This document shows, in pieces, positions 1 through 63,312 of a stretch of DNA of 63,312 nucleotides. Both the position numbers and the translations under genes were made by a program. The notes under the pieces were generated by a model. The model was not told the DNA's origin. It made no database searches and was given only the letters and a program-made list of their open reading frames with translations. Positions within the stretch are counted from its first letter, which is position 1. Each line of letters begins with the position of its first letter. The stretch spans positions 1 to 63,312 of the forward strand of contig DAHXNO010000177.1 in NCBI GenBank assembly GCA_027365345.1. The letters are read 5' to 3'. The DNA comes from Granulicella sp. GTDB taxonomy: Bacteria; Acidobacteriota; Terriglobia; Terriglobales; Acidobacteriaceae.

Positions 1-140
1 GAATCTGTGGTTAAAACAGTCGAACCTGTTACACTATCACCTACAACCTTCATCATTGGTTTAGATTCGCCAGTAATCGAAGATTCGTTGAAATAGCCGG
101 AACCTTCTATTATTTCACCGTCGTTAGGCACGAATTCATT
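1..140 (-). CDS. Partial heavy-metal P-type ATPase (actuator domain)
   Basis: The reverse strand is open for 46 codons with no stop. It encodes VPNDGEIIEGS, NESSITGESKP and GDSVTGST, which together are the actuator-domain signature of P1-type (copper/heavy-metal) ATPases; TGES is the dephosphorylation loop. Both ends are missing: one by the window edge, the other by an abrupt switch into unrelated GC-rich sequence near base 140, just beside a GAATTC at 132-137. Base composition is clearly AT-richer than the next 60 kb, and codons such as GAA, ACT and TCT are unlike the neighbours. It is a real protein fragment by motif, but its physical linkage to the rest of the window is doubtful. Confidence 0.6.
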
Positions 141-263
141 CGGAGGGCGGCGCTTGACTACTGGAGACGGATGCGCGAGAAGGGAGTGGCGATCTACGCC
201 GAGGAGGCGCCGCATTGGGCGCGCTGCATTTTGGAGGCTGAGCCATGCGGGAGATCCGGATGA
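141..263 (+). CDS. C-terminal fragment of an unknown (probably phage) protein
   Basis: An open frame runs in from the junction at about base 140 and ends at TGA 261-263. The readable part contains ALDYWRRMREKG and APHWARCILEAE, with codon use like the phage genes that follow. The downstream ATG at 260 overlaps this stop (ATGA), the arrangement used throughout this phage module. The N-terminus is absent because the sequence changes character at the junction. I do not recognise the family. It is listed because the codon use and translational coupling support a genuine truncated gene. Confidence 0.35.
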   Translation, partial: RRAALDYWRRMREKGVAIYAEEAPHWARCILEAEPCGRSG

Positions 264-871
264 GGGTGAAGCTGGCCGAGGTGTGCGAGGGACGCTGGAA
301 GGCTCGCAGGATCGCGATGCTGGCAATACTCCTGGGTGGGAGCGATCCGGCGCTGCGGCGCAACGAATTTCGCGAGGAAAGAAAGTTTTCCACAGATGAG
401 GGATTGACAGCCGAGGCGAACGTGAATAGGATTAGATTAGCTTCTTTTGAGCCTAACAAAACATGGTGCGCAGCTAAAGAAATTCGCCCGGGTGGAAGTT
501 TCGGTCGAGCAGGTTGCGGTCCTCCACAGAAAGATTCCTTCGACAATTTATTCGAGTGCGCCCGGCAGGCGAAGTTTTTTGACTGCCGGATAACGACGGA
601 CCTCACTCTGAGCAGGCCAACCGATGGACGCCTTGGTGTGTCCGCAGGCGGCTCTGGCGCGCTCTGCGGCGCCGCTGCGCCTGGGATGCCGGCGGAGCGT
701 CTCGCACCGTTTCAAGTTCAATTTCATAGTGCTGTTTTGCCACCCAGAACCCCGTGGATCTCCATGGGGTTTTGTCGTTGGCGCGCATTTGTTTGCTCCG
801 CATCTGTTTGCGAGCTTGGACGAGGGATAGGGCGAGGCTCTCGCTTGAGATCTCCTGAGCAGGGCGACTGA
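260..871 (+). CDS. Unrecognised open frame, doubtful
   Basis: A frame of about 203 codons starts at an ATG overlapping the preceding stop; a second ATG lies at 245. The first ~50 residues (MRVKLAEVCEGRWKARRI onwards) have phage-like codon use. The remainder passes through AT-richer and low-complexity stretches and a hairpin followed by T residues at 750-773, so only the N-terminal part may be real. No domain or motif is recognised. If translation really ends early, much of 400-880 is non-coding spacer between phage genes. Confidence 0.25.
   Translation: MRVKLAEVCEGRWKARRIAMLAILLGGSDPALRRNEFREERKFSTDEGLTAEANVNRIRLASFEPNKTWCAAKEIRPGGSFGRAGCGPPQKDSFDNLFECARQAKFFDCRITTDLTLSRPTDGRLGVSAGGSGALCGAAAPGMPAERLAPFQVQFHSAVLPPRTPWISMGFCRWRAFVCSASVCELGRGIGRGSRLRSPEQGD
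750..773 (+). terminator. Weak rho-independent terminator-like hairpin
   Basis: CCCCGTG and CATGGGG pair (one G-T pair) around a six-base loop and are followed directly by TTTT. It lies within the doubtful frame 260-871 and upstream of the gene at 958, so it could end a short upstream transcript. Confidence 0.35.
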
Positions 872-957
872 TCCTGAGTGGCATGGATCGACGCAAACAG
901 CAGAACGAAAGTTCCTTTTTCCCTTCCAGCTCCCAGCCGAGTTTCACCGGAGACGCA

Positions 958-1488
958 ATGCGCAAACGCCAACGCCGTCGGGCATCTGCAGCAGCCGAGC
1001 GAGTTTTGAATCCTTATAGCCGGATGGTGGCGCACTTTGCCTACACCCAGGCGAGTGAACGTTGGAGTGAGTGGAGCTTTCGCCTGATCTCCGCGCGACA
1101 GGCGCAGGCGATGGTAGAGGGTGGAGAGGCGGTGTGGATCCAGCGCGAGGTGACGACGCCGGAGGGTATGTTGCAGGTGCAGGCGGTGGGGATTCGCGCC
1201 CTGCAACCGACGAACTGGGAGCATCCGAGTCCGTGCACGTTGACGGTGGCGACGACGCATGCGGTGGCTCTGGCCACGGATGGCGAGGGTCGACTGACGC
1301 GGCGGCAGCGGGCGGAGTATCTGCGCTTCAAGGTCTGGCCGCTGATTGGCGACACGAAGGCGGTGTCGGTGCGGCCGAGAATCTCGGCTGAGGACCGGCG
1401 TGTGGCGGAGAACCTGCTCCACGCGGCCGGCCAGCGGAGAGGGGCGGAGGGTTCTGATGGGTTGCGGCGGTTGGCGCGGGTGTCCTGA
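958..1488 (+). CDS. Phage hypothetical protein
   Basis: A protein of about 176 residues when started at ATG 958, which has GGAGA a few bases upstream; an upstream in-frame ATG at 883 would add 25 residues. The N-terminus is strongly basic (RKRQRRR). The middle contains WSFRLISARQAQAMVEGGEAVW and the C-terminus is rich in Arg. Codon use matches the phage genes downstream. I do not recognise a family. Its place just before the protease-like and terminase genes suggests a small accessory or DNA-packaging-associated protein, but that is inference only. Confidence 0.5.
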   Translation: MRKRQRRRASAAAERVLNPYSRMVAHFAYTQASERWSEWSFRLISARQAQAMVEGGEAVWIQREVTTPEGMLQVQAVGIRALQPTNWEHPSPCTLTVATTHAVALATDGEGRLTRRQRAEYLRFKVWPLIGDTKAVSVRPRISAEDRRVAENLLHAAGQRRGAEGSDGLRRLARVS

Positions 1489-1502
1489 GGGATGGATTGG
1501 TG

Positions 1503-2204
1503 ATGATCTCTGGATGCGGTTGCGACGCTGCCCTGAAACTTTCTTGCCGTGCCGCGGCGGGCGCGGTGCTGCTGCCGCTGCCGGAGGTGGCGCGGCATCC
1601 GAACCGGGTTGGTTTTGAGGGAGTACTGACGCTAATTGATACGCCGAGCGACCGAGCTCCGGATGGGGCGCGAGGGCATCGCATTGTGCTGTCACGGGAG
1701 GCGGTGGAGGCGGCGCTGCCCAGCCTGATGGGCATGGCGGTGAACTTCAGGGATGACTGGAGCGGCCACAACCCGAGGCAGAAGGCCGGGATTATTACGC
1801 AAGCGGCGATCGAGGGCCGGCAACTGCTGGTGCGGGGCGTGGTTTATGCCCGGGACTTCCCCGAGATTGTGGCGCGGGCGGAGGGTGGCGATGCAGGCCG
1901 GGGCGACAGGCCATTGGGCATGAGCTTTGAGATGGTGGGCGGCCATGTGCGGGACATGCGCAGCAAGATCTGGCGCTTGTGGCAGCTGACCTTTGTAGGC
2001 GCGGCGGTGCTGGAACGAGAGCGCGCTGCGTGGCGATCGAGCAGCTTCCGGATTGTGCACGCGAGCGAGGCTGCAGATCCAGGTTCTTCTACCGGCTTGC
2101 GGCAAGGGGCGCAGGCCGATCCACGGCGAGGGCAGGACTCGCGATGGGACCACATGAAACCAGAAGAGGCGCAGACGGGAAGCGCCGGGAGCGTTGCAGC
2201 ATGA
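1503..2204 (+). CDS. Prohead protease-like phage protein
   Basis: A 233-residue protein whose middle reads like caudoviral head-maturation proteases: a histidine in SGHNPRQKAG, then beta segments (GRQLLVRGVVYARDFPEIV), then a serine in PLGMSFEM. A His/Ser pair with this spacing is the catalytic signature of the HK97-type prohead protease fold. The C-terminal third is Ala/Gly/Gln-rich and may be processed. Unusually, it lies upstream of the terminase genes rather than between portal and capsid. The stop overlaps the next start (ATGA at 2201). It could instead be an unrelated structural protein; identification is moderate. Confidence 0.45.
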   Translation: MISGCGCDAALKLSCRAAAGAVLLPLPEVARHPNRVGFEGVLTLIDTPSDRAPDGARGHRIVLSREAVEAALPSLMGMAVNFRDDWSGHNPRQKAGIITQAAIEGRQLLVRGVVYARDFPEIVARAEGGDAGRGDRPLGMSFEMVGGHVRDMRSKIWRLWQLTFVGAAVLERERAAWRSSSFRIVHASEAADPGSSTGLRQGAQADPRRGQDSRWDHMKPEEAQTGSAGSVAA

Positions 2205-2515
2205 TTCGAATGAATGACCGAGACCAGTGTCTGGAGTGCACGCTGTGCGGAGAGTGTGTGGAGATTCCGCGGCGTATGCTGCGCGACCCGGAGGCGATGC
2301 TTGCCCAACGCGAAGAGGCGGAGGAGGAGCACGCGGCGTGCGAGCAGTGGAAGGGCGATCCGGAGCGGGCGCGCGCGGAGCGCCAGTATCGCGTGGCGAT
2401 GCGCGAGGAGATGCAGAAAGAGGCGGAGCGGCAGAAGGGTCTGCGCGTGGTGCGCAGGCAGCGGAGAGAGACGCCGGAGGCGGCTGCGGCTTATCTGCTG
2501 CGCCGCTCGGCTTGA
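2201..2515 (+). CDS. Small Cys-cluster phage protein
   Basis: A 104-residue protein translationally coupled to the previous gene (ATG overlaps its TGA). Residues ~9-18 contain CLECTLCGEC, a compact C-x2-C-x2-C-type cluster suited to zinc or Fe-S binding. The rest is a charged, helix-forming segment rich in Glu, Arg and Ala that looks like a coiled coil. No named family is recognised. Followed by ~150 bases of repetitive GC-rich spacer before the next gene. Confidence 0.55.
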   Translation: MIRMNDRDQCLECTLCGECVEIPRRMLRDPEAMLAQREEAEEEHAACEQWKGDPERARAERQYRVAMREEMQKEAERQKGLRVVRRQRRETPEAAAAYLLRRSA

Positions 2516-2670
2516 TGCCGAACGGGCTGCGCGTTTCAATGCCGAGGCGCTGCGTGATAGCGAAGGGCTGCGCGGCGTGATGCCACCGGGCCGCTCCGTT
2601 GGATGCCAAGAGATGCTCCGCTCCGCGTCATGCCCGAGAGCGTCGCGGCGTGATGCAGGAAGAGAGAGAC
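2516..2670 (+). repeat. Degenerate GC-rich repeat spacer
   Basis: This gap between two phage genes is built from imperfect copies of a short unit resembling GGCTGCGCGGCGTGATGCC. Similar low-complexity DNA occurs inside the N-terminus of the small terminase gene and at 9667-9870. Confidence 0.4.
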
Positions 2671-3180
2671 ATGATGAAAGGAAGCAAGATGATCCGAGAC
2701 AAGGCGCCGTCTGCGCGGCAGATTGATGCGCTGATCGAAGAGTATGCGGCGTTGCAGAGCGCGCTGCTGAAGGAGCGAGCCACGCAGCGCACGATTCAGG
2801 AGAAGTGCGACGAGCGCAAGGCGGAGCTGCTGGAGGTGATTGAGGCCTTTGGGGTGGACCATACGGAGAAGAGCCGACGGATTCAGGGCCTGCATCACTC
2901 GGCGATGGCCACGGTGGGAACGCTGGTGCAGGTGGATGATGCGGCGTGCGAGAGCTTCCGCGAGTACCTGGAGAGGACGTTGCCTGGAGAGGTTGCGGAG
3001 AAGTTCTTCTGCCGCCATGTGAGTTATCAGATTGTGAAGGGGCCGGATGAGGTGCTGCGGTCGCTGGATCTGCCGACGAGGGTGCGGAATAAGGTCAGCG
3101 AGTTGGTGCGAGCCTGCTTTCGGGTGACGGCCAAGGCTCCGAGCCTGAGGGTGGAGCTGGCCGATGTCGAGAAAGGTTGA
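2671..3180 (+). CDS. Phage coiled-coil protein of unknown function
   Basis: A protein of 169 residues from ATG 2671, which is preceded by a purine-rich ribosome-binding stretch (GGAAGAGAGAGA); ATGs at 2599 and 2653 are also in frame. The first half is a long amphipathic helix (IDALIEEYAALQSALLKE onwards). The second half contains LQSLDLPTR-like sequence at the C-terminus and the segment VSYQIVKGPDEVL. The position directly before the terminase small subunit and the helical character suggest a DNA-metabolism or packaging accessory. No family is recognised. It overlaps the next gene by 17 bases. Confidence 0.5.
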   Translation: MMKGSKMIRDKAPSARQIDALIEEYAALQSALLKERATQRTIQEKCDERKAELLEVIEAFGVDHTEKSRRIQGLHHSAMATVGTLVQVDDAACESFREYLERTLPGEVAEKFFCRHVSYQIVKGPDEVLRSLDLPTRVRNKVSELVRACFRVTAKAPSLRVELADVEKG

Positions 3181-4186
3181 GATGGCGGCGAGGACAGGAA
3201 GGGCTGAGGCTGGAGCGTTGCAAGCCGGCGCGAGGCGGGGCATGACGGGTGAGACGAGGACCGCTGCGGGGCATGAGGCAAAGACGGCTGCGCGGGGTTC
3301 GGCAAAGAGAGCCAGGCTGCATGAGGCAGGTGCGGCTGTGAGGGGTGAAGCAAAGGAGGCTGCACGGCGTGAGGTAAAGACGACGGCACGGCGTAAGGCA
3401 GGTGCGGCTGCGCGGGGTGAGGCTCGGGCTGCGACTGGGGTTGGGGCTGGGGTTGGCGGTGGGAAAGATGGCGCAGGGAGACGGGCGCCAGTCGTAGAGG
3501 GTGAGGAGACAGTTCGCAGAGCGAAGAAGAGAGCGGCGAAGCGGTCGGTGGAGGCCGCTGGGCCGACGCCGCCATTGCCGCAGAGCGCGGCTGAGGCGAT
3601 GGCGAAAGGTGTACCGGGTAAAGAGGGCGGTTGCCGGGACGGTGAGATTGATCTGCCTGAGGATCTGCGCGGGGAGTTTGAGGCGCTGCCGGTGCGGCAG
3701 CAGATGTTTGTGAGGGAGTATTTGAGCAACGGCCTGAAATGTGCCCAGGCGCTGCGGGCGGTAGGCTACAGCGAGTGTTCCGCGAGGCGTCACACATCGC
3801 GATTCACCAAGAACCCGACGATCGCGCGGATTGTTACCCGGCAGGCGGGGAGGGCGATGGCGCGACGGGAGATTACAGCCGAACGGGTGCTGGACGAGAT
3901 GGCCAAGGTAGCGTTCTTTGATCCGAGGAGGATCTTTGATGCCAAGGGTGGGCTACTGGCTCCTGGGGAGATAGGCGATGAGGAGGCGGCGGCGATCGCC
4001 GGGCTGGATGTTCGGCAGACGCAGGATGGCAGCGAGTTGAAGAAGATCCGACTGGCCGATAAGACGAAGAGTCTGGAGATGCTGGGAAGGTATCTGCGGC
4101 TGTTTCAGGATCGCGTGGAGCACTCCGGAGCGGTGGGTGTGCAACTGATTCACGATGTGCCTCGGCCGGAGCGGGAGGGTGCCTGA
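3164..4186 (+). CDS. terS: Terminase small subunit with basic repeat extension
   Basis: A 340-residue protein. Residues from about 165 onward match the Terminase_2 small-subunit family: LPVRQQMFVREYLSNG, then ALRAVGYSECSARRHTSR (helix-turn-helix), ITAERVLDEMAKVAFFD and IRLADKTKSLEMLGRYL. The small subunit recognises the pac/cos site and recruits the large subunit. The first ~150 residues are an unusual low-complexity extension of repeated Ala/Arg/Lys/Glu units (AKTAARG, AKEAARREV, ARRKAGAAARG), resembling histone-H1-like DNA-binding tails; ordinary members are 150-200 residues. The start at 3164 overlaps the preceding gene; a later start would drop the extension, but the frame is open and translationally coupled here. 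Confidence 0.8.
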   Translation: MSRKVEMAARTGRAEAGALQAGARRGMTGETRTAAGHEAKTAARGSAKRARLHEAGAAVRGEAKEAARREVKTTARRKAGAAARGEARAATGVGAGVGGGKDGAGRRAPVVEGEETVRRAKKRAAKRSVEAAGPTPPLPQSAAEAMAKGVPGKEGGCRDGEIDLPEDLRGEFEALPVRQQMFVREYLSNGLKCAQALRAVGYSECSARRHTSRFTKNPTIARIVTRQAGRAMARREITAERVLDEMAKVAFFDPRRIFDAKGGLLAPGEIGDEEAAAIAGLDVRQTQDGSELKKIRLADKTKSLEMLGRYLRLFQDRVEHSGAVGVQLIHDVPRPEREGA

Positions 4187-4189
4187 GGG

Positions 4190-5740
4190 ATGCAGACCGG
4201 GGTGGAGAGGTTTGCGGAGGAGTTCCAGAAGCGGCTGTTGAAGATCAACTTCAAGCAGCGGTATAGCCCTTATCCGAAGCAGAGGTTGTTCCATGCTTCC
4301 GCCGCGCCGTTCAACTTTTTAGGCGGGGCGGCGGGGCCGGGAAAGACGGCCTGCGGGATTGTGGAGCATATGGTGAGCTGCAACGAGTTTTCGCCGGATG
4401 TGGCTCCGCATGTGCATACGCTGATGTTGCGGCGCACGCAGCCGATGCTGGAGAGCACGCTGCTGACGCGGTTTCGGGAGCTGGTGCCGCGGGAGTTGTA
4501 CAAGAGCATCTCCGGTGCGGCGCGGCGCACGGTGACCTGGCTGAATGGGGCGACGACGGTGTTTGGCTCTATGCAGCATGAGCATGATGCGTGGAGCTAC
4601 CAGGGACAGTGGCGCAAGATTTTCTATGACGAGCTGTGCGAGTTCACCTTTGCGCAGTGGAATGCAACGGCGGCGTGGAACCGGTGCCCGGTGGATCCGT
4701 ACTGCACGAAGGATGGGGCGGGTAATCCGATTGGGATCGGCGCGCCGTGGGTGCGCAAGCTGTTTGTGGAGCACAAGCCCTGCGACGAGATGGACGAGGA
4801 TCAGCGGAGGGCTTACAACCCGGCGGATTACGCTTATTTTCCCTGCACGTATCTGGACAATCCCATTTACGCGAAGGATCCGAGCTTTCTGCGCAATCTG
4901 GAGAGCTATCCGAAGGCGATCCGCGACGCGATGCAGTATGGCGTGTGGGACGTGGTGGGAGGGTACTTCTATGGGGCCTTTGATGAGGCAGAGAACGTGT
5001 GCGACCCGAGCGAGTGCGTGGCCGAGCCCTGGCACCGGCGATGGATCTCCGGCGATTGGGGGTTTGAACATTGGGCGGCGCTGTACTGGCATGTGATGGA
5101 TGACTTTGGCGTGGTGCGCACCTACAAGGAACGACTGGTGAAGCATCACGATCCGGAGATGCTGGCCGAACTGGTGATCCGCGAGAGCGTGGACGAAGAC
5201 GGAAAGATGCCGAAGTTTGTGAGTTTTCCATTCTCGCATGACGCCTTTGCAGACCAGACGACGAAGAGCTACGGAGCGAATCCGAACAGCGTGGCGATGC
5301 GCATGGGGAGGATTCTGCGGGAGTATCCGCTGCCGATGCCGATGAACGCGGGGAGCGACAAGATTGGGCGCGAGCAGACGATGTACAACATGCTGCGCAG
5401 GCGGGTGAAGGTGGGGAAGACGGCGGAGGGCGCGCCGATTGAGCGCGCGAACTGGATTATCTCCAGCGAGTGTCCGCGGCTGATCGAGTGCATCAAGACC
5501 GCGCCGCGCGACGAGGTGCATAGAGAGAAGATTGCCAGTTTTCTGGGCGACGATCCGCTGCAGGGCGCGGGGTATGGCATTTATCACATTCTGGGCGCGC
5601 CGGGGAAGAAGCGGCATGAGGATACGGTGCGGGAGGCGATTGAGGCCGCGCCGACGGAGCGGGAGCGACATTTTATCCGGCTGGCGGAGACGGAGAGGCT
5701 AGGACGGAAGAACGCAATGCGGCCGTACTGGGAGCTTTGA
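4190..5740 (+). CDS. terL: Terminase large subunit
   Basis: A 516-residue DNA-packaging motor. The N-terminal ATPase has a Walker A at residues 45-53 (GGAAGPGKT) and a Walker B-like FYDE near residue 147. The C-terminal RNase H-like nuclease begins at GDWGFEHWAALYWH near residue 289, with the Asp as a probable metal ligand. It begins three bases after terS ends. Length and order are normal for tailed phages. Translocation and headful or site-specific cutting follow from the family; the cleavage mode cannot be read from the sequence. Confidence 0.9.
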   Translation: MQTGVERFAEEFQKRLLKINFKQRYSPYPKQRLFHASAAPFNFLGGAAGPGKTACGIVEHMVSCNEFSPDVAPHVHTLMLRRTQPMLESTLLTRFRELVPRELYKSISGAARRTVTWLNGATTVFGSMQHEHDAWSYQGQWRKIFYDELCEFTFAQWNATAAWNRCPVDPYCTKDGAGNPIGIGAPWVRKLFVEHKPCDEMDEDQRRAYNPADYAYFPCTYLDNPIYAKDPSFLRNLESYPKAIRDAMQYGVWDVVGGYFYGAFDEAENVCDPSECVAEPWHRRWISGDWGFEHWAALYWHVMDDFGVVRTYKERLVKHHDPEMLAELVIRESVDEDGKMPKFVSFPFSHDAFADQTTKSYGANPNSVAMRMGRILREYPLPMPMNAGSDKIGREQTMYNMLRRRVKVGKTAEGAPIERANWIISSECPRLIECIKTAPRDEVHREKIASFLGDDPLQGAGYGIYHILGAPGKKRHEDTVREAIEAAPTERERHFIRLAETERLGRKNAMRPYWEL

Positions 5741-5741
5741 G

Positions 5742-6185
5742 ATGACGATGCGGGAACGAGTGAAGGGCTGGTTGCTGGGCGAGGAGATCCGGATGGTTCG
5801 GCTGGGAGTTGCGCAGGTGCAGAGCCTGGCGGCCGAGATGGCGGAGCTGATGCGGCAACAGGCGAAGATGGCCGCGGATGTGGCTAAGGTTCGGTTGCAG
5901 GCGGAGCTTCTGGTGGCGCTGCACGAGAAGCTGGCTTACCAGGTGAAGCTGAGCAAGGATCTGCAGGCGGAGATGCTGAGCGAAGTGCGCGGAAGCTGGG
6001 CGGAGAGTGTGAAGGAGCTGAGGGAGGAGCTGGGCAGGATTGGCGGCGGTGTGGAGCGAAGCGAGGCGCTGCTGGCTCCGGTGATTGCGATGAAGAACCA
6101 GCGCAACGCTCGGGCGGTAGTTGTAACGCCTGACTGGGATCAGGTGCAGGTGAGGAATCTGGAACAGTTTGTGGAAGTGAAGTGA
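5742..6185 (+). CDS. Phage coiled-coil protein
   Basis: A 147-residue protein starting one base after the terL stop. Residues ~20-125 are a near-continuous heptad-rich helix (QSLAAEMAELMRQQAKMAADV and SKDLQAEMLSEVRGSW), so a coiled coil is likely. The C-terminal tail (VVVTPDWDQVQVRNLEQFVEV) is not helical. No family is recognised. The position between terminase and portal suggests a head-assembly accessory. Confidence 0.55.
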   Translation: MTMRERVKGWLLGEEIRMVRLGVAQVQSLAAEMAELMRQQAKMAADVAKVRLQAELLVALHEKLAYQVKLSKDLQAEMLSEVRGSWAESVKELREELGRIGGGVERSEALLAPVIAMKNQRNARAVVVTPDWDQVQVRNLEQFVEVK

Positions 6186-6204
6186 CCTTGGAGGGAGAGA
6201 GAAG

Positions 6205-6591
6205 ATGGCGAGTCCTTTTGTAGCCCGTGACGGATCGCGTCACACGAATCGAGAGACGGCGCGGCGAGCTGACGCGCGTTTTGCCGCAGGGACGCAGCGG
6301 AGCAAGGCAGATCCCGGGAGGGCCAGGGAGGATCCATACGACGCGAAGAAGATTGTGCGCAGCCATGGCGCGGCTATTGAGGTGAACATCATCCACTCTG
6401 CGAGCAAGCATACGGTGCATGCGGAGCACTATGACGGACACGCGCATGATACGGAGCATCCGACGCGCGAGGCGGCGCACAGGTTTGCTGCGGAGGTGGC
6501 CGGCGTGGGAGACAGACGGCGCAAGGGCCGGGATGAGACGGACGAGGATGATGATGGTGTTGCTGACGAGGAAGCGCCGGATGGGGTGTAG
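6205..6591 (+). CDS. Phage hypothetical protein, charged
   Basis: A 128-residue hydrophilic protein with a ribosome-binding stretch GGAGGGAGAGA just upstream. The middle (RSHGAAIEVNIIHSASKHTVHAEHY) is the only ordered-looking part. Both ends are Arg/Asp/Glu-rich and probably disordered; the C-terminus carries a run of acidic residues (DETDEDDDG). The stop TAG abuts the ATG of the next small gene. Function unknown. Confidence 0.5.
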   Translation: MASPFVARDGSRHTNRETARRADARFAAGTQRSKADPGRAREDPYDAKKIVRSHGAAIEVNIIHSASKHTVHAEHYDGHAHDTEHPTREAAHRFAAEVAGVGDRRRKGRDETDEDDDGVADEEAPDGV

Positions 6592-6750
6592 ATGAACGCG
6601 CAGAGCCTTTTGAAGCTGCAGAAGAAGAAACCGGGGTACGCAAAGACGGTTGGGGACGGCTGGCCGTGTTGCCTGGCCTGCGTACTGGGACGGCATACGG
6701 AGTGCACCAAACCTTGCGCCTGCGCGCACGGAGAGAGAGGCAGAGCATGA
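6592..6750 (+). CDS. 52-residue cysteine-rich phage protein
   Basis: A short gene whose ATG directly follows the upstream TAG and whose TGA overlaps the next ATG (ATGA at 6747), so it is coupled on both sides. The protein begins MNAQSLLKLQKKKPGYAK and carries six cysteines in about 25 residues (CCLAC, then HTECTKPCACAHG). This arrangement could hold one or two zinc ions or disulphides. Tight packing and Cys spacing make it more than a chance frame. Function unknown. Confidence 0.5.
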   Translation: MNAQSLLKLQKKKPGYAKTVGDGWPCCLACVLGRHTECTKPCACAHGERGRA

Positions 6751-6947
6751 AGATGGAGCGGGTGAATCTGGGCAAGAAGGGATCGTTTGAGATCAAGAAG
6801 GGGGCGTTGCACGAGCAGTTGGGGATTCCGCTGGGAGAGACGATTCCGGAGGAGGTGTTGAAGGAGGCTGAGCACTCCAAGGATGGATTGCTGCGGCGGC
6901 GAGCGATTGCGGCCGAAGGCTTCCGCAGGATGCGGCACGTTGGCTAG
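6747..6947 (+). CDS. Small phage protein, 66 residues
   Basis: Starts at the ATGA overlap with the preceding gene. It encodes MKMERVNLGKKGSFEIKKGA then HEQLGIPLGETIPEEVLKEA and a basic C-terminus RRRAIAAEGFRRMR. The central segment reads as a short helical domain. No family is recognised. It lies immediately before the portal gene. Confidence 0.5.
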   Translation: MKMERVNLGKKGSFEIKKGALHEQLGIPLGETIPEEVLKEAEHSKDGLLRRRAIAAEGFRRMRHVG

Positions 6948-7047
6948 AGCGGCTGGTGGGGATGAGCGGCCAGGCGGTTGAGTTGCGGAAGAGGCCGGGT
7001 GGGCGAGTGGAAGAGAGTTGTGGAGCGGGGAGACGGCAGAGCAGCGT

Positions 7048-9666
7048 ATGAGCATAGAGAGAGCAGAACGGCCCGCGGGCCTGAGACTTGAACCGCTGCC
7101 TGCGGATCTGGATGCGGCTCCGGGACGGTATGCGTCTGTGGATGTCTCGCCGGAGCCGATGTTTGGCCCGGATCAGCTTGGCGGCTACAAGAGCGCCGTT
7201 GAGGAGCTGATCCGGATGACGGCGATGCAGGACACCAGCGCCAGGATCTTTGAGGTGCTGCAGGCCTGGGAGGCGCGGCTGTTCTCCCGCGGCTACCAGT
7301 TTCTTACCAACGGGGCGAGAGGCATGGGGCTGTATGGCGGCGCGGGAGCAGCGACGCCCTCTTCGATTATGGCCACGGGGAATGCGATGAAGCTGTTCCC
7401 GGTAAACGTGTATGGAGCGCGGGAGGATAAGATTACCGCGGCTCTGGGGCGCGAGGTTCCGGGGTTGAAGTTTATGCCCAAGGATCCGGACAGCCCGCCG
7501 GATCAGACAGCGGCCGAGGAGGCCAACCGGTATGTGAAGGTGTGGCAGTTGGACTCTGACATCAAGAGCGTGGTGGCCAGGATCTGCCGGTACTTTTACA
7601 CCGACGGGAGGGTAGTGCTGTGGACGCGCTCTGTGGCCGATCAGCAGCGCTGGGGCGCAGAGGCTCCCGATAAGGATGTGGTGTTTGGCGCGGGCGAGAG
7701 CGAGGGCGTGACGCCGGAGACCGAGATGGAGGGCGGCGGCGCTGAAACGGGTGAGGATCTTGCTGAGCACGGGCAGGCTGCGGAGAGAGCGTCCGACGGT
7801 GCGGAGGAAGGGGACGAGCCTGCGGAGTTGCCGGCCATCTGCGAGATTACGTCGGCTTATGGCGTGCTGGAGAGCAAGGTTCCGATCTACGCGGACGACA
7901 TCTTTGAGATGGGCTGGGTGCGGATTGCGACGGAGCAGGATGTGGACATTCTGCGCGAGCGGTATCCGTGGGTTGCGGACAAGATTGAGGCGGGAGGGTC
8001 CGCGGGCGGCGACGGGTTTGATCGCATGGCGCGGATCAATGTGCGGCTGGCGGTGCAGAACTCCAGCGCGACCGGCGAGAGCTGCATGAAGGATGCGACG
8101 GAGAGCCACACGTGGTTCCGTCCCAGCCAGTATCACGCGATCCAGGACAAAGAGACTCGGGCGGTGTTCTTTGAGAACTTCCCCGATGGGCTGCGGGTGA
8201 CACATGCCGGCAACCAGCTTGCGTTTGTGCGCAACGAGTGTCTGGACGATCATATTGAGATTCGTCACCCGCGGGTGGGGGACGGGCAGAATCGGCGCTC
8301 GATTGGAGCGAATTATCTGCCGTTGCAGAAGATTCTGAATCAGAACATCGGTTTGTTGGTGCGCTACTTTGTGGGCTGCGTTCCGCGCCGGTTTGCGGCC
8401 AGCGGTCCGATTGATGTGGAGGCGATCAACCAGCAGACGAACGATCCGGCGCGGATTACGCCGGTGATGCTGGAGGCCGGGCAGCGCATCCAGGACATTA
8501 CCGGCATTGAGAATGTGCCGACGCCGACGACCGGCTTGATGGAGTTTGTGCAGTGGCTGGTGAACGGAGCTCCGGAGGCGATGGATGGAGCGACGCCGGC
8601 GATGTTTGGCCAGGGGCAGACGGGGACGGTGGGTGAGGCGGCGCTGAATCGGGACCAGAGCCTGCAGGTGTTTTCGGCTCCGTGGTCGCAGATATGCCAG
8701 GGGCTGGCGCGTGCTGCCACGCAGGCGGCGAGGGCAGCGGCGGTGAATCGGAAGACGAAGATACGAAGCCGGACTCCCGGCCAGCAGCGGCTGGTGGTGG
8801 AGTTGGAGAATCTGCGCGGCGATGCGCTGTGCTATGCGGAGAGCCTGGAGATTCCGCAGACGCTGGTGGAGCAGGAGGCGCAGACGGCGGCGCTGGTGGA
8901 GGCCAGTACGCACGTGGAGCTGTATCGCGGGATTGTGAACGATGTGCAGAATCTGCCCTACTTTGCCCAGATGCCGAGCCTGAGCGGGCTGCATATTCCC
9001 GGGCTGGGCGCGGTGGAGAAGCAGCAGGGCGAGTTTGAGCTGCTGACCTCGACGGGGCCGATTGAGAATCCGGCGATTGCGGAGATGGAGGAGAAGATTG
9101 CGGAGTTGCAAAGACTGATTGCTCGCGGCCAGACCCATCCCGAGGCGCAGACGGCGCAGGGACAGGAGGCGCTGGCACAGTTGCAGCAGCAGTTGCCGCA
9201 GTTGCAGAGCCAGTTGCAGCAGGTGAAGAGCTCGCAGCCACTGGTCTCCAGCGTTCCGGTGGCGCAGGATGGGAGTGAGAATCACGCGGTGGAGGCGGCG
9301 ATTACGCTGGCCAAGCTGAACTCTGCCGAGGGGCGGAAGTTCAAGAATGGAACGTCGGAGCAACAGGCGGTTTACCAGAATCTTCTGCTGCACTGGCGGC
9401 AGCATGAGGCGATGGCGGCCGAGTTGACGCCGGTTCAGCCGCTGCCGGTGAAGGCCAGCGCAACAGTTGCCGTGGACAAGCTGCCACCTAACGTGCAGGC
9501 TGAGGCGCTGACCGCGCTGGGAGTGGCGGCCAAGCCGGAGGACTTTGTTCCCCAGACGCAGATGGTGCCGCATGAGACCACCGTGGAGCAGATAGGGATC
9601 GATCCGAATGGAACGCCGGTGAAGGTGAAGACGAGCACGATCAATCGGTCGGGAAGACTGCGCTGA
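7048..9666 (+). CDS. Phage portal protein
   Basis: About 872 residues from ATG 7048; a TTG at 7018 would add ten. Portal-like features are the N-terminal helical block (AVEELIRMTAMQDTSARIFEVLQAWEARLFSRGY), the central VKVWQLDSDIKSVVARICRYFYTDGR, and near two-thirds of the length IENVPTPTTGLMEFVQWL then GATPAMFGQGQTGTVGEAAL, as seen in large portals of short-tailed phages. An acidic low-complexity insert occupies about residues 215-265. The C-terminal quarter is Gln-rich (QLQQQLPQLQSQLQQ), like the barrel/crown helices of P22-type portals. It forms the dodecameric DNA gate at the capsid vertex and lies downstream of terS/terL as expected. Confidence 0.75.
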   Translation: MSIERAERPAGLRLEPLPADLDAAPGRYASVDVSPEPMFGPDQLGGYKSAVEELIRMTAMQDTSARIFEVLQAWEARLFSRGYQFLTNGARGMGLYGGAGAATPSSIMATGNAMKLFPVNVYGAREDKITAALGREVPGLKFMPKDPDSPPDQTAAEEANRYVKVWQLDSDIKSVVARICRYFYTDGRVVLWTRSVADQQRWGAEAPDKDVVFGAGESEGVTPETEMEGGGAETGEDLAEHGQAAERASDGAEEGDEPAELPAICEITSAYGVLESKVPIYADDIFEMGWVRIATEQDVDILRERYPWVADKIEAGGSAGGDGFDRMARINVRLAVQNSSATGESCMKDATESHTWFRPSQYHAIQDKETRAVFFENFPDGLRVTHAGNQLAFVRNECLDDHIEIRHPRVGDGQNRRSIGANYLPLQKILNQNIGLLVRYFVGCVPRRFAASGPIDVEAINQQTNDPARITPVMLEAGQRIQDITGIENVPTPTTGLMEFVQWLVNGAPEAMDGATPAMFGQGQTGTVGEAALNRDQSLQVFSAPWSQICQGLARAATQAARAAAVNRKTKIRSRTPGQQRLVVELENLRGDALCYAESLEIPQTLVEQEAQTAALVEASTHVELYRGIVNDVQNLPYFAQMPSLSGLHIPGLGAVEKQQGEFELLTSTGPIENPAIAEMEEKIAELQRLIARGQTHPEAQTAQGQEALAQLQQQLPQLQSQLQQVKSSQPLVSSVPVAQDGSENHAVEAAITLAKLNSAEGRKFKNGTSEQQAVYQNLLLHWRQHEAMAAELTPVQPLPVKASATVAVDKLPPNVQAEALTALGVAAKPEDFVPQTQMVPHETTVEQIGIDPNGTPVKVKTSTINRSGRLR

Positions 9667-9992
9667 GGTTGTTTTACGGGCTAGCGCTGCGTTGCCGTAG
9701 CGGCGCGTTGCGTGCGGCTTGGCGTGACGCTTCCGGATGGGCTTTGCGCCTTGGGAGTGGCTTTGGGCTTCCGGAATTGCTTTGCGTTGCCGGAGTGCCG
9801 TGTTGCGTGAGACGGCCAGACGCGGGGCGGGGCTGAGAAAATCCAGCGACAGGACGCAGAGCGTCAAGCGACGTGGCTGAGAAGCTTCAGGCGACGGAGC
9901 TGAAAGACTTCAAGCGCCGGAGCGGGAAGTTTCAAGCGAAGAAGCTGGGTGGGTCCACAAACAGAAGGTTGATCGATGAGGAGGTTGAGGTG
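9667..9992 (+). other. Spacer with degenerate repeats and an upstream alternative start
   Basis: The first ~200 bases repeat variants of GGCTTTGCG and TTCCGGA and contain no convincing gene. From 9873 a GTG-initiated frame would extend the next protein by 40 basic residues, but no ribosome-binding site precedes it, whereas ATG 9993 has one. Confidence 0.4.
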
Positions 9993-10748
9993 ATGGGGAT
10001 TACGCCATCCATTCCGAACCTGCGTCCGTATGCGCCGCGCAACGGAGAGCAGAGCGTGCAGGAGCAGGTGCAGCAGACCACCGACGCAGGGGCTCCGGAT
10101 TGGGCCGCTTCCGGGCCGATCCAGACGCTGATGGGATATGACCCGAGCGGCGCCCACGCGGAGGGATCTACAGGAACCATTGCGTATGTGCAGCCGGAGG
10201 CGGAGAAGATCAACGTGGCGCAGCCGGGCATGTACACCAAGCCGGTGGCGGCGCATGAGGCCACGCACGTCTTTCAGAACTCTCGCAATGGAGATTTTCT
10301 GCGCGCGATTCAGTCGCTGGCTCCTGGGCCTCCGCTGCTGAAGGACTATGACTACGGCGGCGTGGCGGGGCTGCAGGCGCATCCGCTGAAGTCGATAGGA
10401 GACTATAACCCGGAGCAGCAGGCGCGGATGGTGGAAGACCTGACCAAGGCTCAGGAGCAGTTGAAGCCGATGATGAGCCGTGAGCAACTGCAGCAATGGG
10501 ATACGACGAAGGCTGCGTTGGAGCGGCCGATTCGCCAGTTGCTGGCCGTGCCTCCGCCGGATAACTCGCTGGCCGGAAGAGCCGATGAGTGGATTGCGGA
10601 ACGGCCGTTGGGGGAGCTGCTGGACCATCCGTTCACGCGGCTGAAGGGGATCCTTGTACCGCCGCCGATGCCGAAGGGTCCGGATGCTCCTCCGGAGCCT
10701 CCGAGTGTGGCGCTGGGATTTGCGGATCGATCGAAGCTGGTGAGGTAG
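9993..10748 (+). CDS. Phage HEXXH metallopeptidase-like protein
   Basis: A 251-residue protein from ATG 9993, chosen because GAGGAGG lies at the right distance upstream. Residues 86-94 read AAHEATHVF, an HEXXH zinc-peptidase motif in the style of the DUF4157 family (helix with HExxHVxQ) found in toxin and contractile-particle cargo. Upstream there is YVQPEAEKINVAQPG, which would be the edge strand. The C-terminal half is Pro-rich and helical. Its position between portal and scaffold suggests either a head-maturation protease or a virion-packaged effector. The third zinc ligand is not identified. Confidence 0.55.
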   Translation: MGITPSIPNLRPYAPRNGEQSVQEQVQQTTDAGAPDWAASGPIQTLMGYDPSGAHAEGSTGTIAYVQPEAEKINVAQPGMYTKPVAAHEATHVFQNSRNGDFLRAIQSLAPGPPLLKDYDYGGVAGLQAHPLKSIGDYNPEQQARMVEDLTKAQEQLKPMMSREQLQQWDTTKAALERPIRQLLAVPPPDNSLAGRADEWIAERPLGELLDHPFTRLKGILVPPPMPKGPDAPPEPPSVALGFADRSKLVR

Positions 10749-10749
10749 G

Positions 10750-12390
10750 GTGAGGCGGCTGGAGACGGGCGGCTGGAGGAGCACGCAGAGGGCTGCTGCT
10801 GTTGAGGAGGTTTTCGCGCCGCGAGATGCGTGGGCATGGGGGCTCCAGCGGCTGATGGATAGGAAGACGATGCGGGAGACCGATGCGCGGGCGTTGAGCG
10901 AGGGGTGGGTCCAGTTGAGGAAGCCGGAGACGGAATTGAGAGACATGGAAGAAAGAGAGATGGAGATCCGAGACATGATGGAGCAGGTGATGGAGATCCC
11001 CGAGGCGGGCGAAGCGTGGCGCGAGGGCGTGCTGGAGTGCGTGTGGGCCGAGGCTGGAGAGGCTGCTGTTGAGGGGTCCGATGGGCTGGGGTCAGACCCT
11101 TCGGGTTCCGATGATTCGGGGTTCGATGGGTCAGAGTTTGATCCGGCTGAGGGGGATGCTCCGGGAGGGTCGGACGACGGCGCGGACGCGGCAGAGGCTG
11201 CGGAGTTGGATGAGGATGGAGAGGCCGAGCCGGGTGCGGAGGAGGAGAAGGACGAGGCGCGGCGTGGGTCAAAGGCGTTTCGGGAGTGGCTGAAGCGGCA
11301 GGAGGCTACGCCGGAGGGACAGAAGTTCGCCAAGCAGGTGCGGGCGGACTTCTACAAGGCGCAGCAGATTGCGGAGATCGACCCGGAGGGGATCAACGGC
11401 ATCCGGCAGAAGTACGCTCTGCTGGAGAGCATCGGCGGCGTGGAGGCGGTTACGGAGCTGCAGGAGCGGGCAGCCGAGTCTGATGCGCTGGATCAGGCGC
11501 TGGGGGCGGGCGATCCGCGGGCGCTGGACACGCTGGGACCGGAGTTTGACGCTGGGCTGGTGAAGCTGACGCCGGTGCTGCTGGAGCGCGTGATGCGCGC
11601 CGATCCAGAGGCGTTTGCGACGGCGATGCTGCCGCATCTGATGAGCACCCTGGCGGGAGCTCCGCTGACGGCGGACCTGAGCCGCATGGTGGAGGTGATG
11701 AATGCTGCGCATCTGGACGATAAGGGGAAGCTGGATTCGATTGGCAAGCTGCTGCGCAACATTGCGCAGTTCTACCGCGCCACGGAGGAGAAGGCGGCCA
11801 AGGTGAAGGCTGCTCCGGTGGACCAGGAGCGCAGGGCCTTTGAGCAGGAGCGGAGCCGCTTTGAGCAGCAACAGCAGCAGGCGCACTGGAGCAACCACAT
11901 CATTCCGCAGGTGGCCGGCCACGAGAAGCAGAAGCTGGAAGAGGCGTTTCGCCCCTACGCCGCCAAGCTGCGCCTGGATACGGCGGGAACCGAGGATCTG
12001 TTCAGCGCCTTTCGAGCCAAGCTGAAGGAGGTGGGACAGGCCGACGCAGCCTACATCAAGCAGATGGGGATCTACCACAAGCAGAAGAATCCTGATCCGG
12101 GTACGGTGGCGAACTTTGTGAAGGCCGCGATCAACCGGCACTACAAGAGCGTGGTGGATGGAGTGGTGAAGGCTCGTTATGGACGGTTCCTGGGCGCGGC
12201 GGCGGTGCAGCAGCGGCGAGTGCAGCCGGCGGCGCGGCCGGGCGCTGCGCGCAACGGTGCGCCGACGATTGTGAGCGCGAAGCCGTCTCCTGAGGAGATC
12301 GATTACCGTAGAACGCCCGAGGCTGATCAGTGGAAGGGGATCTACACGCTGAAGGATGGAAGCCGCGTGAAGTGGGTGCGGCCGGCGTAG
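10750..12390 (+). CDS. Putative capsid scaffolding protein
   Basis: 546 residues from a GTG one base after the previous stop; an ATG at 10858 is an alternative. Residues ~100-175 are extremely acidic (EGSDGLGSDPSGSDDSGFDG and AAELDEDGEAEPGAEEE). The middle and C-terminal parts are helical with coiled-coil runs (QERRAFEQERSRFEQQQQQ). A short basic C-terminus (KGIYTLKDGSRVKWVRP) would suit capsid contact. Location between portal and major capsid protein, acidity and helical character together suggest scaffold. No direct family match is recognised, so this is inference from context. Confidence 0.5.
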   Translation: MRRLETGGWRSTQRAAAVEEVFAPRDAWAWGLQRLMDRKTMRETDARALSEGWVQLRKPETELRDMEEREMEIRDMMEQVMEIPEAGEAWREGVLECVWAEAGEAAVEGSDGLGSDPSGSDDSGFDGSEFDPAEGDAPGGSDDGADAAEAAELDEDGEAEPGAEEEKDEARRGSKAFREWLKRQEATPEGQKFAKQVRADFYKAQQIAEIDPEGINGIRQKYALLESIGGVEAVTELQERAAESDALDQALGAGDPRALDTLGPEFDAGLVKLTPVLLERVMRADPEAFATAMLPHLMSTLAGAPLTADLSRMVEVMNAAHLDDKGKLDSIGKLLRNIAQFYRATEEKAAKVKAAPVDQERRAFEQERSRFEQQQQQAHWSNHIIPQVAGHEKQKLEEAFRPYAAKLRLDTAGTEDLFSAFRAKLKEVGQADAAYIKQMGIYHKQKNPDPGTVANFVKAAINRHYKSVVDGVVKARYGRFLGAAAVQQRRVQPAARPGAARNGAPTIVSAKPSPEEIDYRRTPEADQWKGIYTLKDGSRVKWVRPA

Positions 12391-12662
12391 CGTTGCTGCG
12401 CACAAGCGGCGGCAGCCGATATGTGGCCGGGCGCGTTGCGTGAGTGAAGTGTGCTGTTGGCGCAGGTGGTGGGCCGGCGCAGAGAAGAGAGTTTTTTTCA
12501 CGAGCCGTGGGTGCGAGATCGCTACCTCGTTAAACGCGTAACCTTTCGGCATTTCGTAGTGCAGAGAGACAACAGAGACAGAAGAGACATCGCGAAGGCG
12601 CAGGGAGCCGAAGGTCCGGCTTGCCTGTGGCCTATCCCATTGCTCCGGAAGGGCAAAAGAAT
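12391..12662 (+). other. Intergenic leader of the capsid gene
   Basis: 270 bases with no supported gene. The last 120 bases include a purine-rich stretch of AGAGACA-type repeats (12561-12592). A similar GAGAGAC leader precedes the gene at 14110 and the one at 2671, so it may be a conserved translation leader of this phage. Confidence 0.35.
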
Positions 12663-14003
12663 ATGCCAGTTACAGAGTTAGCGTATGAGGCGGTAGAACT
12701 CGAAGCGTTTGTGGATCAGATTCCCGACTATCAGGCCCGGTTCAACAAGTTGCAGCAGCGCCTGATGAAGGATGGGAAGAAGGTTCCTATCAGCAATATG
12801 ACCAGCGCCGGAGGCGTGCAGCGCCAGCCGCTGCGGGTTCCGTTCCGCGCTCAGGGCGGAGCGGCGATTCAGCAGTTTGCCGCCGACACCTCCAGCAGCA
12901 TTGCGATGTGGCCGCGTGGCACCGGATCCACCACGGATGCGTTTGTGGCCGCGCCGGTGCGCATCATCAACACCTGCGAGATCTCTAACCTGACCCAGCA
13001 GGCCACCGACGGCAAGGACCGCGGCCTGGTGAAGGTGAACAAGGAGGAGATGAAGCAGAGCCTGCGCTCCTTTGAGAATGGGATCGAGGGTTTGTTCAAC
13101 GGAGACGGCTCCGGCACGATCGCCAGCATTCCTACAACTGCGACGATCAGCTCCGGCTCCGGTACGGGGGCTCAGACCAGCTACATCAGTGGGTTGACCA
13201 CCGTGGCCGGCTTCAGCGATCAGCAGGTGATCCAGATTCTGCCCGCGGTGGGCGGAACGGCGCTGGGTACGGCGACGATCAGCTACGTGGATCCGGTGGC
13301 GCAGACGCTATGGTTCTCTACAGCGCTGCCCGCAGGGACGGCTACCGGGAACATTCTGGTGGTGATGGGAGCGACCGGCGCGGCCGGCAGCTCGATCTAC
13401 GGATCGAAGTACTGGATTGCCAACGGGTCCACGGGTACGATCGCCGGCATCAACAAGGCGCTGTATCCGGGGCGTCTTTCCACGCCGACGATCAACCTGA
13501 ACGGCACCGGGGCGGTGACCAACGCCATGGCGCAGCGGATTGAGGCTCTGATTGCGCGGGCGCGCGGCGACGGCGAGGGCGAAGACGAGCAGGACGACGC
13601 CAACGAGTTCTACTACACGAACTTTGCGCAGGGCGTGGCCGCAGCCAACAACTACTACAACCCCGGCATCACGCGCCTGGACCAGGACGGCGAGACCGTG
13701 GTGGATACGGCGAAGAAGTTCATGCAGAAGACCATGTTCGGACGGCCAGTGGTTTATTCCAGCACGGCCGATCCGACCCAGATCCAGCGGTTCAATCCGA
13801 AGGACTGGCATGTGGGCGTACTGTTTGACACTCGGCTGCATGAGTGGACACCCGGCAATACGATTGCTCCTACGCCGGCGGCAACCAGCGGCTACACGTA
13901 CTACGACTCGATCACCTTTGGGTATGAGTGCGGGCTGCAGTTGGTGTGCGCTGATCCCAAGGACCAGTTCTATGTGCAGGGTTGCCCGGTGCCGACTATC
14001 TAG
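12663..14003 (+). CDS. Major capsid protein
   Basis: 446 residues from ATG 12663 with GGAAGGGCAAAAGA upstream. The order after scaffold, the size, and the sequence character support the major coat protein: the N-terminal FVDQIPDYQARFNKLQQR helix, then RVPFRAQGG and VKVNKEEMKQSLRSFENG, with a beta-rich Gly/Thr insertion at ~160-250. The C-terminal part has FDTRLHEWTPGN and TFGYECGLQLVCADPKDQF, typical of the last beta strands of HK97-fold coat proteins. A strong terminator follows directly, consistent with a highly expressed gene. Confidence 0.7.
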   Translation: MPVTELAYEAVELEAFVDQIPDYQARFNKLQQRLMKDGKKVPISNMTSAGGVQRQPLRVPFRAQGGAAIQQFAADTSSSIAMWPRGTGSTTDAFVAAPVRIINTCEISNLTQQATDGKDRGLVKVNKEEMKQSLRSFENGIEGLFNGDGSGTIASIPTTATISSGSGTGAQTSYISGLTTVAGFSDQQVIQILPAVGGTALGTATISYVDPVAQTLWFSTALPAGTATGNILVVMGATGAAGSSIYGSKYWIANGSTGTIAGINKALYPGRLSTPTINLNGTGAVTNAMAQRIEALIARARGDGEGEDEQDDANEFYYTNFAQGVAAANNYYNPGITRLDQDGETVVDTAKKFMQKTMFGRPVVYSSTADPTQIQRFNPKDWHVGVLFDTRLHEWTPGNTIAPTPAATSGYTYYDSITFGYECGLQLVCADPKDQFYVQGCPVPTI

Positions 14004-14048
14004 TCTGCGCCGATGGGCTATTGCGGGCTAGCTAGCGCCGAGGAAGAA

Positions 14049-14084
14049 CAGCGAGGGTGACGGGTTCACCCTCGCTGCATTTTT
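14049..14084 (+). terminator. Rho-independent terminator after the capsid gene
   Basis: A perfect 12-bp stem (14049-14060 with 14066-14077, five-base loop) is followed by CATTTTT. It would reduce read-through from the capsid gene into the co-chaperonin and tail genes. Confidence 0.85.
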
Positions 14085-14109
14085 AAGGAAAGAGAGAGAC
14101 AGCAGAGAC

Positions 14110-14484
14110 ATGAGCCTTCCCTTGATGGATGGACGAGAGCCGATTCCGTTTCGGCCGGTTCTGGACCGGATTTTTGTTGAAGAGATTCCAGTGTTGGAGA
14201 GCCGGATTGTGACCCCCGGCGGGCTGACGCTGGAGCGCAGCGAGCGCTTTGCCGCCAAGCCGATGACAGGACGGGTGCTGGCCGTGGGCGATGGTGTTCC
14301 CATGGCCGGGGTACTGATGCCCATGCCGTACAAGGTGGGCGATGTGGTGCACTGCAGCGAGTATGGCCGAGAGTACATCAACCTGCGCACCCACCAGGTG
14401 GGTGAGCGGGCGTTTACGAAGGGTGAGGTGCGCACCTTTGTGATCCGCGTGGCCGATACGCATGGGGAGTTGCCCGGTGCATAG
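14110..14484 (+). CDS. Phage GroES-like co-chaperonin
   Basis: A 124-residue protein with the GroES fold written along its length. RPVLDRIFVEEIP corresponds to the PLHDRVIVKR strand. TPGGLTLERSERFAAKP corresponds to the mobile loop that binds GroEL (GGIVL in E. coli). MTGRVLAVGDG matches RGEVLAVGNG, and YKVGDVVHCSEYGREYINL matches VKVGDIVIFNDGYG. The C-terminal RTFVIRVAD parallels the closing strand. It sits directly downstream of the major capsid gene, the partner expected from T4 gp31/gp23 biology, so it probably reprogrammes host GroEL to fold the coat protein. A ribosome-binding stretch AAGGAAAGAGAGAGA precedes it. Confidence 0.75.
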   Translation: MSLPLMDGREPIPFRPVLDRIFVEEIPVLESRIVTPGGLTLERSERFAAKPMTGRVLAVGDGVPMAGVLMPMPYKVGDVVHCSEYGREYINLRTHQVGERAFTKGEVRTFVIRVADTHGELPGA

Positions 14485-15172
14485 GGAGTGTCCGCCTGAG
14501 TTTCAGGATGCGTTTACGCGCCAGGGAGGGACCAATCCTTATGGCGAGCCGGTGTTCAAACTGGTGTGGAGCGAGTGCGCCACGACGCGCGCCGGAGGGT
14601 ACTGGGCCAAGGATGGATTTGAGGGCTATCGGGATTTTCTGGTGGGCGGCAAGGAGCCTTGCTGGCTGCTGATGATGTGGAAGCCGGCGCAGGACTTTGG
14701 TTCGCCAGCACGCTGGTACTACCAGCACCGGGATGAGGGCAGCGGGTTGCAGGAGCTGGGCGAGTATCCCTTCCATGGGCAGTATGTGGTGTTGCAACGG
14801 CTGGTGCACTACGAGAGCCGCGATGGAGAGATGCGGGCAGAGATTCTGGAGCTGAGCAGCTTTCTGGTGGATGTGATGCTGCCGGCGGTGAAGTTCTGGC
14901 AGGCGCTGAATGAGGAAGAAAAGGTAGCCGCGCTGAAGCTGGAGGCGGAGCTGGCTGAGAACGAGGTGCTGGAAGAGATGCTGGAGGCCAAAGCAGACTG
15001 CGCGCCGGCCTTCCGCGGCGCTGCGGCCAGCTATACCAACCAGGGCTGCCGGACGAGTGTGATCGCCAGAAAAGTGGAGGTCATGGAGCGCGGGATGCGG
15101 CAGGCGATGGCGATTGCCGCACGGATGCCGCGCGGCTTGATGCAGTTGAACGATGCAGGCGCAGAGGCCTGA
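14462..15172 (+). CDS. Phage hypothetical virion-module protein
   Basis: 236 residues from ATG 14462 (23-base overlap with the co-chaperonin) or a GTG at 14479. The N-terminal part is Trp/Tyr-rich (NPYGEPVFKLVWSECATTRAG, GGYWAKDGFEGYRDFL). The C-terminal part is helical (ALNEEEKVAALKLEAELAE). No family is recognised. Coupling to both neighbours supports a real gene, probably a virion or connector accessory. Confidence 0.55.
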   Translation: MGSCPVHRECPPEFQDAFTRQGGTNPYGEPVFKLVWSECATTRAGGYWAKDGFEGYRDFLVGGKEPCWLLMMWKPAQDFGSPARWYYQHRDEGSGLQELGEYPFHGQYVVLQRLVHYESRDGEMRAEILELSSFLVDVMLPAVKFWQALNEEEKVAALKLEAELAENEVLEEMLEAKADCAPAFRGAAASYTNQGCRTSVIARKVEVMERGMRQAMAIAARMPRGLMQLNDAGAEA

Positions 15173-15191
15173 GTTTACCCAAGGAGACAGA

Positions 15192-16049
15192 ATGGCGACG
15201 TTACATGGCTTGGATGATCCAGAGGTTCAACCCTTGATGCAGAAGATGAATGCGGACACATGGGATCCGCGGATCGACCGGAATATGCTGCGGGCTCCGG
15301 AACGCTACATCTACATTTTTACGGTTTCACTGCGGGAGTTTGTGGTGGACCGGCCGCCGCTGTGGATCAAGTTCCGGTTGCGAGGCTGCCCGAAGGGGCA
15401 ACGCTATGCGCTGGTGACGCGGATTCCCGATCCGCTGATGCAGAAGGTACACAACACGGATACGGGAAAGTTCCGCGGCGAGGCGCACGATGGGCTGCGC
15501 TGCACGATTGATCTGCTGAATCCGAATAATCCGACCAACGATCCGGATTGGAACGCAGCGCCGGAGATGGCAGCTTACTTTTCCACGAGCCGGGGTAGCG
15601 ATCTATTTGCGCAGGGGCTGTTTGTCAGTTTGCAGGAGACGCCCAGCGAAGAGGAGATTCGCAGGGCCGAGCAGCGGCGCGAGCGGTACTACCGGGCGGT
15701 GATGGCGCAGGCCGACGAGCTGGAGGCGACGGATCGGCCGGGATTGCAGGCGATGCTGAAGGGTGAAGAAGGAACCGATTTGCGGCTGGCACTGGATTAT
15801 TTTGGCGAGCAGCGAGATTACCACAAGCCGATGGTTCCGACGATCGATTGCCCGAACTGCGGCGAGGCGATCAAGAAGAATATGGCCTTTCACAAGAGCG
15901 CGGCGCTGGGCGGGATGCTGTGCATTCTGGATTGGCAGAGGGCCGTGATGGCCGGGGTGAAGAACAAGTCCGACGTGCCGGAGGAGCTGCGCTGGTGGGG
16001 TGAGGATGCCCCGGTGAAGCGCGCGGCGGCGCGTCCCCGAGCTTCGTAA
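15192..16049 (+). CDS. Phage hypothetical protein with zinc ribbon
   Basis: 285 residues from ATG 15192, chosen over ATG 15153 because AAGGAGAC lies seven bases upstream. The N-terminal region has APERYIYIFTVSLREFVVDR and WIKFRLRGCPKGQRYALVTR. The middle is a charged helix (SEEEIRRAEQRRERYYRAVMA). Near residue 230 CPNCGEAIKKN begins a small zinc-ribbon-like element with a later Cys in GMLCILDW. No named family. It looks conserved with the structural genes around it. Confidence 0.55.
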   Translation: MATLHGLDDPEVQPLMQKMNADTWDPRIDRNMLRAPERYIYIFTVSLREFVVDRPPLWIKFRLRGCPKGQRYALVTRIPDPLMQKVHNTDTGKFRGEAHDGLRCTIDLLNPNNPTNDPDWNAAPEMAAYFSTSRGSDLFAQGLFVSLQETPSEEEIRRAEQRRERYYRAVMAQADELEATDRPGLQAMLKGEEGTDLRLALDYFGEQRDYHKPMVPTIDCPNCGEAIKKNMAFHKSAALGGMLCILDWQRAVMAGVKNKSDVPEELRWWGEDAPVKRAAARPRAS

Positions 16050-16131
16050 GGCGCAGCAGCGGCGGCGGATCACGCTCCATGTCTCGGCGTGAAGCCGCCG
16101 CTGCCGCCTGCGAAGTCCAGGTGAGGAGATT

Positions 16132-16953
16132 ATGTCTGTAAGCTATCCAATCCGGTATCCGAATCTGCAAGGGATGATGGATCTGTTCCGGTCCATGATC
16201 AATGACGACGGGGCAGGAGCAGACGGGCCGCAGGGCGGCTTGATTGCGACCAACACGGCTCCGTTTACGCTGCCGTTTTTGAATGCGGCGATTCGCTGGG
16301 TGTATCGAAAGCTGCGCAGTGTGGGCGACCCGGCGCTGATCCTGGACAACTATATTCTGCTGGGGCTGCCGGCGCTGGCGAAGCCGGATCCCACGGTGCA
16401 GGTGAGTCTGGGTTTTTTGAGTTACTTTGACGGATTCCAGAACTGGCCGCAGTGGACACTGCCGGCAGGAGCGATGGGAGTGGATCGGGTGTGGGAGCGA
16501 GTGAACGGCTCGCTCTCTGACTTTGCTCCGTTGCAAGCGGCTCCGGATGGATTGCCGCCGCTGTACCAGAGCGGGGTGAACAGGATGTACGAGTGGCGCG
16601 GAAACGCGCTGTGGATGCCGGGAGCGTTGCAGAGCGTGGATCTGCGGCTGCGGTGCAAGATTGCGCTGCCGCCGATTCTGGGGGACAGCCTGAACTTCTG
16701 CACGACCTATGTTCCGGTACTGGACTCGCAGGATGCGATTGTGGACCGGATGCTGGTGCTGTATGCGCGGCGGTTTGCGCCGGAGCAGTTGGCGGCGGCA
16801 TCAGCAGCCAGCCAAGGCGTGGATGGAAACGGCGGAAGCATGGGCGAGCTGATGCTGCAGACGGTGCGCGCCGCGCAGCGGCAGGAGAATATGCGGCGAG
16901 AGTTTGGCCAAGAGGCGGTTGGAAACTTTGTGCAGTGGAATAACGATCTTTAG
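16132..16953 (+). CDS. Putative head-tail connector protein
   Basis: 273 residues with GTGAGGAG upstream. The N-terminus has ISYPNLQGMMDLFRSMIND-like sequence and TLPFLNAAIRWVYRKLRSVG. The middle contains MEWRGNALWMPGALQSVDLRLR-type sequence, and the C-terminal third is helical with Gln and Ala (VRAAQRQENMRREFGQEAV). The first helical part resembles gp4/gp6-like adaptor proteins that extend the portal ring in podo- and siphoviruses, but the match is by position and general form only. Confidence 0.45.
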   Translation: MSVSYPIRYPNLQGMMDLFRSMINDDGAGADGPQGGLIATNTAPFTLPFLNAAIRWVYRKLRSVGDPALILDNYILLGLPALAKPDPTVQVSLGFLSYFDGFQNWPQWTLPAGAMGVDRVWERVNGSLSDFAPLQAAPDGLPPLYQSGVNRMYEWRGNALWMPGALQSVDLRLRCKIALPPILGDSLNFCTTYVPVLDSQDAIVDRMLVLYARRFAPEQLAAASAASQGVDGNGGSMGELMLQTVRAAQRQENMRREFGQEAVGNFVQWNNDL

Positions 16954-16971
16954 AGGATCACAAGGGAGAAG

Positions 16972-17337
16972 ATGATGGCGGAAGCAACATTGACACTGAC
17001 GGTGAATGCGGAGCCCGCAGGCGTGGACAACACGCAGCGGCATCAGGTTCTGTTTGGGACTGCGGCTTTGAGCACGGGCGGCGATTATGCGACGAACGGC
17101 ATTCCGTGCACGTTCAGCTTTTTGAATTCGGCCGGCGGCGTGTTTGTGCCCAACTTCCTGACGCCGACGCCGGTGTGGGCGGTGTTCCAGTCGCTGGCCG
17201 GAGGGACGTATCAGTATCTCTATGACACGGTGCATCAGACGCTGCGCATCTACCAGGCAGGCGTGGAGTTGGCCAGCGGAGCAGCGATTAGCGCCGACAC
17301 GATCGGCTTTCGGTTTGAGTTTCTGCGAGGCGAGTAA
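16972..17337 (+). CDS. Small phage structural protein
   Basis: 121 residues; ATGs at 16972 and 16975 share CAAGGGAGA upstream. It is beta-rich throughout (LTLTVNAEPAGVDNTQRHQ, GGTYQYLYDTVHQTLRIYQ). The size and position just before the giant tail protein suggest a tail or neck component. No family is recognised. Confidence 0.5.
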   Translation: MMAEATLTLTVNAEPAGVDNTQRHQVLFGTAALSTGGDYATNGIPCTFSFLNSAGGVFVPNFLTPTPVWAVFQSLAGGTYQYLYDTVHQTLRIYQAGVELASGAAISADTIGFRFEFLRGE

Positions 17338-17343
17338 GAGCGT

Positions 17344-20300
17344 ATGTATAACATCAATCCGGCGGTTCAGTCCGTGGGTCTGGACACCTATGGAGGGCTG
17401 ATCGCGATGATTCGCCCGGAGGATCTTCCGGAGGGAGCGAGTCCGCGTAACTATGACATGGACTTTCTGGTGGGGAACGCGCAGACGCGCGCTCCGCTGC
17501 AGAGCGTTTATAGTTACGCGGCGGCCAGCTCCGGACCGAACCGAGGCCAGGCTGCGGTGAGTTCGACGTGGAGTGAGCCCAGCGCGGTGCTGAGCGGCGG
17601 GAGCGGCTATGCGAGCGTAAATCCTGCCGGGGCGAATCTGCTGACGGTGACTGAGTTCGGATTCAATCTGCCGGAGACGGTGACGCCGACGGGGATCACA
17701 GTGGTGATCTCCGGGTTTTGCAGCTCTGTGGTGACGCTCTCTGTACAGTTGCTGAAGGCCGGCGTGGCGGTGGGGACGCCGAGCACGGTGGCTTTGCCGG
17801 GGGTGCTGGGGACGGTTACGGTGGGTGGAGCGAGCGATCTTTGGGGATCGTCGTTTGGGTCCAGCGACATCAACAATGAGCAGTTTGGAGTTCAGATCTC
17901 CGCGGCGTCACCGTTCAGCGGAGCGCAGGCGCTGCTGAACAACGTGACGGTGCAGGTGGGCCAGACCACAGCGAATGCAAACTTCAACTTTCTTACTACG
18001 TTTGTGAAGCAGGACGGGAGCGTGCAGAACCTGTCCCTGGATGCGGACGGAAACTTCTGGATGGAGGATGTGACGAACCAGCCCGGTGTGCTGACGCTGC
18101 TGTTCAGCGGGGTGACGCCGGGATCGTTTGCCAGCGGCGTGAATGGACAAGGGGTGGAGTACCTGGCCTTCCATAACCTGACTACAGGCAGCGATGTTCC
18201 GCGGCAGTACACAGGAGCGTGGACGGACAGGATCTCTCAGGTGGGTCCGGGCGCTTCGCCGGTGTTTGCCGCCTCCAGCGCGTCGACGACCAGTTATGCG
18301 ATTGAGAGCATTACGCAACCGGCAGGGAAGAGCTGGGGGTATGCGTACTTTTTGCAGTCCACGGGGCCGGGTTCGACCCAGCCGGGCAATGTGGTGACGG
18401 TGTACTACGCGGATTCGACAGAGACTGGTGAAGATACGACGCTGGTGAACGCGTTCAACAGCGGCAATGCGGTGTATCTGTATACCTCGTTTACGGGAGT
18501 GGCGGAGCCGCAGGGGCCGACGACGGTGCAGGTGACGAGCGTGGGGTTGGCTTCTCCCCCAGGGCAGCCGCGGCAGTTTTATTACTACACGTACGTTGTG
18601 CCCACCAGCCAGTATCTGTTCTATGCCGGGAGCGGGAATGCGAACTATACGGCCAACTACCAGATCACGCTGGCGACGATGAGTACGGCAGAGCCGGTGC
18701 CGCAGCTCTCGACAGGATCAAGCGCCGTGGTGACGGGAAGCTCTGTGGCGGCGTGGGATGCGACCTGGCCGATTGCGCAGACGCTGAACTCCGGCTCAGT
18801 GGCGATTACGCAGACCAGCCTGACGGGCGGCGTGGCGACGTATAGCTATGCGGTGATCTCTGGCGCGAACCCCAGCGCGGGACAACTGGTGACCATTACC
18901 GGGACGTTGAACGCCAATGGAGCGCTGAACGGGGTGAATATGACGATCGCCACGGTGAGCGGCAGCAACATTGGCAGCTTTACGATTGATGGCTTTTCCG
19001 CGGTGACCAACTATGGCGCGCAGCAGGAGGAGGGCCAGGCGACGACGGCCGGGACAGAGTTCTGCTTTGATCCGGGGCTGCTGACGCTGGGCAGTTCGAC
19101 TTCGCCGATCTACGGCGATGGCAGCGGCGGCGAGATGACGGTGACGGGGGTGGGACAGTACATCAGCCCCGGGACCAAGCAGGGTGTGGTGTTCTTTATT
19201 ACTCGCAATGGATATTACACCGCGCCGAGCCCTCCGGTGACCTTTGATATTCCAGACAATACGACTGCGATTGTGGCCTCGCAGATTCCGATTGGACCAC
19301 CGAATGTGGTGGGACGAGGGATTGCGTTTACTGAGTCTGGAGCGAACGGCGTGCCGGGAGGAAACTTCTTTACGCTGCCCACCGCGGTGCAGTACATCGT
19401 GGAGGGGACGACGTATACGGCCACCAGCCTGTTTGTAATGGACAATGTTTCTACCACGGCGACCTTTGCGTTTCCGGACACGGAGCTGGTGCAGGCCGAG
19501 GCGATTGATGTCTACGGCAACAATCTGTTCAACCTGATTGAGATAGGCAATCCGGGATGGATTGTGCGGTATGCCGATCGCAATGCGTATGGGCTGTGCC
19601 AGGATAAGGTGCAGAACTTCAACAATCTGAGCTTTGACGGAGGGTACCTGCCCGGCGGGCAGTTGAAGCCGCTGGGATGGGCGGCGGCGGATGGGTATGG
19701 GAGCCTGCTGGTCTCACCGGTGTTCGGCAATAGTTACTACATCAAGAACTCCACGACGGCGACGCTGGCACAGGCGGGGCTGATCAAGCAGACGGCCTAT
19801 CAGGATGCGTATTTGCAGCCGATTCTGGATCCCAATACGCTGTACAGCGTGCGGGTGACTGCGTGTGCTCCCGCAGGCATGACAGCCGGGAGACTGGTGG
19901 TTGCGCTGGTGAGCAACGGCGTGACGTGTGGGCAGTTCAGCCTTTCGCTGGGGCAACTTTCTACGCAGATGCAGACCGTGACCGGAACGCTGCTTACGAG
20001 CGCGTTCCGCACGGTGCCGGAAGGGTTGACGCTGGAGGTGTACGCGAGCGAGCTGGCCGCTGGAGCGGATGTGGAGATAGACCGGATAGAGATCTTCCAG
20101 ACCAACGCGCCGGTGGATGCGACCAACGTCTACTTTAGCTACGCCGGTCAGTTGGAGAGTGTGGACGCTGTGACGGGCGTGGTGGGGTTTACCAGCGAGA
20201 ATCAGCAGCCGGTGAACGGAGCGGTGGTGATGTATGACACTTTTTATGCGCTGAAGCAGAGCAGCATGTATGCTTTGCAGTCCAGCGGCAACCTGGAGCC

Positions 20301-21285
20301 GAGCGACTGGAATGAACCAGAGGTAGCGCAGCGAGCAGGCGCGTGCGGGATCAACGCGTACGACTTTGGCTCGCAGTGGCTGGTGGAGGCTTGCCGGAAC
20401 GGGCTGTATCTGTTTGAGGGCGGCCAGCCGGGAAGGATTATGGAAGAGATCTTTCCGATCTGGAATGGGATCAACTGGTCGGCAGGAAGTTCGATCTGGG
20501 TGAAGGTGGATGTAACCAATCGCAGGCTGTATGTGGGCGTGCCGTTGCCTACGCCGAACTTCTGGCTGCCCGATGCGGCGCCGAATGCAGCGCCGAATGC
20601 TCCGAATGTGATTCTGATGTGCAACTACCAGGGATGCGATAGCGGAGCGCAGATTGAGAGCATGATTGGGGTGCATACGACGATGTTCGGGACGCTGATG
20701 TCTACGGACATGCGGCGAAAGTGGTCGATCTGGCAGATCCAGAGCCCGTTTGCGAATCTGGTGAGCGCCGGAGGAGCGGCGAGCGCGACGGCGAGCGGAG
20801 AGATCAACATTCTGGATGGCGAGGTGCGGTTTTGCAATGGGATGGGTAACTCGAAGATCTACCGTCTGAAGACGCAGCTTGCGCCAGGTGAGATTCCGAC
20901 CGATGATGGGGTGACGATCAACTCGCTGTACACAACCTATGGTTGGGTGGGTGCGAATAAAGCTGCACAGATGCCGCTGCTGGGCCTGTTCCGCAAACTG
21001 TGGAGCTACATTACGCACCAGGTGGCAGGAGTGGGAACGCTGAATCTGCGTCTGCTGCCGAATACGCTGCTGGGGCCGACCGACAGCGCTGCGGGCTACT
21101 ACCCGTGGACGGTGCCGGGAGGGTTTCCGCTCACGGATCCTTGCCTCCAGATCCATGAGGCTCCGCTGAACTTTGCGGCGACGAGGACGTTTCTGGAGTT
21201 TTCAACGACGGGGAGGATGGAGATCAGCAATGTGGTGCTGACGGGCAAGAAGCATCCGCACAACATGTTGACAGGGGTGAGGTGA
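17344..21285 (+). CDS. Very large virion protein (1313 residues)
   Basis: The N-terminus (YGGLIAMIRPEDLPEGASPRN, then YDMDFLVGNAQTRAP) resembles the start of short-tail hub or stabilisation proteins. The body is Ser/Thr/Gly/Val-rich beta structure with repeated Ig-like blocks. The last ~250 residues contain a globular region (WNGINWSAGSSIWVKVDVTNR, WSIWQIQSPFANLV). No coiled coil of tape-measure type is present. It lies between connector genes and small tail genes and ends with a TGATG overlap. A major tail-tube/hub component is the best reading; exact role uncertain. Confidence 0.5.
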   Translation: MYNINPAVQSVGLDTYGGLIAMIRPEDLPEGASPRNYDMDFLVGNAQTRAPLQSVYSYAAASSGPNRGQAAVSSTWSEPSAVLSGGSGYASVNPAGANLLTVTEFGFNLPETVTPTGITVVISGFCSSVVTLSVQLLKAGVAVGTPSTVALPGVLGTVTVGGASDLWGSSFGSSDINNEQFGVQISAASPFSGAQALLNNVTVQVGQTTANANFNFLTTFVKQDGSVQNLSLDADGNFWMEDVTNQPGVLTLLFSGVTPGSFASGVNGQGVEYLAFHNLTTGSDVPRQYTGAWTDRISQVGPGASPVFAASSASTTSYAIESITQPAGKSWGYAYFLQSTGPGSTQPGNVVTVYYADSTETGEDTTLVNAFNSGNAVYLYTSFTGVAEPQGPTTVQVTSVGLASPPGQPRQFYYYTYVVPTSQYLFYAGSGNANYTANYQITLATMSTAEPVPQLSTGSSAVVTGSSVAAWDATWPIAQTLNSGSVAITQTSLTGGVATYSYAVISGANPSAGQLVTITGTLNANGALNGVNMTIATVSGSNIGSFTIDGFSAVTNYGAQQEEGQATTAGTEFCFDPGLLTLGSSTSPIYGDGSGGEMTVTGVGQYISPGTKQGVVFFITRNGYYTAPSPPVTFDIPDNTTAIVASQIPIGPPNVVGRGIAFTESGANGVPGGNFFTLPTAVQYIVEGTTYTATSLFVMDNVSTTATFAFPDTELVQAEAIDVYGNNLFNLIEIGNPGWIVRYADRNAYGLCQDKVQNFNNLSFDGGYLPGGQLKPLGWAAADGYGSLLVSPVFGNSYYIKNSTTATLAQAGLIKQTAYQDAYLQPILDPNTLYSVRVTACAPAGMTAGRLVVALVSNGVTCGQFSLSLGQLSTQMQTVTGTLLTSAFRTVPEGLTLEVYASELAAGADVEIDRIEIFQTNAPVDATNVYFSYAGQLESVDAVTGVVGFTSENQQPVNGAVVMYDTFYALKQSSMYALQSSGNLEPSDWNEPEVAQRAGACGINAYDFGSQWLVEACRNGLYLFEGGQPGRIMEEIFPIWNGINWSAGSSIWVKVDVTNRRLYVGVPLPTPNFWLPDAAPNAAPNAPNVILMCNYQGCDSGAQIESMIGVHTTMFGTLMSTDMRRKWSIWQIQSPFANLVSAGGAASATASGEINILDGEVRFCNGMGNSKIYRLKTQLAPGEIPTDDGVTINSLYTTYGWVGANKAAQMPLLGLFRKLWSYITHQVAGVGTLNLRLLPNTLLGPTDSAAGYYPWTVPGGFPLTDPCLQIHEAPLNFAATRTFLEFSTTGRMEISNVVLTGKKHPHNMLTGVR

Positions 21286-21872
21286 TGGCGAATCTGGATG
21301 GCGGCGAGCTGCTCTCTGAAGTGGAGCAGGCGTGGCCGAAGCTGGGTGTGCTGCTGCGCACGAAGTTTCAGACCGCGGTGAACACGGTGGCGCAGGCGGC
21401 TGGAGTGGCTGCGGTGGGGCAGGTGAGCACGCCGAGTTCGCCGCAGGGTGTGAATGTGGCGGTGGCAGGCGAGATGATGCACGTCTCAATTACGGACAAT
21501 GCTCCACTACAACGCGGGATTCGTTACTTCACGGAGGTGGCGAACAATCCCAGCTTTACGCAGCCGATTGTGATTGACCATGGAGCGAGCCGGACCAGCC
21601 ATCCGTTTCCTTTGCCGACGATGGATTCCGGCGGCAATGCGCAGAGCTGGTACGTGCGCAGCTACTCCCAGATGCCGGGCAGCCAGCCGAGCGCGCCCGT
21701 GGTGTACGGCGGGGACTCTCCGACGGCGGTGAAGATGGCAGGGAGCACGCAACTGACACTGTTGCCTTCTACGGGGAGCGGAACGGCGAGCGGCAACGGG
21801 CAGCAGGGAGGAAGCGGACTGGGAAAGACGCTGCTGCGCGGCGCGCCGGCAGCGGCGAAAAGGACGGTGTGA
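21285..21872 (+). CDS. Phage structural protein, unknown
   Basis: 195 residues; ATG 21285 shares its A with the stop of the preceding gene. The N-terminus is helical (LLSEVEQAWPKLGVLLRTKF). The middle has beta sequence with ITDNAPLQRGIRYFTEVANN, and the C-terminus is low-complexity Gly/Ser/Gln. No family is recognised. Coupling to the large virion protein suggests a tail component. Confidence 0.55.
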   Translation: MANLDGGELLSEVEQAWPKLGVLLRTKFQTAVNTVAQAAGVAAVGQVSTPSSPQGVNVAVAGEMMHVSITDNAPLQRGIRYFTEVANNPSFTQPIVIDHGASRTSHPFPLPTMDSGGNAQSWYVRSYSQMPGSQPSAPVVYGGDSPTAVKMAGSTQLTLLPSTGSGTASGNGQQGGSGLGKTLLRGAPAAAKRTV

Positions 21873-21873
21873 G

Positions 21874-22257
21874 GTGATTCGGGATCTGGTAGCGGAGGAT
21901 GTTGCAGCGTTGCGGGCGATCTATGGGCGGCAAGGAATCGACTATACGTTTCCGGAGCTGGGCGATGCGCTGTTTTTTGTGAAGAAGGTGAAGGTGGACG
22001 AGGGAGGGATTGCCGGCGCAGGAGTGCTGAAGTTATGCGCCGAGTCCATGCTGCTTTTGGAGCCGGGGCGGAGGCCGCAAGAGAAGCTGGAGACGGTGCG
22101 GCAGTTGCAGGCGGCGGTGTTGGCGGAGGCCAGGATGCGCGGGCTGGATGCGGTCCACGCGGCCATCCCGGAGATTGGGTTTGATAAGCGGCTGGTGCAG
22201 TTGGGCTGGGAGAAAGACCGGCCGGGCTGGCATCTATGGACACGGAGAACACGATGA
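21874..22257 (+). CDS. GNAT-fold-like phage protein
   Basis: 127 residues from GTG 21874. The layout follows GNAT acetyltransferases: IRDLVAEDVAALRAIYGRQG (first strand and helix), FFVKKVKVDEGGIAGAGVLKL (central strands), RQLQAAVLAEARMRGLDAVHA (helix 3), and a final GFDKRLVQLGWEKDRPGWHLW. The R/Q-x-x-G-x-G/A acetyl-CoA loop is degenerate (EPGRRPQEKLE). Small GNAT-like proteins occur in tail modules of several phages with unknown roles. It overlaps the next start (ATGA at 22254). Confidence 0.6.
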   Translation: MIRDLVAEDVAALRAIYGRQGIDYTFPELGDALFFVKKVKVDEGGIAGAGVLKLCAESMLLLEPGRRPQEKLETVRQLQAAVLAEARMRGLDAVHAAIPEIGFDKRLVQLGWEKDRPGWHLWTRRTR

Positions 22258-22802
22258 GATCAGCAACAGGCCAAGCAGCCAATGCCGCCACGACGGCGGC
22301 CAACACAAGCTCCGGACTGGGAGCAGCGGCGGGTGGAATCTCCAGCACGCTGACACCGTTTTTGACGGGAGAGTTGGCGAATCCGCAGGGGTATAGCCAG
22401 CAGGGTTTGAGCAGCATGCTGGCAGCGGCCGACGCCGGCGCGGGCGGAGCGACCTCTGCGATTGCGGGAAGAGCGATGCAGAATGCCGCCCAGACACACA
22501 ACAGTGGAAGCCTTTCCGCAGTGCTGGATGACGCGGCGCGGCAGCGCACGAAGGCAGCGGCCGGGGCCAGCGAGGGGATTGCAGCGCAAGACGCGAACCT
22601 GCAGCAGCAACAGCAGCAGGCGGCAGCGCACCAGTTGCAGGGATTGTATGGAACCGACACCAGCGGGATGCTGCAGGCCGCCGGACAACAGGCTGGAGAC
22701 ATCAATGCCGAGACCAACGCGAACAACTCTGGATGGTTGCAGCAGGCGACGGGCCTGATGGAGGGGCTGGGAAGCCTGGGATTCCGACCAGGAATGAAGT
22801 GA
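22254..22802 (+). CDS. Ala/Gln-rich virion protein
   Basis: 182 residues coupled to the GNAT-like gene by an ATGA overlap. It is dominated by Ala, Gly, Ser and Gln, with a Gln run and helices (AAGQQAGDINAETNANNSGW, TGLMEGLGSLGFRPG). Such composition and position recall internal or ejected virion proteins of short-tailed phages, which are small, helical and rich in small residues. No direct family recognised. Confidence 0.45.
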   Translation: MRSATGQAANAATTAANTSSGLGAAAGGISSTLTPFLTGELANPQGYSQQGLSSMLAAADAGAGGATSAIAGRAMQNAAQTHNSGSLSAVLDDAARQRTKAAAGASEGIAAQDANLQQQQQQAAAHQLQGLYGTDTSGMLQAAGQQAGDINAETNANNSGWLQQATGLMEGLGSLGFRPGMK

Positions 22803-22927
22803 TGGCGCCAGCTCGCTTCCCTTTTGTGGTGTTCCTGGGCCGAGGAGTGGTTGGTAATGCGTAGAACGAGAGTTTGGAGCTGGAGACAACAGCCCTGACG
22901 CAGGGCGCGTGGTTACAAGGAGAAGAT

Positions 22928-23617
22928 ATGCCTGCATTTAATTCATCGCCGTTTGGACCTGCCGTGCAGTTGCTCTATGCCGGGGTTCCGGTCTACCTGT
23001 TCGGGAGCTGGGGGCAGGACCATTCGCCCAGCCAGATGTATGTGACCTCTGTGGCGGTGACCGATGATGTGGCCACGCTTGGCGTGACAGTGTATGGAGG
23101 CGCGATACCGACTGTGGGATCGTTGATCAGCGTGCAGGGTACGCAGACCAGCAGTGGCGTGTTCAATGTCGTCGGTCAGGAGTTGACGGCGGTGAACATC
23201 GCGGCGAATGGGGTGGGAAGCGTATCCTTTGCGCTGACAGCGGCGAATGTGGCGAGCACCCCGGATGCCGGTGTGGCGATTGTGCCGCAGCCGGAGGTTC
23301 CTGAGGCGCTGAGCAGCAGCACCGGCGCAAGCGTGGCGGTGGCCATGGCCAATAGCAGCTTTGGAGGGGATCTGGATCGCACGGTGACGGCGGTCTGCGA
23401 GTTCACTGCGTTGCCGACGACAGCGACCGTGAGCCTGCAGGGCTCGATGTTTCTTGATCCGGCACAGTTTGTGACCATTGGCACGATTGCGACGGTGGCC
23501 GATGGAGCGGTGACAAGCAATGGGGTGACGGTGACCGAGAAGTGGCTGTTCTATCGCGCGCTGCCCAGCGGCGTGACCGGGAGCGGAGAGTTTACCTGCA
23601 AGATTACAGGGGCGTAA
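22928..23617 (+). CDS. Phage tail-associated beta protein
   Basis: 229 residues from ATG 22928 with CAAGGAGAAG at ideal distance. The sequence is a series of short beta strands with Val/Thr/Gly turns (VTSVAVTDDVATLGVTVYGG, VTVTEKWLFYRALPSGVTGS). No catalytic motif. It precedes the tail fibre genes and is probably part of the baseplate or fibre attachment. Function unassigned. Confidence 0.5.
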   Translation: MPAFNSSPFGPAVQLLYAGVPVYLFGSWGQDHSPSQMYVTSVAVTDDVATLGVTVYGGAIPTVGSLISVQGTQTSSGVFNVVGQELTAVNIAANGVGSVSFALTAANVASTPDAGVAIVPQPEVPEALSSSTGASVAVAMANSSFGGDLDRTVTAVCEFTALPTTATVSLQGSMFLDPAQFVTIGTIATVADGAVTSNGVTVTEKWLFYRALPSGVTGSGEFTCKITGA

Positions 23618-23620
23618 GCG

Positions 23621-24136
23621 ATGGCCATTACACGAATCGACCGGGTTGTGCAGACGGCGCAGGGACAGGCGATTGCGGGGGCCCAGGTATATTTTTTGAC
23701 GCAGCCGGCCAATGTGGAGACGCTGACGCCGCTGGCCAGCGTGTACAGCGACACGAGCGGGACACCGGGGAGCAATCCGCAACAGACGGATGGGCTGGGG
23801 CAGATAGGGTGCTACCTGGAGAACACAGAGCTCTATACGATGGTGGTGCAGGCTCCGCAGATTGAGCAGCAGGTGTATCCGGACCAAAGCCTGGCCGGAG
23901 GAGCCGGTACAGGCGTAACTCCGTTTGGGCAGACGCCAGCAGGAGTAATCAACGGAACGAACGTGACCTTTACCCTGACGGTTGCTCCGGCAACATTGTT
24001 TATTTTGCAGTACAACTCCGCTGTGCTGGTGGAGGGTGTTGGTTATTCGACGGCGGTTGTCAACGGGGTGTTTACGATTACGCTGGCCGTGGCGCCACAA
24101 CCAGGAGATGTGCTTTATGCCTTTGGTCTACTTTAG
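23621..24136 (+). CDS. Tail fibre adaptor-like protein
   Basis: 171 residues. The N-terminal half (VVQTAQGQAIAGAQVYFLTQ) resembles carboxypeptidase-regulatory or bacterial Ig-like beta sandwiches used in fibres. The C-terminal half contains GVINGTNVTFTLTVAPATLF and AVLVEGVGYSTAVVNGVFTI, a pattern common in phage fibre-attachment domains. It overlaps the next gene by 20 bases. Confidence 0.5.
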   Translation: MAITRIDRVVQTAQGQAIAGAQVYFLTQPANVETLTPLASVYSDTSGTPGSNPQQTDGLGQIGCYLENTELYTMVVQAPQIEQQVYPDQSLAGGAGTGVTPFGQTPAGVINGTNVTFTLTVAPATLFILQYNSAVLVEGVGYSTAVVNGVFTITLAVAPQPGDVLYAFGLL

Positions 24137-27100
24137 CGAACAGTTAGGCTGCACCGGGACGCGCTGTGGAGGGATTGCTAAGGCGGTACGCAGGTTGAGG
24201 CGCGGTGTAAGGAATCGCTTACCGAGCGTCGCGGTGAGCGTTGCTGTACTGTTCGGTTCGGGCTGCGCGCAGTCTGCCCTGGCGCAGGCGATCAACCTTG
24301 GCCCGCAGGTGAAGGGTGTTCTGCCCGTCGGGAATGGTGGTTTTGGCATCGATACGCAGGGGCTAACCGGATGCCCGGCAGAGAACAACGGGGTGTGGAC
24401 CGTGAGCGCGGCGAATTGCGCTACAGCGGGAAACGGCGTCAACGCGATCCAAGGGCCATCCGGCATGACGACCGGAACGGTGTATCTGACCGGGAACGCG
24501 GTTTCGCAGTCTGGAAGCACGTTTACGATTACCAACAGCGGCGGGACGTTGACGAACCTCAACACAGGGACCTGGCCGAGCTGGCTGACGCCAACGATTA
24601 CCACCGGCACGACGACGCCCACGCTTTCCGTGAGCGCGACTTCGATTCCGAATTCTGCTCTCGCCGGCCCTTTTGTGCAACAGGTGACTGGGCCCTCGAG
24701 CACGGTGAATGGGAGCGTTGTTTTTACGGGCAGCGGTGTGTCGCAGTCTGGAAATACCTTTACTTTTCAGGGAAGTTGCCCATCCGGAACGTGCGTACAG
24801 ACCGATTCTGCGACGAGCCAGACGATTAACCAGAATGGGAGCAGTTTTGGGGTTTCCGTCAATAATGGCGGGACAGCGCTCAATTCGCCTATTACCGATC
24901 TCAATTTAGGGCTGAATAGCGACGGGCCTGGCTATTACGTCAACAACGGTCCCTGGGCCGGCCATTCTGCTATAGGTATTAGTTTTCTGAACAACTCTCC
25001 CGGCATTGATCAAGGCATTCATGGCAATTTTACTGACCTGAAGACAGGAGACGCAGCGTGGGAATATGACTATCTTCTTTACTATGGGGGCGCTTATTTT
25101 GGATCTGACGAGGGCTTGCAGGCGATCAATCTGAAGCCTCAACAGGTTGGCTATTTTCAGGGCACTCTAACGACGCCAACAGCGGGGAGTCTATACCAGC
25201 CAGATACTTCCAGTGCAGCGGGCTACACACAGCTTTTCACCTGGAACAGCTACTATTTCCCCGGCCCGGGTGTTCTTGCGAGTGTGACTTTGGCCTTTGT
25301 CCAGGCTCCCACTGCTCAAACTGATTATATTGTCATCTGGACGCCTAACTCCGGGAATCAGGCGACGATCAATGCTGTGCTGCCCGTTTCTGTGGCTGCA
25401 ACCACTGGGAACCAGACATTTACTTCCTCTAATTTTGGGACAGTCCATGTTCCGGCAGGCTCCTCCATTGGCTTTTACACTCCCAGCGGCCCGGGCGTGG
25501 CGTATGTTAATTCTGAGTCGGGGTCATGTTCTGCCTCCAGCGGCGTGCCTGTAGTGGGCCCTATCACTGTTCTAAACACCAATACCACTTCAGGAGCTTG
25601 CGGCGGATCTGGTGGAATCGTCATGCAGGCAATTCTCGCCGCTCCTACTACTGGGTCACAAGGGCTGGCTGTTACGGGGTTCAGTTGCAATACGCACGCA
25701 CAAGGATGCAGTGGACAGGCCGGATGGGAGTGGGCTACCGGCGGGATTCTGTTAGACATGCAGAACTCTACTCCGACGCAGGCAACGTTCGTATCTCAAC
25801 CGAATACCCTTGGAATCACGATGACTTTGGGGACCGATGCGGTGACAGAAAGTACGGCATGGGGAACCGTGGGTTCCTGTACGCCTGACAGCAATAACGC
25901 CAATAATCAGGTTCCCCAGACTGACACTTGCAATATAACTCTCGGTACAAGTCCAGCGTCCCCGGGTAACTTTGTTGCTGGACAGGACGCTTGCGTTGCA
26001 GGCTGGTATCAAGAAGAACTTCCTATTACCAGTGTCGGGACTACTGCCAGCGGCGTTCAGCAAATTACTTTCACCACATATCATAATTGGGGCGACAGCG
26101 GCTCCATTATTATGCAGGGTGGTCCCTGCGGACAGTTTGTGGTGAATAATAACAACCTGGTATCTGGAACTAACTTCTGGCCGGTCGCCTATCAGGTACT
26201 GGGAGCACTTGCAACGAACGAGATTGTTCTGGCAAATTGCGTTACCGGGGGATGTACGGGAGCAGGGACGACTCCGAATCCGGGATTATTATATTCCGGC
26301 TTGCAGAATGCTAATATTGCTTCCCTCACCAGAACGAACAATGTCGTGTCTGCATCTCCTGACACAAGTATCAGTTCCGGGGCGATAATCAATACTTTTC
26401 CCTACCCTGTAGGAGCAACAATCAATGTTACCGGCTGTACAGTGGATACAGATTTGAACGGGACTTATACTATCACCGCGAGCAGTCAAGATAACATGAA
26501 TCCAGTTTTGCAATGGGCGCAGACTGGATCTAATGAGGGGCCAGATACTACCTGCACCATCAATAGTGGTTATCCTACCTTCACCTTCTATCCCGGTGCG
26601 TTTATCAACTCTTCTTCCAGTGCAACGGGAATAACTGTCCAACAGAATCAGGTTCCATGGAACTCAGGGGATCTTATTCGTGAGGCGCCGGCTTCCACCT
26701 ATAATGAGAACGACATTGTAGTTACGCATGGCCAAAGCAGCATGCCTTACAACAATGAGTCTCAGCTTATTCTGCAAGATCTAGGGCCGTCATTAGTAAA
26801 CTCCAATATCACAGTGACGAACAATGCTGAGGGCACTGGAAGCGGTAGCTGGCTGCTGACTGCGAACGGCTCCTGGAACACCTATTTTGGGCTAAGTTAT
26901 GTGCCGCTGAATAATGGTTGCATTATCTGTGAGGGTGAAAACAATCCTGGAAAAGGATCTTATCCTCCTCCATACTATTTATTCAATGGTGGCGGAGACG
27001 GACAGATATTGGTGGATACGGTCCATCAAGGATTCTTTATACCTCAACGAGTAGATATAGGGCAGAATGCCAATGTCGGTGGGCTTGGGATCCATGGATG

Positions 27101-27626
27101 GGGCGCTGGCACCGTGTCCGCAGCAGACACTCTGGGAGTAAACCTGATTTATGGTGGAACGCTGAACTTCAATGGCGAGAATCCAGCAACCAACACTTTC
27201 AATTTTTATAATGTAAGTGGGGGAATTGGTCTTGGCCTAGGGTCAGGAACTACATTCAATAGTATATTTACGGTCGCTAATGCAACTGGGCAGATGAACT
27301 TTGCTGTTCAGCCAACAGTAAACGGAACTCCACTCATGTTATCAAATGACAGTACGTTAGCTGTTAGCTCAGGGACTCTAGCTGCTAATACCTGCACGGC
27401 CGCGGCCTCTGTAAGCATCAACGGAGTAAATACGAGTGGGAGTGGGAGTCACATCTCCGCTGGGTATACTTCGGACCCGGCGACGTTGACGGGATGGGGA
27501 GCGGTTGGAGGAATGGTCTTTCATATCTGGCCATCGGCCGCAAATACAGCTGAGTGGGAGGTATGTAATCAGACGAACGCTTCGATTGCTTATAGCGGGA
27601 TCACCTTCTCGATAGGGGTTGAGTAG
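24117..27626 (+). CDS. Tail fibre protein with N-terminal signal-like segment
   Basis: 1169 residues from ATG 24117. Residues ~25-60 have a basic stretch (RRLRRGVRNR), a hydrophobic stretch (LPSVAVSVAVLFGSGC) and ALAQA, a textbook Sec signal peptide shape that is unusual for a virion protein. It continues with GVLPVGNGGFGIDT, the VxNGGTG-type motif of fibre proteins, and repeated blocks with AVSQSGSTFTITN and GVSQSGNTFTF. The distal ~900 residues are Asn/Ser/Thr/Gly-rich beta structure and are coded by visibly AT-richer DNA than the first part, as expected for exchanged receptor-binding regions. Role: host recognition (inferred). Confidence 0.6.
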   Translation: MPLVYFSEQLGCTGTRCGGIAKAVRRLRRGVRNRLPSVAVSVAVLFGSGCAQSALAQAINLGPQVKGVLPVGNGGFGIDTQGLTGCPAENNGVWTVSAANCATAGNGVNAIQGPSGMTTGTVYLTGNAVSQSGSTFTITNSGGTLTNLNTGTWPSWLTPTITTGTTTPTLSVSATSIPNSALAGPFVQQVTGPSSTVNGSVVFTGSGVSQSGNTFTFQGSCPSGTCVQTDSATSQTINQNGSSFGVSVNNGGTALNSPITDLNLGLNSDGPGYYVNNGPWAGHSAIGISFLNNSPGIDQGIHGNFTDLKTGDAAWEYDYLLYYGGAYFGSDEGLQAINLKPQQVGYFQGTLTTPTAGSLYQPDTSSAAGYTQLFTWNSYYFPGPGVLASVTLAFVQAPTAQTDYIVIWTPNSGNQATINAVLPVSVAATTGNQTFTSSNFGTVHVPAGSSIGFYTPSGPGVAYVNSESGSCSASSGVPVVGPITVLNTNTTSGACGGSGGIVMQAILAAPTTGSQGLAVTGFSCNTHAQGCSGQAGWEWATGGILLDMQNSTPTQATFVSQPNTLGITMTLGTDAVTESTAWGTVGSCTPDSNNANNQVPQTDTCNITLGTSPASPGNFVAGQDACVAGWYQEELPITSVGTTASGVQQITFTTYHNWGDSGSIIMQGGPCGQFVVNNNNLVSGTNFWPVAYQVLGALATNEIVLANCVTGGCTGAGTTPNPGLLYSGLQNANIASLTRTNNVVSASPDTSISSGAIINTFPYPVGATINVTGCTVDTDLNGTYTITASSQDNMNPVLQWAQTGSNEGPDTTCTINSGYPTFTFYPGAFINSSSSATGITVQQNQVPWNSGDLIREAPASTYNENDIVVTHGQSSMPYNNESQLILQDLGPSLVNSNITVTNNAEGTGSGSWLLTANGSWNTYFGLSYVPLNNGCIICEGENNPGKGSYPPPYYLFNGGGDGQILVDTVHQGFFIPQRVDIGQNANVGGLGIHGWGAGTVSAADTLGVNLIYGGTLNFNGENPATNTFNFYNVSGGIGLGLGSGTTFNSIFTVANATGQMNFAVQPTVNGTPLMLSNDSTLAVSSGTLAANTCTAAASVSINGVNTSGSGSHISAGYTSDPATLTGWGAVGGMVFHIWPSAANTAEWEVCNQTNASIAYSGITFSIGVE

Positions 27627-27631
27627 CCAGC

Positions 27632-28387
27632 ATGAGATTCCTGAGTGCACTTCTACTGCTTTGTTGTGGGTGGTTCGGCCAGGATATGGGACCAGTTCAG
27701 ACGGGAGGGACGCTGGGTTCGGTCACTCCACCGACCTCGCCGAGCTTTTTACAGTACGCCTATGTGGCGGGTAATTCGAGTTCAGACTCAAGCATTACCA
27801 GCCCATCTATTACGATTGGACCTAATGAGTTGCTTGTGGCTTACTGTCGTACCTATGGTTCTTATACTGTTCCGGCGGTAGCAAACTACAACAATCTATC
27901 TTTTACTGCGATTGAAGGTACTGCAACAACATCTGGCGATATTGGGCAGTTGAACTATCTCTATCTTGGGCCGAGTACCCCAGTGACGAGGAGTTCTTTT
28001 ACGTGTACATCTGCTGCCAGTAATGCCTGGACGTCCATGATTGTATTGGAGTTTTCGGTTCCTCCTGTAACCCTGAATACGTCGGCGAGTTCGGCTGATA
28101 CCACGAGCAGTACCTCTTTTACGTCGGGGGCGATTACAACAACAGCCTCCCCCACAATGAATATCTTGTGCGCAACGGGGGCCAACAATGAGTATTCGTT
28201 TTCAGCCGGAGACATAGCCGGTGTGACGGCCAGTATTGTCGGAACGGATCAATCGAGCCTTACTTCTGCTGGTGAGGCAGCTTGCGAATGGAACACTTCT
28301 GCAAGTGCGGTTAGTTCTGCATCTGGAACCATTAATTCTTCAGGATCATGGCCCTGGGCAGGAACGCTGGCGGCGTTCACGTATTAG
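27632..28387 (+). CDS. Secreted or adhesin-like phage protein
   Basis: 251 residues beginning MRFLSALLLLCCGWFGQ, a short signal-peptide-like segment with tandem Cys. The rest is Ser/Thr/Gly-rich beta sequence (SSDSSITSPSITIGPNELLV, STSFTSGAITTTASPTMNIL). It starts five bases after the fibre gene and shares its AT-richer composition. It could be a second fibre module or a surface moron. No family is recognised. Confidence 0.5.
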   Translation: MRFLSALLLLCCGWFGQDMGPVQTGGTLGSVTPPTSPSFLQYAYVAGNSSSDSSITSPSITIGPNELLVAYCRTYGSYTVPAVANYNNLSFTAIEGTATTSGDIGQLNYLYLGPSTPVTRSSFTCTSAASNAWTSMIVLEFSVPPVTLNTSASSADTTSSTSFTSGAITTTASPTMNILCATGANNEYSFSAGDIAGVTASIVGTDQSSLTSAGEAACEWNTSASAVSSASGTINSSGSWPWAGTLAAFTY

Positions 28388-28816
28388 TTGCTCTGGTGGA
28401 TCAGTGGGACGGTTCGGGGAGGCGGCCAGAGGGCGCCGCGAGCGCGCGCGGGTTGCTTGGATCTAGTTGGAAAGGATCGAAGGGGCGCATGCCCGGGTGC
28501 TGGGTGCTGGGGGGTGTGGATGGGGCGGTGAGGGCCCTTGGTCAGCAACGCAGGGAGATGCTGTGGGTCGCGCTGGTTGACGGCGCCCCCTTTGCCCGGA
28601 GACAAGGCCCTTGGCGGCTTGTTGTTCTGCGCGTTCAGGCGGCGTGGCTGGAGCTATCGTTGGTGATTGCAGTGAGAGCTGAGGGTTGGAGGCGAAGCAG
28701 CAGAGGGGATGGTTTCCCGGCGCTGTGGAGGTGACGGGCAGGATCGACGCCGGCCACCGGTTGCGATGGATGCAGCGGGTGGTGGAGGGGATGGGGAGTG
28801 GAGGGAGTGGGTTGCG
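28388..28816 (+). other. Gene-poor spacer
   Basis: About 430 GC-rich bases with no convincing coding frame, ribosome-binding site or hairpin. Several ATGs in the last 120 bases could extend the next gene upstream, but the added residues are Gly/Arg low-complexity. Confidence 0.4.
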
Positions 28817-29254
28817 ATGGAGGCTATGAGGGACGAGGAGATGACCGAGGGGGGAGTTGGAACGGCAGAGGCGTCTGCAAGGAGGAGTGGAGTGATTGCA
28901 AACAGGCGAGTGCAGAACATAGGGGAAGTGTGCGTCGCACTGGATGCGATTGAGACGCGGTTGAGCGCCCGGGATCAGGTGGATGCCGAGCGACGCAAGG
29001 TGGATGATACGCGCGATGCGAAGTTGCAGGAGATGCAGACGGAGCTGCTACGGCGGACGGACACGCTGGAAGCGAACTGGAAGAACTTTTTTGGAGAGCA
29101 AGGGGCGTTTCGGATGGTGACGGCACAGATGAAGGCTCATGGGATGAAGATTGATCGCCTGATGGTGTACGGCGGGGTTGCGATGGGAGTGTTTCTGGTG
29201 GTGCAACTGCTGATGCAGGCGGTGATCCAAGAGTATCTGAAGGGTGCGCATTGA
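28817..29254 (+). CDS. Membrane-anchored coiled-coil protein of the lysis module
   Basis: 145 residues from ATG 28817 (ATG 28826 also possible). A long helix (ALDAIETRLSARDQVDAERR, LQEMQTELLRRTDTLEANW) is followed by a single C-terminal membrane segment (YGGVAMGVFLVVQLLMQAVI). This helix-plus-C-terminal-TM layout is like XhlA-type holin partners and some phage membrane proteins. The TGA overlaps the ATG of the endolysin gene. Confidence 0.55.
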   Translation: MEAMRDEEMTEGGVGTAEASARRSGVIANRRVQNIGEVCVALDAIETRLSARDQVDAERRKVDDTRDAKLQEMQTELLRRTDTLEANWKNFFGEQGAFRMVTAQMKAHGMKIDRLMVYGGVAMGVFLVVQLLMQAVIQEYLKGAH

Positions 29255-29715
29255 TGCATGAGTACAGCGCGCAAGGGCTGGAGATGACGCGAAGGTTTGA
29301 AGGTTACCGCGCGGAGGCCTACCAGGATGCAGGCGGGGTATGGACGATTGGTTATGGCCATACAGGGAACGACGTGCGTGCGGGGCTGGTCTGGACGAGG
29401 GAGCAAGCAGAGGCGGCGCTGATGCGGGACATTGCGGGGTCCGTGGCCTGGGTGAACAGGGTGGTGAGCCATCCGTTGGAGCAACACCAGTTCGATGCCC
29501 TGGTGGACTTCTGCTTTAACTGCGGGGCTGGGAACCTGGAGAGATCCACGTTGCTACGCAGGGTGAATGCGGGCGAGATGGAGGAGGCGGCGGCGCAGTT
29601 CGAGCTATGGGTGCATGATGCGGCCGGCTCCACGTTGCCGGGGCTGGTGATGCGACGCAGGGCGGAGGCGCGAATGTTTCTGGGCGAGCCATGGAGCCAG
29701 GAGGAGGCGGCATGA
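29254..29715 (+). CDS. GH24 phage lysozyme (endolysin)
   Basis: 153 residues. FEGYRAEAYQDAGGVWTIGY contains the T4-lysozyme-type triad at Glu16, Asp25 and Thr31, with exactly the 9- and 6-residue spacing of T4 Glu11/Asp20/Thr26. FDALVDFCFNCGAGNLERST is the GH24 core helix (FDALVSFxFNxG). It hydrolyses peptidoglycan glycan strands to release progeny. No signal-anchor segment is present, so a pore-forming holin is needed; a two-TM protein is encoded directly downstream with an ATGA overlap. Confidence 0.9.
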   Translation: MHEYSAQGLEMTRRFEGYRAEAYQDAGGVWTIGYGHTGNDVRAGLVWTREQAEAALMRDIAGSVAWVNRVVSHPLEQHQFDALVDFCFNCGAGNLERSTLLRRVNAGEMEEAAAQFELWVHDAAGSTLPGLVMRRRAEARMFLGEPWSQEEAA

Positions 29716-29936
29716 CGGATAAGGATGCGCAGACACAGATTATTGCGCTGGTGCTGATCTTTGGCGCGGCTGTGGCGATTGGGCTGGGTTCTCACTTTGG
29801 ATGGCATGACCTGGTGAGCTTTGGATTGACCTTCGGGGGCACCGGTACGGGAATTCTTACCGGGCAGCGCTTGAACAAGAATCACGACGGTGAAGTTACC
29901 GCAAACCCTTTGCAACAGGAGGAGAAGAGACGATGA
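29712..29936 (+). CDS. Putative holin
   Basis: 74 residues coupled to the endolysin stop. It has two predicted membrane segments (IIALVLIFGAAVAIGLGSHF and LVSFGLTFGGTGTGILTGQ) and a charged C-terminal tail (NPLQQEEKRR), matching small class II holins. The function is inferred from size, topology and the gene next to it. Confidence 0.6.
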   Translation: MTDKDAQTQIIALVLIFGAAVAIGLGSHFGWHDLVSFGLTFGGTGTGILTGQRLNKNHDGEVTANPLQQEEKRR

Positions 29937-30409
29937 GCATTTTCGGCCATATCATTTCTGATTTGAAGTCATTTGCAGCCAAGGTAGAGGCGGCTTTTAA
30001 GAAGTTGTTTGGTGAGGCGCCGAGCTGGATCACGGTTGCACAGGGAGTGCTGACCTACCTGGGACCGATTGTGGTGACCATTTTGACCCTAGGTGGCGGT
30101 GCGGCGCTGGGAAGTGACGCGAATGAGATTATCGGCGGGATCAAGACTGATCTGGCGACGGCGCTGGCCACGGTGAAGACGGCAGATGCTGCAACGAGTC
30201 TGCCGAAGCTGTTGAGCGGCATCCAGGCGGAGCTGCCTGGTTTGCTGGCGGCGGTGAGGGTGAGCAATCCATCGGTAGTGAGTAAGGTGGAGAGCTATAC
30301 CAACGTGATCGACACGGAGATTACGGCGCTGCTGAATGCGATTCCAGCGAGCGTGCCGGTTGCCGACGCAGGTTCTAGCCCAAGTGGCGCGGCTGCGGCC
30401 GCAGCCTAG
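29933..30409 (+). CDS. Phage membrane-associated protein
   Basis: 158 residues starting at an ATGA overlap. One hydrophobic segment (YLGPIVVTILTLGGGAALG) follows an amphipathic N-terminus; the rest is helical with Ala/Leu (IKTDLATALATVKTADAAT). The Ala-rich C-terminus looks unstructured. It is likely part of the lysis or entry-exclusion region. No family recognised. Confidence 0.5.
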   Translation: MSIFGHIISDLKSFAAKVEAAFKKLFGEAPSWITVAQGVLTYLGPIVVTILTLGGGAALGSDANEIIGGIKTDLATALATVKTADAATSLPKLLSGIQAELPGLLAAVRVSNPSVVSKVESYTNVIDTEITALLNAIPASVPVADAGSSPSGAAAAAA

Positions 30410-30419
30410 CTGGTGCGCG

Positions 30420-31142
30420 ATGAACAGCGTGGAACGAGCGCAGGTTGCCAGTTCTGTAGCGGTCATTACCCTGTGTGGGGTGGTGGCCGCCTGTGCGATT
30501 GCAGCCGTTCGGAGTCTGGATCGGACGATGGCGCAGGCGAATGCGGCGCTGGTGACGGTGAACCGCTCCTGTGCTCCTGGTCCGTGCGGGACGCTGGCGG
30601 CGTTTACCAAGGCGGTGACCAAGGGAGGCGACGCCATTGCGACGACCCAGATGCAGGAGCAGCAGATAACGCCGCATGTGATTGCGGCTATGGATAGCCT
30701 GAAGACGATAGGCCCGCATGCTGACGAGACGCTGGATGCACTGAGCGGGACGGCTGGCAGTGCGGCTGGCTCTCTGCGGTTGATTACGGGAGAGATGGCG
30801 CCGGTATTGGATTCAGCCAATGCGGCGGTGCGGGATCTGGATACGACGGCGAAGGGCGTGCAGCCGGATGAAGCTGCGATGCAGCGGTCGATGGAGGACT
30901 TTGATGCGCTGCTGCGCAGCCCGGAGGTTCCTGCGACGCTGGAAGAAGCGCAGCGCGTGACGCATAATCTGGCCGCAACGACAACGGACTTTCAACAGAA
31001 GTTTCATGTGTTTCTTTTTCCAGCGCCATGCCGGAGCCTGGGCTGCAAGCTGCGCAGGACCTGGCCGTACATCCGTGGCGCGGCGCAGATGGTTGAGCCG
31101 CTCTACTGGGGACAACAACTGGTGGAAGACCGCATGCCTTAG
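30420..31142 (+). CDS. Single-pass membrane protein with helical periplasmic domain (spanin-like candidate)
   Basis: 240 residues from ATG 30420. An N-terminal membrane anchor (VASSVAVITLCGVVAACAIAA) is followed by a long helical, Ala-rich ectodomain with heptad spacing (MAPVLDSANAAVRDLDTTAK) and a Cys/Arg-rich C-terminus. An N-anchored periplasmic helix in a lysis cassette suggests an i-spanin analogue, though no Rz signature is visible. Function inferred from context only. Confidence 0.45.
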   Translation: MNSVERAQVASSVAVITLCGVVAACAIAAVRSLDRTMAQANAALVTVNRSCAPGPCGTLAAFTKAVTKGGDAIATTQMQEQQITPHVIAAMDSLKTIGPHADETLDALSGTAGSAAGSLRLITGEMAPVLDSANAAVRDLDTTAKGVQPDEAAMQRSMEDFDALLRSPEVPATLEEAQRVTHNLAATTTDFQQKFHVFLFPAPCRSLGCKLRRTWPYIRGAAQMVEPLYWGQQLVEDRMP

Positions 31143-31149
31143 GAGGCTT

Positions 31150-31482
31150 ATGAGCAAATTATCCAATCCTGTGACTCCGCTGACACCTGCCCAGGTTGCC
31201 GTGCAAGAGAAAGAGGTAGCTCGGGAGGGTTTTGTGGAACGCGCGCTGGTGGCTATTGACCAGTGTGCGGATACGCTGCTGGGAGGGGCGCCGGACGAGA
31301 CGATTTCGACGCGCGCTGCGATTGATTCCGAAGATGGCCACGGGATCAGCAGAGAGGTTGGCAAGATCGTATCGGAGGGGCTTGACCTGTTCCAGAAAGA
31401 TCATGGAGCGAAGGCAGCGGCCGGAGACCTGGAGAGGGCGCAGGCGGAGGAGAAGATTGTTCGAACGTCTGGAATTGCGTGA
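31150..31482 (+). CDS. Small terminal phage protein
   Basis: 110 residues; a perfect AGGAGG at 31141-31146 precedes ATG 31150. Sequence includes TLLGGAPDETISTRAAIDSE and GLDLFQKDHGAKAAAGDLER. The DETISTR-A-DG pattern occurs at the ends of lysis modules in many Gram-negative phages, in proteins of unknown function. It is the last gene before the terminator at 31692. Confidence 0.6.
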   Translation: MSKLSNPVTPLTPAQVAVQEKEVAREGFVERALVAIDQCADTLLGGAPDETISTRAAIDSEDGHGISREVGKIVSEGLDLFQKDHGAKAAAGDLERAQAEEKIVRTSGIA

Positions 31483-31691
31483 TGGAGGTGAGAGGCCGGA
31501 GCATGGCCTGGATCGCCTGAGACGCGAGGAGTGGAGATCGGTGGCTAAAGCCTGTGACCCTGTTGGATAGGAAGCGAGGCCGGCAGGTGCCTCCCTTGCA
31601 GAGCAAGATGCAGAGCAGAGTTCGCTGGCGGATCGGCGAGGATGAGCAGCGTTATGCTGGTTGCGTAGCGGAAATTTATGAAGAGTGCTGA

Positions 31692-31720
31692 AGCCCTGTC
31701 CTGAAGGACAGGGCTTTTTT
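31692..31720 (+). terminator. Strong rho-independent terminator at the end of the phage operon
   Basis: AGCCCTGTCC and GGACAGGGCT form a perfect ten-pair stem with a TGAA loop, followed by TTTTTT. It closes the 31-kb plus-strand transcription unit. Confidence 0.9.
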
Positions 31721-32026
31721 GTTTTAACGCGGATCGTGCGCGACGGTGTTGTGAGCAGTTCCCTTGAATGGATGAGAGCGACAGGCCGTTTTGGCAGTGC
31801 GAAGAGAGTTGGCAGGCGGCTGAACGCAGAGGATGGCGTAGAAGGGAATCGCAGAGTTTTCAACTACGCCAGAGATATCGGGAGATTACGCTTGCTGCAT
31901 CCCGCCGGCGCCAGAGGCGGAATATGCTGAGAAGGTGTTCTATTCTAATGCCGGTGGGACGCAGGCGATGCGGGCAGGGCTGCTACAGGAGATTGTGGTT
32001 GAAGGATGCCAGGAGGGATGGTTGCC
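31721..32026 (+). other. Phage-host boundary region
   Basis: About 300 bases between the phage terminator and the metal-sensor gene with no supported gene and no tRNA. If this is a prophage, attR should be in or near here; no direct repeat to the left side could be recognised because the left attachment site is outside the window or lost at the junction near base 140. Confidence 0.35.
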
Positions 32027-32317
32027 ATGGCGGTAGAGCCGAAAGAGCAGCAGAGCAGGGAGCAGCAGAAGCTGATAGCCAGGATTCGAAGGATCCGAGG
32101 GCAGGTGGACGCCATTGAGCGCTCGCTGACCGAAAAGGAGCACTGTGCCGACACGCTGATGCTGCTAGCCAATGTGCGCGGAGGCATCAATAGCCTGATG
32201 GCCGAGGTGCTGGAGGACCATATCCGTCTGCATATGTTGTCGCCGGAGAAGAGGCCGGTGGCGGCAACGGAGTTGGCGGAGGACTTGATCGATTTAGTGC
32301 GGGCCTACCTGAAGTAG
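32027..32317 (+). CDS. RcnR/CsoR-family metal-responsive repressor
   Basis: 96 residues from ATG 32027, with AGGAGGG at 32011-32017; ATGs at 32006 and 32018 are in frame. IARIRRIRGQVDAIERSL is the family DNA-binding helix and NVRGGINSLMAEVLEDHI the core. Putative ligands are Cys40, His65 and His69, which align with the Cys-His-His set of the Ni/Co sensor RcnR, not the Cys-His-Cys of copper CsoR or the Cys-His-Glu of FrmR. The N-terminal His of RcnR is missing. No efflux gene is adjacent, so the target is unknown. The 3' end overlaps the convergent kinase gene by 13 bases. Confidence 0.8.
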   Translation: MAVEPKEQQSREQQKLIARIRRIRGQVDAIERSLTEKEHCADTLMLLANVRGGINSLMAEVLEDHIRLHMLSPEKRPVAATELAEDLIDLVRAYLK

Positions 32318-33303
32318 AGAGGACAAGATTGTGGTGGGGCGTGAAGAGAGAGGAAGGAGTTGCGCAGGGTGGTGTCTCGGAAGGCTTCTGTGCCGCCGGG
32401 GCGCAGGGTGGAGAGCGCGCCGGTAAGGTTGCCGAAGGCTGCGGCTTGCAAGGGGTCCTGGCCGTCGAGCCAGGCGCGGAGGAAGCCGGCGTTGAAGCTG
32501 TCGCCAGCTCCGATGGTGTCTACCGGGTCGACGAGGATGGGTTGAACCCAGGTGCGCTGGGCGCCTTGCTGGATGAGGGCTCCGCGGGCTCCGCATTTGA
32601 CGGCGATGAGGGGGATGCGGGGTGCGAGGGCGTCCAGGGCGGACTCGAGGGTGGGTCGGTCGGCGATCTTTAGAATCTCATCTTCGTTGGGGAGGAGGAG
32701 ATCGATCTTGTCGAGCAGGGTGGGGAGGACGCCGCTCCAGAGACCGGAGGGGTCATCGTTGGTGTCCAGAGAGAGGGTGAGGCCGGCTGCATGGAGATCG
32801 TCGAAGAGTTGGGGAAGGCCAGGGTGGAGACCGGTCTGGAGGAAGAGCGAGGAGAGATGAAGGTGCCGGGCAGAGGTAAGGAGCGATTGGTCGAGGTCGG
32901 AGACGGTCATCTGCTCCATGACGCCCGGGTAGGTGAGGATGTGGCGTTTGCGGCCGTGCGGCAACAGGATGGTTACCCCTGTGGCAGCCTGGGCGCGGCG
33001 AGCGATATGGGCGGTATCGAGGCCGGCTTGGGCCAGGCGGGCGAGGGCGATGTCTGCCATGGCGTCGTCGTCTCCCAGGAGGGATGTGAAGCCGACACGG
33101 GCGCCGAGAAGGGAGAGGTTGTGGGCAAGGATGGCGGAGGAGCCGCCGAGGGTCATGCTGAAGCCGGAGGCCAGAACTTCGACCTCGACTGGGATTTGCT
33201 CGGGAAGGCCGGGCATGATGAGATCAAGGTTGGTTTCGCCGACGATGGCGATGTCGAGCGGCTTGACGGCGGGGGTGGTCGTGGGCGGCCTTCGGTGAGT
33301 CAA
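32305..33303 (-). CDS. PfkB-family carbohydrate kinase
   Basis: 332 residues. The N-terminus LDIAIVGETNLDLIM and SGFSMTLGGSSAILAHNLSLLG give the substrate-binding half. DTIGAGDSFNAGFLRAWL near residue 268 is the PfkB signature 2 with catalytic Asp and anion hole. LLPNEDEILKIA is the usual pre-ATP-site motif. It phosphorylates a sugar or nucleoside; the exact substrate is not readable. The only reasonable start is TTG 33303, supported by AGGAG ten bases upstream. It diverges from the DeoR gene, its probable regulator. Confidence 0.85.
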   Translation of the reverse strand: MTHRRPPTTTPAVKPLDIAIVGETNLDLIMPGLPEQIPVEVEVLASGFSMTLGGSSAILAHNLSLLGARVGFTSLLGDDDAMADIALARLAQAGLDTAHIARRAQAATGVTILLPHGRKRHILTYPGVMEQMTVSDLDQSLLTSARHLHLSSLFLQTGLHPGLPQLFDDLHAAGLTLSLDTNDDPSGLWSGVLPTLLDKIDLLLPNEDEILKIADRPTLESALDALAPRIPLIAVKCGARGALIQQGAQRTWVQPILVDPVDTIGAGDSFNAGFLRAWLDGQDPLQAAAFGNLTGALSTLRPGGTEAFRDTTLRNSFLSLHAPPQSCPLYFR

Positions 33304-33571
33304 GGGGATGCAACTCCTGAGCGATGGTATCTGGAGACGGAGGCGCTGCCGCGGATGCTGAGAGCCGAGAGCGGCGGTTCTGCGTGAAACTTGAAAGCTT
33401 GCGGCAACTCAGGAGTGGCCGCAAGATGAGTATATAGGCAGGTTATTCTTGCGATTGTTTGGTTAGCTTGGCGGGGTTGATGGCGTGCTCCGAGGATAGC
33501 GAATGGGAGAACGCGCGGTTCTGGTGGGTTTCTGCTGTCCCTGGCTCGAAATGCGATGGGATCTTGCCTTT

Positions 33572-33597
33572 GCTTTCGCTATTGCAATTGCGAAAGC
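33572..33597. promoter_or_regulatory. Palindromic operator for the DeoR-type repressor
   Basis: GCTTTCGC and GCGAAAGC are perfect eight-base arms separated by ten bases that themselves centre on TTGCAA; 24 of 26 positions are symmetric. CTTTC/GAAAG half-sites are characteristic of AgaR/GlpR-type members of the DeoR family. It lies just upstream of the regulator start in the divergent region shared with the pfkB kinase. Confidence 0.7.
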
Positions 33598-33642
33598 CAA
33601 GCTGTAGTCTGCGTGCAGCAAGAGGAGATGGGGCGAAGAGCG

Positions 33643-34488
33643 ATGGGATTGAAGAAGGCGGTGAGAATCTCCAGTACCGCGAGTTCAGCCGCTTCCGTTC
33701 AAATGACGCCAGAACGTGGATCACAGATGCTGATCGAGGAGCGCCGGCAGTATATTGCAGGGCTGGCGCAACAGCAGGGCCGGGTGCTGGTGGAGGAACT
33801 CTCGGAGTCGCTGGGAATCTCACGGATAACGATACGTAAGGATCTGGATGTCTTGCAGCGGCGGGGAACTGTGCAGCGGACCCATGGAGGGGCTCTGTTG
33901 GTTGGATCAGGAGCTTTGGTGGATCCCTCGCTACAGGAGAAAGAAGAGCAGCACTCGCAGGAGAAGCAGAGAATCGCCGCGGCGGCGACCGGCCTGGTTC
34001 AGGAGGGCCAGTGCGTTCTGCTGGACTCTGGCTCGACCACGGCGGCCATTGCGCGAGCGCTACGGAAGTTTACCCGGCTGACGATTATCACCAATGCGGT
34101 GAATATTGCGGCGGAGTTGCGTGGGACGGACTTTGAGGTACTGCTGACCGGAGGGTCACTGCGCAAGAACTCCTTTTCTCTGGTGGGGCCGCTGGCAGAG
34201 GAGATGTTGCGTGATATGCATGCGGATGTTCTGTTTCTGGGCGTGGATGGGTTTGATCTGGCGACTGGACTGAGCACGCCCAACGTGATGGAGTCCAGGG
34301 TGAACCGCGCCATGGTGAAGGCAGCAACGATGGTGGTGGCGGTGTGCGACTCGAGCAAGTTCAACCGGAGAAGCCTTTCGAAGATTGTGGACGCGACGGC
34401 GGTTCACCATGTGATTACGGATAGCAAACTGCCCAAGGAGACGGCTGAAGCGTTGCACAGCTTGAATATCAAGCTGACCATGGTGTAG
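33643..34488 (+). CDS. DeoR/AgaR-family transcriptional repressor
   Basis: About 281 residues from ATG 33643 (ATG 33628 and 33703 are alternatives; the operator palindrome at 33572-33597 argues against earlier starts). The N-terminal winged helix reads RRQYIAGLAQQQGRVLVEEL and SLGISRITIRKDLDVLQRRG, followed by TVQRTHGGAL. The C-terminal DeoRC sugar-phosphate domain has LDSGSTTAAIARAL, LTGGSLRKNSFSLVGP and FLGVDGFDLATGLSTPN. It likely represses the kinase, transporter and hydrolase genes and responds to a phosphorylated sugar. Confidence 0.9.
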   Translation: MGLKKAVRISSTASSAASVQMTPERGSQMLIEERRQYIAGLAQQQGRVLVEELSESLGISRITIRKDLDVLQRRGTVQRTHGGALLVGSGALVDPSLQEKEEQHSQEKQRIAAAATGLVQEGQCVLLDSGSTTAAIARALRKFTRLTIITNAVNIAAELRGTDFEVLLTGGSLRKNSFSLVGPLAEEMLRDMHADVLFLGVDGFDLATGLSTPNVMESRVNRAMVKAATMVVAVCDSSKFNRRSLSKIVDATAVHHVITDSKLPKETAEALHSLNIKLTMV

Positions 34489-34819
34489 AGGCTGACAGAG
34501 TGGATGCATGGCGCTAAGGCGGCAGCCCACAGGGTATACGGAGGTCTGGGCGCCGATTGGGGAGCCGCGAGGGGAGTTTGTGGAGAGGCGGCGGAGAGGA
34601 TGGTCAGTCATCTGCGGGGCAGGTTCCATGGTGACGCTCGGGGTCGATTCGGCTGAGGTGTTTCCTCCGCGGGTGGGCCGCTGAGGCAGGCTTGCAGCGG
34701 TGATTGCCCTGGAAGGTTGTGGCTGCCTATGTTGAGGCTCCCTATGGCGTTCGCAGGACGAAGCGTTAGCGTCGAGGAAGACGACGGGACGAAGATGACG
34801 GACAACGCGAGGAGAGAGG
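34489..34819 (+). other. Spacer with a possible 58-residue frame
   Basis: 330 bases without a supported gene. An ATG frame at 34508-34684 (MALRRQPTGYTEVWAPIGE onwards) has acceptable codon use but no ribosome-binding site and no known family, so it is noted rather than called. Confidence 0.3.
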
Positions 34820-35905
34820 ATGCCGGGAGTTGACGCCAAGGTAGAGGAGGGTGAAGACAAGTTTCTTGCCATGGTGCGGGCGAAGGCGCAGGTGACGCTT
34901 CCGCTGAGCGAGTTTCATCCGCAGAGCATGTTGAAGACCGCGCTGCATGAGGTGAAGTTGCCGCGGTTTCCGGTGATTGATTATCACAATCATCTGGATG
35001 GGCTGGATCCAGCGCAGGTGCTGGAGGTGATGGATGCCTGTGGGATCGAGCATCTGGTGAACATCACGATGAAGGTGGGCGATGCGGCACTGGCGATGAT
35101 GGAGCGTTATCGGAGGGCGGACGCGCACCGGTTTTCAACGATCGGATGGATGGACTGGGATGGGGTGGAAGGGAACTTTGATGAGTTTGTAGTCCGCAGC
35201 GTGGAGCGACTGGAGCGGCTGGTAGAGGCCGGGGCGGTGGGGTTCAAGATATGGAAGGATCTGGGGTTGACGGTTCGGGATGCGAGCGGAGAGCTGGTGC
35301 GAGTGGACGATGAGCGCCTGGCTCCGATCTTTGAGCGGGCGGGCGAGCTGGGAGTTCCGGTGATGGTTCACATTGGGGATCCTGAGGCCTTCTTTCTGCC
35401 GATTGACGGCAACAATGAGCGCTACGAGGAGCTGGCCGCGCATCCGGATTGGAGCTTTTATGGCAGCCAGTACGGCAAGAACGATCTGCTGGAGCAGCGG
35501 GATCGGGTGTTTCGACGGCATCTGCGGACGACGTTTGTTGGGGCGCATATTGCGGAGAACAGTGAGGATCTGGAGCGAGTGTCCGCGATGTTGGATAGTT
35601 GCCCGAATGTGCTGGTGGACATCAGCGCACGAGCTTCTGAGCTGGGACGGCAGCCATATGCGGCGCGAAGGTTCTTTCTGCGGTTTGCGGACCGAATTCT
35701 CTTTGGCACGGACCTGACGCCAGAGGTGGAGATGTACCGGCTGTATTACAGGTTTCTGGAGACGGCCGATGAGTACTTTGCGTATCCTACCCATACCTCC
35801 GGACAAGGGCGGTGGTGCATTTACGGATTGGACCTGCCAGAGGACGTGTTGCGCAAGGTGTATCGGGAGAATGCTCTACGGCTTTTGCCGCAAGAGAAGC
35901 GGTAG
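34820..35905 (+). CDS. Amidohydrolase-family TIM-barrel hydrolase
   Basis: 361 residues with GAGGAGAGAGG upstream. FPVIDYHNHLDG carries the metal-binding His56-x-His58 on strand 1. GVPVMVHIGDPEAF supplies a strand-5 His, TFVGAHIAENSEDL a further His, and ILFGTDLTPEVEMY the strand-8 Asp: the Amidohydro_2 layout (decarboxylases/lactonases such as LigI and ACMSD). The substrate is unknown, but the locus (sugar kinase, MFS sugar transporter, GH92) suggests a sugar lactone or a related carbohydrate derivative. Confidence 0.8.
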   Translation: MPGVDAKVEEGEDKFLAMVRAKAQVTLPLSEFHPQSMLKTALHEVKLPRFPVIDYHNHLDGLDPAQVLEVMDACGIEHLVNITMKVGDAALAMMERYRRADAHRFSTIGWMDWDGVEGNFDEFVVRSVERLERLVEAGAVGFKIWKDLGLTVRDASGELVRVDDERLAPIFERAGELGVPVMVHIGDPEAFFLPIDGNNERYEELAAHPDWSFYGSQYGKNDLLEQRDRVFRRHLRTTFVGAHIAENSEDLERVSAMLDSCPNVLVDISARASELGRQPYAARRFFLRFADRILFGTDLTPEVEMYRLYYRFLETADEYFAYPTHTSGQGRWCIYGLDLPEDVLRKVYRENALRLLPQEKR

Positions 35906-35964
35906 TCTGTGATGAGTTGGATTGGCGAAGAATCTTTTCATTTTTGCAGGAGAAGCGAGAAACG

Positions 35965-37812
35965 ATGAGCCACGGATCGTGCGCTGTACCGGGTAATCCA
36001 ACGGGTGATGAGCAGCAGAATGGAGGCCGACAGGAGGGTGGCCGACGAGCGTACAACTTACTTCTGCTCTCTGTAGCCGGTCTGGGCGGACTGCTGTACG
36101 GCGTGGATGTAGGGATCATCGGAGGGGCCTTGCCGTATCTTGAGGCGACCTCCGGGCTGAGCGCGGCGCAGCTCTCTGTGATTGTGGCGGCGGTGCTGCT
36201 AGGGAGCGTGCTGTCTACGATCTTTGCGGGTGTGCTGGCGGATTGGATGGGGCGCAAGCCGCTGATGGCGATCAGTGGGCTGGTGTTTGTGATCAGCATC
36301 CCGGTGATTGCGCTCTCGCATGGATATGGGCCGTTGTTTTTTGGGCGGTTGCTGCAGGGCTCGAGCGCCGGGTTTGTGGGCGTGGTGGTGCCGCTCTATC
36401 TGGCCGAGTGCCTGACCTCATCCTCGCGCGGGAAGGGAACCGGAATCTTCCAGTGGTTGTGCACCTTTGGCATTGTGGCAGCGGCGCTGATCGGCATTTA
36501 TTACAGCTATCAGGTGCAGGAGGTAGCGGCGCGGGCGAGCGCGGCCACGCTATTCCATGTGGAGGACCAGGCCTGGCGGCACATCTTCTGGATTTCGCTG
36601 CCGCCGGGAGTGCTGTTTGTGCTGGGTAGCCTGTTTGTGGGAGAGTCTCCGCGCTGGTTGTTTCGGAAGGGGAAACACGAACGGGCGATGGGCTCGTTGT
36701 TGCGTTCGCGTTCGGCTGCCGGGGCGGAGCTGGAGTTTGCGGAGATGCAGGCGATCGCCGGCGAGCGGGAGGCGGCCAAAGGATTCAAGGACTCGCTGCT
36801 GCGGCGGAAGTATGTTGTGCCCTTTCTGCTGGCCTGTGTGATTCTGTTCTGCAACACGGCGACGGGCGTGAACTCCATTATTGGGTTCAACACCAGCATC
36901 CTGCTGCAGAGCGGTCTTTCCGACGTTGCTTCGCACTGGGGCTATGTGCTGTTTACCGTGGTGAACTTCCTTATGACGGTGATCGGCATCATGCTGGTGG
37001 ACAAGAAGGGACGGAGGTTTCTGCTGATTCTGGGGACCACGGGCGTGATGCTCTCGTTGCTGGTGGTAGCGGGAATGTTCTGGCATACGGAGAACTCCGA
37101 GATGGAGTGCAGGTCTGCGGTGCAGTCCATGGTGGGACCGGGACAAGAGTTGACGCTGCGCTTTGATCCAGCGATGGCGGCGCGGCTTTTGGCGGAGAGT
37201 GGATTCAAGAACGAAGACTCGCTAGCCAGCCACGCTTCGCTGGCGGTGATTTATTCCTACGGAGGGTTTACGGGAGAGACGACGTATGTGCGATCGGACG
37301 ACGCGGGAGTGGCTCCGATCCACATTACGCGAGCCAGTACGGTGCCGGCCAATGCTGTGGATGCGTTTCTCAAGAATCCGTTTGCGGATGTGAAGGGAGC
37401 GCAGACAGCCCCGTTGAAGATTGAACGCGCGAGGATTGGAGAGATACCCAGTGCGAGGTATGGAGAGATGGTAGCGCTGGCGCTGTTTAGTTTTATTGGA
37501 TTCTTCGCGCTTGGTCCTGGGGTGTGCGTGTGGCTGGCGCTTTCTGAGTTGATGCCGACAAGAATCCGTTCGATGGGGATGAGCGTTGCTCTGGTGATCA
37601 ACCAGATGGTATCGACGACGCTGGCGGTGGTGTTTTTGCCGGTGGTGAGCAAGTATGGCTACTCGTCGATGTTCCTGCTGTTTGCCGGATTTACGGTGAT
37701 CTATCTTGTGACGGCGCTTTTCTTCCTTCCGGAGACCAAAGGCAAGACGCTGGAGGAGATCGAGCAGTACTTTGAAGGGGCACCGGGGCGGGAGGCTGTG
37801 GCGGGCGAATAA
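35965..37812 (+). CDS. Sugar-porter MFS transporter with extracytoplasmic insert
   Basis: 615 residues from ATG 35965, which has AGGAGAAGCGA upstream. Sugar-porter signatures: GGLLYGVDVGIIGGALPYL at the start of TM1, GVLADWMGRKPLM between TM2 and TM3, VPLYLAECLTSSSRGKGTG and LFVGESPRWLFRKGK, and near the end FFLPETKGKTLEEIE. Between TM9 and TM10 (about residues 373-495) there is a ~120-residue hydrophilic insert absent from typical 450-500-residue members. It imports a monosaccharide by proton symport (family inference), probably the mannose released by the adjacent GH92 enzyme. Confidence 0.88.
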   Translation: MSHGSCAVPGNPTGDEQQNGGRQEGGRRAYNLLLLSVAGLGGLLYGVDVGIIGGALPYLEATSGLSAAQLSVIVAAVLLGSVLSTIFAGVLADWMGRKPLMAISGLVFVISIPVIALSHGYGPLFFGRLLQGSSAGFVGVVVPLYLAECLTSSSRGKGTGIFQWLCTFGIVAAALIGIYYSYQVQEVAARASAATLFHVEDQAWRHIFWISLPPGVLFVLGSLFVGESPRWLFRKGKHERAMGSLLRSRSAAGAELEFAEMQAIAGEREAAKGFKDSLLRRKYVVPFLLACVILFCNTATGVNSIIGFNTSILLQSGLSDVASHWGYVLFTVVNFLMTVIGIMLVDKKGRRFLLILGTTGVMLSLLVVAGMFWHTENSEMECRSAVQSMVGPGQELTLRFDPAMAARLLAESGFKNEDSLASHASLAVIYSYGGFTGETTYVRSDDAGVAPIHITRASTVPANAVDAFLKNPFADVKGAQTAPLKIERARIGEIPSARYGEMVALALFSFIGFFALGPGVCVWLALSELMPTRIRSMGMSVALVINQMVSTTLAVVFLPVVSKYGYSSMFLLFAGFTVIYLVTALFFLPETKGKTLEEIEQYFEGAPGREAVAGE

Positions 37813-37952
37813 CGCTCCTTGCAGGCGCGCTGAGGATGGAGGGCGTAGTGAGGATTGGCCTGACCTTCAGAGGCCCGGTTTGGAGTATTCTTGCCTAGGG
37901 TCTTCGATCGAGGAGTCCGCCGGTATCTGGCCCATATCTGGGAGGTTGGAGT

Positions 37953-40292
37953 ATGAAGGGTTTCCGTGTTTGTCCGATTGGTTCTCTCACAGTGAATTTG
38001 ATTCGCTCTGTACGACTGCTTGCGGCGCTGATCGTGGTAACGTTACCAGCATCTGCCGCGTATGCGCAAGATGGGCCGGCTGGGCCCGCTGCAAGCGTGA
38101 ACCCGTTGATTGGGACCGGCACTGGGCCGGGAGGGCCAGGCAATCTGTTTCCGGGCCCGACAGTGCCTTTTGGCATGGTGCAGCTTAGCCCCGATACAGA
38201 AGATAACGGCTATGGTTACCACTACGGAGACACATCTATCAACGGATTCAGCATGACGCACATGAGCGGTGTGGGATGTTCCAATGGGGGCGATGTATTT
38301 TTTACCGCGACGACGGGGCCTATCCATACGACGCGAGATGATTTGGGGTCGCCTTACTCGCATACGATGGAGACCGCCAAGGCCGGGTACTACCAGGTGC
38401 GTTTGTTGGAGGGGAACATCAACGCGGAGTTGAGTGCGACCAATCACACCGGCATTGCGCGATTCACGTTTCCCGCCGGCCAGGCCGCGAACTTTCTTCT
38501 TCCTATCAGCCAGACGCTGAGCTACACGACCGGCGCCTCGGTTGAGGTGGTGGGCGACAACCAGATGCAGGGCTATGTGGAGAACCGTGCGTTCTGCGGT
38601 ACCCAGCAGAGCATGAAGGTCTACTTCGTCATCACCTTCAGCAAACCGTTTTCGTCTTATGGCACATGGACTGGAGCGAGGTATGGCGGACCGGGGAAGA
38701 TCTCCGCGGGTGGCCGTGCGGCTGAGCAGTCCTCCCATGAGGGGTGGGTGGGTTCCTATGCTACGTGGTCAGCGGAGTCACACCCGCAGACCATTACGGC
38801 GAAGATCGCGATCTCCTACGTTGATCTTGCCGGTGCGGAAAACAACTTGAAGACCGAAGCGGCTGGAAAGGATTTCGATGCGATCCGCAGCGACGCGGAG
38901 TCGGCGTGGAACAAGGAGCTGGGCGCGATCGACATCTCCGGCGGCTCCGAGTCCCAGCGCGCCGTCTTCTATACGGCGCTGTATCACTCGCTGTTGATGC
39001 CGAGTATCTTCAGCGACGCCGACGGCCGCTACCTGGGCTTTGATGGGCAGATTCACACAGTGCCTGAAGGCCACCCGATGTATGCCAACTACTCCGGCTG
39101 GGATATCTACCGCAGCGAAGTTCCGTTGCTGGCGATGATCGAGCCGCAGCGCATGGAAGACATGGCGCAGTCTGTCGTGCTGATGTACCAGCAGGGCGGC
39201 TGGGTGGGTCGATGGCCGGCGGCGAATATTTATACGAACGTGATGGCCGGCAGTCCGCTGAGCGTGGCGCTGGCGACGGCCTGGCTAGATGGTTTGCACG
39301 GATTCGACATGAAGGCCGGCTGGGAGGGAATGTTCAAGGACGCCACCGAGGCTCCGGCGCCTGGCCACACGTACAAGGGCGAGGAAGGGATTGACTGGAT
39401 CAACAAGATTCACTATGTACCCGACGACAAGATTGGCTACGGCTCCGTCTCTCAGATGCAAGAGGACGCCGTTGCCTACGCTTCGCTCTACCGTCTGGCC
39501 GTGGATCTGGGTAAAACCGGCGACGCCAAGACTCTTTACGACCGCACACTTTACTACCGCAACGTCTTTGACCAGGAGGATCGCTTTTTCCGTCCCCGCA
39601 AGGCTGATGGTGAGTGGGTTCCAAGGTTCGATCCGGCGCAGGATGGTCACGGATTCATTGAAGGCTCGGGCTGGCATTATCAGTGGCTGGAGCCTGAGGA
39701 TATCGCGTGGGTAGTGAAAGCCATGGGCCGCGACCTGTTCAACCAGCGGCTCACGGAGTTCTTCAACTATCCGGTGCCTAGCTGGTATGGCAAGTACTAT
39801 AACCCCTACAACGAGACCGATCTGGAAGCGCCATTTCTGTTCAATTTTTCTGGCCGTCCCTGGGAGACGCAGCGCGTGGTTCGCCGAGTGTTGAATGAGA
39901 ACTACACGGACGACGCCAACGGCATTCCCGGTAATGACGATTGCGGCGAGATGTCTTCCTGGGCGGTCCTGAGCATGATGGGCATCTACAGCGTTGATCC
40001 GGCGAGCCTGGCCTACGAGCTGACCGGCCCGATGTTTCCGAAGGCGGTGATTCATCTGCACCAGCCGTACGTTGGCAGGACGTTTACGATCACAGCAAGC
40101 GGTGCGGCTGCTGAGGCTGCCTACATCCAGAGCGTTACGCTGGACGGCAAGAAGCAGGCGCAAAACTGGATTTCTTTCAAAGACATCTCCTCCGGTGGCA
40201 CTTTGCGCTTCGCGGTCGGCTCCTCGGCAAATCATGCATGGGGCTCTTCGCCAGCCGATGCGCCGCCTTCGTTGAGCGACGTCCAGCCGTGA
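37953..40292 (+). CDS. Secreted GH92 alpha-mannosidase
   Basis: 779 residues with a Sec signal peptide (LLAALIVVTLPASAAYA, cleavage after residue 38). Mature GH92 features: VNPLIGTGTGPGGPGNLFPG at the N-terminal beta domain, GYHYGDTSINGFSMTHMSG, NYSGWDIYRSEVPLL, GSGWHYQWLEPEDI, and the catalytic PGNDDCGEMSSW near residue 660 with the calcium/acid region typical of exo-alpha-1,2-mannosidases. It removes mannose from alpha-mannans or N-glycans outside the cytoplasm. It follows the sugar transporter by 140 bases, supporting joint mannose use. Confidence 0.9.
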   Translation: MKGFRVCPIGSLTVNLIRSVRLLAALIVVTLPASAAYAQDGPAGPAASVNPLIGTGTGPGGPGNLFPGPTVPFGMVQLSPDTEDNGYGYHYGDTSINGFSMTHMSGVGCSNGGDVFFTATTGPIHTTRDDLGSPYSHTMETAKAGYYQVRLLEGNINAELSATNHTGIARFTFPAGQAANFLLPISQTLSYTTGASVEVVGDNQMQGYVENRAFCGTQQSMKVYFVITFSKPFSSYGTWTGARYGGPGKISAGGRAAEQSSHEGWVGSYATWSAESHPQTITAKIAISYVDLAGAENNLKTEAAGKDFDAIRSDAESAWNKELGAIDISGGSESQRAVFYTALYHSLLMPSIFSDADGRYLGFDGQIHTVPEGHPMYANYSGWDIYRSEVPLLAMIEPQRMEDMAQSVVLMYQQGGWVGRWPAANIYTNVMAGSPLSVALATAWLDGLHGFDMKAGWEGMFKDATEAPAPGHTYKGEEGIDWINKIHYVPDDKIGYGSVSQMQEDAVAYASLYRLAVDLGKTGDAKTLYDRTLYYRNVFDQEDRFFRPRKADGEWVPRFDPAQDGHGFIEGSGWHYQWLEPEDIAWVVKAMGRDLFNQRLTEFFNYPVPSWYGKYYNPYNETDLEAPFLFNFSGRPWETQRVVRRVLNENYTDDANGIPGNDDCGEMSSWAVLSMMGIYSVDPASLAYELTGPMFPKAVIHLHQPYVGRTFTITASGAAAEAAYIQSVTLDGKKQAQNWISFKDISSGGTLRFAVGSSANHAWGSSPADAPPSLSDVQP

Positions 40293-40613
40293 GACGGGCG
40301 GCGGGCCGGATGGATGCTCGTCATTCGACCTCTGGCATTTCGGCGATTGACGCGATGTGTGGGTTTTTGATTCCAAAGCCGGAGTCCAGGGCTCGCGTCA
40401 CGCGTGCGAGAGACATGCTTTGAGCCGACCCATTCCTGGGGTCGATGATGGCTGGCCGAAGGGTGTTGGTGTGACCGCAGCCAGGAAGTGGATGGGGCAG
40501 CGGCTAGCGGGCAGGCTTTTGTGAGGGCCGCATCTTGGCTGAGCGCCGATTCTCTGCTGCGCTGCGGAGGCTGCCGTGGGTTGGAGCAGAAGCGGTCATC
40601 CGTTGCACGCTTC
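40293..40613. other. Convergent intergenic region
   Basis: 321 bases between the 3' ends of the mannosidase and the universal stress protein genes. No gene or clear terminator is seen. A short imperfect hairpin (CTCGC...GCGAG) lies near 40393-40413. Confidence 0.3.
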
Positions 40614-41045
40614 TCAGTCCTTTACGGCCAAGACCGGACACGGCGCATGGTGGAGGACTGACTGGGCGTCGCTACCTGTAAGCGCACTGGCTATGGGACT
40701 TCTGCCCCGTGTTCCCATCACGATGATATCGGCCTGCCATTGTTTGGCGACAGCGACAATCCTGGGGCCAGGTTTGCCACTCTCCAGGAAGGTAAGCGGA
40801 GTGGGCGTGGCCACCGCTCGTTCCGCGAAGGCATGAAGCAGCTTGCGAGCTTCTTTGCGGTAGAATTCGACTTCATCCGATCCCGCATCCACGGCGACGA
40901 CTCCTCCGGGAATGCTTCTTTCATCGAACACATGCACAAATGCGATCTCCGCATGCAGCAGGCCGGCTAATTCAATGCCTACTTCCATTGCCCTGGCGGC
41001 GTGCGTGCTCTCATCCACGGCTATCAAGATTTTCTTGAATTTCAT
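40614..41045 (-). CDS. Universal stress protein (UspA family)
   Basis: 143 residues: KKILIAVDESTHAARAMEVG at the N-terminus and the ATP-binding signature GTRGRSPIASALTGSDAQSV (G-x2-G-x8-G-S), ending HHAPCPVLAV. The motif marks an ATP-binding, MJ0577-type Usp. It stands at the left end of the stress/low-oxygen island, which contains a second tandem Usp and a decayed third. A half-palindromic TGTGA...TCCACA lies upstream (41132-41146) but is imperfect. Confidence 0.9.
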   Translation of the reverse strand: MKFKKILIAVDESTHAARAMEVGIELAGLLHAEIAFVHVFDERSIPGGVVAVDAGSDEVEFYRKEARKLLHAFAERAVATPTPLTFLESGKPGPRIVAVAKQWQADIIVMGTRGRSPIASALTGSDAQSVLHHAPCPVLAVKD

Positions 41046-41234
41046 ATCGTCCTTGCCCTCGACTGCTCTTCGCCACGGTATTGCGCGCTGTCAACCACTG
41101 CGGATCTGCAACTCTGGTTGAAATATCCTCCTGTGAAAGGTCCACACAGCGTTGTTCTGAAGGAGATGATGTGTACCCCGGGAGCGACGCTGCGAGTGAG
41201 CCTAGTGTGCTGACGCCTGCTTCGGTAGCAACGG

Positions 41235-41801
41235 TCAAAGCCGCTCTGCGCCCAAATCCGAGAGCCGTTCTTCGATGGCTGACAGGTATTTCTGCGCTCG
41301 ATCGTCGTCGTTGGCGAGGTCATGAGTTCGAAGCCGCACCGTTACGATGGCGTCAGGACGATTGTGGTGTTTCGCTGAGAAGTACGTATTGGTTCTATGG
41401 CGCATGATATCGACTCGCTCCGTTGGAACCGCTGCGACCACCCAATCTGCTATGAGAAGCAGGTCGCGAAATAGCTGAACCGCTTCATCGGGATCAAACG
41501 GGACGAATGCTCCTTTGTCCGGGATCGTTCCGGCTAACTCCACTTCCGTCCCGCTGTGGTATTTGCCGTTCGGGCCGTAGATATACTCCGGTGCGGTACT
41601 CCAATACAGAGCGCGGCGGACTACCAGCGTCTTCAGGCCCTCTATCTCCTCCGTTCGAGTGGATTGGTTTTCCGATTGGAGCGTGTTAACCAAAGTATTG
41701 CTGCCTCGTACCGTATAGATTGGCATGCCGGGGGGGAGATTCCCTGTGATGATGGTCACCGTTGCACCTTCAAAGCGAGATAACTTCCTTGGCGGGAGCA
41801 T
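41235..41801 (-). CDS. Conserved-looking protein of unknown function, divergent from glgX
   Basis: 188 residues from ATG 41801. The N-terminal half is beta-rich (ATVTIITGNLPPGMPIYTV, VVRRALYWSTAPEYIYGP). The middle has GTIPDKGAFVPFDPDEAVQL and the C-terminus a charged helix. No domain is recognised. It is divergent from the glycogen debranching gene with only 70 bases between starts, so shared regulation is plausible. Confidence 0.5.
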   Translation of the reverse strand: MLPPRKLSRFEGATVTIITGNLPPGMPIYTVRGSNTLVNTLQSENQSTRTEEIEGLKTLVVRRALYWSTAPEYIYGPNGKYHSGTEVELAGTIPDKGAFVPFDPDEAVQLFRDLLLIADWVVAAVPTERVDIMRHRTNTYFSAKHHNRPDAIVTVRLRTHDLANDDDRAQKYLSAIEERLSDLGAERL

Positions 41802-41870
41802 GAGGTTGGGTGTGGCTGGAGATCGGGGCTGCCGACGGATGACCCATGAAGGCAGTACCATGAAGATAAG

Positions 41871-43964
41871 ATGGATCGATCGCTGCAACCGTTGTTTGAC
41901 GACCGGCAGGCGGGAAAGCCGTATCCGCTGGGGGCGACCGTCCTGGACGGGGGCATCAATTTCAGCATCTTCTCATCGCATGCCCGGGAGATCGATCTGC
42001 TTCTCTTTGCGGGTGAGCACGCGCGTGCGCCGAATCGGGTGATCCCGTTGACGGAAGAGAAGAGCCGGACCGGGCATTACTGGCATGTCTTTGTTCCTGG
42101 GCTTGGACATGGGCAGGTCTACGCGTATCGCGTTGCCGGACCGTTCGAGCCAAAGCGTGGCTTGCGGTTTGACGCCGAGAAGGTGCTTCTTGATCCTTAC
42201 GGCAGAGCCGTCTGCTGCAGCCATTATGAGCGCAAAGCAGCGGCCGCAGAGGGGAGCAACGAATCCACTTCGATGAGAAGCGTGGCTATCGATCTTGGAC
42301 GGTACGACTGGGAAGATGACCAACCGCCGGCTCATCTATTTCGGAACACGATCCTCTACGAGGCCCATGTTGGCGGGTTCACGAAGAACCCAAACTCTGG
42401 AGTAGCGGAGAATCTTCGAGGCACCTATGCCGGCCTGATGGAAAAGATCCCATATCTCAAAGATCTTGGAATCACCGCGGTCGAGCTGATGCCGGTGTTT
42501 GCATTCGATACGCAAGATGCGCCGCCGGGGCTGGAGAATTATTGGGGCTACAGCCCGGTGAGTTTTTTTGCGCCGCATCCGCTCTACAGTTCGGTGGCTT
42601 CCGCCTCCGGGTGCGTTGACGAGTTTCGGGACATGGTTAAAGCGCTGCATCGCGCTGGGATAGAGGTGATCCTGGACGTTGTGTACAACCATACGGCCGA
42701 ACACGGAGCGAATGGACCCACGCTGAGTTTCAAGGGGTTGGATAACCCGATGTATTACATTCTCGCCAAGGATCGGTCTGAATACGCGGACTTCACGGGG
42801 ACGGGAAATACGCTGAATGTGAATCAATCGGTGGTGCGGCGGATGATCATCGACAGCCTGCGCCATTGGGTTACAGAGATGCACGTGGACGGTTTCCGGT
42901 TTGATCTGGCGTCTGTGCTGACCCGAGACGTGGACGGCACGCCGATGGTGAACGCGCCGACCATATGGGAGATCGATGCGGACCCGATGCTTGCGGGGGT
43001 AAAGCTGATTGCGGAGCCGTGGGATGCGGGCGGTCTTTATCAGGTTGGATCCTTTTCAGTCGATCGGTGGACGGAGTGGAACGGCATCTTCCGGGATGAT
43101 GTTCGGTCTTTCATCAAGTCTGATCGCGGCACGGTTCAACGGATTCGAGAACGGTTGCTGGGCAGCCAGGATATCTACCTTCATCCGTGTCATTCTCCTC
43201 GGCAAAACATCAATTTCGTCACCTGTCACGATGGGTTCACGTTGAATGATCTGGTTTGTTTCAACGACAAACATAACCTGGAGAACCAGGAATCCAACCG
43301 GGATGGAATGTTTGAGAACCTCTCCTGGAACTGTGGCGTTGAAGGGCCAACGGACGACGAGGTGATCGAGGCTCTGAGGGAACGTCAGGTGCGAAATGCA
43401 TTGACCTTGACCGTGCTGGCGGTGGGCACGCCGATGCTGCTGATGGGAGATGAGGTTCGCAGAACGCAGGGAGGGAACAACAACGCCTATTGTCAAAATA
43501 ACGAGCGGTCATGGTTCGATTGGAGCCGGCGCCAGAAGTACGCCGGCTTGCATCGGTTCGTTCGCGCTCTGCTCCAACTCCGGACGCGATTCTGTTGCCG
43601 TCTGGATGGAGCGGAGAAGTCATTCCGGGAGGTGCTGGAGCTGGCCAGGATTGAATGGCATGGCGTGAAGCTCCACTCGCCTGACCTCTCGGAAGATTCT
43701 CATACATTGGCGGCGACAGGGTTCTGGCAGGATGATCCGGTATTCCACCTGATGATGAACGCTTATTGGGAGCCGTTATCGTTTGCGGTTCCGTCTCCCC
43801 CTTCCGGCGATCCATGGTCCCGGCTGATTGACACCGGCAAGCCGACTCCGCTGGACATCCTGCAACCCCCGGGAGATGTGTTTCGCGCGGCGGCGTATCT
43901 GCTGGGCCCTCGTTCGACGGTACTTCTGACTCGTTCCGCCAACCAGATCCAGGAGCAGGAGTAG
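41871..43964 (+). CDS. glgX: Glycogen debranching enzyme (GlgX-type isoamylase)
   Basis: 697 residues. The N-terminal CBM48-like domain starts PYPLGATVLDGGINFSIFS. The GH13 barrel has YEAHVGGFT, EVILDVVYNHTAEHG, DGFRFDLASVL (nucleophile Asp345), IAEPWDAGG (acid Glu382) and FVTCHDGFTLNDLV. WGYSPVSFFAPHPLYSS and RRTQGGNNNAYCQNNE are isoamylase/GlgX signatures. It hydrolyses alpha-1,6 branches of phosphorylase-limit glycogen, mobilising reserve carbon. Placement next to acetate kinase and phosphoketolase suggests glycogen-fuelled fermentation. Confidence 0.9.
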   Translation: MDRSLQPLFDDRQAGKPYPLGATVLDGGINFSIFSSHAREIDLLLFAGEHARAPNRVIPLTEEKSRTGHYWHVFVPGLGHGQVYAYRVAGPFEPKRGLRFDAEKVLLDPYGRAVCCSHYERKAAAAEGSNESTSMRSVAIDLGRYDWEDDQPPAHLFRNTILYEAHVGGFTKNPNSGVAENLRGTYAGLMEKIPYLKDLGITAVELMPVFAFDTQDAPPGLENYWGYSPVSFFAPHPLYSSVASASGCVDEFRDMVKALHRAGIEVILDVVYNHTAEHGANGPTLSFKGLDNPMYYILAKDRSEYADFTGTGNTLNVNQSVVRRMIIDSLRHWVTEMHVDGFRFDLASVLTRDVDGTPMVNAPTIWEIDADPMLAGVKLIAEPWDAGGLYQVGSFSVDRWTEWNGIFRDDVRSFIKSDRGTVQRIRERLLGSQDIYLHPCHSPRQNINFVTCHDGFTLNDLVCFNDKHNLENQESNRDGMFENLSWNCGVEGPTDDEVIEALRERQVRNALTLTVLAVGTPMLLMGDEVRRTQGGNNNAYCQNNERSWFDWSRRQKYAGLHRFVRALLQLRTRFCCRLDGAEKSFREVLELARIEWHGVKLHSPDLSEDSHTLAATGFWQDDPVFHLMMNAYWEPLSFAVPSPPSGDPWSRLIDTGKPTPLDILQPPGDVFRAAAYLLGPRSTVLLTRSANQIQEQE

Positions 43965-44029
43965 AGCGGGCGATTCGTGAGTAGCTGGAGGGTTGCAGAT
44001 TGGCTGACACTGCTTTCTATACGAACGGT

Positions 44030-44224
44030 TCAGCGCTCCCTTCCGAAGCATGGGTACAGACTCCGCACGGAATGCGGCTTTGAGAGAAGCACGTGCGGGT
44101 GGTTTGCGAATGCCGCCAGCACGATCAAGGGAGGGCAGGAGCTTGTAGTGCCGAATCCAGTGCAAGGACCGGTACAGGCTTTGCGGCCGGAAGAGGACGT
44201 GAACGGATGGGAAGGAGATGGCAT
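44030..44224 (-). CDS. Candidate small protein behind a CRP-type box
   Basis: A 64-residue frame beginning MPSPSHPFTSSSGRKACTG with AGGAGG four bases upstream of its ATG. It contains five Cys and a hydrophobic stretch (PPLIVLAAFA). A TGTGA-N6-TCACT box lies about 50 bases upstream in the right orientation, and TAAGAA sits between them as a possible -10. No homology is recognised and the frame could be chance. The rest of the convergent region 43965-44278 shows no other gene. Confidence 0.25.
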   Translation of the reverse strand: MPSPSHPFTSSSGRKACTGPCTGFGTTSSCPPLIVLAAFANHPHVLLSKPHSVRSLYPCFGRER

Positions 44225-44267
44225 AGAGCCTCCTATTCTTAGGCTGGAGAGATTCGAACCGGGTGTC

Positions 44268-44283
44268 TGTGATCGCGGTCACT
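44268..44283. promoter_or_regulatory. CRP/FNR-type box
   Basis: TGTGATCGCGGTCACT, a TGTGA-N6-TCACT palindrome at the 3' end of the acetate kinase gene. It is the only box of the set not in front of a recognised gene; it may serve the small frame at 44030-44224. Confidence 0.5.
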
Positions 44284-45481
44284 GGAGAGGATCAGTGGAG
44301 CGTAAGCTCTCCCGCAAGAGCAGGCGGCGGCAGTGCCGTGCGATTTGGAGATCTTCCCCGCTCGGGACGATGCGAACCGGAACGCTGGAGTCCTGGGAGG
44401 AGATGGTGGAGCTGGATGTGGCGTTGGCCTGTTCATCGAGGGTGAGGCCAAGGAACCTGAGATGCGCACAGATCTTTGTTCTGACCAGAGTGCTGTGTTC
44501 TCCGATGCCTCCTGACAGGACGAGCATCTCCAACCCATCCAAGACGACGGCGTAGGCGGCGATGGTCTTGGCCACTGCCGTGCAAAAGACGTCGAGGGCC
44601 AATTGCGCCTGCGCATCGCCGGCTTCTGCGGAGGCGGTGAGGGTTCGGATGTCCGCACTTGTGCCGGAGAGCCCCTTGAGTCCCGATTCGCGGTTCAGCA
44701 GGGTCTCCAGATCGTCCGTGTCCATCCGCTTGCCACGCATGAGGTAAAGCAGAACCCCGGGGTCCAGGTCGCCGGTTCGTGTGCCCATGGGAATGCCTCC
44801 AGTTGGAGTGAGCCCCATGCTGGTATCGATGGAGCAGCCATTCTTGACGGCGGTGAGGCTGGCTCCGTTGCCCAGATGAGCGAAGACGGCACGCGCGGGA
44901 AGCTCTGCGCCCAGAGCATGCACGATGGATTCGTAGGAAAGTCCGTGGAATCCATATCGGCGAACCCCTTCCGCGAAGAGGCTATGCGGGATTGGGAAGC
45001 GTGACGCGGTAAGGGGCAGGGTGCGGTGGAAGGCGGTATCGAAGCAGGCAAACTGGGGTACGGCGGGATAGGCCGATTCCGCCTGCTCGATGAGCGCCAG
45101 CGCCAAGGGAATGTGCAGGGGCGCGAAGTGGGTGTATTGGCGGAGTGTATCAAGAACGCTGTTGGTAATCCGCTGGTGTTCGATCAGCTTTGGACCGCCA
45201 TGGACGACGCGATGCCCGATGGCTTTGGGTGGGTGGATGCCGTGGCTGGCCAGCCATTGCGAAACGGAATGCAACGCCTGCTGGTGGGTCTCCAAAGCAA
45301 GCGTTTCGGATCGCAGGATACGGCCATGCGCATCCCGCAGCGACAGCGTGGCATCCGTTTCACCCAATCGCTCGGCAGTGGCGTCGAGGAGCAATTGTTC
45401 GTCGTTTTGCGATGAAACATAGAGTCCCGTCTTCAGGCTGGAAGAACCGGTATTCACTACGAGTATCGAATCGCCTGGCAT
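44279..45481 (-). CDS. ackA: Acetate kinase
   Basis: 400 residues, the normal length. Signatures: ILVVNTGSSSLKTGLY at the N-terminus, GHRVVHGG, FDTAFHRTLP, RRYGFHGLSYESI, HLGNGASLTAV and TPTGGIPMGTRTGDLDPG. It makes ATP and acetate from acetyl phosphate. It is divergent from phosphoketolase, which produces acetyl phosphate, so the pair forms an ATP-yielding bypass. A TGTGA-N6-TCACC box lies 73 bases upstream of the start with GATATT/TATTGT as a candidate -10 facing this gene. Confidence 0.95.
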   Translation of the reverse strand: MPGDSILVVNTGSSSLKTGLYVSSQNDEQLLLDATAERLGETDATLSLRDAHGRILRSETLALETHQQALHSVSQWLASHGIHPPKAIGHRVVHGGPKLIEHQRITNSVLDTLRQYTHFAPLHIPLALALIEQAESAYPAVPQFACFDTAFHRTLPLTASRFPIPHSLFAEGVRRYGFHGLSYESIVHALGAELPARAVFAHLGNGASLTAVKNGCSIDTSMGLTPTGGIPMGTRTGDLDPGVLLYLMRGKRMDTDDLETLLNRESGLKGLSGTSADIRTLTASAEAGDAQAQLALDVFCTAVAKTIAAYAVVLDGLEMLVLSGGIGEHSTLVRTKICAHLRFLGLTLDEQANATSSSTISSQDSSVPVRIVPSGEDLQIARHCRRLLLRESLRSTDPLQ

Positions 45482-45553
45482 AGCGTCGCCTTTTCCACCC
45501 GGAGTTCAGAAGACACTCCTTACAATATCGTTTCACGAATAGAAGCCAAAATT

Positions 45554-45569
45554 TGTGACATCTGTCACC
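45554..45569. promoter_or_regulatory. CRP/FNR-type box between ackA and phosphoketolase
   Basis: TGTGACATCTGTCACC in the 196-base divergent region. It is positioned about 73 bases before ackA and 109 before the phosphoketolase gene and could control both. Confidence 0.7.
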
Positions 45570-45677
45570 AAGACAGACGTTCGGTTGAGGCACACTGAAA
45601 GAAGAACGTCTTAGTCCGACGGATCGGGCAGCCGATATTGTCCTTGTTTGAGCCGCTAACCGTAAAGGAGCGCCATC

Positions 45678-48086
45678 ATGCCCTCTAGCGAGCAAGCCAA
45701 GCCTTCTGGATCTTTGAACGAGACGCCGTTGTCTGCGGAGGAGTTGCGAAAGACCATCGCCTACTGGCATGCCTGCAACTATCTTTGTGCGGGCATGATT
45801 TACCTGCGCGACAATCCGCTTTTGAAGCAGCCGCTGCGGCCCGAACACTTCAAGCACCGATTGCTGGGCCATTGGGGATCGGATCCGGGGCAGACGTTTA
45901 CGTGGGTTCATCTGAACCGCATGATCCGGAAGTACGACCTGAACATGATCTACATCTCCGGTCCTGGACACGGGGCTCCGGCAGTTCTCTCTAACTGTTA
46001 TCTGGAAGGCGTCTACTCGGAGGTCTATCCGGAGAAGAGCCAGGACGAAGAGGGCATGCTGAAGCTGTTTCGCGCCTTTTCCTTTCCCGGCCAGTTGGGG
46101 AGCCACTGCACGCCGGAGGTTCCGGGCTCCATCCATGAGGGAGGAGAACTGGGTTACAGCCTTTCGCATGCGTTTGGTGCGGCTTTTGACAATCCTGAGC
46201 TGATTGTGAACGTGGTGATTGGGGATGGTGAGGCTGAGACCGGGCCGATGGCTACATCGTGGCACAGCAACAAGTTCCTGAATCCAATCCGCGATGGAGC
46301 TGTTCTTCCCATCCTGCATCTGAACGGCTACAAGATCGCGAATCCAACGGTGCTCTCGCGCATTACGGCGAAGGAGCTGGAAGACCTGTTTCGGGGGTAC
46401 GGCTGGACTCCTTATGTTGTGGAAGGCGATGATCCGGTTCTGATGCATCAGAAGATGGCCGCGACGATGGAGGCCTGCATCGCCCAGATCCACGAGATTC
46501 AACAGCAGGCACGGAGTACGGGCGAAGTAGAGCGGCCGCGCTGGCCGATGATCATCCTCCGTAGTCCAAAGGGCTGGACCGGCCCCAAGGAGGTGGACGG
46601 GCACAAGGTGGAAGGCTTCTGGCGGGCGCATCAGGTTCCTGTGCTGGATGTCCAGAGCAATCCCGCGCATCTGCGCATGGTGGAAGACTGGATGCGCAGC
46701 TACAAGCCCGACGAACTGTTCGATGAGAGCGGCCGGCTGGTTGAGGAGTTGAGGGAGTTGGCCCCGAAGGGCGAACGCCGCATGAGCGCCAATCCGCACG
46801 CCAACGGAGGCAAGCTACGCAAGCCGCTGCATCTGCCTGACTTCCGGGAGTTTGCGGTAAAGGTGGAGAAGCCGGGAAGGGAAGAAGTTTCGCCGACGGC
46901 GACGCTGGGGAAGTTTCTGACCGAAGTGATGCGCCGGAACATGTCGAACTTTCGCATGTTCAGCCCCGATGAGAATGCGTCGAATAAGCTGGACGGGGTT
47001 TACGCGGCGAGCGAGAAGACGTGGATGGCTGCGATCAAGCCGGAAGACGCGGACGGTAGCGAGATTGCACCGGATGGCAGGGTAATGGAGATGCTGAGCG
47101 AGCACACCCTGGAAGGATGGTTGGAGGGTTACCTGCTGACGGGCCGACATGGTCTGTTCAATACCTATGAGGCGTTTGTTCACATCGTTGACTCGATGTA
47201 CAACCAGCATGCGAAATGGCTGGAAAAGTCCAAGCTGGAGATTGACTGGCGAGCGCCCGTCTCCTCCTTGAACCTGCTGATCTCATCGCTTGTCTGGAGA
47301 CAGGACCACAATGGATTCACCCATCAGGATCCTGGATTTCTGGATGTGGTGAGCAACAAGCGGGCGGACGTTACGCGAATCTATCTACCCCCCGACGCCA
47401 ATTGTCTGTTGAGCGTTGCCGACCACTGCCTGCGCAGCGAGGATTATGTGAATGTGATCGTCTCTGACAAGCAGATGCATCTGACGTACCTGACGATCGA
47501 AGAGGCGATTGTGCATTGCACCAAGGGCGTGGGCATCTGGGAGTGGGCCAGCAACGATAACGGCGTTGAGCCGGATGTGGTTGTGGCCAGCGCGGGCGAT
47601 ATTATGACGCAGGAAGCACTGGCGGCGGTCGCCATCCTGAGGGAACATTTTCCGGGCTTGAAGATCCGCTTTGTGAATGTGGTTGACCTGTATTGCCTGC
47701 AGCCCGATTCCGAGCATCCGCACGGGCTGTCTGACCGGGACTTCGACTCCTTGTTCACCAGGAACAAGCCGGTGATCTTCAACTTCCATGGATACCCGTG
47801 GCTGATCCACAAGTTCACCTACCGAAGGACCAATCACGCCAACATCCATGTTCGCGGCTACAAGGAAAAGGGCAACATCAACACGCCGCTGGAACTGGCG
47901 ATTCGCAATCAGGTAGACCGGTTCAATCTGGCCATTGATGTGATTGATCGGGTGCCCAGCCTGCAAGCTGCCGGCGGACACGTAAAGGAATGGCTGAAAG
48001 GGCAGATCATCGACAGCATCCACTACGCCTACAGCGAAGGTCAGGATAGGCCCGAGATCACTGGCTGGCGCTGGCCGGCATGGTAG
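45678..48086 (+). CDS. xfp: Phosphoketolase
   Basis: 802 residues, typical for D-xylulose-5-phosphate/fructose-6-phosphate phosphoketolases. Signatures: [70 protein letters not shown] and the thiamine-pyrophosphate motif [18 protein letters not shown]. It cleaves xylulose-5-P or fructose-6-P with phosphate to acetyl phosphate plus an aldose phosphate. With AckA it yields ATP without oxygen or NAD reduction. AAAGGAG precedes the ATG. Confidence 0.95.
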
Positions 48087-48127
48087 AGGGAAGGTGTGCC
48101 GGTTGATGGCTGGCGCAGGTTCCCCAC

Positions 48128-49045
48128 TTAGGTATGGAAGGCAGGCTGGGTCTCGTCGGAGTCTCTGCCGAAGGGCACGGTCAGTACCGGGCAGGGAGCT
48201 TCGGCAATCACTCGATAGGCGATATGCGGCGCCAGGCCGGTTCCCGTCATGGATGCCTGACGAACTCCGAGAACCACAGTGGCCGCATCGTGCTCGCGTG
48301 CATATTCGACGATTGCCTGGGAGACTTCACTGCCGAAGGTGACGGCACAAACCGGATTGCCGACCACACTACAGGCGACTTGCCTTAGTGCGCAGGTAAG
48401 GATAGTGGGAATGACCTCCATTTTCTGGCTGGATTGCAGAACACGGGGAAGAACATGCAGGCAGTGCAGTTCCGTGTGGCAGGATTCAGAGAGGGCGGCC
48501 GCATAGGCAATGGCGCGAGTGGTGGTCCGATGGAAGTCTGTGGCGAACAGGACAGGCTGGGAGTGCGGACGCCTGGCACGGTGTGTGACCGAAATTGGGC
48601 CGACGGCCAGCACAGGACATGGCGATTTCCTGAGCACTGTTTCGACAATCGTCTCCAATGGGAAGGGCTCGTGACCACGAGTCGAGTCAACTCCAAGCAC
48701 GATGAGGTCGGCTTGCATGGCCTTGGCCTGGCGCAGAATCGCATCGGCGGGATGGCCGGACTCGGTACTGATCTGGCACTCGATGCCGCGGGCGAGAGCG
48801 TGACTCACCAACCCCGAGGAATCGCTCGGGGCCGAAGTGAATGCATGGCCGAGGGATGGATCGGATGCCTGGGGTTCCGTTGCATCTGTCTCCGCAGGTT
48901 CGACAGTCTTGAGCACCGTAAGCCTGGAGTGAAACGCTTGCGCCAGATCGAGGGCGCAGCAGAAGGCAGCGCCTGACACGGTTGAACAGTCTGTCGCCAG
49001 CAGAATTCGCAGAAACGACGGGAACTCGGAACTTTGCTTCGACAT
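48128..49045 (-). CDS. Tandem universal stress protein
   Basis: 305 residues with two Usp domains: ILLATDCSTVSGAAFCCALD at the N-terminus ending RKSPCPVLAVGP near residue 150, then ILFATDFHRTTTRAIAYAAAL (as PVLFATDFHRTT) ending EAPCPVLTVPFG. The G-x2-G-x9-G ATP motif is degenerate in both halves (GVDSTRGHEPF; GVRQASMTGTGL), so nucleotide binding is uncertain. It is convergent with phosphoketolase, 41 bases apart. Tandem Usps are typical of anaerobic-survival regulons. Confidence 0.85.
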   Translation of the reverse strand: MSKQSSEFPSFLRILLATDCSTVSGAAFCCALDLAQAFHSRLTVLKTVEPAETDATEPQASDPSLGHAFTSAPSDSSGLVSHALARGIECQISTESGHPADAILRQAKAMQADLIVLGVDSTRGHEPFPLETIVETVLRKSPCPVLAVGPISVTHRARRPHSQPVLFATDFHRTTTRAIAYAAALSESCHTELHCLHVLPRVLQSSQKMEVIPTILTCALRQVACSVVGNPVCAVTFGSEVSQAIVEYAREHDAATVVLGVRQASMTGTGLAPHIAYRVIAEAPCPVLTVPFGRDSDETQPAFHT

Positions 49046-49180
49046 ACCCTCTCCTGAGAGAAACCTGAGGGTGCAAGCTCAGGCCACACGGGTTACCGGT
49101 TGCAGGCAGATGCTGAACGGAGATGGAGAGTGAAGGCGCTTGTATGGCCAACGCAGAGCGCGCTGGGTAGGAGCGGATTC

Positions 49181-49420
49181 TCAAAAAAAGAAGACTCTCC
49201 TGATGTCTGCTTTCGGCGTTGGTGGACGGTGATAGCCGGTCCTGGCAACGACGGTGACACCGCCCGACGAATCGAGAATCCGTTGCGAGATCTCTGAGCA
49301 AGTGGGACAAAGCCAGAAGAACTCCGTGTCAGCGGAGCGGGGCTTTAGCGCGTACAGTTCTCCATCCCTTATCGATTTGACTTCTACATGGCAGACCGGG
49401 TTGGCGCAATGGGTAACCAT
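49181..49420 (-). CDS. Small zinc-binding protein
   Basis: 79 residues: THCANPVCHVEVKSIRDGEL then FFWLCPTCSEISQ, i.e. two Cys pairs (C-x4-C and C-x2-C) forming a zinc-ribbon knuckle, followed by a Val-rich strand. Such short proteins occur in acidobacterial genomes without a known role. A perfect TGTGA-N6-TCACA box is 46 bases upstream with TACAGT as -10, so it appears to belong to the island's regulon; GGGAAGC precedes the ATG. Confidence 0.65.
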   Translation of the reverse strand: MVTHCANPVCHVEVKSIRDGELYALKPRSADTEFFWLCPTCSEISQRILDSSGGVTVVARTGYHRPPTPKADIRRVFFF

Positions 49421-49465
49421 TGCTTCCCTCTAGTCTGACTGTAGAAAGATCGGGGCTTGCGAAAC

Positions 49466-49481
49466 TGTGATCTGAATCACA
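49466..49481. promoter_or_regulatory. CRP/FNR-type box before the zinc protein
   Basis: TGTGATCTGAATCACA, a perfect TGTGA-N6-TCACA. On the minus strand a TACAGT hexamer begins 30.5 bases from its centre, placing the box near -42. It overlaps the last codons of the regulator gene at 49477. Confidence 0.8.
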
Positions 49482-50208
49482 GGAGTTGCATACAGGCGAG
49501 CTGTTCCAGCTTGACTGGATCGAGAACGAGGATCGATGCGCCGCGGATCTGGATGAGTTTGTCGCGTTTGAATTTGCTCAACAGACGAGTGACCGTTTCT
49601 CGGGAACTGCCGACCATATTGGCCAACTCTTCGTGAGTCAAGGCCATGGTGAAGCGCATCTCTGGTTTTCCGCAGGAAGCCATACGAGCCCAATCGAGCA
49701 AGAGCGAGGCCAAGCGTTCCGCTGCTGAACCCGACAGGGCGAGGCGGCGCGCATCGAAGAACGCGGTTTTGTATTCCTCGGAGAGGGATTTGGCGGCGTG
49801 CAGGCTTGCCTCTCCATGCTTCTCCAGAAACTCAAGGAATTCCTGGCGGCGGATGTTCTTGATCTCCGTGGGCTCGATGACCTCAGCGGTGACCTCGTAT
49901 TTTGAACCGGAGATGACCGCGCCAAGCCCGAGCACATCACCGGGCAATGCGATCTTCAAAATGAGGGTTTTTCCCTCTCTGGAGGTGCAGGACAGCTTGA
50001 CTTGCCCGGTACAAAGCACAAAGACGCCTGTACTTGGCTGGTCTTCTTCGAAGAGCCGGATGCCCTTGGGAAGGAACCGTTTGACGCCGAGCTTCTGGAA
50101 ATCAGCAAGCGCAGAGTCGCTCAAATTGCAGAACATGCGCAATGAGCGCAGCTCGCAATTGAAGCACTCATGATTGTGTCCTGTTGGCAAAGAAGACTTC
50201 ATACTCAA
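49477..50208 (-). CDS. CRP/FNR-family regulator with N-terminal Cys cluster
   Basis: 243 residues. The N-terminus HECFNCELRSLRMFC has Cys15, Cys18 and Cys27, and Cys66 or Cys74 lies in the cyclic-nucleotide-type beta barrel (STGVFVLCTGQVKLSC), so a redox- or oxygen-sensing Fe-S cluster like FNR is plausible though the spacing differs from E. coli FNR. The C-terminal helix-turn-helix THEELANMVGSSRETVTRLL carries RETVTR at 203-208, matching the CRP contacts R-E-T-V-G-R that read TGTGA. It therefore should bind the TGTGA-N6-TCACA boxes of this island. A candidate master regulator. Confidence 0.88.
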   Translation of the reverse strand: MSMKSSLPTGHNHECFNCELRSLRMFCNLSDSALADFQKLGVKRFLPKGIRLFEEDQPSTGVFVLCTGQVKLSCTSREGKTLILKIALPGDVLGLGAVISGSKYEVTAEVIEPTEIKNIRRQEFLEFLEKHGEASLHAAKSLSEEYKTAFFDARRLALSGSAAERLASLLLDWARMASCGKPEMRFTMALTHEELANMVGSSRETVTRLLSKFKRDKLIQIRGASILVLDPVKLEQLACMQLL

Positions 50209-51044
50209 TCTTAGCCCCGCGTTTGTCTCTCCGGCTGTTGAGTTGCCCTTCGTTGTCCCTTCGCAGGGCTACTTTGCATGAGCGATGGTCCGTACCGGGC
50301 AGGAAGTTTTGGCCAGCAGGAAAGGGGTTGGTCCTTGAGGGATGGAATCGAGCCGGGACGAAGCCCTGCGCGCTCCGAGAACGATCCGGTCAGCATGAAG
50401 GTTCGCAACGAGGTGGAGGATGGAAGGTACAAATTTCCAACGCTCCACGACGGCATGGAGTGTTCGCCGATGGTACGCCGATTGCGGCTGCCCGTGCGCC
50501 AAAGCAGAAAAGACCGGCACATGGGATTTCAAAGTTGCTTTCTGATTCTGTTCTGACATCACAGGGTCGAGACACGGGCCGTACGCTCCAGTTTCGGCCG
50601 ACGCGAGCGCCAGGAGCCGGGCGCTGGCGGCTTTGAAACTGCGAACCATAGGATAACACGATGGTTGTCCAGGAGAGGCGTCACGTTTCCAGTGCCGGTA
50701 GGCGACGGGAAGACGCGGGGCCGGGAAGAAGATGGTCCGGCTAGCTCGCAGATGGATGGTACGGCAGATGCTGGCGATGGGGCGAGGCGTGAGGGGACAG
50801 AGTCGCCGGCGTGGCTGAGAGAGTGGATCCTGCATGGAGGGATGGTCCGCTTCGCGGTCATCCGGATTTGCGGCAGGACCGGTCCACGGAGCCGGCGCCG
50901 CCGGGCGGCCTGCGGATACGTTCCGATCGAGCGTTGGCTCCCATCCTGGGACGGGCGCGAGGGAGGATCCAGCAGGCAAGCTCGCGCTGGCCAGCCAGGA
51001 CCGGCGATAATCAGAAGCTGTAGACTGCTACCCAGTCGGCCTTG
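50209..51044. other. Intergenic region with a decayed Usp gene
   Basis: 835 bases between two divergent regulators' reading frames. Apart from the Usp remnant at 50269-50649 no gene, box or hairpin is supported. Confidence 0.4.
50269..50649 (-). pseudogene. Universal stress protein remnant
   Basis: The C-terminal ~65 codons read as a Usp domain end: ILHLVANLHADRIVLGARRA then FLLAKTSCPVRTIAHAK, matching the ADxIVLGxR and CPVxTV elements. The upstream part (MVRSFKAASARLLALASAE) no longer gives the KKILxPxDFS start and the ATP loop is missing. It probably decayed from a third Usp gene of the island by small indels. Confidence 0.45.
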
Positions 51045-52682
51045 ATGAAAGATTTCGTCCCTGATCCTGTTGAACCCGAATCCTTTCCAGCGGATCCCCG
51101 CTCGCTGCCCCATGCCGAACGGTGGCTGGCCGCGATCGTGGAATCGTCCGACGACGCGATCCTTATTGAATCGTTGACCGGCAGGATTGCAAGCTGGAAT
51201 GCGGCAGCGAGGCGGATCTTCGGATACGAAGCGGAAGAGGCAATTGGCCAGCCCGTGTCCTTGCTGGCGTGGCCAGGCGAGGAGCAACGAAGCGAAGGGT
51301 TTCTTGAACAGCTCCGCCGAGGGCAACGGGTGGAGCATTTTGAGGTTGCCCGAAGGCATAAGAGTGGAAGAAAGATCTTCGTCTCGCTTAGCCTGTCCCC
51401 GATTGTGGATGGCAGCGGCGCGATCGTGGGCATAGCCAAGATTGCTCGCGACATTACCGAGCGGAAGACGGCAGAGGAAGCACTGGCTGAGCAGCAGTTG
51501 CGCCTGGCGGCCCTGATGGAACAAGAGGCGCGGGCCCGCGCGGAGGCACTGGCCGAGCACAGATTTCGGGATCTGATTGAGAGCGCTCCCGATGCCATCC
51601 TGCAGGTGGACGCCCGGGGTAGGATCGTGATCGCCAACCGCACAGCCGAGACGATGTTTGGATATAGCCACGATGAACTGATGGCCGTGAACGTGGATGC
51701 GCTGGCGCCAGAAGCAAACCGAGCCAACCATGCAGAACGCCGCAAGGACTTTGCCGCCGCAGGCGAGACCAGACCTATGGGACAAGGTCTTGACCTCTAC
51801 GCTCAGCGTAAAGATGGAACACAATTTCCAGTGGAGATCAGCCTGAGTCCTGTGCAGACGGAGAGCGGGACCTATGTGACGGCGGTTATCCGCGATGTAA
51901 CGGAACGGAAGCAGATTGAGCAGTGGGTGCATACGCTGCAGGAAAGTTATGTGACAGAGTTAGCGGCGCGGCATCAGGAGGCGGAGCGGTTGAACCAGCT
52001 CAAGAGCGAATTCATGGCCAGCATCAGCCATGAACTGCGTACGCCGCTGCACACGATCATTGGGTTCGCCGAGTTGCTGGGAGAGGAAGCCAACGGCCCG
52101 CTGAATGAGAAGCAAAGACGGTTCCTGCACCATATTCAAAGTGACTCCGAGCATCTGTTGGGCCTGATCAACGATGTGCTCGATCTGAGCCGCATTGAAG
52201 CGGGCGGCCTGAACCTGCACACCGAACCGTTGTCTGTGCGGGAGGTCGTCTGCGAGGCGGTGAATGCGCTTCTGCCCTATGCGGCTTCGAAGTCTGTGTC
52301 GCTGCGCGGGAGCGACGATCTGGACCATCGTGTGGTGGCGGATCCTATGCGTCTGCGCCAGATCCTCTCCAACCTGATCCACAATGGAGTGAAGTTCACT
52401 CCGGCAGGTGGCAAGGTGTGGGTAGAAGCCGCTGCTGACGAAGGCTTTGTGACGATTACGGTGTCTGACACCGGCGTGGGCATCCCGGCCAAAGAGTGCG
52501 AGCGGATTTTTGACAAGTTCTATCAGGTGGGCTTCACGCCGGCGGGGGGGCGGGAGGGGACCGGTCTTGGTCTGACGATCTGCCGGCATCTTGTGGAGAT
52601 GCAGGGTGGCAAGATCTGGGTGGAGAGCCGGCTGAGGCAGGGGAGCCGGTTTCATTTCACGCTGCCCGCCAGCCATCTGTGA
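51045..52682 (+). CDS. PAS-domain sensor histidine kinase
   Basis: 545 residues. Two PAS domains (WLAAIVESSDDAILIESLTG onwards, and FRDLIESAPDAILQVDARGR) are followed by HisKA with phosphorylated His in MASISHELRTPLHTIIGF and HATPase_c with NLIHNGVKFTP, DTGVGIPAKECERIFDKF and GTGLGLTICRHLVEMQGG. No membrane segment is present, so it is cytoplasmic and may sense redox or a ligand through PAS. The receiver gene 45 bases downstream is the likely partner. Confidence 0.9.
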   Translation: MKDFVPDPVEPESFPADPRSLPHAERWLAAIVESSDDAILIESLTGRIASWNAAARRIFGYEAEEAIGQPVSLLAWPGEEQRSEGFLEQLRRGQRVEHFEVARRHKSGRKIFVSLSLSPIVDGSGAIVGIAKIARDITERKTAEEALAEQQLRLAALMEQEARARAEALAEHRFRDLIESAPDAILQVDARGRIVIANRTAETMFGYSHDELMAVNVDALAPEANRANHAERRKDFAAAGETRPMGQGLDLYAQRKDGTQFPVEISLSPVQTESGTYVTAVIRDVTERKQIEQWVHTLQESYVTELAARHQEAERLNQLKSEFMASISHELRTPLHTIIGFAELLGEEANGPLNEKQRRFLHHIQSDSEHLLGLINDVLDLSRIEAGGLNLHTEPLSVREVVCEAVNALLPYAASKSVSLRGSDDLDHRVVADPMRLRQILSNLIHNGVKFTPAGGKVWVEAAADEGFVTITVSDTGVGIPAKECERIFDKFYQVGFTPAGGREGTGLGLTICRHLVEMQGGKIWVESRLRQGSRFHFTLPASHL

Positions 52683-52693
52683 TGGGTGTCACT
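52678..52693. promoter_or_regulatory. CRP/FNR-type box before the receiver gene
   Basis: TGTGATGGGTGTCACT overlaps the kinase stop codon. TAAGCT begins 29.5 bases from its centre, giving a predicted start of transcription at or within a base of the GTG start codon at 52727. Confidence 0.7.
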
Positions 52694-52726
52694 GGCGGCG
52701 CGCTGGAACGCTTCTAAGCTGGCGGA

Positions 52727-53146
52727 GTGAACCCAGGACGGCTGGAACCTTCCGAAGGCATTTCGCGGGCTGTGGCCAAAAGGATCCTGATCGCAGACGA
52801 TCCGTTGAGCAGCCGGGAACTTCTGCGGTCCATGCTGGAGGCTGGCGGCTATGAAGTGCGTGACGCCGGGGATGGCGAACAGGTTTTGGAAAGAGCCAGT
52901 ACGTTCTTGCCCGAACTGATGATTCTGGATCTGCTGATTCCGAAGCTGGATGGATATGAGACCGCAAAGGTTCTGCGGAAGATGGAGGCCTTCAGGACAA
53001 CGCCTCTTATCGCGCTGGTAGCGGCATGGTCGGATGCGTCTCCGGAGCGAATTGCCCAGGCAGGCTTCACGGGGTATCTAGTGAAGCCGGTTCTTCCATC
53101 GCAACTGCGTAAGTGCATCTCCGGCTTGTTGTTCTCGGCTGGTTAA
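52727..53146 (+). CDS. Single-domain response regulator
   Basis: 139 residues from GTG 52727. Acidic pair Asp24-Asp25 (RILIADDPLSS), phospho-acceptor Asp68 (LMILDLLIPKLDG) and Lys120 (GYLVKP) are present. The usual Thr/Ser switch is replaced by Val98 (IALVAAW), which should alter signalling. No output domain. Its stop overlaps the 3' end of the convergent NtrC-type gene by four bases. It may relay between the PAS kinase and the NtrC regulator. Confidence 0.85.
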   Translation: MNPGRLEPSEGISRAVAKRILIADDPLSSRELLRSMLEAGGYEVRDAGDGEQVLERASTFLPELMILDLLIPKLDGYETAKVLRKMEAFRTTPLIALVAAWSDASPERIAQAGFTGYLVKPVLPSQLRKCISGLLFSAG

Positions 53147-54492
53147 GAAGAGATCTGATATCTCTTGATTTTGTAGCGGAGCGCGTCGCGGCCTATTCCT
53201 AGCCGTCGCGCCGCCTGAGATTGATTGCCGTCTGCTGCGCGCAGGGCCTCTTCGATGAGGCTCCGCTCGTGGTCCGCAAGGGAGGTGGGCGAAGCTCCGT
53301 CTGCATTCCCAGGCGGATGGTGAGGGATGAGATGCTCGGGCAGATCCTGAACATCGATTTTGGAGCTGTCTGCGAGCATGCAAGCGCGGCCGATGACATG
53401 TTCAAGTTCCCGCACATTGCCGGGCCACGCATAGCGTCCGAGGACAATGGATGCGCGCGGGGTGAGGCCGTCGATCTTTCTGGAAAACTCATGGCTGAAC
53501 TTCTTGACAAAATGCCGGGCAAGAAGCGGAATGTCCTCCGGCCGGTCCTTGAGCGGAGGAACCGTCAGTTCCACCATGGAGAGACGGTAATAGAGGTCCT
53601 CACGAAACTTGCCCTCGGCAATGGCGGCGCGAAGATCGTGATGGGTGGCGGCGACGACGCGGACGTTGACCTTACGAGAGGTGAGCGAGCCGACAGGCAG
53701 GATCTCCTGGTTCTGGAGCGCGCGGAGCAGTTTGGCCTGCGTCTGGAGAGGCATGTCGCCAATCTCGTCGAGAAAGAGGGTTCCTTCGTTGGCGAGCTCG
53801 AAGAGGCCCGTTTTGTCGCGGTCGGCTCCGGTGAAGGCTCCACGCACATGACCAAAGAGTTCGCTCTCAAAGAGGGTTTCCACGACGGCCGAGCAGTTCA
53901 GGACCACGAATTTTCCGCCCACCCGGCTGCGGCGATGGATAGCGCCGGCGACCAGGTCCTTGCCAACGCCGGTGGCTCCGTGGATGAGCATGGAGCGGTA
54001 GTGCGGGGCTACTCTTTCGATCATGGCGAAGAGATCCCACATCCTGTTGCTGGCTGCCACCAGACCCTCAAATTCCAACTGTGGCGTCTCGCCCGCAGAA
54101 GATTTGAAGGTTTTCCGGCGGTTGGCCACGTCGATCAGCCGCGCCACCCGCTCGCGGAGAAGGGCGATTTTGACAGGTTTTTGAAGGTAGTCGGCAGCGC
54201 CCTGGCGAATGGCGGCGACGGCTGTTTCGGTGGTGTAATGAGCCGTCATTAGAATGACATCGATCAAGGGGTCGAAGCGGACGACCTGCTCGAGGACTTC
54301 CAGTCCCGTGATCCCGGGCATGACCAGGTCCGTGAGAACGAGCCGCGGGCGATGCTTGCGCACGAGCTCCAGCCCTTCGGCGGGGCTCGATGCGGTGTAG
54401 ACTGCTGCGTCGGCGTGGGAGAGAGCTGCCGAGACCAGTTCGAGACTTCCCGGGTTATCGTCGATCACGACAATGGAGACAGCTTCAGGCAT
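53143..54492 (-). CDS. NtrC-type sigma-54-dependent response regulator
   Basis: 449 residues from ATG 54492 (ATG 54510 possible). Receiver: IVVIDDNPGS with Asp11/Asp12, phospho-Asp55 (LVLTDLVMPG) and LMTAHYT. AAA+ domain: Walker A GATGVGKD (usually GESGTGKE), GAFTGA loop intact for sigma-54 contact, Walker B GTLFLDEIGDM, and FREDLYYRLSMVELTVPPL. The Fis-type helix-turn-helix is NQSQAARRLGIGRDALRYKI. It activates sigma-54 promoters; one is found in front of the divergent CRP/FNR gene. A CRP/FNR-type box at 54613-54628 with TATGCC as -10 faces this gene. Confidence 0.93.
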   Translation of the reverse strand: MPEAVSIVVIDDNPGSLELVSAALSHADAAVYTASSPAEGLELVRKHRPRLVLTDLVMPGITGLEVLEQVVRFDPLIDVILMTAHYTTETAVAAIRQGAADYLQKPVKIALLRERVARLIDVANRRKTFKSSAGETPQLEFEGLVAASNRMWDLFAMIERVAPHYRSMLIHGATGVGKDLVAGAIHRRSRVGGKFVVLNCSAVVETLFESELFGHVRGAFTGADRDKTGLFELANEGTLFLDEIGDMPLQTQAKLLRALQNQEILPVGSLTSRKVNVRVVAATHHDLRAAIAEGKFREDLYYRLSMVELTVPPLKDRPEDIPLLARHFVKKFSHEFSRKIDGLTPRASIVLGRYAWPGNVRELEHVIGRACMLADSSKIDVQDLPEHLIPHHPPGNADGASPTSLADHERSLIEEALRAADGNQSQAARRLGIGRDALRYKIKRYQISS

Positions 54493-54540
54493 AGAACGGC
54501 ATAGGTGCATCGTATTGCGCAAGCGTGAGATCGGCCGGGC

Positions 54541-54577
54541 TGGGTGAAATGGCGCAGTGGCTGCGCCATTTCACCCA
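54541..54577. promoter_or_regulatory. Perfect 17-bp inverted repeat
   Basis: TGGGTGAAATGGCGCAG, three bases, then its exact reverse complement. There is no T-run, so it is not a terminator. It lies in the divergent region between the NtrC-type gene and the second CRP/FNR gene. If the ntrC transcript starts near 54579 it would form the very 5' hairpin of that mRNA; alternatively it is an upstream activator sequence for the sigma-54 promoter ~65 bases away. Confidence 0.75.
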
Positions 54578-54612
54578 ACGCGACCGGCATAAGACTTAAT
54601 TTTACAGTTATA

Positions 54613-54628
54613 AGTGATTGAAATCACA
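54613..54628. promoter_or_regulatory. CRP/FNR-type box in the ntrC-fnr divergent region
   Basis: AGTGATTGAAATCACA. On the minus strand TATGCC begins 29.5 bases from the centre, giving a box at about -41.5 for the NtrC-type gene. It is also only 64 bases from the divergent regulator start. Confidence 0.75.
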
Positions 54629-54640
54629 AGGGGCGACGTT

Positions 54641-54656
54641 TGGCATGGCGATTGCT
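54641..54656 (+). promoter_or_regulatory. Sigma-54 promoter
   Basis: TGGCAT-GGCGA-TTGCT matches the -24/-12 consensus TGGCAC-N5-TTGC(A/T) with one mismatch, 36 bases upstream of ATG 54692. The adjacent divergent gene encodes a GAFTGA-bearing sigma-54 activator. Confidence 0.8.
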
Positions 54657-54691
54657 TTTGCTATCAGCAGATACGACTCAAGGAGAAACCA

Positions 54692-55378
54692 ATGTCCAAA
54701 TGTGAAAGTTGTTCTCAGGCCGGAAAGCACGCCTTCTGTAGTCTGGGTCAGCAGTCCCGCGCGTTCCTTGAATCCCATTCGGTGACCATGGAGTATCCGC
54801 GTGGTACGGTCCTGTTTCGTGAAGGGGACCGCACCGACGCGGTGTATGTGCTTTGCTCCGGGAGGATAAAGATTTCAACCAGCTCAAAGGAAGGCCGCAC
54901 CATGATTCTGCGCATCGCGGATGCGGGAGACGTTCTGGGCATGAGCGCGGCGTTGACTGACGGCGAACACGAAGTGACCGCGGAATCGCTTGAGCCATGT
55001 GTCGCTCGCGTTCTATCCGTCAAGCACCTCGCGAGCATGTTGCAGGCGTATGGCGATGCGAGCATTGGTGCGGCGAAGTCTTTGGCGCAGGACTATCGCG
55101 CAGCGTTTGACGAAGCGCGGCTGGTTGCTCTGCCTGGATCTCCAGCCGGGAGGCTGGCACGATTGATTCTGGATTGGACCGATGAGGCTCGGAAGAATTC
55201 GAAAGCGGTGGTCACGATGCAGTTGACTCACGAAGAGCTGGCCTCAATGACCGCGACGACGCGAGAGACCGTGACGCGCACGCTCAGCCGGTTTCGCAAG
55301 GACAAGATCATTGCGATGCGAGGCGTGGCGCTCACCGTGCTCCAGCCGGCGATGCTCGAACAGCTCTCGGCCTGCTAA
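54692..55378 (+). CDS. Second CRP/FNR-family regulator with N-terminal Cys cluster
   Basis: 228 residues from ATG 54692, preceded by AAGGAGAAACC. Cys4, Cys7 and Cys16 (SKCESCSQAGKHAFC) plus a barrel Cys (YVLCSGRIK) resemble the other regulator. The effector barrel includes GTVLFREGDRTDAVYVL and GDVLGMSAALTDGEHEVTA. The helix-turn-helix THEELASMTATTRETVTRTL has RETVTR at 191-196, identical to the first regulator, so both should recognise the same TGTGA boxes. Transcription appears to need sigma-54 and the divergent NtrC-type activator. Confidence 0.9.
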   Translation: MSKCESCSQAGKHAFCSLGQQSRAFLESHSVTMEYPRGTVLFREGDRTDAVYVLCSGRIKISTSSKEGRTMILRIADAGDVLGMSAALTDGEHEVTAESLEPCVARVLSVKHLASMLQAYGDASIGAAKSLAQDYRAAFDEARLVALPGSPAGRLARLILDWTDEARKNSKAVVTMQLTHEELASMTATTRETVTRTLSRFRKDKIIAMRGVALTVLQPAMLEQLSAC

Positions 55379-55468
55379 GGAACGCCGTTCACTGAGTGGG
55401 GGATCCCGGGCAGAATGTGGGTTGCCGGGGATCCTGCTGCTGGTTTGATTTTCAGCTCGCCGAGCCGG

Positions 55469-56950
55469 TCATGCGATGGTTGTCTGGAGCAGGAAGCCGC
55501 ACTCACGGTTCTGCTCGGGGTCTTCCGGGTATCCATGCAGAAGAGCTTCCACCACCTCCGCCGCAGTGTAGTGGGAGCGGCCCTGCGACAAAAACCGCGG
55601 GACGCTATTCAGATCGTCGCCGGTGGTTACTATGCCTTGTTCCACACGTTGCCCGTTCCTTACCTGCGGATAACCGACGTTGGCCATCAACGCATTGCAG
55701 AGGCACTTGCGGCCGACAGCCTCTTCCGCTTTACCGCCCTTGGCTAGATAAAGGCTGAGCGGCTCGGCGGCGCAACGATAGCCGATGCCGCCCTCCGGCG
55801 TTCGGTAAGGCTCGCGCAAAAAGCCCAGATCGCAGATGCGCGGCCTGGCGGCATAGTCCTCCGGCTCAGAATACGTACCCTCCAGACGCGCAACTTTGAA
55901 CGGAAATCCTGTGGGCGACGCCACCGGGTCCGTGAACACATGCCCGTTGCCGACAACGGCCTTGGCCATCAGCAACTGCTTGTAGTCTTCCCGCAGTCCA
56001 GACTCCTCGGCGAACTCGAAGGCGGTTCCTACCTGCACGCCTGTGGCTCCCTGAGACAGCGCTTCCCGCAGCTTTTCCGGATGCCCATATCCTCCCGCCA
56101 GCCAGAACGGCACGCCCAGTTCGCAGAGCTCTGCAATGTCGACCGCGTCTCGCTCGCCGTAGATCGGTTCGCCCGCCTCGGATAGCTGTAGCTTTCCGCG
56201 TGGCGGAGCATTGTGTCCGCCCGCCGTTTGCATCTCCACCACCAGTCCATCCACCTGGCCATTGGCTTTTTTGAGCATAGTGGAGGCCAGCGTGTTGGAG
56301 GAGACGATCGGTAGAAATCCGGGCCTGGTCAACGGCACCATCTCCTGCTCCATAAACTCATGCGGATCAAAGTGCATGGTGAAATCATCGCCCTCGAGCC
56401 CGCCCGTCACATGCAGGTTGTACTCCACAGGCTGATGCTGAGCCAGGCGATCCAGAACGCCGGGAATCTTCAGCGGAATCCCTGCGCCCATGACCACGTA
56501 CCGAACCCCTGCCAGCATGGCTCCATAGATGCTTGGCAGATGAGCTGTCTGGATCTTCTCCATGTAGTTAATGCCAACCGGGTTCTTGTGCCCTTCGCGA
56601 GCCAGAAACACTTCCACAAAGTTGCTCACCATGCACAACTCAACCAAGTGGCGGGGATTGTCTTTGGTAAGCGAACCCGCCACGCGATAGGGCTCCGTAT
56701 GCGCCTTGCCCCCGGCTATGAAGTACGCGCGCCAGACCCGCTCGGCCATCGCCGGAAAAGGAAAAGCATCCAATCCACGGCGCATGTGGCCTTGCGGATC
56801 GCCATCCTGCAGGCGTCGAACCAGTATCTGGTCCAGAGCCGTTCCTGAGACCACTCCAAGCTGCCCGGTCCGTGAAACGGCCTGCGCCAGCCGCCAGTTC
56901 GAGACGCCAATCCCCATGCCACCTTGAATAATTACTGGATATTCGCTCAT
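55469..56950 (-). CDS. Nitronate monooxygenase-like FMN protein
   Basis: 493 residues. VIIQGGMGIGVSNWRLAQAV is the FMN-phosphate-binding start of the 2-nitropropane dioxygenase/FabK/PfaD barrel family, with VVMGAGIPLKIPG, LVVEMQTAGGHNAPP (active-site His region), PFWLAGGYGHPEKLREAL and ATGVQVGTAFEFAEESG completing the TIM barrel. The ~130-residue C-terminal extension with several Cys (GRKCLCNALMANVGYPQ) is unlike short nitronate monooxygenases and closer to PfaD-like trans enoyl reductases. Substrate unknown. Divergent from the radical SAM gene. Confidence 0.8.
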   Translation of the reverse strand: MSEYPVIIQGGMGIGVSNWRLAQAVSRTGQLGVVSGTALDQILVRRLQDGDPQGHMRRGLDAFPFPAMAERVWRAYFIAGGKAHTEPYRVAGSLTKDNPRHLVELCMVSNFVEVFLAREGHKNPVGINYMEKIQTAHLPSIYGAMLAGVRYVVMGAGIPLKIPGVLDRLAQHQPVEYNLHVTGGLEGDDFTMHFDPHEFMEQEMVPLTRPGFLPIVSSNTLASTMLKKANGQVDGLVVEMQTAGGHNAPPRGKLQLSEAGEPIYGERDAVDIAELCELGVPFWLAGGYGHPEKLREALSQGATGVQVGTAFEFAEESGLREDYKQLLMAKAVVGNGHVFTDPVASPTGFPFKVARLEGTYSEPEDYAARPRICDLGFLREPYRTPEGGIGYRCAAEPLSLYLAKGGKAEEAVGRKCLCNALMANVGYPQVRNGQRVEQGIVTTGDDLNSVPRFLSQGRSHYTAAEVVEALLHGYPEDPEQNRECGFLLQTTIA

Positions 56951-57074
56951 AACAACCTGATTCTTTCATCCAGTGGCGCGGCTGAACGTTTTAGTTTTGT
57001 AATTTACACAGCTCACCGCCGGCAGCCTTTCCCGTTGCCAGCAAGATGCTTTGGTTATCAGCCAGCGGCGCCAT

Positions 57075-57090
57075 TGTGACGTATGTCACA
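57075..57090. promoter_or_regulatory. CRP/FNR-type box before the radical SAM gene
   Basis: TGTGACGTATGTCACA, a perfect TGTGA-N6-TCACA. TATGGT follows on the plus strand at the class II spacing; no equivalent hexamer is seen toward the nitronate monooxygenase-like gene. Confidence 0.8.
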
Positions 57091-57164
57091 GCATAGGAGA
57101 TGGCAAGTGGTTATGGTTGACAAGGATGGCATGGCGGCATGGATGTAGCTGAGGCTTGGATCCT

Positions 57165-57389
57165 ATGCGAATGAATTCAGCCACGATGATTTTACCATGC
57201 AAACCGAGCGCATCCGCGAACGTACTGGGCCCAAAGGATGGGTTCTGCTCGATGTTGAGGATCTTGCGCGGAGGCGTGCAGCCACCTGTGGATGCGACGG
57301 TTGCACGCTTCCATGTTGAGGGCGCTCGAGCGAAAGTTCCTGTGCTCACAGCAGCCGGCAATCATGAGCCATTGAGGCAGGAGCGGTAA
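57165..57389 (+). CDS. Candidate leader-encoded small protein
   Basis: A 74-residue frame starting MRMNSATMILPCKPSASA, with a weak GAGG ten bases upstream, lying inside the predicted 320-base leader of the radical SAM transcript and ending 57 bases before it. A second frame (57197-57319) ends in TCGCDGCTLPC. Either could be a small protein, possibly a substrate of the SPASM enzyme; both could be chance. Confidence 0.2.
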   Translation: MRMNSATMILPCKPSASANVLGPKDGFCSMLRILRGGVQPPVDATVARFHVEGARAKVPVLTAAGNHEPLRQER

Positions 57390-57445
57390 GGGATTTTAGA
57401 ATCGGAAGCACGGGCAAGACAAAAACCAGCAGGAAGAAGGTCGTC

Positions 57446-58630
57446 ATGACAGAAGTTTCGAGCCGTCTCTTTGTATCCAGTAACGGAGGAGTCCAGGTGG
57501 TCCCCCCGGTTGCCGAACCTTCCGCCCGCTCCACGCACGGTTCTGGTGCGCGTGATTTCGCCAAGGATCCGATGCTGGTGTATTGGGAGATGACGCAGGC
57601 CTGTGCTTTGGCATGCCGCCACTGCCGCGCTGAAGCCGTCTCCACGCCGCATCCTCAAGAGTTGTCGCACGCCGAGAGCAAGGACTTGCTGCGCCAGATT
57701 GCATCCTTCCACAAGCCCTTGCCGCAGTTGATCCTGACCGGCGGCGATCCCCTGAAGCGCGCGGATTTGTATGACCTGATTGACTATGCGCATATGCTGG
57801 GATTGACCGTTTCGATTACGCCGAGCGCGACCGGAGATTTGACCTTTGATGCCCTGGCCAAATTGAAGGCGCATGGCATTGAGAGCCTTGGCCTGAGCCT
57901 GGATGGCTCCAGCGCCCTTCGGCATGAGGCCGTGCGCGGCGTGGAAGGCTGCTTCGATTGGACCATTCGCGCCGCCGAAGGCGCAGCAAAGCTGGGAATG
58001 CCGATTCAGGTGAATACCCTGGTTTCAGAGGAAACCGCCGATGACCTGCCGGCGATCTACGAACTGCTCAAGTCCATCCAGGTGATGCGCTGGAGTCTCT
58101 TCTTCCTGATTGCTGTGGGCCGCGGCAAAACGTTGCAGCCGGTTTCTCCGGAGCGCGGCGAGGAGTTGATGAATTGGATTTATGATCTGGCGCGCGTGGC
58201 TCCGTTCGCCATCAAAACAACGGAAGCGCCCTCCTATCGCCGGGTTGCATTGAACCGAATGCGCCAGGAGGGAATGCATGCCAGCGAGATTGAGAAGACG
58301 CCAGTGTATCGGGGATTCGAAATCCGCGATGGGCACGGTATTATGTTCGTCTCCAACCAAGGCGACATCTATCCGGCGGGCTTTCTACCTCTGGCCGTGG
58401 GCAACGTGCGCACGGACAATCTTGTGGATGTATACCGCGACTCTCCGATGTTTCGTGCGCTGCATACCCCCAGCGAATTCAAGGGAAAATGCGGACAATG
58501 CGAATATCGCTCGCTCTGTGGCGGTTCGCGCGCACGCGCGTTTGCGTATACAGGAGATGCCTTGGCCAGCGATCCGTTCTGCCCTTACGAACCCAAGGCC
58601 CACGCCTTATCTGCTGCAACGGTGAGTTAG
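57446..58630 (+). CDS. Radical SAM/SPASM-domain protein
   Basis: 394 residues. MTQACALACRHCRAEA holds the SAM-cluster Cys53-x3-Cys57-x2-Cys60. LILTGGDPLKRADLYDLID and GLSLDGSSALRHEAVRG are barrel motifs for SAM and substrate. The C-terminal SPASM segment (KGKCGQCEYRSLCGGSRARA, then SDPFCPYEP) supplies auxiliary Fe-S cysteines. The family includes heme-pathway decarboxylases (NirJ/AhbD-like) and peptide maturases; the product cannot be decided. It sits in a low-oxygen regulon, where oxygen-sensitive radical enzymes are expected. Confidence 0.88.
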   Translation: MTEVSSRLFVSSNGGVQVVPPVAEPSARSTHGSGARDFAKDPMLVYWEMTQACALACRHCRAEAVSTPHPQELSHAESKDLLRQIASFHKPLPQLILTGGDPLKRADLYDLIDYAHMLGLTVSITPSATGDLTFDALAKLKAHGIESLGLSLDGSSALRHEAVRGVEGCFDWTIRAAEGAAKLGMPIQVNTLVSEETADDLPAIYELLKSIQVMRWSLFFLIAVGRGKTLQPVSPERGEELMNWIYDLARVAPFAIKTTEAPSYRRVALNRMRQEGMHASEIEKTPVYRGFEIRDGHGIMFVSNQGDIYPAGFLPLAVGNVRTDNLVDVYRDSPMFRALHTPSEFKGKCGQCEYRSLCGGSRARAFAYTGDALASDPFCPYEPKAHALSAATVS

Positions 58631-59222
58631 TCTGGATTTTTACCAGAGTAGGGATCGACATGAGGCTGGCGAGGTATTGTCTGTCAGCACCCCCGTCCGA
58701 GTTCATGCCGTCCGCTATGGACGGATGTTGAACTGAGAAGGTGCGGGTCTGGTAGAGCGGTCCACTGGCGGATCCCATTGGGGGGGGGGAGTTACGGGCT
58801 GGCTGATTTTGCCGCCTCCGATGCGTCCGTGATCTTGCATGGATTGAGCGAACGGATTGGACGGCGGAATCCTGCTGTGCAACTGAGGCGAAGGCCGACA
58901 ACCTTTGCGAGGGAGTGGATGCCTGGCGCCCGATGAGTCGCTCGATGGAAGCGTTATTCCGCTCACTCGATTCGCAAGCTCAGCACAAAGCATCCAGCGA
59001 TACCGTGGGGGAGAATTCCAAGGGGCGAGGGTTGACGCTCGTCTGGCCGGTGACGTCGGCTCTAGGCCTGCCAGCCGCTGGAGCCAGCAAGAGCCACCTC
59101 TATTGAGGCCAGGAGCAAAACAGCCGTAGCCGCCGTGACAACGATCACAGCAAAACAGGTTTGCCGCTCTTAGGTTGTGGCTAGAGCACAGGAGTTCGAT
59201 GCATGGCAGAAGGAGGATGAAC
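58631..59222 (+). other. Intergenic region with G10 tract and Hsp20 promoter
   Basis: 590 bases without a supported gene. It contains a run of ten G at 58780-58789, and the CRP/FNR-type box and -10 for the Hsp20 gene near the right end. Confidence 0.45.
59134..59149. promoter_or_regulatory. CRP/FNR-type box before Hsp20
   Basis: CGTGACAACGATCACA. TAGGTT at 59171-59176 begins 29.5 bases from its centre, predicting a transcript start near 59183 with the box at about -41.5. Confidence 0.75.
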
Positions 59223-59732
59223 ATGGCTACCGCATTTGCTACAAGAGACGGCACAGAGGGTACGAACATCACCGTGGTCCCGCAGAAGGATGATCGATTC
59301 GAGGAATTAGTGGCGCTTACGGACAAGATTAGACAGCGCGCCTTCGAATTCTTCCAGGATCGCGGGTGCAAAGACGGGAACGATCTGGAGGATTGGTTCA
59401 AAGCAGAAGCGGAACTGCTCCAGCAAACTCCCATCGAGTTGAGGGAATCGAGGCAATGGTATACCGTTCGCACTGAAGTTCCCGGTTTCGCTGCGAAGGA
59501 TCTGATGGTGTGGGCGGGGCAGAACTCGATCTGCATCCATGGGAAGAACGAGCAGAAGAACGATAAGGAGACGCCGTACACGGAAATCGGCTCCCACGAG
59601 TTTTACCGCCGCATCGATCTGCCGCTTGCGATCGATCCCAATCATGTTTCAGCTCACCTGCGGGACGGGATGCTTGATCTGGACATCAGAAAAGCGGCGC
59701 TGGCAAGAAGATTTGAGGCGAAGGCCGCGTAA
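59223..59732 (+). CDS. DUF2934-Hsp20 fusion small heat shock protein
   Basis: 169 residues from ATG 59223, with AAGGAGG upstream. Residues ~26-66 (LVALTDKIRQRAFEFFQDRG, then GNDLEDWFKAEAEL) are a DUF2934 domain. Residues ~77-165 form an alpha-crystallin domain: YTVRTEVPGFAAKDLMVW, then FYRRIDLPLAIDPNHVSAHL and RDGMLDLDIRKA (the GxLxLxxxK-like signature). Most Hsp20 proteins lack the N-terminal domain. An ATP-independent holdase, analogous in context to HspX/Acr of the mycobacterial dormancy regulon. Confidence 0.85.
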   Translation: MATAFATRDGTEGTNITVVPQKDDRFEELVALTDKIRQRAFEFFQDRGCKDGNDLEDWFKAEAELLQQTPIELRESRQWYTVRTEVPGFAAKDLMVWAGQNSICIHGKNEQKNDKETPYTEIGSHEFYRRIDLPLAIDPNHVSAHLRDGMLDLDIRKAALARRFEAKAA

Positions 59733-60003
59733 ACGCCCGGCGGGATGACGAGATCGGCGATGGCGCGGTACAGGCGAAGGCCAGCCTGGGAGTTGATGGT
59801 CTTTTGTCAGGTTCGGGGAGTGGGTAGCGACTGCCTGACATGATCGGACCGCAAAGAGGCCACAACGAAGCTCTTCGTCCGCGGGCTGAGATGGAGATCT
59901 GCTCAGAGGTCAATCTGCGTTGCGCCTGGGCCGTAGCCGGACAACGGCCCGCTTCTGGAACAGGGCGCTCTTTAATTTGCGGACAGGCTTTGGAAGGATA
60001 GAT

Positions 60004-60774
60004 TTAAGGCCTTTTGGACGCTCCGTGCGGTATCTTGGGCTGCCGGGCGCTCCATGCTACATCTTTCCGCCCGAATTTGTTGTGATGAACGAAATCCTCG
60101 ATCTCTCGGCGAACCCGCGGATAGGGAGGCTGGGGTATAGCTGGGTAACCAAGGCTGCAGGCATAAGCGACTTTCATCGGCTCAGGAACTTTTAGAATGC
60201 TCTTGACCTGTCTTTCGACCGGCCCATCGCCGAACACCGTAAGAACATGGAATCCGATTCCAAGGGACTCACTCATGAGCCACATATTCTCCAGCACACA
60301 GCCGAGACCTATCTGTCCGAGCACGTCCCGTTCGGAGCCAGGGGCCCGTTTCGACCCGTCATAGAGCACGACCAGTAGCAAGGGGGTCTGCTCCACGGCT
60401 CTGCCAAGGAAGGTCATTTGCGAGCGATAATCCGATTCCGGGTTCCAGGCTTCAGGATCTGTCCACGCGGGTGGAAACGCGCTTGCCAGCATGCCCCATT
60501 TTTTGACGAGTAGTTCTTCTTCAGAGAAGGAAAGCTGCGAATAATTTTCGCGAAGAAATGCTTCCGTCATTTCGGCCGGGATCTTGCCGATGGCCTCGAT
60601 TTGCTCTTTCTCATCGACCACGACGATCTGAAAGTTTTGCATGTTGTTGGGTGTCGGCGCCCAACGTGCTGCTTCCAGAATCTGTTTCAATTCTTCTCTT
60701 GAAATGGGACGATTCGTGTCGAATGAGCCGCGGGTCGAATGTCGATCTCGAATGATTTTCAGAATACCTGGCAT
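60004..60774 (-). CDS. Nitroreductase-family flavoprotein
   Basis: 256 residues from ATG 60774, preceded by GGTGAGGTGAGGG. IIRDRHSTRGSFDTNRPISR and ILEAARWAPTPNNMQNFQIV are the FMN-binding N-terminus. The middle has a long insertion (EAFLRENYSQLSFSEEELLV, WNPESDYRSQM), and the core continues DVLGQIGLGCVLENMWLMSE and LTVFGDGPVERQVKSILKVP with final RREIEDFVHHNKFG. Substrate unknown. Related proteins (Rv2032/Acg, Rv3131) belong to the mycobacterial hypoxia regulon. Confidence 0.88.
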   Translation of the reverse strand: MPGILKIIRDRHSTRGSFDTNRPISREELKQILEAARWAPTPNNMQNFQIVVVDEKEQIEAIGKIPAEMTEAFLRENYSQLSFSEEELLVKKWGMLASAFPPAWTDPEAWNPESDYRSQMTFLGRAVEQTPLLLVVLYDGSKRAPGSERDVLGQIGLGCVLENMWLMSESLGIGFHVLTVFGDGPVERQVKSILKVPEPMKVAYACSLGYPAIPQPPYPRVRREIEDFVHHNKFGRKDVAWSARQPKIPHGASKRP

Positions 60775-61105
60775 CGCCCTCACCTCACCTGTTTGCATGC
60801 CGCTGCTTTCACGGCTGACTTCCACTCTACCAGCCCATGGCGCAAGTGTCTAAATCGCAGGTTGTCTCAACCCAGGATGCGCGGATGGAAGGAGATGGCG
60901 GAGGGACCCCTGCGATGGAGAGTGTGGATCGAGATAGTTGATGGCGTCTACTTTACCGGCGGGCTGGCAGCTCCATAGAAGCCAAGGGAAAAGATGCAGA
61001 AGCAGGCTGGAGACCGGTCTCACAGTGCTGATAGCGTGCCGGCACATTCCATCTTTTGTAGCATCAGGCTGATATCGGATGTAGAGCAGCAGATTGGCAG
61101 ACACT
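60775..61105 (-). other. Intergenic region left of the transposase remnant
   Basis: 331 bases with no supported gene, CRP/FNR-type box or hairpin. The missing C-terminal part of the ISL3-type transposase would be expected here but is not recognisable, so the element is deleted beyond 61106. Confidence 0.35.
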
Positions 61106-61557
61106 TCAAAACAGGCGCTTCAGCCCACGGTCCACGGCCCGTTCCATGATGCCGCGCATCTCCTCCCAACTCAAACGCAACCGATTCGCTACGGCCTGTC
61201 GGCTGGCCGGCTTGAGCAAAGCAATCGCCAGCTCTTCAAGCAGCTCTGTAAACCGGCTTTCCGCCTCGGCCCAGGGCAGACAGACCACGCTCACTCCAGG
61301 TTGAGAGCGCTCGCTGCGTGGCGACTTGGCGTGAAGAATCGTGCGGTACTGGCAGGTGTCAAGATGGGGCCAGCACCGCTCCGCCTGCTGATCGTACCGT
61401 CGGCAAGGTGTGCCGTATTCGGCGTAAGGCCACTGCCGGCCATCAGCGTGTGCAAGGCGAATATGCACTGCGCCAAATTCCAGCCGCAACTCAACGGCTC
61501 AATTGGCCAAGGGCTCTGGATGCCCAATATCGCCATGTACAACTCGTGATCCTGCAT
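61106..61557 (-). pseudogene. Truncated, frameshifted ISL3-type transposase
   Basis: The start MQDHELYMAILGIQSPWPIE lies in one frame, and the continuation ELRLEFGAVHIRLAHADGRQ is in another, requiring a one-base shift near 61510. Further on there are YDQQAERCWPHLDTCQYRTI, HAKSPRSERSQPGVSVVCLPWAE and RLRLSWEEMRGIMERAVDRG, the zinc-finger and first helix-turn-helix parts of ISL3 transposases. It stops at 61106 with the catalytic DDE half absent. A dead insertion sequence between the nitroreductase and cytochrome genes. Confidence 0.7.
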
Positions 61558-62003
61558 GGCAAATATTCTGCAGACAAGCCCACTTCGCCGCTGGTTACCC
61601 ACTACAAGGCCGGAATTTCCAAAATGAGGAGTTACCGCTAGCCGACTTCCGGTATAGGTCGAGAACAGGCTGTCAAGGTTGTTGGGACTGCGATGTTCCA
61701 AATAAATCCAGATCGATGGTAGGTGGTGGATTATGTCAGGCTCGTTAAGCATGCATAACTACTGGATGAATTTGGATCTCTGGAGTGATCCATTGCTGCT
61801 AGCGGGTGTATGCAGATGCCGGCGCAACGCCACTGCTCAATGAGGCGAGGTGTATATAGCGTGTCTAGTCTCTGGATCAGCCGGGTGGGAGGCAAGGCTG
61901 CTCGGAAATATGTCGCAGGCATCGTCCCGGAGGGTTTGTGAGGCCGTGGCGAAACAATCTGAAAAAGCTGAGAAAACAAACGGTTGTCTGATGATCTCCG
62001 CCC
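61558..62003 (-). other. Intergenic region between IS remnant and cytochrome promoter
   Basis: About 450 bases with no supported gene. The left ~70 bases may hold the lost end of the insertion sequence; no terminal repeat could be confirmed. Confidence 0.3.
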
Positions 62004-62119
62004 CAAAAACAGTCAGGTGATGGCTGTTACAGGCGGTTGTCTCCAAGGTGTTCTATGCCCAGCGTGCCTGAAGGGAGATGTGAGGGGGCGCTGCAGGCTG
62101 GCGGAACCGCGATGGATGG
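62004..62119. repeat. Promoter-region repeat, copy A
   Basis: This 116-base segment aligns without gaps to 62171-62286 at an offset of 167 bases, with scattered substitutions. Shared elements include CAGGTGAT, GTTCTATGC, TGCCT and GCAGGCT. It contains the box GGTGATGGCTGTTACA (62016-62031) and TATGCC at 62054. Confidence 0.75.
62016..62031. promoter_or_regulatory. CRP/FNR-type box, distal copy
   Basis: GGTGATGGCTGTTACA, a degraded copy (one half-site TTACA) of the box at 62183. TATGCC starts 30.5 bases from its centre, so an upstream promoter is preserved. Confidence 0.55.
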
Positions 62120-62170
62120 GGCTGTAGATTCGGGGCGCACCAAGGGCTCTTCCATGGGGCCGAACCACAG

Positions 62171-62286
62171 AAAAATCAGACAGGTGATAGCGGTCACAGC
62201 CGGTCGTCTGTAAGACGTTCTATGCTCATCCTGCCTAAAGAAACTGCTGAGAGGCCGCCGCAGGCTAGTCGGACCACGATGGAATG
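62171..62286. repeat. Promoter-region repeat, copy B
   Basis: Gene-proximal copy of the repeat at 62004-62119; it ends 31 bases before the cytochrome start codon. Confidence 0.75.
62183..62198. promoter_or_regulatory. CRP/FNR-type box before the decaheme cytochrome
   Basis: GGTGATAGCGGTCACA. TATGCT at 62221-62226 begins 30.5 bases from its centre, putting the box near -42 relative to a start at about 62233. Confidence 0.78.
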
Positions 62287-62317
62287 AATTGCAACCTGGC
62301 CGCTTGGAGATCTGAAA

Positions 62318-63245
62318 ATGAGACGGATGTTTGTTTGTGTGGCATTGACCGCGTCGCTAACCGTAATGTGGGGGGATCACCCCGGTGCGGGCGGCGGCGA
62401 AAGATGGAAAGCAAGCCAGCGCAGTTGAGACAACGGGAACGGCCGCGAGTCCGGCAGACGGGTACGTCAGCAATGACACCTGCGCCCGCTGCCATGCGAA
62501 CATAGCCGGCCCCTTCGCCAACAACCCGCACTCCAAGCTGGCGCTCGAGCATGGTGGAAACGGCGTCACCTGCCAGAGCTGCCATGGGCCTGGCAAAGCG
62601 CATGTGGATGGCGGCGGGGATGTCACCAAGATCATCCGCTTTGAAAAGCTCACCCCGCAGCAGGTGGATGCCACCTGCCTGAAGTGCCATGCCACCACCC
62701 ATCCCAACTTCCTTCGTTCTCCCCACGCCAAGGCCAACGTAAGCTGCCTGAGTTGTCACAGCATTCACAAGTCTGTGCCGTACACCACCTTGTTGATCGC
62801 CGAGCAGCCGAACCTTTGCTACAAGTGCCACGTGGACGTCAAGCCGTCGTTTGATATGCCCTTCCATCACAGAGTGAATGAGGGGGTGGTGAAGTGCAGC
62901 GATTGCCACAACGTACACGGTACCTTCCTACCCGCCAATCTTCGCAACACGGCTGATCAGAACATGGTCTGCACCAAGTGCCACATGGATGTGCGCGGAC
63001 CGTTCGTCTACGAGCATGTGCCGGTCAGGGCAGATGGATGCCTTGCCTGCCACACGCCGCATGGCTCCCAGAATGCTCGGCTGCTGAACATGCCCAACAT
63101 CAATCAGTTGTGCAACCAGTGCCACAGCCCAGTTAGCGCGGGGACGGTTCATGGGATGAATGAGGGATCGTCAGAGGTGACGACCTGCATCGACTGCCAC
63201 ACGTACATTCACGGATCCAACCTGGACCAAGCTTTCTTGAAGTAA
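62318..63245 (+). CDS. DmsE/MtrA-type decaheme c-type cytochrome, frameshifted in the signal peptide
   Basis: Ten CXXCH motifs occur between 62480 and 63205 (CARCH, CQSCH, CLKCH, CLSCH, CYKCH, CSDCH, CTKCH, CLACH, CNQCH, CIDCH), and HHRVNEGVVKCSDCHNVHG and GPFVYEHVPVRADGCLACH are DmsE/MtrA-family hallmarks. Such periplasmic cytochromes pass electrons through an outer-membrane porin to external acceptors. The ATG at 62318 (GGAG upstream) encodes a signal peptide MRRMFVCVALTASLTVMWG, but the frame is lost at a run of six G (62370-62375). Deleting one G joins it to PVRAAAKDG, a normal AxA cleavage site. Either a sequencing error or a real or phase-variable shift. Confidence 0.85.
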
Positions 63246-63312
63246 GGAGCGGTCGGGGCTCGGCAGCATGATCCAGCGCTGGGCCCGCAACAGGAATCAA
63301 CGGTTTGGCCGC

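Follow-up and report, generated by a model that had tools for sequence, protein, structure and literature searches.

Decaheme cytochromes related to MtrA and DmsE have been recorded in Acidobacteria before. According to the available portion of one report, acidobacterial sequences (Solibacter, Terriglobus) occur among the MtrA/DmsE- and MtrC-type genes obtained from Arctic peat, and iron reduction by Acidobacteria in peat soils is proposed (PMC3669403); the available section of another mentions PioA and PioB homologues in Acidobacteria (PMC10654088). Because these two sources report such homologues, an acidobacterial MtrA-type cytochrome is not new. MtrA and porin-cytochrome clusters have also been summarized (PMC4245776), in a text that does not contain the terms Acidobacter, Terriglobus or Granulicella. 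The mto operon of a Gallionellaceae sp. from enrichment culture KS is described, in the excerpt at hand, as a decaheme-porin pair after which come two small cytochromes c of the periplasm and a cytochrome b561 protein of the inner membrane (PMC5566968). The gene analyzed here is an ordinary member of the known DmsE/MtrA family that carries a private frame break of undecided origin.

The window, that is the whole stretch of DNA under analysis, is one entire contig (C158, 63,312 bases) of the 4.195-Mb, 208-contig genome of a soil acidobacterium, and has Granulicella and other Acidobacteriaceae among its nearest named relatives. On its forward strand, a probable ribosome-binding site, GGAG, is read directly at 62306..62309 with an 8-nt spacer to the ATG at 62318, from which start codon and signal peptide run in one frame (62318..62374; MRRMFVCVALTASLTVMWG), as judged from the translation, its hydropathy and the homologous signals of relatives. 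A run of six G, likewise read directly at 62370..62375 of the same strand, is the point at which the reading frame breaks, and the decaheme cytochrome c domain of the DmsE/MtrA family (62385..63245, forward strand) follows as an open stretch of 286 amino acids with ten CXXCH motifs, recognized by its translation, a profile and a structure match; 67 bases (63246..63312, forward strand) separate its stop from the contig end. Read without a shift, the frame of the ATG contains 36 codons and then a stop at 62426; the heme frame opens at 62367 only, after a TAA, and from 62376 stays open through all ten CXXCH to the stop at 63245. Hydropathy over 13 residues peaks at 2.2 in the signal frame and at 0.17 in the heme frame before the first CXXCH. 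Translation confirms the coordinates and the layout of the original prediction, which had placed ribosome-binding site, ATG and signal peptide in one frame and the ten-heme domain in the other, and the six G stand exactly where it had put them, between the two frames. That both halves of one conserved gene flank this run in two different frames is beyond chance.

The heme domain scores 258.7 bits against TIGR03508 (NCBIfam, DmsE family decaheme c-type cytochrome), above the membership cutoff of 192.2, and all ten of the CXXCH motifs that define DmsE/MtrA decaheme cytochromes are present. Its residues 31-280 align to residues 65-325 of chain A of PDB 6r2q (E 3.8e-32, 115 bits, 250 residues), an entry which we take to be the MtrCAB complex with MtrA as its chain A (the table names the chain cystathionine beta-synthase). 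An export signal in frame with the heme domain, found in 39 of 39 relatives, is missing from the sequence as assembled, where the frames differ across the G run; this failure is a property of this sequence copy. Translation might begin within the heme frame itself, at the GTG at 62385, which is the sole start codon of that frame before the first CXXCH and is preceded by a G run resembling a purine-rich ribosome-binding site. The product would have no signal peptide and its ten CXXCH would remain empty; no hydrophobic segment follows the GTG (0.17), whereas all 39 relatives have one at the N-terminus. Attachment of c-type heme is periplasmic, and since a protein started at the GTG has no signal peptide this codon cannot replace the upstream start, a reading that we consider hardly credible. 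The original prediction had named a conserved alternative in-frame start downstream, with its own signal, as one observation that would speak against it, and such a start is indeed absent.

The relatives just mentioned derive from 44 homologue loci, reduced to 39 once duplicates were removed, in collections with a single genome for each species. In every one of them the heme domain shares its frame with a start and a hydrophobic segment, homologous signals being unbroken as in L042 (MKRLLLCVALVVGLAGLWNTGPVYA-AGK), and a qualifying ATG is present in 38, L015 having only GTG or TTG. The longest mononucleotide run between start and first heme motif is five bases or less in all 39, with the same maximum of five whether it is measured from the latest or from the earliest qualifying start, and the six-G run is absent from all ten relatives with signals similar enough to be aligned over this region. 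A search of the genome for a second copy of the break site retrieved only the site itself. As none of the relatives compared shows the frame break, it is private, within this set of genomes, to the assembled copy. A separate search of the genus found a match at E 1e-60 in 13 of 28 genomes (this one included), and five genomes of the genus (G004, G013, G020, G026 and G027) have two decaheme homologues each at E 1e-60 or better.

These comparisons bear on the proposal that the G run is either an assembly or sequencing error or an on/off switch, of which the first part is a slight favorite and the second is left without support. Phase-variation switches are usually located near the start of a gene, as in a signal peptide, and here a G run able to slip does sit inside the signal peptide near the start, from where slippage would toggle the cytochrome, and hence extracellular electron transfer, between cells. 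Against this, the tract is only six bases long, a run of at least six occurs in none of the 39 relatives and six G in none of the ten aligned signals, and G or C runs of at least six are common, at one per 6.5 kb of this genome, with 29 of them in frame inside genes. The comparison of orthologues that had been suggested as a check on the switch thus went against it, a conserved or recurrent tract being what such a switch calls for, and none of the open-licence papers retrieved appears to link cytochromes to homopolymer phase variation. With a short tract that is not conserved and has no counterpart in relatives, we regard a phase-variation switch as very improbable. A slimmer chance still attaches to the narrower idea that the six-G tract is a newly arisen, species-specific contingency switch, under which a population would show mixed tract lengths and a fraction of its cells would have the conduit turned off.

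The sequence as it stands could also yield the full protein by programmed ribosomal frameshifting or by transcriptional slippage at the G run, which lies exactly where the two frames meet and is overlapped by a possible short G/C hairpin, CCCC at 62380-62383 lying just 3' of the six G. However, the predicted fold is not exceptional (z -1.5, with 11 of 200 shuffled sequences equally stable), the relatives compared do without such a site and have not retained one, and six G are, to our knowledge, not a known efficient slippage signal, which leaves this reading extremely unlikely. Other features of the upstream region may be recorded here. Two direct repeats of 112 nt (62005-62116 and 62172-62283), 74% identical and 167 bases apart, lie just upstream of the cytochrome gene; no strong fold was found for the repeat, and it was rejected as a conserved element on finding no match better than E 0.8 in the relatives' loci compared. 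A riboswitch or other known RNA upstream was likewise rejected, since Rfam gave nothing at gathering score anywhere in the window and only chance-level matches near the gene. About 0.8 kb upstream of the cytochrome, on the reverse strand (61106-61489), lies a fragment of an ISL3-family transposase, 127 amino acids long against a 370-position profile and scoring 54 bits, below the cutoff of 180.

The frequency of homopolymers was evaluated in a sample of 319,312 bases, comprising this contig and 13 stretches (256 kb) of the same genome. It contains 114 runs of at least six. By the gene model, 65 of these are interior to genes whose frame is the same on either side, 24 are close to gene edges and 25 fall outside genes; one run of ten G (58780-58789) lies in sequence called noncoding, flanked by a radical SAM gene and a small heat-shock protein gene. 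Because 49 G or C runs of at least six occur in these 319 kb, the six-G run by itself is unremarkable in this genome. No interior frame break was accepted elsewhere in the sample by a frame-aware gene model combined with inspection, a procedure that is blind near gene starts. The model returned 14 same-strand frame switches, none with a run above four within 40 bases. Four of them were dropped as involving a piece of one or two bases; among the remaining ten, eight are ordinary overlapping neighbors, one is a 53-nt piece in a gene with its own frame open, and one (L086) appears, on reading the translations, to be two different proteins. In simulations using 110 of the 186 coding segments, the model recovered 76 of 110 shifts when they were interior but 0 of 110 when they lay 40-60 nt from a gene start, so that breaks like that at 62370-62375 would escape detection elsewhere. 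Genome-wide homopolymer noise is therefore not supported, no interior break having been accepted in 319 kb, and a platform failing often at homopolymers is unlikely, which weakens the error reading and does not remove it.

The conservation of the heme domain was then evaluated against 26 relatives, namely those left of 36 initial loci when nine at 34% identity or below (L058 and L060-L067) were not taken as orthologues and L056 was also left out. All ten CXXCH are retained, together with every one of the 23 histidine columns that are conserved in 95% or more of the 26 relatives. Rough dN/dS values, with dS above 1 in all cases, are 0.14 versus L032, 0.26 versus L033, 0.20 versus L036 and 0.19 versus L034, and two pairs among the relatives gave similarly rough values of 0.13 and 0.23, again with dS above 1. 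The window differs at 5 of 121 otherwise conserved columns, tied for the third most among 27 rows (above 23 of the 26 others and equal to one); it has no close relative in the set, and such an absence by itself raises the count of departures. Decay into a pseudogene was considered and is not supported, given the retained motifs and histidines and the low dN/dS, apart from those five departures.

These data can be reconciled with a third reading, outside the choice between error and switch, that is nearly as likely as error: replication slippage would recently have inserted a real extra base into the G run, leaving a null gene in the strain or population. We consider this a serious candidate, if one somewhat short of an even chance. 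The assembled sequence itself says so, the lack of other accepted homopolymer breaks in 319 kb argues against a noisy platform, the undecayed heme domain fits a recent event, and the five departures could be an early sign of relaxed constraint. With a comparable degree of reserve, the consequence would be that translation of the signal frame runs for only 36 codons, that the periplasm receives no heme protein and that the conduit stays off until reversion. On the other side, the presumed partner genes are open and the heme domain is constrained, so that the mutation would have to be very young.

The presumed partner genes are found at the end of another contig. Of 27 relatives, 25 have a large porin-like open frame directly after the cytochrome, and in the other two less than 1 kb of contig remains. 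In the present genome a porin-like gene starts some 40 bases from the end of contig C133 and is oriented as a continuation of the operon would require. It encodes the only homologue in this genome of the large protein seen in relatives, with 60% identity to the L032 protein over 866 columns. Further along C133, open frames encode two monoheme cytochromes, an 11-heme protein and a cytochrome b561-like protein, as well as a tetraheme protein, so called by motif count only, whose gene is cut by the contig end. Only 6 bases are common to the ends of C158 and C133; the gene order of relatives suggests that the two contigs are neighbors, and C133 is likely to hold the remainder of the cytochrome operon. 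At E 0.001 the porin-like proteins have no match in NCBIfam (two relatives) or in Pfam (two relatives and this genome's own), and the label of porin is a tentative one, taken from their location, their size and a C-terminus that is aromatic (HYEF in most). A different arrangement is seen on contig C79 of the same genome, where L097 (780-4061, forward strand) encodes a protein of 1093 amino acids in which a ten-CXXCH domain similar to that of the cytochrome precedes a stretch of about 780 residues, the last of them aromatic; open frames of this type, of 1071-1150 amino acids with 10 or 11 CXXCH, are present in six other genomes (L106-L111). To judge from its sequence, the C79 protein could be a decaheme cytochrome and an outer-membrane barrel in one chain; homology of its C-terminal part to the conduit porin was looked for and not detected.

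Taken together, there is about an even chance that the locus contains an ordinary functional decaheme gene, the first of an MtrAB-type outer-membrane conduit, that has been mis-stated by one base in the G run. In the living cell, signal peptide and heme domain would then form a single frame, the precursor would be exported and would acquire its ten c-type hemes once in the periplasm, and the mature decaheme protein would pair with the porin-like protein encoded next. The role of the cytochrome in a conduit, and its place as first gene of one in the outer membrane, are suggested by its family and neighbors, and we infer that the extra length is a consensus error rather than a real mutation. Error and very recent null mutation explain the break almost equally well, and our slight preference for error comes from the open partner genes and constrained heme domain that flank the break, and from its position near the contig end (937 bases away), where the overlap of 6 bases suggests thin coverage, not a repeat, at the ends of C158 and C133. 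Conversely, 937 bases exceeds the length of short reads, so that the nearby contig end may be without effect on the site; the assembly is generally not prone to homopolymer frame breaks; and the heme domain differs at 5 of 121 conserved columns.

As a caution, one base in one assembly may lead gene callers to miss a signal peptide or to call a conduit dead. The surroundings add an apparent MtrAB-type conduit operon to an acidobacterial genome, consistent with the proposal of iron reduction in the available portion of PMC3669403. A real switch, if true, would be an unusual case of phase-variable respiration, and nothing here requires one. With homopolymer phase-variable genes (contingency loci) the gene has in common a G run near its start and an out-of-frame state as assembled; it differs in that the tract is short and unconserved, and known here from one assembled sequence. 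It resembles the DmsE family in profile score, in its ten CXXCH and in the large porin-like frame that comes next in relatives, and departs from it in having, as assembled, the signal peptide in another frame, whereas relatives have one frame. The match to chain A of 6r2q and the pairing of a decaheme with a porin-like gene recall MtrA of MtrCAB/MtrAB; unlike in those systems, the porin-like proteins here are without a family match, and C133 adds an 11-heme protein and two monoheme cytochromes. The Gallionellaceae mto operon, as portrayed in the excerpt of PMC5566968 and compared by gene content alone, is matched by the two monoheme cytochromes and the cytochrome b561-like gene of C133; there, however, the b561 domain is fused to a diheme cytochrome, whereas the b561-like protein here is devoid of CXXCH and the 11-heme and tetraheme proteins are encoded, unlike in that operon, by separate genes.
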